Positions 1-24,366 of a stretch of DNA of 24,366 bases are shown piece by piece. Made by a program: the position numbers and the translations under genes. Origin of the DNA: a virus; IMG/VR virus record IMGVR_UViG_3300020430_000090, positions 1-24,366 of that record. One strand, given 5' to 3'. Under the pieces are notes generated by a model. It saw only the letters and a program-made list of their open reading frames with translations. It was not told the origin of the DNA and searched no databases. How positions within the stretch are numbered: the first letter of the stretch is position 1; each line of letters opens with the position of its first letter.

Positions 1-340
1 ACTGGTCGTATGATGTAACAATACGTTCTAGCTTATCTTTTTTCTTTTTATTTCTTTCACTATCTCTAGGGTTTGTGATATGTACATCTAAAGCAGGAAC
101 TCTACCTATTTTCTGTGCAAGTCTGTCTAGTGCTGATAGTAATAAGTTAGGAGCAGGTAACATATCTGCATCTGTGCTAGATAAAGATTGACCTAGTAAA
201 GCCTTTATGCCGTGTTCTCCTCCGTTAATAATTGCACGAAATCTAGCTCTATCAGGCAATGCTTGGTCGTGCATTGCTTTTAAATATTTTGTTCTGTCTA
301 GTATGTCTTTAACTAACAATTTATCTCCACGGAGCGTCAT
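1..340 (-). CDS. Portal protein, N-terminal part (runs off left edge)
   Basis: An open frame of 113 codons reads from ATG at 340 to the window edge, so only the N-terminus is present. It contains IINGGEHGIKALLG and LPAPNLLLSALDRLAQK followed by a Lys-rich stretch, which resembles the N-terminal region of portal proteins. Portals form the dodecameric ring at the capsid vertex through which the terminase packages DNA. It lies directly downstream of the terminase, the usual order. The ATG at 340 overlaps the terminase end by 20 nt and has no clear ribosome site; a TTG at 319, five bases after GGAG, is an alternative start. The identification rests on N-terminal residues and position only. Confidence 0.72.
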   Translation of the reverse strand, partial: MTLRGDKLLVKDILDRTKYLKAMHDQALPDRARFRAIINGGEHGIKALLGQSLSSTDADMLPAPNLLLSALDRLAQKIGRVPALDVHITNPRDSERNKKKKDKLERIVTSYDQ

Positions 341-2261
341 TCCATTCTACTATATCAAACCCATCATAGCTAGGAGTGTAGTCAATTCCCATATCAGAGA
401 AATGTGCTTTTTGCAACTTCCTTAATACTTTAATAGGAAACCAACTAGCCATAACTATATCAGATTTATAAATGTTTTTTCTTCTTGCTGAAAAATATGA
501 TAATTGTTTTCTATACATTTCTGATTTTACTTGTGATTCTGTATTGCCATACGGTAAAACAATTAACTTGTCTTGAAACATAGGTGCTAATGATGTAACA
601 CCAAAATGACTATCCCATTTATTTTTATATGTTTCGTGTCCCTCTAGTATTATTCCATTTCTATTTGCATATTCTTTTATACGAGGGTCTTGTCTTATAG
701 CTTTTTGAAAGTTATTTTCTTCTATTACCCAATGATATAAGTTATAGTCTTGATGCCATTCTTTAATAATCTGTAATGCTTCTTCTATACCACCACCTTT
801 GTTATTTTGTATATCTACCATTTGTAACAAAGCATCTTCACCATCATCTAGTATTGCCCAAAGAAATGCAGCTTGATATCCTGTTGCTGCAGGGTCTAGG
901 CCTGCAACTAAATAAGAATGTTTTGGAATTTGTCCTACTACTTTGTTAGTATCCATACACTCTGATATAGCTTCTACACTAAATATTGTTGCACCACCTT
1001 CACCAGGCCTATTTTGATAAACCATCTCAAATCTTTGTAAACCACCTGTAGTCATAGAATCTCTTCGTCTTGACTGTAACCACTTGTATGTTCTAAAACC
1101 TGACCACAACATACACTCTATATGTTCATCTTCTTCTAGTTCGGGTATTGTACAACTAGTATCGTGTGCTTCTTCTACTATTGTTTCCCAGGCTTCTGAA
1201 TCTAATAATGAATTGTATAAATCATCAGGATGCTGTCTTGACCCAATAACAATTATTGCTGTATGTTCTTCTTTACGTGATGCTAATGTTGTAGTCCACC
1301 AGTTTTTTGTATTGTTTCTAGCACTAGGTTGTGCAGTAGATGCATGGTCTTCAATGTCGTCTGCAATAATTAAATCACAGTCTCTTGATAATATCTTGCC
1401 ACCTTTACCTATACCTATCATTGTTGGTGACTTAATACCGTGTACTGTTCTAGTAGATACAGTAAATCCATTTTGTGACCAAGATTTACCTGTTCTTGTT
1501 CTAGGTTTAAATGTACCACCTGGTCCACAAAAATCTTCTTTTAATGCTTCGTTACTTTCTAATGTATCTATTACAGATAAAACAGAGTTCTTTGCAATAT
1601 CTTCGTTACCGCCTACCCACATAATTCTTATGTTAGGATTTTTCATAATACGCCATATAGCAAAATGTATTAACAATTCTGTTTTACCGTGTCTTGGTGG
1701 TGACAGTATCATCTGTTGACCACCATCATCTATAGCTTTATTAAGTGCTTGTATCCATTTACTATGAAAAGGTGCTGTCTCAAACGGTATACCTTTCTCA
1801 GTTAAAAAATATCTATTTCTAAATTCTGTAAAACTTTCTAACGATTCAATAGCAGCATCAGGTACATCCCAATCTTGTTGTGCTTTTTCTAACTCAACAT
1901 CTTCTTGATACGCAGCCATAAATCTTGAAATTTGTGCTTTACTAACTTTAAGTAACTTAGCTGCTTCATCTCTCGTAATGCTTTCTTGTAGTACTTCGTA
2001 AATAATTCCATCTTGTATGAATTTGTCATAGACATTGCCACGTCTAGCACTAGCTCGTCCATCTTCCGATTTAGTTTCTTTTTTAGGTTTCTTAGCGTTA
2101 GCATTAGTCTTTTTCTCAGGAAGAATATAGACCTCTCCATTTTTCTTAGCACGCCATTTCCTCTTATCAATTAATTGTCTGCATTTGTCTGAACAAAATT
2201 TTCTTTGACCTTTAGGTAATAAATTTGCACAATCGGGAACTGCACATACTACATTTACCAT
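321..2261 (-). CDS. terL: Terminase large subunit with N-terminal Zn-finger and HTH
   Basis: This 646-residue protein is the DNA-packaging motor ATPase/nuclease. Visible motifs are Walker A LSPPRHGKT (186-194), Walker B DLIIADD (296-302), a coupling segment IIVIGSRQHPDD (336-347), and a C-terminal RNase H-fold nuclease with acidic residues in GLDPAATG (D456), VIEEN (E514) and YKSDIV (D601). The N-terminus is unusual. Residues 6-27 hold a C-x4-C-x11-C-x3-C zinc-finger-like motif, followed by a Lys-rich linker and a helix-turn-helix near 95-116 (EAAKLLKVSKAQISRFM), the kind of DNA-binding unit normally found in a separate small subunit. No separate small terminase is seen next to it. It overlaps the upstream gene by 7 nt, so translation is probably coupled. 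Confidence 0.95.
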   Translation of the reverse strand: MVNVVCAVPDCANLLPKGQRKFCSDKCRQLIDKRKWRAKKNGEVYILPEKKTNANAKKPKKETKSEDGRASARRGNVYDKFIQDGIIYEVLQESITRDEAAKLLKVSKAQISRFMAAYQEDVELEKAQQDWDVPDAAIESLESFTEFRNRYFLTEKGIPFETAPFHSKWIQALNKAIDDGGQQMILSPPRHGKTELLIHFAIWRIMKNPNIRIMWVGGNEDIAKNSVLSVIDTLESNEALKEDFCGPGGTFKPRTRTGKSWSQNGFTVSTRTVHGIKSPTMIGIGKGGKILSRDCDLIIADDIEDHASTAQPSARNNTKNWWTTTLASRKEEHTAIIVIGSRQHPDDLYNSLLDSEAWETIVEEAHDTSCTIPELEEDEHIECMLWSGFRTYKWLQSRRRDSMTTGGLQRFEMVYQNRPGEGGATIFSVEAISECMDTNKVVGQIPKHSYLVAGLDPAATGYQAAFLWAILDDGEDALLQMVDIQNNKGGGIEEALQIIKEWHQDYNLYHWVIEENNFQKAIRQDPRIKEYANRNGIILEGHETYKNKWDSHFGVTSLAPMFQDKLIVLPYGNTESQVKSEMYRKQLSYFSARRKNIYKSDIVMASWFPIKVLRKLQKAHFSDMGIDYTPSYDGFDIVEWNDAPWR

Positions 2262-2545
2262 TTGGTTTTATTCGCCCAATAGGCTGCTGACATCTTTCCC
2301 TTTTTAATATTCTTTGCGTGCCTTGCTTTAAAAGATTTACGTCTAGCTTTATTTTTTGCAGACTTAGGATTTTTACCTGCACCTGAAACTCCTTGTTGAC
2401 CAAATCTAATTAACTTAAGTTGATGGCCTTCTTGTGCAAGAACAACGTGCGACTTCTTAGGATGTTTAGGTGTACGTTTAGGTTTGTTAACACCTTTAAG
2501 GCCGTGTTTTTTTAACAGAGCTTTTTTACGATTTGCATGTGCCAT
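2255..2545 (-). CDS. DUF6321-like small basic phage protein
   Basis: A 96-residue, strongly basic protein (MAHANRKKALLKKHGLKG... ending AAYWANKTKW). The sequence matches my memory of a family placed beside terminase genes in marine T7-like and other phages (DUF6321). The role is unknown; basic charge suggests nucleic-acid contact, possibly in the virion or during packaging. Its stop codon overlaps the terminase start region by 7 nt and its ATG shares one base with the stop of the next upstream gene, so it belongs to a tightly coupled late operon. The family name comes from recall and was not searched. Confidence 0.8.
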   Translation of the reverse strand: MAHANRKKALLKKHGLKGVNKPKRTPKHPKKSHVVLAQEGHQLKLIRFGQQGVSGAGKNPKSAKNKARRKSFKARHAKNIKKGKMSAAYWANKTKW

Positions 2546-2718
2546 TATTTACCAACAGCTTTTTGTGCACGTTTATGTGCTTGTGTAAAAGTTGCACCAC
2601 GTTTCATAGAATTATACATATACTGAATATGTTTTTTACTATGATGTTTAGAATGTTTTTTCATAGTCTGTTGTTGACGTTTAGTCAAAGCAGATAAATC
2701 TACACCCTTAACTTTCAT
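2545..2718 (-). CDS. 57-residue His/Lys-rich small protein
   Basis: A frame of 57 codons starts MKVKGVDLSALTKRQQQTM and continues with KKHSKHHSKKH and a TFTQAHKRAQKAVGK tail. It starts with ATG at 2718 in an ATGA overlap with the upstream gene and stops TAA at 2545-2547, sharing one base with the following start. Such spacing on both sides strongly supports a real coupled gene. The His/Lys-rich centre suggests DNA or RNA binding. I recall similar short proteins next to terminases in marine phages, but no function is known. Confidence 0.78.
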   Translation of the reverse strand: MKVKGVDLSALTKRQQQTMKKHSKHHSKKHIQYMYNSMKRGATFTQAHKRAQKAVGK

Positions 2719-2933
2719 TTACGCCTCCTTTTTTTAGTAGCTCTTGATTTCTGTACTTTTTTCAAATCTATGTACCTACCTTCTCTATAAGCCTTTGCAG
2801 TCGCCTTAATTTCACGAGCAACAGAAGCCTTTGAATTTTTTTTATTCTTAAGGTATTTAGAGGGTACGCCTTTTTCATAAGGAACTTTACGCCTACTTTT
2901 TTTTCTTTTTGGAGGCACGCTTTTTCTTACCAC
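2715..2933 (-). CDS. Lys/Arg-rich small protein (about 67-72 aa)
   Basis: A basic protein with the core YEKGVPSKYLKNKKNSKAS followed by a helical REIKATAKAYREGRYIDLKK segment and an Arg-rich end. No ATG is available: starts are GTG at 2933, or GTG at 2918 with GGGTGG about 11 nt upstream. I favour 2918 because it gives better ribosome-site spacing and less overlap. The frame overlaps the upstream DUF5824-like gene by 26-41 nt. Function is unknown. The basic charge and position match its neighbours, which look like a set of nucleic-acid-binding accessory proteins. Confidence 0.7.
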   Translation of the reverse strand: MVRKSVPPKRKKSRRKVPYEKGVPSKYLKNKKNSKASVAREIKATAKAYREGRYIDLKKVQKSRATKKRRRK

Positions 2934-3174
2934 CCTTCTTCTTTAAATCGTTATCTTGTGAATGACCACCTTTAATAAAACTATTTACTCTACCCATAGC
3001 CCAGGCCTGCATAGATGCAGATTTGCTACCACTAGATAAATAAGCACCTTGTCCTCGTCTATATACTTGTGCTAATTGTCCATAACTATATTTAGAGTTA
3101 GCTGCCTTTTTTTGCAAAGCAGCTTTAGTCTTTGCGTTTATAGGTTTTCTTTTTGGTTTCTTTTTAGGAGCCAT
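2893..3174 (-). CDS. DUF5824-like basic phage protein
   Basis: A 93-residue protein starting MAPKKKPKRKPINAKTKAAL. The central part, KYSYGQLAQVYRRGQGAYLS followed by MQAWAMGRVNSFIKGG, fits the DUF5824 pattern of phage proteins (a short helical domain with conserved W-A-x-x-R-V-N-S-F). It ends in a Lys run. I start it at ATG 3174 rather than the longer in-frame start at 3210, because AAGGGTGGG lies just upstream of 3174 and the family begins near there. The function is unknown. Confidence 0.78.
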   Translation of the reverse strand: MAPKKKPKRKPINAKTKAALQKKAANSKYSYGQLAQVYRRGQGAYLSSGSKSASMQAWAMGRVNSFIKGGHSQDNDLKKKGGKKKRASKKKKK

Positions 3175-3229
3175 TAGGCCCACCCTTACAAACGTCAGGG
3201 CAAGCTCCACAACAGTTAAATATATTCAT
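3164..3229 (-). CDS. 21-residue Cys-rich peptide (possible)
   Basis: A short frame MNIFNCCGACPDVCKGGPNGS runs from ATG 3229 to TAA 3164-3166, overlapping the start of the DUF5824-like gene by 11 nt. Four cysteines in CC-x2-C-x3-C could bind a metal. The ribosome site is weak and the frame is very short, so coding is uncertain. The overlap with a downstream start matches the coupling style of this operon. Confidence 0.35.
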   Translation of the reverse strand: MNIFNCCGACPDVCKGGPNGS

Positions 3230-3238
3230 ATACTTATA

Positions 3239-3307
3239 TTAGTACATTCTACGCTTTTTACGGGCTTTATTCTTCCTCTTCGGTCTCATCTTTTTTCCGT
3301 ACATCAT
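3239..3307 (-). CDS. 22-residue Lys/Arg-rich peptide (possible)
   Basis: A frame MMYGKKMRPKRKNKARKKRR plus MY starts at ATG 3307, with AAGGAG correctly placed upstream. Roughly half of its residues are Lys or Arg, like the proteins that follow. It overlaps the end of the Zn-ribbon frame at 3267-3413 in another phase, and the ribosome site lies inside that gene. It may be a short DNA-binding peptide. Length is the main doubt. Confidence 0.45.
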   Translation of the reverse strand: MMYGKKMRPKRKNKARKKRRMY

Positions 3308-3413
3308 ATCTCCTTAATTTTTTATTATATTGTGTGCAACCTAAGTTACTACAAAATTTGTACTTACGTTTAAATTTAAGTAGCTTGTTACAAACGTTGC
3401 AACTTTTTATCAT
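3267..3413 (-). CDS. 48-residue zinc-ribbon peptide
   Basis: The frame starts MIKSCNVCNKLLKFKRKYKF and contains C-x2-C (residues 5 and 8) and C-x4-C (20 and 25), a small zinc-ribbon pattern, then a charged tail ending in EEEE. The tail overlaps the ribosome site and start of the 22-residue basic frame. There is no Shine-Dalgarno sequence. Upstream is TATGTT, six bases before ATG, suggesting a leaderless transcript. It would be the first gene of this part of the late operon. The function is unknown. Confidence 0.5.
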   Translation of the reverse strand: MIKSCNVCNKLLKFKRKYKFCSNLGCTQYNKKLRRYDVRKKDETEEEE

Positions 3414-3433
3414 TATGATAACATAGTCTAACT
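3408..3433. promoter_or_regulatory. Possible divergent promoter between 3413(-) and 3434(+)
   Basis: Only 20 nt separate two divergent starts, and neither has a Shine-Dalgarno sequence. The interval is AT-rich and near-palindromic. On the minus strand TATGTT (complement of 3420-3425) lies six bases before ATG 3413. On the plus strand TAACAT (3419-3424) lies nine bases before ATG 3434. The -10 elements would overlap, so transcription could go only one way at a time. A weak plus-strand alternative is TTGTTA (3385-3390) with 17-nt spacing to TATCAT (3408-3413). Confidence 0.35.
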
Positions 3434-3634
3434 ATGGCGAAGGTTACAAACAAGGACATCCAAAAAAAAGGTAGAGAAATTGCATTAAAACTTGACCACC
3501 TTATGGCAATCGTAGACAAATCATACAACAGACATCAGAAGTGTTTGGCTTGTAACGAAATGTATAAACACCATAGTGATGGCCTACCCTGTATATCAGA
3601 CTCTAATCATAAAGAAATAATTAAGCATAAATAG
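3434..3634 (+). CDS. Small Cys/His protein, unknown function
   Basis: A 66-residue protein starting MAKVTNKDIQKKGREIALKL. Cysteines at 37, 40 and 53 with nearby histidines (46-47, 59) could form a zinc site. I do not recognise a characterised family. It is the only plus-strand gene among minus-strand late genes and converges on the nuclease gene, overlapping its end by 14 nt. The lone opposite orientation and missing ribosome site suggest its own leaderless transcript, perhaps expressed early. Confidence 0.62.
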   Translation: MAKVTNKDIQKKGREIALKLDHLMAIVDKSYNRHQKCLACNEMYKHHSDGLPCISDSNHKEIIKHK

Positions 3635-4124
3635 CTTTATCTACTAACTCTTCAGATACGTTAATTGTATGTACTTCTCCAGTAGCTCGCAGCTCTGTTA
3701 TAGGAACTAATAAGGAGCGTGAAAAAAAATTTTTATTTTCTGTTTTTATTATTTTGTGTTTGCCGTCTGCAATCCAATCTACAATCCAAGGATTAAGATT
3801 TTTAGGATTCCAATATAGTATTTCTGTTCCAGGCCTTATCCAATAAAATAAATAATCAGGAAATGTTTTCATTGCACACCCTATAGACTTAAATCCGTCA
3901 TTGTCTACTATCTGTATCTCTAATGCTACGTTGCCTGTAGTTATGGCCTGTGTGTCAGTTTTTACTTCAAAGTATTTTGTACCCAACCTGTTGTTGACCA
4001 CAAAGAAGTCTGCACCTTGCTGCTGTTCCCAATCCTGTGCATCCCTAACAATATAGATTTGTTTATTTTCTTCTTGCTTGCTTTCGTAGAAAAATTTGAC
4101 CAACCTTTCCCCTTGTTCTCCCAC
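3621..4124 (-). CDS. PD-(D/E)XK-type endonuclease
   Basis: A 167-residue protein with the pattern of the PD-(D/E)XK nuclease fold: GEQGERLVKFF near the N-terminus (E6), QGADFF (D39) and YFEVKTD (E53, K55). These give the acidic and lysine residues expected for Mg2+-dependent cleavage. It could be a Holliday-junction-resolvase-like or restriction-like nuclease. The start is unclear. GTG at 4124 has no ribosome site, while a perfect GGAGG lies 7 nt before ATG at 4147, which is out of frame by one base. The nuclease frame upstream of 4124 reads EFNEQLS, which looks like genuine protein, so the true N-terminus probably lies near 4147. See findings. Confidence 0.68.
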   Translation of the reverse strand: MGEQGERLVKFFYESKQEENKQIYIVRDAQDWEQQQGADFFVVNNRLGTKYFEVKTDTQAITTGNVALEIQIVDNDGFKSIGCAMKTFPDYLFYWIRPGTEILYWNPKNLNPWIVDWIADGKHKIIKTENKNFFSRSLLVPITELRATGEVHTINVSEELVDKAIYA

Positions 4125-4230
4125 TGAAAGTTGTTCGTTAAATTCATAGATAATATCCTCCTTTATTCTTAATTGTATGTTAGTATAAACTTAATCTTAA
4201 CAAACATTCTTTTTGAACTAATAAGTTACA

Positions 4231-4302
4231 GGTAAAGAGGCTATCGGACGGACGAAAGCTCGCTACTAGCACTAGCTAGGACTGGGATTACCACAAGGCG
4301 AG
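4231..4302. ncRNA. Candidate structured element with pseudoknot-like pairing
   Basis: Three sets of complements occur within 72 nt. GGTAA (4231-4235) pairs with TTACC (4288-4292). CTCGC (4259-4263) pairs with GCGAG (4298-4302). CTAGC (4266-4270) and GCTAG (4275-4279) form a hairpin with a 4-nt loop. The first two pairings cross, which is the geometry of a pseudoknot. The element is purine-rich, unlike the C/T-rich surroundings. Strand and function cannot be decided; it could be an RNA or an origin structure. Confidence 0.35.
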
Positions 4303-4432
4303 TACCCGAGGACTTACGAAAAAGAAAGAATTATTTTTTTTACCGTACGCTCAATGTCCGCCCCTGCCCGAAAACACCCCCCAAACGTACTATAAAAAAG
4401 ATTTTCTTTTTTACTAGAATTGCTTACGCGTA

Positions 4433-4441
4433 TGCTATAAT
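4433..4441 (+). promoter_or_regulatory. Extended -10 promoter for the early block, with ACGCGT box
   Basis: TGCTATAAT is a perfect extended -10 element (TGnTATAAT). ACGCGT (4425-4430) sits just upstream. There is no good -35 hexamer, which extended -10 promoters can lack. Transcription would start near 4448, at the left arm of the nested stems, and give a leader of almost 1 kb before the first gene at 5436. The ACGCGT box recurs before other plus-strand units. Confidence 0.6.
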
Positions 4442-4445
4442 ACAC

Positions 4446-4516
4446 TAGACACTTACTTATACAGGACTTTACAATCCTCCTGTAACACTTTCCCAGTCAA
4501 TGTACAGGTAAGTGTC
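4446..4516 (+). ncRNA. Nested stem-loops at the expected 5' end of the early transcript
   Basis: GACACTTAC (4448-4456) is the exact complement of GTAAGTGTC (4508-4516). Inside it TACAGGA (4460-4466) pairs with TCCTGTA (4478-4484). A second TACAGG copy (4503-4508) could compete for the same CCTGTA (4479-4484), which would open the outer stem. The element begins where the extended -10 promoter would start transcription. It lacks tRNA landmarks. Alternative pairings suggest a regulatory leader or a small RNA. Confidence 0.4.
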
Positions 4517-4919
4517 ACGTCTACATTAAGCTAGTTACCAGTAATTTTTTTTGATATGACATACTCTAACCACCCCACGCCACATTAATATCCCCCGTTA
4601 CGCGTTAACCACCTGTTCATAATTTACATTTAACATACATCTATATGTCCCCCACCCTATATGAATACTCGCTTACGCTCGCATACAATTACTTATCCCA
4701 CCCTGTATTAAAACATACTACATATAGTACCCTTTGTTTATATATGTCTAGTATATGTACTTAAGTTAGTTCCCTATGATTCAAACCTCAGACACTCTCT
4801 ATACTCCTATACTCTTTTCCTATACCACTATATATAGTATACTCTTTATCTTTCACACACTATATCAGTAAGTACCAATGTACATTCGTTCAGTCGTGCC
4901 TCGCATTTGTAACATCCTC

Positions 4920-4949
4920 GGCTCGTTGACACTCGCCTTCGGGCGAGCC
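4920..4949. other. Two mutually exclusive GC-rich hairpins
   Basis: CTCGCC (4932-4937) and GGCGAG (4942-4947) form a 6-bp stem with a stable TTCG loop. GGCTCG (4920-4925) can instead pair with CGAGCC (4944-4949). Both use the same right-hand bases. No T-run follows, so it is not a classic terminator. Confidence 0.4.
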
Positions 4950-5051
4950 ATCTCCTTCACTATTCACTCTAGTCTTTATCCCCGTTGTCCCCATTGTTCT
5001 ACGTTGTTTCATTCAGTGCTCATTGTCTGACGCAAATTCGCACTAGCCTTT

Positions 5052-5197
5052 ACTCGTACGCTCGCCTCGCTCGCTAGCTTCGTAAAGACCATTACACAAC
5101 AGAACAATAGCAAAATTATTCTTCTCCAGTCGTGCGTGCTCACTCGTCAAGAACTCGTCTAGCCGACTCGTTTGCTACGCAATGTAATCTAACTCGC
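5052..5197. repeat. Short ACTCGT/ACTCGC repeats
   Basis: ACTCGT occurs at 5052-5057, 5142-5147, 5153-5158 and 5166-5171, and ACTCGC at 5192-5197. The closest copies are 11 and 13 nt apart, about one helical turn, which resembles protein-binding iterons. TACGCTC words also recur at 5057 and 5213, and further upstream at 4346 and 4674. The repeats are only 6-7 bp, so chance in a biased sequence is possible. Confidence 0.3.
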
Positions 5198-5255
5198 TCG
5201 ACTACTGTTCGCTACGCTCACTCATACGTATCACGCATCTCCTTATACTCAACCC

Positions 5256-5276
5256 GTGCTAGGACAAGCCTAGCAC
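5256..5276. other. Perfect 8-bp hairpin
   Basis: GTGCTAGG (5256-5263) and CCTAGCAC (5269-5276) are exact complements around a 5-nt loop. There is no following T-tract, so termination is unlikely. It could be a protein-binding palindrome or part of the long early leader. Confidence 0.4.
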
Positions 5277-5366
5277 CATCTTCCGTTCCGAAATCTGCTG
5301 CGGGGTTTCGCTCCAGGTAATAATTTTACTGGAACAACTACCATCCTCAACAACTCTCACCAACAT

Positions 5367-5414
5367 AACAACACTCTGAGCAAGTGTGTCAGAGGTTGTT
5401 ATCAGTAGACAACC
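5367..5414 (+). promoter_or_regulatory. Leader hairpins before the first early gene
   Basis: Bases 5367-5379 pair with TCAGAGGTTGTT (5389-5400) over 12 bp with one bulged A. The same arm holds GGTTGT (5394-5399), which can instead pair with ACAACC (5409-5414). The ribosome site AAAGGG (5422-5427) and ATG (5436) follow at once. Competing stems so close to a start suggest control of translation. Confidence 0.42.
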
Positions 5415-5435
5415 GTTACAGAAAGGGTTAAGACA

Positions 5436-5885
5436 ATGGCTAAGGCTAAACTTAATTCAGACATCACACGTTTCCTAGGTGGTGTAACACAAGGTAAACT
5501 AGGAAAAAAGAATATAACCGTGCAAGTCGGTAGAATAGACAACGCTGTATTGGGTACAGATGGTAAACCTAAAGTTAGGTATCGTCTCGTAGTCAATGGT
5601 AAAGAGAGTAAATATCTCATACGTTCTTGGCAAGGTGCATATCAGGTACACCAGATTGTAGCTAGTGGAGACGCTAAAGAAATATTTACTCAAGCAGGAG
5701 ACCTTAAGAAAGGTATGACTGATATCATTGGTACAGATGCTATACGTTCTGTATTCGATTACATTTGTCCTATCAATCTATATTCTAAGAATGAGTTAGC
5801 TAAGAAAGCAGTTAACACTTCTATCAAGGTTGGTAATCCTAAAAAGGATAAAGCATGGGAACAGTTCGTAGAGTTCCAAAACTAA
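5436..5885 (+). CDS. First early-block protein, unknown function
   Basis: A 149-residue soluble protein, MAKAKLNSDITRFLGGV at the start, with a basic, beta-rich N-terminal half (VRYRLVVNGKESKYLIRSW, 47-65) and a helical Lys-rich C-terminal half. I do not recognise the family. AAAGGG eight bases before ATG serves as ribosome site. The gene is a single-gene unit: a long structured leader precedes it and a strong terminator follows. That arrangement, first behind the early promoter, suits an abundant early protein such as a DNA-binding or host-takeover factor, but this is inference. Confidence 0.72.
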   Translation: MAKAKLNSDITRFLGGVTQGKLGKKNITVQVGRIDNAVLGTDGKPKVRYRLVVNGKESKYLIRSWQGAYQVHQIVASGDAKEIFTQAGDLKKGMTDIIGTDAIRSVFDYICPINLYSKNELAKKAVNTSIKVGNPKKDKAWEQFVEFQN

Positions 5886-5892
5886 TACTAAG

Positions 5893-5925
5893 GGTAGGTG
5901 GTGTAAAAGCCATCTACCTTTTTTT
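5893..5925 (+). terminator. Rho-independent terminator
   Basis: GGTAGGTGG (5893-5901) pairs with CCATCTACC (5910-5918), one G-U, loop of 8 nt, followed by seven T (5919-5925). It closes the 5436-5885 unit. Confidence 0.85.
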
Positions 5926-6247
5926 ATGCTATTAGATTTATATATATTTTTTTTTGTTGTTGTGTTAGGTCTACGGCAGGAAACCTCAGAGCTGTATTAT
6001 TATGTAGGTATTATTGATTGTTGTTCTTTCCACTTTACTTTTGTATATATAACTATAAGAGAGAGAAAGCAACTTGGCCTTTTTTTTAAAGCGTGTGCGT
6101 ATCTGTATAAACTATTTATAACAAGGCACGTTGAGTTATAACCCAGGACGTGCGTCAAAAAACCCAAGGCATTTGAATAATCTATATATAATGCCGAGCT
6201 GCTACCTTGAAAACAAAAGCCGACCAACTCGGTCAGAAAGGGATACT
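5926..6247 (+). promoter_or_regulatory. Intergenic stretch with promoter-like motifs
   Basis: I find no convincing gene in these 322 nt. GCGTGTGCGTAT (6091-6102), followed by TGTATAAAC, resembles the ACGCGT/-10 motif at 4425, 11825 and 11863, and is the best promoter candidate for the next operon. A second TATAAT lies at 6187-6192 without a good -35. CCGAG (6194-6198) could pair with CTCGG near 6229-6233 in the leader. The ribosome site AGAAAGGG sits six bases before ATG 6248. Confidence 0.4.
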
Positions 6248-6604
6248 ATGAGTAAATCAAATATACCAACTTTTCGTTGGGACAATATCCACGTTCCTTC
6301 AGAGAGTTTGCCAAAGAACTTAGACTTCAAGTACAGATGTACTATCTGTGACAAGAAGATACCTAAGGCTAACAAGTTCTGTTACAAATGCAGACAAGAA
6401 TACCAAGTCAATCACGACGGTATATTCAAATACAACATTGATAGATACGAACGCGAGAGACTTGCTGAGAAAGATAAGATACTCAGGGAAGACAAAGCAT
6501 ACCCCATACGTTGTACTTTATGTAGAAAGAATAGAGTACGTAGAGATGGTGGTATCTGTGTAAGATGCCTTAAGTTCATAGGCGTTCTTGAGGAGGAAGA
6601 ATAA
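6248..6604 (+). CDS. Double zinc-ribbon protein
   Basis: A 118-residue protein with two four-cysteine clusters: C31-x2-C34-x10-C45-x2-C48 and C89-x2-C92-x11-C104-x2-C107. They are joined by a charged helix (NIDRYERERLAEKDKILRED). Such paired ribbons often bind nucleic acid or protein partners. I start at ATG 6248 because AAAGGG lies just upstream and the earlier in-frame ATG at 6131 adds an unlikely N-terminus. It opens the operon that runs to 8325. Its end GAGGAGGAAGAATAATGG carries the ribosome site of the next gene, giving the EEEE tail. Exact role unknown. Confidence 0.75.
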   Translation: MSKSNIPTFRWDNIHVPSESLPKNLDFKYRCTICDKKIPKANKFCYKCRQEYQVNHDGIFKYNIDRYERERLAEKDKILREDKAYPIRCTLCRKNRVRRDGGICVRCLKFIGVLEEEE

Positions 6605-6681
6605 TGGAAGAAGAAGATTATACAAAATGTGGTAATCATCAACTAGGTTGTGATTGCACTAACTGGGAGGAGGAGAAATAA
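6604..6681 (+). CDS. 25-residue Cys-containing peptide
   Basis: The frame MEEEDYTKCGNHQLGCDCTN plus WEEEK starts with an ATG sharing one base with the stop of the previous gene and ends sharing one base with the next ATG (TAATG on both sides). A GAGGAGGAA ribosome site precedes it. Cys9, Cys16 and Cys18 with His12 could bind zinc. The coupling on both sides makes translation likely; the function is unknown. Confidence 0.6.
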   Translation: MEEEDYTKCGNHQLGCDCTNWEEEK

Positions 6682-6899
6682 TGCCAGGTATTAATTATAC
6701 AACGTTCACACCTGAGGAATTTATTGATGGAAAAATTCTTGAGATGAACGAGGCTAACGAAACATATAGAAAGATGGCTAAGACTATTGGAGCTGATACT
6801 ACTCAAGCTGATGCAGTCATGGGTAGAGGAACTGAAAATAGATTATTGTTGAGAGCTATATATCAAAGACTAAACGAAATCATAGGGGAGGAAGAATGA
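6681..6899 (+). CDS. Small acidic protein, unknown function
   Basis: A 72-residue, mostly helical protein beginning MPGINYTTFTPEEFIDGKIL. There are no metal-binding cysteines and no membrane segment. A GGGAGGAGGAG ribosome site lies just upstream. The C-terminal GEEE is encoded by the ribosome site of the following gene, which starts in an ATGA overlap. I do not recognise it. Confidence 0.68.
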   Translation: MPGINYTTFTPEEFIDGKILEMNEANETYRKMAKTIGADTTQADAVMGRGTENRLLLRAIYQRLNEIIGEEE

Positions 6900-7123
6900 G
6901 TACTCCTCTTGAAGAACTACAAGAAACAGTAGAGCACCATGTGAAGAATGTAAAACATCTTATGATGATTATAAAAAAGCAACGTGCTGATATAGAATTA
7001 GCTTTCGGGTTGATGACACCTGAACAGCAAGAAGTCTTTATAACTACTGTTAGAATTGCTGATGAACAAGCTAAAGAGATTAAAGATAAGTATGAGGCTA
7101 GAGATGTGGATGAAGAAGAGTAA
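6896..7123 (+). CDS. Small coiled-coil-like protein, unknown function
   Basis: A 75-residue, almost fully helical protein (LEELQETVEHHVKNVKHLM, then KKQRADIELAFGLM). It starts with an ATGA overlap behind GGGGAGGAAG and ends DVDEEE. It may form a coiled coil or bind a partner protein. The next small gene starts inside its last codons. No family recognised. Confidence 0.66.
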   Translation: MSTPLEELQETVEHHVKNVKHLMMIIKKQRADIELAFGLMTPEQQEVFITTVRIADEQAKEIKDKYEARDVDEEE

Positions 7124-7211
7124 GTTCAAACGCAAGAAACCTCAGAACAAGAGGACAATACAAATAGATTATCATTGTACGAAAGATGAAAGGGAGGATA
7201 ATGATTTGTGA
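7110..7211 (+). CDS. 33-residue Lys-rich peptide (possible)
   Basis: A frame starting MKKSKFKRKKPQNKRTIQID and ending DERED-NDL overlaps the previous gene by 14 nt and the next by 11 nt. The N-terminus is very basic and the C-terminus acidic. The ribosome site is weak (GAGG about 12 nt upstream). The end region supplies GGGAGG for the next gene. Coding is plausible from the overlap pattern. Confidence 0.42.
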   Translation: MKKSKFKRKKPQNKRTIQIDYHCTKDEREDNDL

Positions 7212-7365
7212 TAACTGCCGACAGGCAGAGTATAGTAAGTTAGCTATACATAGTAATGTCAAGTCTTCAGTTCACTATATAGTGAAGTGTTACACTTGTG
7301 GTTACGAAACAGTAAAGAAACTAAATACAAAGATGAGAGGAGAAACTTATGCCAAAAGCATTTGA
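7201..7365 (+). CDS. 54-residue zinc-ribbon protein
   Basis: The frame starts MICDNCRQAEYSKLAIH and has C3-x2-C6 and C30-x2-C33, a compact treble-clef or ribbon-like pattern. GGGAGG (7193-7198) lies correctly before ATG 7201. It overlaps the next gene by 17 nt and contains that gene's ribosome site GAGAGGAG. Similar tiny ribbon proteins recur along this operon. The specific role is unknown. Confidence 0.65.
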   Translation: MICDNCRQAEYSKLAIHSNVKSSVHYIVKCYTCGYETVKKLNTKMRGETYAKSI

Positions 7366-7987
7366 TTCGTTTGACGACAACAAGACAGTAAAAGATACTG
7401 TTGCTAAAAGAGAATACAATGTACGACAATTCGTACATACTAATAACATGATTGACCCTAATGCAGTCAAAGATGCAGAGGACATTGAGGTAAGAGACTT
7501 TACCTTTCAAGCAGGTTCTTATCCTGAGGCTATGGGATTAATGCTCGGAGATATGGTACAGAACTATGCGTATAATATGTGTGTAAAAGTTTTGCAGACT
7601 TTTCACGAATGGTTTGAACAGTCAGGTCAAGTACTTACAGATGAGAGAGCATTAGACATACTCAGGTCAGAGGGTATTATCACAGATGAAGATGATATCG
7701 AAGAGATAAAAGATAAAGTAAAAAACAAATGGCACGAGGTAATGATACCTGCAGGGTTTGCTGTTGATGTGCTAGGTAAAATTGTTAGTAACTTTAGAGA
7801 CATGGATAACTTATTGTTTTGGCAAGAGCCTGAACTAATCATAATGGGTAATCCTAATCTTGTTAAGAATATGAACGTTACAGCCGAGACACTCGGTGAT
7901 AAAGCAAAAGATGGTGTGAAGGATATAGAACAGTATCTAGTAAACTTTACATCTAAGAGTAAAAGTAAGAAAGCAGAGGAAGAATGA
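7349..7987 (+). CDS. Conserved-looking early protein, unknown function
   Basis: A 212-residue soluble protein beginning MPKAFDSFDDNKTVKDTVAK. It is helical with an acidic middle (DEDDIEEIKDKVKNKWHEVM, 113-132), a hydrophobic segment near 134-146 too short and broken for a clear membrane span, and a Lys/Ser-rich tail ending AEEE. GAGAGGAG about 8 nt upstream supports ATG 7349. It is the largest protein of this operon but I cannot place it in a family. Confidence 0.68.
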   Translation: MPKAFDSFDDNKTVKDTVAKREYNVRQFVHTNNMIDPNAVKDAEDIEVRDFTFQAGSYPEAMGLMLGDMVQNYAYNMCVKVLQTFHEWFEQSGQVLTDERALDILRSEGIITDEDDIEEIKDKVKNKWHEVMIPAGFAVDVLGKIVSNFRDMDNLLFWQEPELIIMGNPNLVKNMNVTAETLGDKAKDGVKDIEQYLVNFTSKSKSKKAEEE

Positions 7988-8325
7988 TTAATGAAGTAGA
8001 TAAAGCTACAGTTCTATCATTAGAAGACATCAAAGAAAACTACAAGACTACAGTATTTGTGGGACAAACTAGAAGTAGATTTAATGATGATGTGTTTCAA
8101 GAAGCACTGCAACTAGCGTTAGAAAATCCAAATAAATATATTAGGTTCTTTGAGTACTCACATGAAGAATTACTCATGGTGAAGAAAGAAGACAATGCTT
8201 TGAAATCTTTTTGTAAAGGTTACTTTGCTAAAAGAAAGATGAAGACTTTCAAAGTACAATCAATAAGACAAGGTAACAAGGTTACAGGGTTTCTTGTCAA
8301 TATAAAATTAGACGAAGAAGAATGA
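7984..8325 (+). CDS. Small basic protein, unknown function
   Basis: A 113-residue protein starting MINEVDKATVLSLEDIKENY in an ATGA overlap, with the ribosome site GAGGAAGA inside the upstream gene. Residues 80-105 (FAKRKMKTFKVQSIRQGNK) are basic and beta-like, which suits nucleic-acid binding. It ends KLDEEE although no gene starts right behind it. Instead the 318-nt structured intergenic region follows. The gene that once used that ribosome site may have been displaced. No family recognised. Confidence 0.66.
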   Translation: MINEVDKATVLSLEDIKENYKTTVFVGQTRSRFNDDVFQEALQLALENPNKYIRFFEYSHEELLMVKKEDNALKSFCKGYFAKRKMKTFKVQSIRQGNKVTGFLVNIKLDEEE

Positions 8326-8354
8326 GTTTCTACACATAACGGAAACGCATAACT

Positions 8355-8627
8355 GAGCTACTTACAAGTAGGGGTAGGTATTCTATCTCTGTTGCCCTAC
8401 TACTGAAAGTAGGTAGCTCGTACTACATGGGACGCAGCCCTTTCTGTTGATACGTGCATACATAATGTGTTTCGTGTAGTACGAGCTATCTATGAAGTAC
8501 AGGAGTGTGTACACATAAACTACAAGTAAACTGTGAAGTAGGTAGCTTGTAGCACATAGGAAATATCTAAACCACATTCGTGTAGTTTGTTTATTGCTAA
8601 CATACCTGTGTGTTACAAGCTATCTAT
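8355..8627 (+). ncRNA. Three linked stem-loops with covarying tandem 19-bp stems
   Basis: Stem A: 8355-8365 pairs with 8409-8419 (11 bp, one G-U), enclosing AGTAGGG/CCCTACT (8367-8373 with 8395-8401). Stem B: 8409-8427 pairs with 8475-8493, all 19 positions paired, two G-U, 47-nt loop. Stem C: 8538-8556 pairs with 8609-8627, all 19 positions paired, three G-U, 52-nt loop. B and C are diverged copies whose differences keep pairing (C-G to T-A, T-A to C-G, C-G to G-U). Stem A and stem B share arm 8409-8419, so they exclude each other. AAACTACA (8517-8524) can also pair with TGTAGTTT (8581-8588) in the loop of C. The right arm of C ends 4 nt before GAGGAGG, the ribosome site of the gene at 8643. 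An mRNA regulator or processing element is likely. Confidence 0.7.
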
Positions 8628-8642
8628 ATAGAGGAGGAATAT

Positions 8643-8978
8643 ATGATAGAAAAAATACAGTGGATAATCAATCCGATTGCCCACAGAAAAAAGCAAAGGT
8701 TATTTGCTGAGGCCATGTATGAAAAGAATAAGAAAGTTCATGAACAAAATGGATTTTTCTTTATTGATACATTAGTAGATAATGGATTGCCTGATGACTT
8801 ATGGGTATGTGATTTGTGTAACGTTCAGATGAATGTTGAAATACATATACCAGTAGTAGATAACTTAGCAATGTGTGAAACTTGCTATAAGACAAACGAA
8901 AAGTATATCACACCAAAAACAATGGAAAGTGAATGTACTTTAGAATGTTGTGAAATGGAGGAAAAATATGCAACATAA
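8643..8978 (+). CDS. Zinc-ribbon protein downstream of the structured leader
   Basis: A 111-residue protein. A hydrophobic/basic N-terminus (MIEKIQWIINPIAHRKKQRL) is followed by a four-cysteine ribbon C56-x2-C59-x18-C78-x2-C81 and a Cys-rich end (C98, C102, C103). I choose ATG 8643 because GAGGAGGAAT sits just upstream; an in-frame ATG at 8610 lies inside stem C and has no ribosome site. Its translation is a natural target for control by the preceding RNA structures. It overlaps the next gene by 11 nt. Confidence 0.7.
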   Translation: MIEKIQWIINPIAHRKKQRLFAEAMYEKNKKVHEQNGFFFIDTLVDNGLPDDLWVCDLCNVQMNVEIHIPVVDNLAMCETCYKTNEKYITPKTMESECTLECCEMEEKYAT

Positions 8979-9537
8979 TTACAGAGTGGAGACTCACGAA
9001 TACAACTATCTTGTACTAACAACCAATGTACTACAGACATTGAATGAAGAAAGTATAAAGAAAGGTTACAATCGTAATCTCCGTAGAGGTTTCTTTGATG
9101 CTGCTGCAGGTGTTAAAGATGCTTCTGAAATAACAGACAGAGTGGCTATTGATAACTATCCTGTCACTTGTGTAATGGCTATGCCGCATTACCACAAGCA
9201 AGGAAAACTAACAATGCCACACGTGAGAGCTATGTTCAATGTACCTACTGTACCAGTAACTAGCATAAACCAACCTATTGATTTCAAAGAAGTCAAGTGG
9301 GAACAAGTTCTGATTGATATTGCAGGTGAGACTTGGGAGAACATACCTACTGTTCGTCCATACGCTTGGATTGATGTTCCAGAAGGTAGCTCATACGAGA
9401 GACAAATACTTGACGCGGCTGAGGCTAAGTTCAAGAATGATAGTGATGCAACTATAGAAGATATAGAAAATTTCCTATCAAATTCAGAGAAAGAGTTCTT
9501 CAATGACTATGCGAAAAGTCAGCAAGAAGAAGAGTAA
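8968..9537 (+). CDS. Early protein, unknown function
   Basis: A 189-residue soluble protein starting MQHNYRVETHEYNYLVLTTN. Features are a central segment AMPHYHKQGKLTMPHVRAMF with several histidines, a WENIPTVRPYAWIDVPEG stretch, and an acidic helical end with QQEEE. GGAGG lies six bases before ATG 8968; an in-frame ATG at 8950 is less likely. It comes directly before the AAA+ ATPase and VWA genes, with a 24-nt gap, so it may work with them, perhaps as adaptor or substrate. That link is only from position. Confidence 0.66.
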   Translation: MQHNYRVETHEYNYLVLTTNVLQTLNEESIKKGYNRNLRRGFFDAAAGVKDASEITDRVAIDNYPVTCVMAMPHYHKQGKLTMPHVRAMFNVPTVPVTSINQPIDFKEVKWEQVLIDIAGETWENIPTVRPYAWIDVPEGSSYERQILDAAEAKFKNDSDATIEDIENFLSNSEKEFFNDYAKSQQEEE

Positions 9538-9561
9538 TAAATAGAAAGTGAGAAGATAATT

Positions 9562-10248
9562 ATGAATAGTTGGGAACTATTTAACAAAGTGATAGGTACA
9601 TCTGACAGGATTTTACTTTATGGTAAACCTGGTACAGGTAAAACTTATCAAGCAACAAAAGTAAACGTGCCTGAAGGCAAGAATGTATACAGTACTACAT
9701 TGACTATAGATAGTACTGCAGCAGAGATGGTCGGTCATTATATTCCAAACGAGGCAGGTACCTATGATTGGAATGACGGCTTAGCTATACGTGCATGGCG
9801 AGAAGGTACAAGACTAATCATCAACGAGATTGACCACGCAGGTCCTGATGTTACATCAGTACTTCACGCAATCCTTGATGATGCAGACATTGCTAGGTAT
9901 ACATTACCTAACAGCAAGAAAGAAACTGTAATGCCTGCTAAAGGTTTTACTGTTATTGCAACTATGAATGGAACGCCTGATATGCTACCTGAGGCATTGG
10001 CAGACAGGTTCGGAGTTAAGATTGATATTAACACTGTACACCCTGATGCGATTGCTTCACTACCTGAAAACTACAGGTCAGTATACACACAGCGAGATGA
10101 AGATGACATACCTATGTCTATCCGTGCTTGGAAAGAATTTTCTAAGTTGGTAGGTGCAGGTGTAGATATCAAAAGCTCTGCAACTGTGTGTTTTGGTAAA
10201 GATTATGCTAATGACGTTATTGATGCTATAGAGCTACAAGATGTTTAG
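9562..10248 (+). CDS. MoxR/dynein-related-type AAA+ ATPase
   Basis: A compact 228-residue AAA+ protein: Walker A GKPGTGKT (21-28), Walker B-like LIINEID (85-91), sensor 1 VIATMNGTP (131-139) and an arginine-finger-type LADRFGV (146-152). The aspartate usual before the catalytic glutamate in Walker B is Asn here (N88), while E89 is kept. It lacks much of the C-terminal lid. Members of this group form rings that remodel proteins, usually with a VWA-domain partner. The next gene, overlapping by 8 nt, encodes such a partner. Phage copies are often labelled CobS-like, but there is no sign of cobalt chelation here. Confidence 0.85.
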   Translation: MNSWELFNKVIGTSDRILLYGKPGTGKTYQATKVNVPEGKNVYSTTLTIDSTAAEMVGHYIPNEAGTYDWNDGLAIRAWREGTRLIINEIDHAGPDVTSVLHAILDDADIARYTLPNSKKETVMPAKGFTVIATMNGTPDMLPEALADRFGVKIDINTVHPDAIASLPENYRSVYTQRDEDDIPMSIRAWKEFSKLVGAGVDIKSSATVCFGKDYANDVIDAIELQDV

Positions 10249-11704
10249 AAGCAAATCAGTTGAGAGAAAGAGTAAGTCTAATGGCTTACTCAATCTCGCG
10301 TTACAAGACAATGAGTGGTTAATTAAAACTGGTGCTAATGAATACCAAGTAGACCATGGTAACAAAGATATATTGCTGCCGTTGGATTTGGTTAATGCTA
10401 ATACAAAGCAAACGTTCAACAAAGTAATGAAGATACTAGCTTTAGCTGACGCTAAGTATGGCAAAGCACCGAAGATGGTAGGAGTAAAACATCTTCAACC
10501 ATACTATATAGATATGGCAATGATGTTATCTGTGTATTGGTATACTCAGAAGAAAGCATTTCCAAAATTCGACATTCCAAGAAGTATGCAATTTTATACT
10601 GCTTGGATGAACAATGATGGCAAAGCAGAAGGCATTGCTGAAATGGTAAAGAATAATGTAACACTGAAGTTCATAGTCAAAGCAATGATTAATGACCCGT
10701 GGTTGGCATTACACGAATCACGATACAAAACTAACATACCTTATCTATTGTCTTACAATGTAGAATCTAGTACCTTTTCTAATTTAGATAAAGGTGAGAT
10801 GAAGTCACGTGGTAAAGAGCTATGCAGGATTGTAGCTACTGCAGTTGAAATGACAATGAGTGTTCGTAAAGATGCAAAGAAATTCCCTACAGCAAGGTTG
10901 AAAGAAGTTGCTCAGTACTTACACGACATGTGTGAAGATAACAATTTACTATATCATTCTATGCCTAGTGAAGCTATGGAAGGAATAGGAGATATAGAAA
11001 TTGATTTGATGGGAATGAAAGACTTTTCAGACGAGAACAATACCAATCTCGAAAGTGCAATAAACAATGCAATGAGAAGAGATGGCACAGATGTTAGATG
11101 GGCAAAGATGGAGATATCTTATCCATTGCTAGAGAAGTCTTTACCTAACAAACTATTGGGTAAGTCAAAGAAGTACAGTGATATGGGTGTTGCACCTAGA
11201 GCTATGCATAGAGACTTGACTGATAAGAAAGTATTTACTTCTAAGAGTAAAAGAAAATCAGGTACAGTTCTTATAGATGTGAGTGGCTCTATGTCATTTA
11301 CCGAAGAAGATGTACAAGAAATCATTGAAACATTACCTGCTAGTACAGTAGCAATATACTCAGGTGATAGTGATGCTGATGCCAAAGAACCACATAAGGT
11401 TAAAGGAACCCTTCGTATTGTTGGTAAGAATGGTAGATACGTTAAGTACATACCTGACCACGGGTTGCACAATCTTATTGATGGTCCTGCTATTGAGTGG
11501 TTATCGAAACAAGCCGAGCCAAGAATACTTGTAAGCGATTTACAATTTACAGGTATTGATTACGCTAATCTAAAGTATGGTGAGGTTAGCTGTTCAGCAG
11601 AACTAATTACTGAATGTATGCAAATGATTGCAACTAAGAATATCATACCTATTCCAAATATAGATAAAGCAAAAGAATGGGTGGTTAAGTACAGAAACGC
11701 TTAA
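10241..11704 (+). CDS. VWA-domain protein, partner of the AAA+ ATPase
   Basis: A 487-residue protein. The C-terminal third is a von Willebrand A domain with the metal-binding motif DVSGSMS (346-352), a possible threonine/aspartate region around 411-418 and ILVSDLQFTG (429-438) with D433. The N-terminal 330 residues are helical with no recognised domain. The order AAA+ then VWA with an 8-nt overlap is that of MoxR-VWA chaperone pairs and CobS-CobT. The VWA domain usually binds the client or docks on the ring through Mg2+. It ends the operon; a hairpin and terminator follow. Confidence 0.85.
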   Translation: MFRSKSVERKSKSNGLLNLALQDNEWLIKTGANEYQVDHGNKDILLPLDLVNANTKQTFNKVMKILALADAKYGKAPKMVGVKHLQPYYIDMAMMLSVYWYTQKKAFPKFDIPRSMQFYTAWMNNDGKAEGIAEMVKNNVTLKFIVKAMINDPWLALHESRYKTNIPYLLSYNVESSTFSNLDKGEMKSRGKELCRIVATAVEMTMSVRKDAKKFPTARLKEVAQYLHDMCEDNNLLYHSMPSEAMEGIGDIEIDLMGMKDFSDENNTNLESAINNAMRRDGTDVRWAKMEISYPLLEKSLPNKLLGKSKKYSDMGVAPRAMHRDLTDKKVFTSKSKRKSGTVLIDVSGSMSFTEEDVQEIIETLPASTVAIYSGDSDADAKEPHKVKGTLRIVGKNGRYVKYIPDHGLHNLIDGPAIEWLSKQAEPRILVSDLQFTGIDYANLKYGEVSCSAELITECMQMIATKNIIPIPNIDKAKEWVVKYRNA

Positions 11705-11705
11705 C

Positions 11706-11755
11706 AGTGAGTAGCTTAATATATTATAATTATATGTGTTAGGCTTTTACTCACT
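11706..11755 (+). other. Stem-loop after the VWA gene
   Basis: AGTGAGTA (11706-11713) pairs exactly with TACTCACT (11748-11755) around a 34-nt AT-rich loop containing TATTATAAT. It follows the stop codon by two bases. It may protect the 3' end or act with the terminator downstream. Confidence 0.45.
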
Positions 11756-11780
11756 TTGTGCTTAACACATTGAACGGGAT

Positions 11781-11815
11781 ACGGACACGCAAGTGCTCGT
11801 GTCCCGTTTTTTTTT
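11781..11815 (+). terminator. Rho-independent terminator
   Basis: ACGGACACG (11781-11789) pairs with CGTGTCCCGT (11798-11807) with one bulge, loop of 8 nt, and nine T follow (11807-11815). An earlier AACGGG could give an alternative outer pairing. It ends the AAA+/VWA transcript. Confidence 0.85.
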
Positions 11816-11824
11816 GCTCTTTAT

Positions 11825-11839
11825 ACGCGTGTGTATTAC
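11825..11839 (+). promoter_or_regulatory. ACGCGT box with -10-like element (first copy)
   Basis: ACGCGTGTGTATTAC: the ACGCGT box is nine bases before TATTAC. It lies ten bases after the terminator and upstream of the second copy at 11863, so it could be an operator or a tandem promoter for the HTH/metallophosphoesterase unit. Confidence 0.4.
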
Positions 11840-11862
11840 ACGAAAAAAATTTTGCCTTCCTT

Positions 11863-11877
11863 ACGCGTGCGTATACT
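11863..11877 (+). promoter_or_regulatory. ACGCGT box with -10-like element (second copy)
   Basis: ACGCGTGCGTATACT: same 9-base offset as the first copy, here with the good -10 hexamer TATACT (11872-11877). A separate TAATAT (11913-11918), exactly seven bases before ATG 11926, would give a leaderless transcript of the next gene. Confidence 0.45.
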
Positions 11878-11925
11878 TTCTTAATTTTCTGCACATTTTC
11901 GCAAACTTCTGTTAATATTATAGAT

Positions 11926-12156
11926 ATGAGTAAAAATATAAACGAACTTCTCAACAGTGTCGTTTCTAATTCGGGAAAGTGGTACGAAAATGTATCATCA
12001 GAAGTGCAAGAATTTTTAGATGGTGTTGCAGGGTTAGTAGAACAAGGTAAGCAAGTTAATGCAGTTACAATCACAGATATCTTAGATGAACAATTTAAAA
12101 TTAATATTACCCCAACGAGTGTGAGAAATTGGTTAAGAGAAATAAAGAAGAGATAG
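11926..12156 (+). CDS. HTH protein, probable N-terminal part of the metallophosphoesterase
   Basis: A 76-residue frame starting MSKNINELLNSVVSNSGKWY. Residues 45-72 (AVTITDILDEQFKI, TPTSVRNWLREIKK) look like a helix-turn-helix of the kind seen in phage small DNA-binding proteins. There is no Shine-Dalgarno sequence before ATG 11926; TAATAT seven bases upstream suggests a leaderless start. The frame ends TAG at 12154-12156 inside the next frame, which lies in the -1 phase and lacks a good start. Joining both at ATA-AAG-AAG yields a continuous helix. It is therefore either one frameshifted gene or a broken gene. Confidence 0.65.
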   Translation: MSKNINELLNSVVSNSGKWYENVSSEVQEFLDGVAGLVEQGKQVNAVTITDILDEQFKINITPTSVRNWLREIKKR

Positions 12157-13193
12157 CAGAACTTCTCGCGGAAGTTACTGACAGCAAGTATGCTGAGCTT
12201 AAAGAAACCAATGAAAGATTACTTAAAAAGATTGACAAACTCAAAGACAGAAAAGCTGACTTGATTGACGCAGTATATACTGCAGTCAAAGATGGTATAT
12301 TATCTTTAGACTTACCTCCAGTAAAACCTCCACCTAAGACAAAGAAAACAGCAGGAGAAGAACTATGTGTGCCACTTCTATCAGACATACAATTAGCTAA
12401 GACTACACCTACGTATTCCACGAAAGAAGCAGAAGAAAGAGTTGTAAGATACGCAAATAAAATCTCAGACCTAGCCCGTCTTCAAAGAGCTCATCACCCT
12501 GTACGTAAAGCTGCAGTGCTATGCCTAGGTGACATAGTGGAAGGTGAATTGATTTTTCCTGGGCAGTCTCACTTGATTGATGCAAGTTTATACAGGCAAG
12601 TTACTGTAGATGGTCCACGTATCCTCCATAAATTTTTCTCAATACTGCTACACGAGTTTGAAGAAGTAGAAGTTTACTGGGTGATTGGTAATCACGGTGC
12701 ATTAGGTGGTCGTTCACGTAGGGACTACAACCCTGAAACTAACGCTGACCGTATGCTAGGAAAAATATTAGAGACAATGTTTGCTAATGAACCACGTATA
12801 AAATTCATAGTTCCTGATGGAGGTAATGAACGTAACTGGTATCTTGTTGCAAATCTAGGTGTTAAAGCAAAGTTTATGTGCTTTCACGGTGACCAAATCA
12901 GAGGTCACGCAGGTATTCCTTGGTATGGATACAACAAAAAAATACTAGGTTGGAAATCTTTAGCAGCAAATGGATTAATGGAAAACTTTACACACGCAGT
13001 ATGTGGTCACTATCACACACCAACAACAATGTATATTAATGATACACGTGTGTGGGTAAACGGCAGCACAGAAAGTTATAATACATTTGCACAAGAACAG
13101 TTAGCTAGTATGGGTAGGCCTTCACAGTTTTGTTTATTTGTCAAACCTAACAAAGGTGTAACAGCAGAATATTTGGTAAACTTGGAGGAGTAG
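12129..13193 (+). CDS. Calcineurin-like metallophosphoesterase
   Basis: A 354-residue frame. The N-terminal 50 residues form a coiled coil, then a Pro/Lys linker, then a metallophosphoesterase domain: LSDIQ (84-88), LGDIVEG (133-139), GNHG (187-190), FHGDQ (252-256) and GHYH (293-296). These supply the metal ligands and catalytic His of the SbcD/Mre11/calcineurin-like fold. The first motif has Gln where D-x-H normally has His. The substrate could be nucleic acid or phosphoester; the HTH reading upstream favours DNA. The only upstream start is TTG at 12129 without a ribosome site, which supports production by frameshift from 11926. It ends NLEE, over the ribosome site of the next gene. Confidence 0.85.
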   Translation: MVKRNKEEIAELLAEVTDSKYAELKETNERLLKKIDKLKDRKADLIDAVYTAVKDGILSLDLPPVKPPPKTKKTAGEELCVPLLSDIQLAKTTPTYSTKEAEERVVRYANKISDLARLQRAHHPVRKAAVLCLGDIVEGELIFPGQSHLIDASLYRQVTVDGPRILHKFFSILLHEFEEVEVYWVIGNHGALGGRSRRDYNPETNADRMLGKILETMFANEPRIKFIVPDGGNERNWYLVANLGVKAKFMCFHGDQIRGHAGIPWYGYNKKILGWKSLAANGLMENFTHAVCGHYHTPTTMYINDTRVWVNGSTESYNTFAQEQLASMGRPSQFCLFVKPNKGVTAEYLVNLEE

Positions 13194-13195
13194 TT

Positions 13196-13348
13196 ATGTG
13201 TTATTATTGCGGACAACACTTGCGTATAAATAATGCAGTACTAGTATGTTTAAACGTTCTATGTAAACTATACGGGGAAGAACAAAATCAAAAGACAGTT
13301 GATGTAGTAGTAAAAGATAAGGAGGAATTATGGGAAGATTCAATCTAA
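13196..13348 (+). CDS. 50-residue Cys-containing protein
   Basis: The frame MCYYCGQHLRINNAVLVCL continues to a charged C-terminus. C2-x2-C5 with C18 and C23 could form a small zinc site. GGAGGAG lies seven bases before ATG 13196. It overlaps the next gene by 19 nt and encodes that gene's ribosome site AAGGAGGAA. Function unknown; it belongs with the other tiny ribbon-like proteins here. Confidence 0.6.
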   Translation: MCYYCGQHLRINNAVLVCLNVLCKLYGEEQNQKTVDVVVKDKEELWEDSI

Positions 13349-14082
13349 ACGAATATGAAATGGTGGAAGATAGGCTTAAGTTATTTTGGGCAGATTATCC
13401 ACAAGGAAGAATAGAAACAAACGTAGTACACATTACTGATGATGGTACTTCTGTAACAATCAAAGCAGAAATATTTACTGATGTAAAAGAAGTACTACCA
13501 ATCTCTACAGGTATAGCACAAGAAACTAAAGGTCAGGGTGGACCTGTTAACAAAGATGCTTGGGCTGAAAACTGTGAGACATCTGCCATAGGTAGAGCAT
13601 TAGCTAATTGGAAGTATCAAGGTAAAGATAAGAAACGCCCGAGTAGGGAAGAGATGAGCAAGGTAGGCAATGAAACCTCAGAACCAGCCCCTAAGAAATC
13701 TGTACCAGTATCTAAACCTGTTGAAAGTAGCCCTGTTAAAGCAATATCAGACGCAGGATACGGAGAACAGAAAGGTGATAAACACCCTAGTGGTGAGTTA
13801 GCTATAGATGATACAGGCCTTTTGTGTCCATGTGGTGGCTCTGTTAAATATTATACTGATGCAGAAAAAACAACAAAAAGAAGTCCTGACTTCAGATGTA
13901 CTTTAATGGGTAACTGCACTGCAGGAGATACTGTAGATGGTAAAGTGTTTGCTAAGTCTTGGTGGATGGATAATAAAACTACACCTAAAAGTTGGAAAGA
14001 TTTCGCTTCAGTATCGAATGGTATGACATTACCAAAACCTAAATCATTAGATGAGATAGGGCCTGATGACGCTCCTTTCTAA
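13330..14082 (+). CDS. SSB-like / single-strand annealing-type protein with Zn ribbon
   Basis: A 250-residue protein in three parts. Residues 8-105 (VEDRLKLFWADYPQGRIET, then ENCETSAIGRALANWKY) resemble a family common in actinophages and ERF-like annealing proteins (GRALAN motif). Residues 166-196 (CPCGG, then C190 and C196) form a zinc-ribbon-like module. A flexible linker leads to the tail LDEIGPDDAPF. That tail closely imitates the acidic tip of bacterial SSB (DDDIPF), which recruits replication and repair proteins. It likely binds or anneals single-stranded phage DNA. AAGGAGGAA supports ATG 13330. Family assignment is from recall of motifs. Confidence 0.62.
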   Translation: MGRFNLNEYEMVEDRLKLFWADYPQGRIETNVVHITDDGTSVTIKAEIFTDVKEVLPISTGIAQETKGQGGPVNKDAWAENCETSAIGRALANWKYQGKDKKRPSREEMSKVGNETSEPAPKKSVPVSKPVESSPVKAISDAGYGEQKGDKHPSGELAIDDTGLLCPCGGSVKYYTDAEKTTKRSPDFRCTLMGNCTAGDTVDGKVFAKSWWMDNKTTPKSWKDFASVSNGMTLPKPKSLDEIGPDDAPF

Positions 14083-14272
14083 TATCTTTTCTGACCCTAA
14101 ACTATTAAAAGAATGGGCAATAAAAGTAAGTAATGCGTGTGGTGGTTTACAAATGACTACTTCACCAATACTAAAAAAAACTGATACAAAAGTCTTAGAT
14201 GTTCTAGTAGAAAAGTTTGTACACGATTACAATGAACAAATGACTAATGTAAAAAAACTAGAGGAAGAATGA
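14066..14272 (+). CDS. Small protein, unknown function
   Basis: A 68-residue helical protein starting MTLLSNIFSDPKLLKEWAIK, overlapping the SSB-like gene by 17 nt. The ribosome site is poor (GATGAGATAGGG 5-15 nt upstream). It ends KKLEEE, encoded by the ribosome site of the next gene. It could modulate the upstream DNA-binding protein, but only position suggests so. Confidence 0.58.
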   Translation: MTLLSNIFSDPKLLKEWAIKVSNACGGLQMTTSPILKKTDTKVLDVLVEKFVHDYNEQMTNVKKLEEE

Positions 14273-14463
14273 GTAGAACTGAATATGTCAAACAACTTTT
14301 AGATACAGATATAGAAGTTTGTAAACATACAACTAAAATTTATGATTTAAGAAAAATTATTGCTTTTCTAAAAGCAGAGAACAATATAATATATTCTGAA
14401 AATTGTGAGTGTGGTTTGTCAAAAAGAAAACATAAATCATATGTTAAAGATTGGGCAATTTAA
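14269..14463 (+). CDS. Small Cys-containing protein, unknown function
   Basis: A 64-residue protein, MSRTEYVKQLLDTDIEVCKH at the start, in an ATGA overlap with GAGGAAGA as ribosome site. Residues near the end, C46-x-C48-G-L-S with nearby His, resemble half of a metal site. Helical N-terminal half. No family recognised. Confidence 0.6.
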   Translation: MSRTEYVKQLLDTDIEVCKHTTKIYDLRKIIAFLKAENNIIYSENCECGLSKRKHKSYVKDWAI

Positions 14464-14473
14464 AGGAGGAATA

Positions 14474-14554
14474 ATGTCACATCCAGTACCAGGAATGGAA
14501 TACTTTTGTCAAGAATGTTTAGAAGAAATTATAGACTTTCATAAATGTGACTAA
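14474..14554 (+). CDS. 26-residue Cys-rich peptide
   Basis: The frame MSHPVPGMEYFCQECLEEII plus DFHKCD has C12-x2-C15 and H23/C25, a minimal zinc-finger-like arrangement. AAAGGAGGAATA is an excellent ribosome site seven bases upstream. It is the last gene of the early block; its stop codon touches the terminator stem. Confidence 0.6.
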   Translation: MSHPVPGMEYFCQECLEEIIDFHKCD

Positions 14555-14595
14555 GCAAGAGCCGAGGTAGAAAGGATAACACCCTCGGCTTTGCT
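14554..14595. terminator. Terminator hairpin between convergent blocks
   Basis: GCCGAGG (14561-14567) pairs with CCTCGGC (14583-14589); the stem extends with one bulged G to A14554-T14595, giving 13 bp around a 15-nt loop. The T-rich stretch after it on the plus strand is interrupted. Position between convergent gene ends suggests it serves both sides. Confidence 0.7.
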
Positions 14596-14601
14596 ATTTA
14601 A

Positions 14602-14904
14602 TTACTTGCTTACTGGTTGAGAACTTTTACCAATTTTTTTAGCGGCAAATGTTTTCACGACAGCGAGTGCAGCAGCACCTCCTGAGAGGGCAGCTAACTG
14701 GACTGTTTCAGCTTCGACACCTACAAGTGGTGCTATTGTTAAAGCACCAATGAAGGCCTCAATGAATGTCCATACTACACGCTCAAGCATATCTTTTAAG
14801 TCATCACTCATTTTATACTCCCACGATTCGGACCAAGGTGTCCACCTCACATCCTTCTTGAACGTGCCGTCTTGGTTTCTTGCTCTTTTTGATTTCTCAA
14901 ACAT
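14602..14904 (-). CDS. Holin-like membrane protein
   Basis: A 100-residue protein with a charged N-terminus (KSKRARNQDGTFKK), two hydrophobic segments (about 43-61, VVWTFIEAFIGALTIAPLV; and 67-87) and a basic C-terminus. This resembles r1t-type holins of phages of Gram-positive hosts, which open the inner membrane to release the lysin. It follows a putative lysin gene with a TAATG overlap, the usual lysis pairing. It is the last gene of the minus-strand late operon. Confidence 0.72.
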   Translation of the reverse strand: MFEKSKRARNQDGTFKKDVRWTPWSESWEYKMSDDLKDMLERVVWTFIEAFIGALTIAPLVGVEAETVQLAALSGGAAALAVVKTFAAKKIGKSSQPVSK

Positions 14905-15494
14905 TATCTAATTAACCTTCCTTTCAACATAGCATTGCCTTGTAAGACATTACCATTTACTTCTTCTAACTTTTCCATTACAGTTCTTGCTAGTACTACA
15001 TCTTCTGTAGACGCATTTGATAATGGCTTTTCTAATAGTTTAGTTATGGTTGTGTACTCAATAGATACACTCAAACCAAGTAACATTTCTTTAGCAACTT
15101 TATTGTATAGTTTTTGATACGCCTTGCCACTATGTCCTATAAACCCATCATCACTTATATCTAAGTCTTGTTGACTTTCTCCGACAATAAGACAACCCGA
15201 GGTATGCTCATCCGTGTTTCCTGCGTGTATCAGTATGTAAGTAAAGTTAGGTACATCTTGTAAGTGCAACATACCATAATGTGCAGCACCATATCTTTCT
15301 TTATATTTAGTATGAAAACCACCAACAGTTCTAAACTTAATGTTGTATGTGCCTTCAGGTATGCAAGTTTCGTGCATAACCTTTACGGCCTGATACTGGT
15401 CTTCTAATGTATAACATTCAAATTGACCATCAACTAATAGTATTCCATTAGTAGCGTCTGTTCCGAATTGTGTTCTAACTACAGTTAGTTTCAC
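14904..15494 (-). CDS. DUF5675-like putative lysis enzyme
   Basis: A 196-residue protein. Residues 1-105 match the DUF5675 pattern: VDGQFECYTLED, IPEGTYNI, YGMLHLQDVPNF, ILIHAGNT and TSGCLIVG. The His90, His97 and Cys101 arrangement resembles the H...SxGC active site of L,D-transpeptidase-like (YkuD) enzymes, so it may act on peptidoglycan cross-links. The C-terminal 60 residues form a helical extension of unknown role. The start is GTG 15494, with GGAGG five bases upstream. Location beside the holin supports a lysin role; the chemistry is inference. Confidence 0.7.
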   Translation of the reverse strand: MKLTVVRTQFGTDATNGILLVDGQFECYTLEDQYQAVKVMHETCIPEGTYNIKFRTVGGFHTKYKERYGAAHYGMLHLQDVPNFTYILIHAGNTDEHTSGCLIVGESQQDLDISDDGFIGHSGKAYQKLYNKVAKEMLLGLSVSIEYTTITKLLEKPLSNASTEDVVLARTVMEKLEEVNGNVLQGNAMLKGRLIR

Positions 15495-15564
15495 CTAGTC
15501 CTCCATTCTTACAGTTACATATTTGTATAAACGAACCATCTTCTTTAGTGGTTACCATACACAT
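15475..15564 (-). CDS. 29-residue Cys-rich peptide (possible)
   Basis: The frame MCMVTTKEDGSFIQICNCKN plus GGLGETNCS starts at ATG 15564 behind GGAGTTAT and ends inside the lysin gene, carrying that gene's ribosome site GGAGG. Four cysteines are spread over it. Ribosome site and coupling support translation; nothing more can be said. Confidence 0.45.
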   Translation of the reverse strand: MCMVTTKEDGSFIQICNCKNGGLGETNCS

Positions 15565-15573
15565 ATAACTCCT

Positions 15574-15756
15574 TTATTTTCTAAAGCCTATGGTTAACAA
15601 CCATACGGCTAATGTAATTATAGTAGCTAATCCTGTAATTTGCTGTGCAGAACCTGTCAAAGTAAGTGTCGCAATCACTAGCCCCACCAGGGTCCACGAA
15701 AGATTTAAAGTTTCTTTTATTGCAGCAACAATCCAAGACCATAATTTCTTAATCAT
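15574..15756 (-). CDS. Small two-segment membrane protein, possible second holin
   Basis: A 60-residue protein, MIKKLWSWIVAAIKETLNLS at the start, with two hydrophobic segments (about 21-36 and 41-57) and a basic end GFRK. It lies between the acidic secreted protein and the lysin gene and starts in a one-base overlap. Size and shape suit a holin, antiholin or other lysis-timing protein. Confidence 0.62.
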   Translation of the reverse strand: MIKKLWSWIVAAIKETLNLSWTLVGLVIATLTLTGSAQQITGLATIITLAVWLLTIGFRK

Positions 15757-17408
15757 TAACTTCTCCTAAATATAAATGCTGCCATACTAGCTATTCTAGT
15801 TAGGATAACTGGCACGACAACTTCTTGTGCTTTTTCTTTTTGGTCAGATGTCATATCGTCTGACAAATTAGAAAGGTTTATTTCCTTTAAGTCTATGTCC
15901 ACCAGTGTTTCTATTGGATTCTCTATAAAATTTTCAAACTGAACTTCAGTAACTACGTCAGCTAGTGTGTAATCTTCTACGTCTGCATTCTCTACAGCAC
16001 GCTCTACATATTCTTCTACGGCTTCAGCTACGGCTTCGTCTGACTTAACAGCCTCTGCAATGATTTCAACATCTTCAGTTTCAACTTGTAATACTTCAGC
16101 AACAACTTCAACTTGTTCTTCTGTAAGTTCTTCAACATTATCTATAGCTTCCTCTACTATTTCCTGTACAACTTCTTGTACTTCTTCAGATACTTCTTCT
16201 AAGTTTTGTACACCTACATCATTTACTTCTTCAAGTACTTCAATAACTTCTTCTGTAGTAGCTTCTTCTACAATTATGGTTTCAATAACCTCTTGTACTT
16301 CAGCTACCTCAACAGCTATTTCTTCTTCAGTAAGTTCTACAGGTTCTTCTTCAACATCTTCCTGTACTGACTCATCCAAAACTTCCTCTGTTCCCTCATC
16401 AGTCTCAGGTAAAACTTCGGTCTCATCAATAATAATTTCTTCTTCAATTTCTTCCTCTTCTATTTCTATAATTATTATATCGTCAGGTATATCTAACTCT
16501 ATAATTTCTTCTATTATTAGTTCTTCAAGGTCCTCAATAAACTCTTCTAGCTCTTCAATTTCTTCAACTGTAAGTCCAACTTCTTCATCTGTAAGTTCAA
16601 CTTCTTCATCTGTAAGTTCAATTTCTTCTTCAAGTAAAATTATTTCTTCTTCTTCACTATCCGTGTCTTCAAATTCTTCTTCAACTGTTTCTTCTCCGAG
16701 GTCGTCATCTCGAAGTATCTCTTCGTCCAACTCATCTATTTCTTCTTCCTCGATAATAATAATAACATCATCAGGTATATCGGTGCAATCACCAGGCTGA
16801 TAACCATACCAATCTCCACTTTCTACGGCTTCCAAATATTGTTTATACGATAAAGGGTTACCTGGGTGTTCACATCCATTTTCGTCCCAAGCCAAGTACG
16901 TAGTAATACCATCTTCGACAACATCTTCCGCTTTAGGTAATGTTGTCGTTGTTGTTGTGGTAGTAGTTGTTGTCGAACTAGATGTCGTTGTAGTAGGTAT
17001 ATAAACATAATCATATAATACACTTTCTACTGGCGTAAAGTCGCTAGTTGTACCATTAGTATCGTGAAATGCTTTTACTTTTGCATATATCTTTTGATTA
17101 TCTACAGACAAATTATTATATAGATACTCTGCTGTAAATGTATAACTCTGCCAAGACAGTGCTTCTGTAAAACCAAAGTCTGTTTGTTCTGATATATCAT
17201 CAGCAGTTTCAGTAAGTCCAATATAAACTATGTAGTATTCAGGTGGATTATCTTCAAAGCCGTCACTCTCTTGCCAACTTACTGTAATGCTACCGTCATT
17301 GTTTAATGTATTAGTTATATCATAAGGTGTCTGTGTTTCAGTGTGATATGCATATACAGGAGTAGCTATTAGAAATACTGCAGCTACAACAGCTAATAAC
17401 TTTTTCAC
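15756..17408 (-). CDS. Secreted, Glu-rich surface-type protein
   Basis: A 550-residue protein built like a cell-surface protein. Residues 1-20 form a signal peptide with an AYA cleavage site; 24-137 look like a fibronectin-III-type beta domain; 139-156 form a Thr/Ser linker; 160-210 make a small domain with C179 and C208; 211 to about 490 is extremely acidic with repeated Ile/Val-Glu units such as ELTDEEV and IPDDxIII; 527-547 is a hydrophobic C-terminal segment ending RRS. Poly-Thr linkers and Val/Glu repeats of this kind are typical of marine actinobacterial surface proteins. Start GTG 17408 overlaps the upstream stop. It may alter the host surface, exclude other phages, bind Ca2+, or help lysis. 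Confidence 0.72.
   Translation of the reverse strand: MKKLLAVVAAVFLIATPVYAYHTETQTPYDITNTLNNDGSITVSWQESDGFEDNPPEYYIVYIGLTETADDISEQTDFGFTEALSWQSYTFTAEYLYNNLSVDNQKIYAKVKAFHDTNGTTSDFTPVESVLYDYVYIPTTTTSSSTTTTTTTTTTTLPKAEDVVEDGITTYLAWDENGCEHPGNPLSYKQYLEAVESGDWYGYQPGDCTDIPDDVIIIIEEEEIDELDEEILRDDDLGEETVEEEFEDTDSEEEEIILLEEEIELTDEEVELTDEEVGLTVEEIEELEEFIEDLEELIIEEIIELDIPDDIIIIEIEEEEIEEEIIIDETEVLPETDEGTEEVLDESVQEDVEEEPVELTEEEIAVEVAEVQEVIETIIVEEATTEEVIEVLEEVNDVGVQNLEEVSEEVQEVVQEIVEEAIDNVEELTEEQVEVVAEVLQVETEDVEIIAEAVKSDEAVAEAVEEYVERAVENADVEDYTLADVVTEVQFENFIENPIETLVDIDLKEINLSNLSDDMTSDQKEKAQEVVVPVILTRIASMAAFIFRRS
16578..16619. repeat. Tandem 21-bp repeat, two perfect copies
   Basis: Bases 16578-16598 are repeated exactly at 16599-16619, encoding ELTDEEV twice in the acidic protein. 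Partial copies flank them. Repeats like this change copy number readily, so the length of the acidic region may vary between relatives. Confidence 0.85.
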
Positions 17409-17611
17409 ATTATGTTATTGATTAACACCACCAGTGCCGAGATTGCAACCAACCAACCCGATAACTCTTGCCTTGATATTTTTTGATTTACTTTTTCGTG
17501 TAACTCATCTATACGTTTATTTATATCTTGTTGTCCCTCCAATATAAGATTTAACATTTCTTTCTGTGTAAAGCCGTTGCCGTTAGAAGATGTCATCTCT
17601 ATCCCAATCAT
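17405..17611 (-). CDS. XhlA-like small membrane protein
   Basis: A 68-residue protein with a helical, coiled-coil-like part (LILEGQQDINKRIDELHEKV) and one C-terminal membrane segment (about 50-67). This layout resembles XhlA/hemolysin-type phage proteins that assist holins. ATG 17611 lacks a clear ribosome site; ATG 17596 (residue 6) with GGGA upstream is an alternative. It overlaps the upstream frame by 29 nt and the next by 4 nt. The match is by architecture only. Confidence 0.58.
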   Translation of the reverse strand: MIGIEMTSSNGNGFTQKEMLNLILEGQQDINKRIDELHEKVNQKISRQELSGWLVAISALVVLINNIM

Positions 17612-17741
17612 CTTGCCAATTCCACTTATCAGTCTTGTAGTGATAAGGTGCTTTCTGCGACTTACCTGTTAAAAATTTATATAGATTACCATAGTTTTCT
17701 ATAACTAAAACAATGAGTATTAAGTATATGAGTAAATCCAT
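17583..17741 (-). CDS. 52-residue membrane-anchored peptide
   Basis: The frame MDLLIYLILIVLVIENYGNL has an N-terminal membrane segment (2-14), then a soluble tail rich in Lys, Trp and Asp (KWNWQDDWDRDDIF). It ends inside the XhlA-like gene. No good ribosome site is present. Length, amphipathic design and position inside the lysis neighbourhood favour a real gene, perhaps a spanin-like or lysis-regulating peptide. Confidence 0.5.
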   Translation of the reverse strand: MDLLIYLILIVLVIENYGNLYKFLTGKSQKAPYHYKTDKWNWQDDWDRDDIF

Positions 17742-17749
17742 AAATCGGA

Positions 17750-17995
17750 TTATATCATACTCTCCAATAGGTTTATAAGTAATTCTATATAATCCTGATG
17801 TGTGCTGTCTAATGTAATGCTGTCATCTACTTTAGCTAACTCTATTGCTTGAGATAACGTATCACCGTCTATGTAAGTTATTGTGTAAGGGTCAGGAAGC
17901 AAATCATAATCAGGAGGATTCTTAACAAACTCACTATTTATTATCCATTCGTCCAGTGCTTCTATCATTGTCAAACTCTTTAACTGCTTTGTCAT
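17750..17995 (-). CDS. Small acidic protein, unknown function
   Basis: An 81-residue frame, core MIEALDEWIINSEFVKNPPD, overlapping the upstream gene by 62 nt. ATG 17968 (residue 10) is a possible later start with AAAGAG upstream. The second half, DGDTLSQAIELAKVDDS, is helical and acidic. No family is recognised. Confidence 0.5.
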   Translation of the reverse strand: MTKQLKSLTMIEALDEWIINSEFVKNPPDYDLLPDPYTITYIDGDTLSQAIELAKVDDSITLDSTHQDYIELLINLLESMI

Positions 17996-18674
17996 AATAC
18001 ATTCTACTAGTAGCTATTACTGATGCTGCTTCATCTCTAAATACTTGGTCAGTTTGTTCTGTAGCTTTTACTACATCTAGTTCAAATGTATCATCTATTG
18101 GAACAACTGATATGTGTATGAGAGGAGTACCTTCTGTTACTTGCAATACTTCTCCTACTTCCATTGGTCTATTTATTTCAAACGGAAAGTTTACTTGACC
18201 ATACGCATCAGTTCTAACAAGGCCTGATAAAAACTTAATAGGCCTATCTTCGTAGTGCCAAAAGGGGTCGTTAAATATTAAACCCCAACCAGGTGGTGTT
18301 TTAAACTGCCAAGGTGATACAAGTTTAAATGCACCTCCACCAACTAATGGTGTAACAGGTGAGCCTTCTATTTGATATTGAGAGTGACCATCTATTGCTT
18401 TGGGTAATGGTCCCTGTCCTATTTGCCAATATACATCATCTTCTGTTCTAGTAAACTCTATCCAAGACCACGAAGGCATTATATATCCATAATTGATTAC
18501 GTCTCTAATAGCAGGGCAAGTTTTAATGTTTCCTGAATTTGCTAAACTTTCATAATTACTATCACGTTTAATTGTTTTCCACCAAGCAGGTGGTGCTTTT
18601 TTTGCAGCAACAATAGGGTGTGAATCTACTATCCAGTTTAAATCTTGGTATATAGGAATAACTTCTAGTTTCAT
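17934..18674 (-). CDS. DUF6065-like protein
   Basis: A 246-residue protein with features I associate with DUF6065: KKAPPAWWKT near the N-terminus, KTCPAIRDVINYGYIMPSW, WQFKTPPGWGLIFNDPFWH, and a beta-rich C-terminal half. The fold suggests a jelly-roll or oxygenase-like barrel, but the function is unknown. It starts in an ATGA overlap with the upstream gene, whose product seems distantly related. It lies between tail-fibre genes and the lysis block. Confidence 0.6.
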   Translation of the reverse strand: MKLEVIPIYQDLNWIVDSHPIVAAKKAPPAWWKTIKRDSNYESLANSGNIKTCPAIRDVINYGYIMPSWSWIEFTRTEDDVYWQIGQGPLPKAIDGHSQYQIEGSPVTPLVGGGAFKLVSPWQFKTPPGWGLIFNDPFWHYEDRPIKFLSGLVRTDAYGQVNFPFEINRPMEVGEVLQVTEGTPLIHISVVPIDDTFELDVVKATEQTDQVFRDEAASVIATSRMYYDKAVKEFDNDRSTGRMDNK

Positions 18675-19348
18675 AATAATTTTTTTGGCCTTCTTTTCAA
18701 CACGGTATTATATATTTTAGTAGTATTGTTTCTTACTTTAGTAATATTTTTTACCTCTTTACACATAGCCCACATTTCATCAGTCATAAGTTTATAATCT
18801 AAAGTTACTGATTTATTAAAATATAAAAGCATAAAAGGTTTATCAACACTCCATTCAAAGCTAGCTTGTTTCTTTTTATCTGTTACTTCTACTGCAAAAT
18901 TTAACATTCTGTTCCAACTGTAAATATTGAACGAACCTGGTACAAATGTACAGTTATCCATTTTTAAATCTGTTCCAGGTAGTAATGATATTTCAATATC
19001 TTTAGTATCTGTAAAAAGTATATAGGGTACTATACATTGAAGTGTAAGAACACCATATACTTCTTGTTTTGTTACATTTATAAAATTAAATATATCTTGA
19101 CCTAATTGACCTGCAGTATTGCTACCTATAAATTCTGTTTCCATAAGGCCTGATATAGGATTGTATATCCACTTTACATCTAAAGGAGCATTGACTGCGT
19201 ATAATCTATTGTTAGCTATCTTGACAGCAGGACAACCATACGTATTTTTGTTATATAGATATGGTTCACTAAATATACTTGTTGGATAACTATAACCTCT
19301 GTCTAATGAATAAACTACTTTAGATTTTTTGTATCTATTAAATAACAT
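18671..19348 (-). CDS. Possible paralogue of the DUF6065-like protein
   Basis: A 225-residue protein. Landmarks appear in the same order as in the downstream neighbour: YGCPAVKIANNRLYAVNAP, then a central QEVYGVLTLQC beta region, then WSVDKPFMLLYFNK. It is shorter and weakly similar, so it may be a diverged duplicate. AGGTGGAAT gives a good ribosome site before ATG 19348. The C-terminus is basic (KRRPKKLL). The function is unknown. Confidence 0.55.
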   Translation of the reverse strand: MLFNRYKKSKVVYSLDRGYSYPTSIFSEPYLYNKNTYGCPAVKIANNRLYAVNAPLDVKWIYNPISGLMETEFIGSNTAGQLGQDIFNFINVTKQEVYGVLTLQCIVPYILFTDTKDIEISLLPGTDLKMDNCTFVPGSFNIYSWNRMLNFAVEVTDKKKQASFEWSVDKPFMLLYFNKSVTLDYKLMTDEMWAMCKEVKNITKVRNNTTKIYNTVLKRRPKKLL

Positions 19349-19364
19349 ATTCCACCTTTAGATT

Positions 19365-19685
19365 TTATTCTTCAGTTATTAAAACCCACTGTGTGTTTTC
19401 TTCGTCCCAATCCCACCATTGATTTTCTAATATTTCATCTGTTGGGTAATCTATAGGTGGTTTCCATTCCCATTCTTCTTCATTCCAACTCCAACTAGGA
19501 TATGGTCCATTGGCAGGTTTAGTAAGTTTTTTATCTTCAAACCATATGTCTCCTATAACTACTACATTGCTGCTTGGTGCCAATGAAAATGTATCACCAG
19601 GATTTTCTACAGATAAGAAATCGTCTATTGTATCTCCGACAAGAATATTTTTTACAATGTTATCAGACCCTATGTGTACAATCAT
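19365..19685 (-). CDS. Trp-rich small tail-associated protein
   Basis: A 106-residue acidic protein. The C-terminal half NGPYPSWSWNEEEWEWKPP followed by YPTDE and WWDWDEENTQW matches a short protein I recall next to tail-fibre genes in marine cyanophages and pelagiphages. A chaperone or virion cap role has been supposed for such proteins. It follows the Gly-rich adhesin with a one-base overlap (TAATG), supporting a link with fibre assembly. Confidence 0.62.
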   Translation of the reverse strand: MIVHIGSDNIVKNILVGDTIDDFLSVENPGDTFSLAPSSNVVVIGDIWFEDKKLTKPANGPYPSWSWNEEEWEWKPPIDYPTDEILENQWWDWDEENTQWVLITEE

Positions 19686-20569
19686 TAAAGTTTTTTTACT
19701 TTCTTTATATTAGTTACGTTACCTGCAAGTGTTGGTTGGTCGTACTTTAATATTTGCATACGACCTGCTGAACCGTGACCACCTGAGTTACTGTTACTGT
19801 CATTCTTTCTACTACCTCCACCTGAACCGTAGCCGCCACCATTGTTAGGTGTATTTCCACCATTGCCTCCAACGTTTGTGTTGCCTACATTTCCTCCTCC
19901 ACCTGAACCATAAAAACCTTGTTGACCACCACCTGCACAGTAGTTTTCTCCTAGAAAAGCAAATCCATCTCCACCGCCTTGAGCACCATTATCACCAGTT
20001 AAGTCAGAACCCATACCTCCACCACCGCCACCCATATAGCTGTTGTTGTTAGTTTTAGGTCCACCATTTCCACCTATGTTACCTGTTGGTGCAGTATTGT
20101 TATCTGCTCCTGAGCCACCTCCGCAACCACCTGAACCACCTGCTTGGCCCTGTCCTGCACCACGACCACCACCTGCAACAGAAATATTAGATAGAGTATT
20201 TTTATTATTTGATTGAGCTTTAAAAGTTGCAGCATTCATACTTGTAGTACCACCATTACCACCATTTAAAAATTGACCTTTGTTAGCACCACTACCTCTA
20301 CTACCTATAGATATGTTAGAAGTACCACTAAATTGTACGCCTTCAAAGAATACAGCCCCTGCTGCACCCCCTCCACCTGCACGCCAACCTCCGCCACCTG
20401 CACCACCACCAACGGCAAACACTTGATATTTGGTGTTATTGCTTTCAGGTGCAAATGAGCCATTACTATTGTTTGTTTGAACAAGTGTCATAGCTTTTGC
20501 ATTGAGGTCTTCACCTCTGCTTATATGTGCAGAAGTACCATCATTTAATGCAAGTCTTTTAAAACCCAT
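19685..20569 (-). CDS. Gly-rich tail-fibre adhesin
   Basis: A 294-residue protein. The N-terminal 50 residues are ordinary; 53-275 are dominated by Gly runs (VGGGAGGGGWRAGGGGAAGA, MGGGGGGMGSD and similar) with Asn and aromatic residues; the end is a short basic segment. Such composition fits polyglycine-II sandwich adhesins at phage fibre tips, in which variable loops between Gly helices contact the receptor. The small Trp-rich gene follows at once. AGGAGTTAATA provides the ribosome site. The fold is inferred from composition. Confidence 0.7.
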   Translation of the reverse strand: MGFKRLALNDGTSAHISRGEDLNAKAMTLVQTNNSNGSFAPESNNTKYQVFAVGGGAGGGGWRAGGGGAAGAVFFEGVQFSGTSNISIGSRGSGANKGQFLNGGNGGTTSMNAATFKAQSNNKNTLSNISVAGGGRGAGQGQAGGSGGCGGGSGADNNTAPTGNIGGNGGPKTNNNSYMGGGGGGMGSDLTGDNGAQGGGDGFAFLGENYCAGGGQQGFYGSGGGGNVGNTNVGGNGGNTPNNGGGYGSGGGSRKNDSNSNSGGHGSAGRMQILKYDQPTLAGNVTNIKKVKKL

Positions 20570-20586
20570 TATTAACTCCTATTTAA

Positions 20587-20916
20587 TTATGTAATCTGTG
20601 TACCGAATGCACTAAATGTAACGTTTGCGTCAGAAGCACCGACAGAAATTACGTCAGTTGCAGCTAAAGTTATACCAAGTGTTAATGTAACAGTATCGTT
20701 AGCAGCTATTGATGTTTCAAAAGCTAAACGGTCTTCATTAGCAACTGTACCGCCACCAACTTTTACGTTAATATTAAAAGTATTTGCTGCATTTTCTCTA
20801 TTACATACGACAATGCTTGATACAATTGCACTTGTGCTTGCAGGTACAGTATAAAGAGGTTGGTCATTAGATGACGCATCTCCTACCTGTCCTAGTACTT
20901 TATATTCGTTTGCCAT
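20587..20916 (-). CDS. Small beta-rich virion protein
   Basis: A 109-residue protein starting MANEYKVLGQVGDASSNDQP. The pattern LYTVPASTSAIVSSIVVCNR, then LTLGITLAATDVISV near the end, matches a small structural protein frequent in tail regions of marine phages. The beta-sandwich-like character suggests a decoration or fibre-associated role. AGGAGAATA precedes ATG 20916. Confidence 0.68.
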   Translation of the reverse strand: MANEYKVLGQVGDASSNDQPLYTVPASTSAIVSSIVVCNRENAANTFNINVKVGGGTVANEDRLAFETSIAANDTVTLTLGITLAATDVISVGASDANVTFSAFGTQIT

Positions 20917-20941
20917 TATTCTCCTATATTATCATATATTT

Positions 20942-21145
20942 TTAGTCTGCACCTAATAATAACATTTCATCCACATCTAGGTACTGTAATGCGAAACCTG
21001 TGTCAGACCATAACATTAATTGTAAATCTACATTTAATGATACAGTTGCTTCAGGCAGTAAATCTATATCCTCGTCTATAGGTAAGTTACCAATAGTATC
21101 TATTACTAAACTTCCACCTTCTTTGAGCATCATTAACATACCCAT
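20942..21145 (-). CDS. Small acidic protein, unknown function
   Basis: A 67-residue protein, MGMLMMLKEGGSLVIDTIGN at the start, then LPIDEDIDLLPEATVSLNV. It begins two bases before the end of the fibre gene, with GGGAGC upstream as ribosome site. Beta-rich and acidic; probably a virion-associated small protein. Not recognised. Confidence 0.58.
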   Translation of the reverse strand: MGMLMMLKEGGSLVIDTIGNLPIDEDIDLLPEATVSLNVDLQLMLWSDTGFALQYLDVDEMLLLGAD

Positions 21146-21146
21146 A

Positions 21147-22148
21147 TTATGCTCCCATCAATAAGAAACCGTGAATGTCTCCATCACCACCACCTGATGA
21201 GTATAAGTTTATAGCACCTTCACCACCCATACCGCTATGGTTAGAACAGTAATAATAAAGTGTTGATGTAGCTCCTGCAATACCTAAAGTTTCAGGTGTA
21301 ATCTCTATTGTTGTAGATGAACCTGCATTACCTGGTGTTCCTGCAGTTGTTACGTTAGTTGTAAACTCTGAACCACTGTTATGCGAACCGTCTTGTGTTA
21401 ATGAAAATTTTAAGTTATGTCCTGATAATGAACTGTCTGATGTATCAAACTTATATTTAAAACCTATCTTAAAAATAAAATTAGTTGACCTAGTTCCTGC
21501 TCCTGTATCTGTTCCTGATAAAAAGTAAAATACATTTTGTGAACCTGAGCCATCATCAGCTACTTTAACTGTTATAGGTACTGTAAGTGTAACTGCACCT
21601 GCTGATATATTGTCTATCTGTGTTTGTATTGCAGAAGATACACCATCTAAAAAACCAAACTCTGTATTAGATACAGTTCCATTGTGAATTTTAGTTGCAT
21701 CTATTGCAGCACTAGCATTTACATCTGCATTAACAATAACACCACTACCAAAACTTGTAGCTATATCTTGCGTTGAACTACTTATAGTTCCTGTTATATC
21801 TCCCGTAAGTGCTATATCATTTACTCTGTCGTGTAAATCTTCAAACATTTCACCTACAACGGCCATACGTACGGTTGTACCATCTACGTGTGTAGGGTCA
21901 GTAGTATATCGTGTTTCTACATCTCTTGTCATAGCTGATACTGTTGTACCTGAGGATGCAGTTACTAATACAACTTCTCTGTTAGAAGCATTGTCAGGGT
22001 CTATTACTAAATAATACGGTGCAGCTATTGGAGTAGTTCCATTTGTTGTAGGTGCTGCTGTTAATGTACAGTTAGTAGCACCTGATGCAACAATACCATT
22101 TAATGTTGTTTCAAAAAAGTTACTGTATGTTGCTGTCTGTAATGTCAT
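21147..22148 (-). CDS. Tail fibre protein with cupredoxin-like C-terminal domain
   Basis: A 333-residue protein. Residues 1-110 form an N-terminal beta domain; 111-180 are fibre-like with INASAAI/ATKIHNG-type repeats (SAAIDATKIHNG, FLDGVSSAIQTQID). The C-terminal part contains SGHNLKFSL (H244) and LYYYCSNHSGMGG (C301, H304, M307). H...C-x2-H-x2-M is the ligand set of type I copper proteins such as amicyanin and pseudoazurin. Marine phage fibre proteins often end with such YYYCxxHSGMGG domains, so the domain is widespread; copper binding is unproven. It starts directly after the tail protein gene (TCTATG region, no gap). Confidence 0.75.
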   Translation of the reverse strand: MTLQTATYSNFFETTLNGIVASGATNCTLTAAPTTNGTTPIAAPYYLVIDPDNASNREVVLVTASSGTTVSAMTRDVETRYTTDPTHVDGTTVRMAVVGEMFEDLHDRVNDIALTGDITGTISSSTQDIATSFGSGVIVNADVNASAAIDATKIHNGTVSNTEFGFLDGVSSAIQTQIDNISAGAVTLTVPITVKVADDGSGSQNVFYFLSGTDTGAGTRSTNFIFKIGFKYKFDTSDSSLSGHNLKFSLTQDGSHNSGSEFTTNVTTAGTPGNAGSSTTIEITPETLGIAGATSTLYYYCSNHSGMGGEGAINLYSSGGGDGDIHGFLLMGA

Positions 22149-24119
22149 CTATGCTCCAAATTTCAATAATCCTAATTGTTGAATACCAAACACTTCTGTG
22201 CTAGTTACATCTGTAACAGTTTGCTGTCTAGTACCACGCACCGTAATTATAGCATACTGGGTTACACTTCCTCTTTCAACATTTGAATTTATTGGATAGC
22301 TTATTCTTTCTACCACACCACGTATAACTTCAGCAGGGTCAAATATTTCTAACGTAACAGATGCACCTTCTTTTGTACGTAACTCAGAATATATTGCTTC
22401 ACCTAAACCTTTTACTTTTATAGGTTTACGATTAGGCCTTTCTACTCTATCTGATACATTTATAGGTATTTGTGCAACTACAAGTTCAGGCCTTGCTAAT
22501 GCACGAAACTGTACTGATTTTACTTTAGGTGTATTTATTCCATCAGAAGTTTTAAGAACTACTTTACCTACTATAAACCTAGATACTTCAGCTATCTGTT
22601 TTTCAACGTCACCTGTACCTGTCGTTTGTTCTATAGCTTGTTTAAAACTCGAATCATCAGGATTGTCTAACGATTCAAACTTTGTAGAAAAAAATAATTC
22701 TGTTGAGGTATTTGAAGCTAGAGTTTGTGTAGACATCTCTGCACCTACAAATTGTTTAGCTTCAGCAGTAAAAAAATCTGCAGCAGATAACAATATATAA
22801 CCTTCAGATTCAAATGTAGATGTTTCTAAATATACATCACTTGCTGCAACAACTACCATAAACTTACCTTCTACTTGTGTAATACCAGTAACAAATCCAC
22901 CTGCACCTATCTTTATGTTTCTAGCAAAACCTGCAGTTGGTAAGTAATATCTCCACAAAAATGTTTCACTACCACTTTCCTTTACGCCACAGTAAACACT
23001 GTCTCTTGATACAAACATAAATTTAGGTGTACTATCTACACCTGTTATATCCCATTCTTTTATTAATTGTCTTTGTGCTACAACGTATAAGTCATCAGCA
23101 ACAGTTAGTTGAGCTGTATAAAATCTACCAACTGATTTTGTTTTTTCTTTTGTTCCAAAAAATACAATACCTTCAGATGCAGCTAATGAATGTACTTCTT
23201 CAAAAGGTATATTGGTTTGACCTTTTAGTGTCATAGTACCTGCTACATCTTTTATTGAAAATATATCCCCGCTTGTTGACGCAGCTAAAACCACTGAACC
23301 TGCATCTATTACAGATGTTATACTAAAACTATTATCAAATGTAACTATTGCACTAGCTTCTGTTAAATCACTAGAATCCCAGGTTTGTCCTATAGGACTT
23401 ATACCCCACAAGTAACCTACAGTTCCATCATCACCTGATATAAACAACTGACCCTTAGCAAAATGTATACCTGTTAAACCATTTGAGGCCTGGTCTGTAG
23501 TTCTTACTACCCAGGAACTACCTGTAAATTCTATTAACTGTGAACCTGAAGTACCGTTAGCAGTTGTAGCATACATTCTATCTCCAACTGCAACTAAACC
23601 TGTAAAGTTATGTGTAGCTCCTGTTGTACTAGATGATATTTCAGACCAAGATTCTGCTGATAAATCATATTGATGTATAGTTGTACCATCAGTTACGAAT
23701 ACATCTCCGTTTGTAAGTTGTGCTAAGAAGTTATTATCAGCACTAAAACTTTGACTTTGTGTTGTTGTTGTGTGTAGTAACTTAGCACTGTAAGCTGTTT
23801 CATCATCTGCGTGAAATACATCTACACCTTTGCTATCAAAAAATCTAGTTACATCTTTAGGATTGCCATTTATTCTATGAGCTGTATCTAAACCTTGGCC
23901 ACCTGAGAAGTTATTACGAGAAAACTTACGTCCTAAGTTAGATGTAAAATCTTCAGGATTTTGTTTAACATTTATCTGTCCTTCTTGTACATCTGATGAT
24001 TGTATCTGCATTTCTCTACCTGGACCAACCGCAGAACGTAATAATATATCATCTATTCTGACATCATACCCAAATCTTTTAGGGTTAGAAATGTTAACTG
24101 TTGATGCAATTCTAGGCAT
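22149..24119 (-). CDS. Large tail protein with beta-propeller-like middle
   Basis: A 656-residue protein. Residues 1-110 form an N-terminal attachment domain (NPEDFTSNLGRKFSRNNFSG). From about 120 to 440 come repeated short beta units (NFTGLVAVGDRMYATTANG, GIHFAKGQLFISGDDGT, VFFGTKEKT), like a beta-propeller. Residues 460-656 look like a tail-hub-type beta region (RALARPELVVAQIPINVSD, SYPINSNVERG). It is likely a minor tail or baseplate/receptor-facing protein. It starts in a one-base overlap with the upstream gene and is followed without gap by the fibre. Confidence 0.72.
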   Translation of the reverse strand: MPRIASTVNISNPKRFGYDVRIDDILLRSAVGPGREMQIQSSDVQEGQINVKQNPEDFTSNLGRKFSRNNFSGGQGLDTAHRINGNPKDVTRFFDSKGVDVFHADDETAYSAKLLHTTTTQSQSFSADNNFLAQLTNGDVFVTDGTTIHQYDLSAESWSEISSSTTGATHNFTGLVAVGDRMYATTANGTSGSQLIEFTGSSWVVRTTDQASNGLTGIHFAKGQLFISGDDGTVGYLWGISPIGQTWDSSDLTEASAIVTFDNSFSITSVIDAGSVVLAASTSGDIFSIKDVAGTMTLKGQTNIPFEEVHSLAASEGIVFFGTKEKTKSVGRFYTAQLTVADDLYVVAQRQLIKEWDITGVDSTPKFMFVSRDSVYCGVKESGSETFLWRYYLPTAGFARNIKIGAGGFVTGITQVEGKFMVVVAASDVYLETSTFESEGYILLSAADFFTAEAKQFVGAEMSTQTLASNTSTELFFSTKFESLDNPDDSSFKQAIEQTTGTGDVEKQIAEVSRFIVGKVVLKTSDGINTPKVKSVQFRALARPELVVAQIPINVSDRVERPNRKPIKVKGLGEAIYSELRTKEGASVTLEIFDPAEVIRGVVERISYPINSNVERGSVTQYAIITVRGTRQQTVTDVTSTEVFGIQQLGLLKFGA

Positions 24120-24366
24120 TATCCGTAGCTCAAGTTATTTATAGTTACTGGTTCAGGGAACCTAGCTCGTAAATCTTTTCTAGCTTGTTGTAGTAAAGCT
24201 CTTTGATAAGCCAACAAAGAGTTTCTTATTCTTGCTGCGGATTCTACAGGAAAGGATTGTGTAGCTAATTGGTCTGATATGTAATCTGTGGTAGCTGTTG
24301 GTATATCTCTACCTGCCATTATTTGTGCTGCAACACCTGCCATAATTATTGGTTCGTATTCACTTT
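24119..24366 (-). CDS. Virion-region protein, C-terminal part (runs off right edge)
   Basis: The frame is open from the window edge to TAA at 24119-24121. An ATG at 24343 has no ribosome site, and the upstream codons continue as SEYEPII, so the gene probably starts beyond the window. The visible 82 residues are helical (IRNSLLAYQRALLQQARKDL) and end RARFPEPVTINNLSYG. It could be a tail-associated or assembly protein. It shares one base with the next start. Confidence 0.6.
   Translation of the reverse strand, partial: SEYEPIIMAGVAAQIMAGRDIPTATTDYISDQLATQSFPVESAARIRNSLLAYQRALLQQARKDLRARFPEPVTINNLSYG

Follow-up and report, generated by a model that had tools for sequence, protein, structure and literature searches.

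A hairpin array precedes a small gene in an uncultured virus

The window, meaning the whole stretch of DNA analyzed here, is the 24,366-base uncultured virus record IMGVR_UViG_3300020430_000090, which carries a hairpin array in a stretch that does not code for protein. The array starts 30 nt past the stop codon of the upstream gene, leaving little space for a promoter of its own, and it is part of a rightward unit whose limits are terminator-like sites near 5890-5921 and 11783-11804. All of its parts are placed on the plus strand. Upstream of the first arm stands the motif GAAACGCA (8342-8349); in 9 of 89 hairpin groups, GAAACGC occurs no more than 60 nt 5′ of the first arm, against 0.003 expected per 60 nt. 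The first arm, Q0 (GAGCTACTTAC, 8355-8365), is followed by hairpin A (8409-8493), built from the 5′ arm R1 (8409-8428), a loop module and the 3′ arm Q1 (8474-8493). A linker module (8494-8537) then leads from Q1 to hairpin B (8538-8627), built from R2 (8538-8557), which is the consensus arm of the family, a second loop module and Q2 (8608-8627), the final arm ahead of the ribosome-binding site. From the end of stem B at 8627 it is 4 nt to the Shine-Dalgarno sequence AGGAGG (8632-8637), and the ATG at 8643 opens a gene (8643-8978) encoding a protein of 111 aa with two CxxC pairs, which has no Pfam or PHROG match and has relatives in 9 loci.

The first-pass annotation of this DNA had described two 19-bp stems, 8409-8427 with 8475-8493 and 8538-8556 with 8609-8627. 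With G·U counted, all 19 of 19 positions pair in both, and both stems lengthen to at least 20 bp (20 of 20 pairs in each hairpin). The three pair differences that it listed between the copies were also found as described (C8419-G8483 against T8548-A8617, C8423-G8479 against G8552·T8613, and T8424-A8478 against C8553-G8612), as were the 11 bp formed by 8355-8365 with 8409-8419 and the short distance from the last stem to the ribosome-binding site. A perfect 19-bp stem arose in 0 of 301 dinucleotide shuffles of 8326-8642, and the region folds more stably than its shuffles, with z = -6.2 on the plus strand and z = -2.5 on the minus strand.

Two further regions of the window were recorded. Between divergent gene blocks, positions 4147-5436 (about 1.3 kb) hold no convincing genes and contain an imperfect inverted repeat (4441-4463/4501-4523). 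Positions 9562-11704 carry an AAA ATPase gene, which we take to be MoxR-like, followed by a gene of unknown function, and this pair is conserved across the phage group.

The hairpins form a family with compensated stems

Relatives were reached from the proteins encoded next to the array in a viral contig collection, and a search with a 16-base arm gave 79 contigs. We then described the hairpin by a 9-nt outer arm, in which 2 mismatches were tolerated, and by a partner no more than 180 nt away with which 18 or more of 20 positions pair. This descriptor matched 195 hairpins on 83 of the 101 contigs scanned, all from uncultured phages, while the same 0.97 Mb, dinucleotide-shuffled three times, gave 2 matches in total (less than 1 per run), none above 18 pairs. 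The outer 9-10 pairs, GTAGGTAGCT/AGCTATCTAT, are near-invariant across unrelated loops, and G·U wobbles are conserved at stem positions 1 and 5 and, less strictly, at 15 and 20. The inner ten pairs occur in 40 distinct sequences, of which 98.9% of positions are paired against 80.8% with the 3′ arms permuted; the descriptor itself requires pairing and biases this percentage upward, but the bias does not explain the variety of compensated pairs. In an alignment of 32 hairpin stems, changes on both sides were observed at 11 of 21 pairs (shuffled mean 6.0), and the covariation score was 0.409 against 0.181 for shuffled alignments, with 0 of 500 shuffles as high, in controls that leave sequence relatedness in.

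These compensatory changes in relatives back the earlier claim that the RNA structure is under selection. The first-pass annotation had taken the differences between two copies in one genome as direct evidence for this; selection stands, but the two copies alone are weak evidence, and the proof comes from the relatives. It had also named relatives whose arms lose complementarity as evidence against its claim; this was checked, and in the relatives complementarity is retained.

Hairpin A scores 69.9 bits on the plus strand and 42.1 on the minus strand with the hairpin covariance model, and hairpin B 75.4 and 44.9 bits, the window being among the sequences from which this model (model R2) was built. 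Across the family, the hairpin model scores about 25 bits higher on the gene strand than on the opposite strand. Where the orientation of the element could be judged against both long flanking genes, it agreed with both in 110 cases, with 9, 6 and 5 cases in the mixed or opposite classes. Because the G·U wobbles hold fixed positions, the scores are strand-specific and the elements are co-oriented with genes, we read the array as a coding-strand RNA. A further effect of the wobbles would be to keep the DNA from being a perfect palindrome.

Arms alternate and the modules between them are exchanged

The spacers enclosed by the hairpins measure 45-50 nt in the window and from 10 to about 180 nt across the family, and long noncoding spans hold up to 4 hairpins in succession. 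When both arm types were scored along the contigs, the order of neighboring arms was RQ in 162 cases, QR in 161, QQ in 22 and RR in 15. Thus complementary 10-nt arms alternate strictly, in the pattern Q-x-R-x-Q-x-R-x-Q, and many arrays begin with an extra Q arm about 43 nt 5′ of the first hairpin, which in the window is 8355-8365.

The loops and linkers comprise 213 distinct segments, 39 families of which have at least two members; these families are common to several phages and keep one orientation throughout. In 13 module pairs, one member is a loop (R-x-Q) and the other a linker (Q-x-R). One of these pairs includes the linker of the window (8494-8537), whose counterpart in L081 (89% over 46 nt) forms the loop between the R and Q arms of a hairpin. 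The stretches between the arms are separately folding, exchangeable modules, and the arms look like connectors joining these parts. The earlier view that only the stems had been kept does not hold, as loops and linkers belong to module families that recur among phages. The description of the array as duplicated was right in that hairpins are repeated, but it is too narrow for a modular array with alternating arms, exchangeable modules and one conserved core.

Invertible DNA segments were considered and rejected: 146 module pairs lay on the same strand, and the opposite strand gave self-palindromes only. Related loop modules in L045 (3224-3367), L035 (2059-2216) and L044 (reverse strand, 11114) contain a stretch resembling a tRNA T arm (GTAGGTTCAAATCCTACC in L045), in which ARAGORN finds no tRNA; the program likewise reported no tRNA or tmRNA in the window or in 60 relatives.

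A conserved core domain is closed by the first Q arm and R1

The first Q arm belongs to a domain of its own. In the window, this core (8356-8418) runs from Q0 through AAGTA (8366-8370), the 5′ strand of helix P2 (8374-8378), the loop CTCTGTT (8387-8393; consensus CCCTGTT), the 3′ strand of P2 (8396-8400) and GAAA (8405-8408) to R1, whose outer 10 nt are common to hairpin A and the closing helix of the core. As RNA, the general layout reads Q, AAGUA, two pairs, P2, a loop with CCCUGUU, P2′, two pairs, GAAA and R. In 24 sequences, P2 is 97.5% paired and each of its 5 pairs shows changes on both sides. The AGUA/GAA internal loop presumably resembles the bulged-G motif of the sarcin-ricin loop and loop E. 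The core model (model R1) scores 69.9 bits on the window, E 2.5e-14 over 0.97 Mb, with the window among the sequences used to build it. A single strong copy (at least 66 bits) was found in 16 of 30 records and two copies in none, besides two weaker matches.

In three genomes the closing helix is swapped for an unrelated sequence that still pairs: TAGTGTCTAT/GTAGGCACTA in a phage contig from an Actinomycetota MAG, where the core is nested in an R-Q hairpin, GAAGCCGTAG/CTACGGCTTT in L096 and AAAGTATCTAG/CTAGATACTTT in L106. Counting these replacements, the closing helix is paired throughout (100%), and changes on both sides are seen at five of its pairs; the core model is itself biased toward a closing helix that pairs, which leaves some selection bias in these values. 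Since unrelated replacement helices stay paired, this comparative evidence indicates that the core requires a closing helix, and since an unrelated helix closes it in three genomes, that it folds by itself. The competing stem at 8355-8365 proposed by the first-pass annotation is thus a real pairing, and no accident: it closes a conserved domain of its own, which had been overlooked.

The core of L106 (7182-7255) lies in an AT-rich private stem with a T run directly after it and resembles an intrinsic terminator, the lone hint of transcription control that we saw. Pairing of the core loop (8378-8391) with the Shine-Dalgarno region (8629-8641) was rejected as a family feature, as the family mean was -7.4 against -7.0 ± 0.25 for mispaired genomes; the window's own duplex, at -13.9 kcal/mol, was the strongest among the 22 genomes tested.

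R1 has two selected and mutually exclusive partners

In the window and in most relatives, R1 is both the closing strand of the core and the 5′ strand of the long hairpin. That the two pairings of 8409-8419 exclude each other had been pointed out before, and both partners show compensatory change in relatives. In L079/L089, R reads GTTGATAGCT, and the upstream Q (AGCTATCAAC) and the downstream Q (AGCTATTAAT) both carry the matching A. In L090/L113, R reads GCAGGTAGCT, and at one position both Q arms carry the matching G; the downstream Q has another mismatch. The first Q arms, which belong to no hairpin, differ from the others at two wobble positions, where G-C pairs are present in 30 of 43 first Q arms against 14 of 135 hairpin Q arms (Fisher p 1e-13, uncorrected for relatedness). 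Their outer helix with R is a median 1.2 kcal/mol stronger than that of the hairpin's own Q. From comparison of related sequences, the structure and its competing pairings are well supported.

In the nearest-neighbor model, the hairpin state is ahead by about 2.5-13 kcal/mol in most groups with one hairpin and by 18.1 kcal/mol in the window, where two register steps are involved and non-canonical stacking is not counted. Because the hairpin state is thermodynamically ahead, switching would need outside help or kinetics.

The array usually ends directly before a start codon

In 52 of 96 hairpin groups, the last arm is followed by a strict Shine-Dalgarno sequence and a start codon within 40 nt, compared with 3.3% at random positions; a loose criterion gave 68 of 96. 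The median distance from the last arm to the Shine-Dalgarno sequence is 6.5 nt. As it usually stands directly before their starts, the array probably controls the reading of small viral genes. One conserved downstream target gene was sought and rejected, the downstream proteins falling into more than 20 unrelated small families.

Solitary hairpins also occur, many of them without the core and often without the first Q, and in each of the contigs L083, L088, L058 and L069 they stand 5′ of several different genes. In these four and in L092, the solitary hairpins lie before different genes within a few kb, and several share the flanks CCTGTTTTAAGAGGGTATT upstream and AGCAGAAAAGGGGTAA downstream. 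A separate arrangement was observed in L067 and L110 (reverse strand): in L067, a strong terminator-like stem with a T run follows the last hairpin, and L110 has the same flank; both are unlike the arrays that run into a gene.

The carriers form one phage group, probably of marine Actinomycetota

The terminases of the carriers are 52-64% identical to that of the window, which places the carriers in one phage group. The nearest isolates to this group are Streptomyces phages, at about 26%. Scanning GTDB with the terminase alignment, we found phage contigs inside MAGs, including an Actinomycetota MAG of 1.1 Mb, whose isolate name we take to be in the style of ocean-sampling MAGs, and a Gammaproteobacteria MAG. 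Models built without these contigs detected hairpins in 3 of 3 MAG contigs and the core in both Actinomycetota contigs. In the class of the Actinomycetota MAG, none of the other 295 genomes had the core, and 185 genomes of the Gammaproteobacteria MAG's class, a set without a positive control, gave no match to it either. The exact arm pattern had no match in the GTDB genomes searched, and a DNA search of 50,697 records of isolated phages gave none either. The carriers are uncultured, probably mostly marine viruses, and their host is probably a marine Actinomycetota, with co-binning short of proof and one related contig in a Gammaproteobacteria MAG. In G030:C30 (58,316 bases), two copies of the phage array lie 43,859 bases apart, which would suit an assembly that ran beyond the end of a phage genome of about 43.9 kb, circular or concatemeric.

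A tentative model of a strand-competing leader RNA and its alternatives

Our tentative model is that the array belongs to a new class of modular, strand-competing cis leader RNA, which would act within a rightward polycistronic message and control early accessory genes. By default, hairpins A and B would form. R1, as the shared strand, can join Q1 in the long hairpin A or Q0 in the closed core. If the core formed first during transcription, or if a ligand or protein stabilized it, the closed core would take the outer half of R1 from Q1, the freed outer half of Q1 would pair with R2, and Q2, which adjoins the ribosome-binding site, would be left single-stranded. The output would be a changed translation or stability of the downstream accessory gene. 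The switching and this output are inferred. Several observations weigh against the model: the downstream genes are unrelated from phage to phage, unlike those of a metabolite riboswitch; the core is missing from many solitary hairpins, as often is the first Q; at least three genomes have a private closing stem on the core and hence no competition; and the hairpin state is favored by the 18.1 kcal/mol calculated for the window. A bolder version, which we regard as rather improbable, is an RNA relay. Because the outer arms are interchangeable and the inner stems private, the whole chain could shift its pairing by one register, so that once the core captured R1 at the 5′ end, the final arm by the ribosome-binding site would be released and a signal would have passed through any number of inserted modules, and phages could extend or rewire the chain by recombining modules at the shared arms.

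The alternatives each account for part of the data. Perfect stems of at least 20 bp right before the ribosome-binding sites of many unrelated genes, in an array inside a polycistronic unit with scant room for a promoter, are what would be expected of RNase III processing sites or 5′-end stabilizing hairpins in the style of the T7 early message, in which the stem is cut or shields the new 5′ end before the next ribosome-binding site. The enzyme would have to be that of the host, because a search of 18 of these phage records gave no RNase III domain, and a phage-encoded enzyme was rejected on that basis. We consider such processing a minority possibility, as it leaves unexplained the conserved arm sequence, the fixed wobbles, the conserved core, the first Q arm and the swapped modules. 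The near-invariant outer 10 bp, with their fixed G·U pairs and unrelated loops, could instead be bound by a phage or host protein that recognizes the outer stem (GUAGGUAGC/GCUAUCUAU) and jointly controls a regulon of accessory genes, and the solitary copies before different genes of one contig (L083, L088, L058, L069) would fit this. No candidate protein was found, and simple binding needs neither strict arm alternation nor a first Q, which makes this reading, too, rather improbable.

Two other readings depart from control of the adjoining gene by its leader. The single strong core copy in each core-bearing record, the long noncoding spans with up to 4 successive hairpins, and the terminator-like stem and T run, or the same flank, after the arrays of L067 and L110 would suit a free-standing, trans-acting ornate noncoding RNA in the sense of GOLLD and ROOL, with a conserved core and variable decoration. 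So many groups enter a ribosome-binding site directly (68 of 96 loosely, 52 strictly) that we hold this to be quite unlikely, and the array matches neither GOLLD, ROOL nor OLE in Rfam. Least probable by far is a DNA-level element, such as an operator, promoter or recombination site, as proposed for the ESAS, which likewise are inverted repeats that precede start codons in actinobacteriophages (PMC3203893; PMC11373665). The clear exchange of modules between genomes speaks for it, but the compensatory changes including G·U pairs, the strong strand asymmetry, the lack of any inverted module and loops of 10 to 180 nt largely refute this reading. A promoter or operator was rejected separately, as the region has no excess of promoters and the inner-stem covariation erases any hexamer.

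Whichever reading applies, the array represents a large class of structured RNA outside Rfam, in a phage group without a cultured member in the collection searched. If the alternating arms do work as a switch or relay, nature would have assembled a modular RNA circuit by recombination, from exchangeable parts and a fixed connector. Even if the hairpins serve processing or protein binding only, they show a phage giving one control element to many unrelated accessory genes. Our work supplies covariance models and clear mutants for testing these possibilities.

Comparison with known systems

Of the 4227 families in Rfam 15, none matched the window or 14 relatives (143 kb) at gathering thresholds, and at E up to 3 there were sub-threshold matches only, for instance to a microRNA hairpin model. 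The earlier statement that the array fits no known class is borne out by this, and literature searches found no prior description of it. Each known family that could be tested has one or more defining features that the array lacks. Long stems between phage genes, 5′ of ribosome-binding sites, are known from the intercistronic RNase III sites of the T7 type. The array shares these stems and differs by its shared alternating arms and single-copy core; in the T7 sites, as far as we know, neither alternating arms nor a single-copy core occur, and no arm sequence is strictly shared.

By position, the nearest system is the ESAS of Cluster K mycobacteriophages, inverted repeats upstream of the start codons of unrelated non-structural genes (PMC3203893; PMC11373665). 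Their arms are 17 bp and their spacers mostly 4-13 bp, and the authors who described them saw little support for a hairpin in the mRNA; a 13-bp SAS, GGGATAGGAGCCC, adjoins the repeats (PMC3203893). A later interpretation makes them SigA promoters combined with an operator (PMC11373665). Both systems place an inverted repeat with a variable spacer just 5′ of unrelated small non-structural genes in actinobacteriophages, as the 52 of 96 hairpin groups directly before a Shine-Dalgarno sequence and start codon (3.3% at random) illustrate for ours. In contrast to the ESAS, the array has arms of at least 20 bp, spacers of 45-50 nt in the window and up to about 180 nt elsewhere, pairing backed by covariation, alternating arms and a core domain, and the ribosome-binding site of the window, GAGGAGGAATATATG, does not read GGGATAGGAGCCC.

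Among phage RNAs, the HK022 put antiterminator (PMC9378689) is likewise a cis hairpin RNA of phage early transcription, a conceivable role here. Judged from its description, it is set apart from the array, which lies before a ribosome-binding site inside an operon and has alternating arms and modules. GOLLD and ROOL are large structured phage RNAs of unknown function, and GOLLD combines a conserved with a variable region (PMC12286853). The array is also a large structured phage RNA, and differs from them in its modular shared-arm design, in having no nearby tRNA genes and in its lack of an Rfam match.

By principle, the nearest systems are riboswitches and strand-competing leaders, including tandem forms (PMC9481103), in which a closing strand is shared with a downstream hairpin near the ribosome-binding site. 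The array has this feature, with a conserved folded domain, covarying helices (P2 and the closing helix) and an R1 common to hairpin A, as judged from the alignments. It differs in matching no known aptamer, in its unrelated downstream genes, which give no hint of a ligand, and in reusing the same arm while swapping modules. What is new is the RNA class together with its alternating-arm architecture, and its function may prove to be of a known kind.
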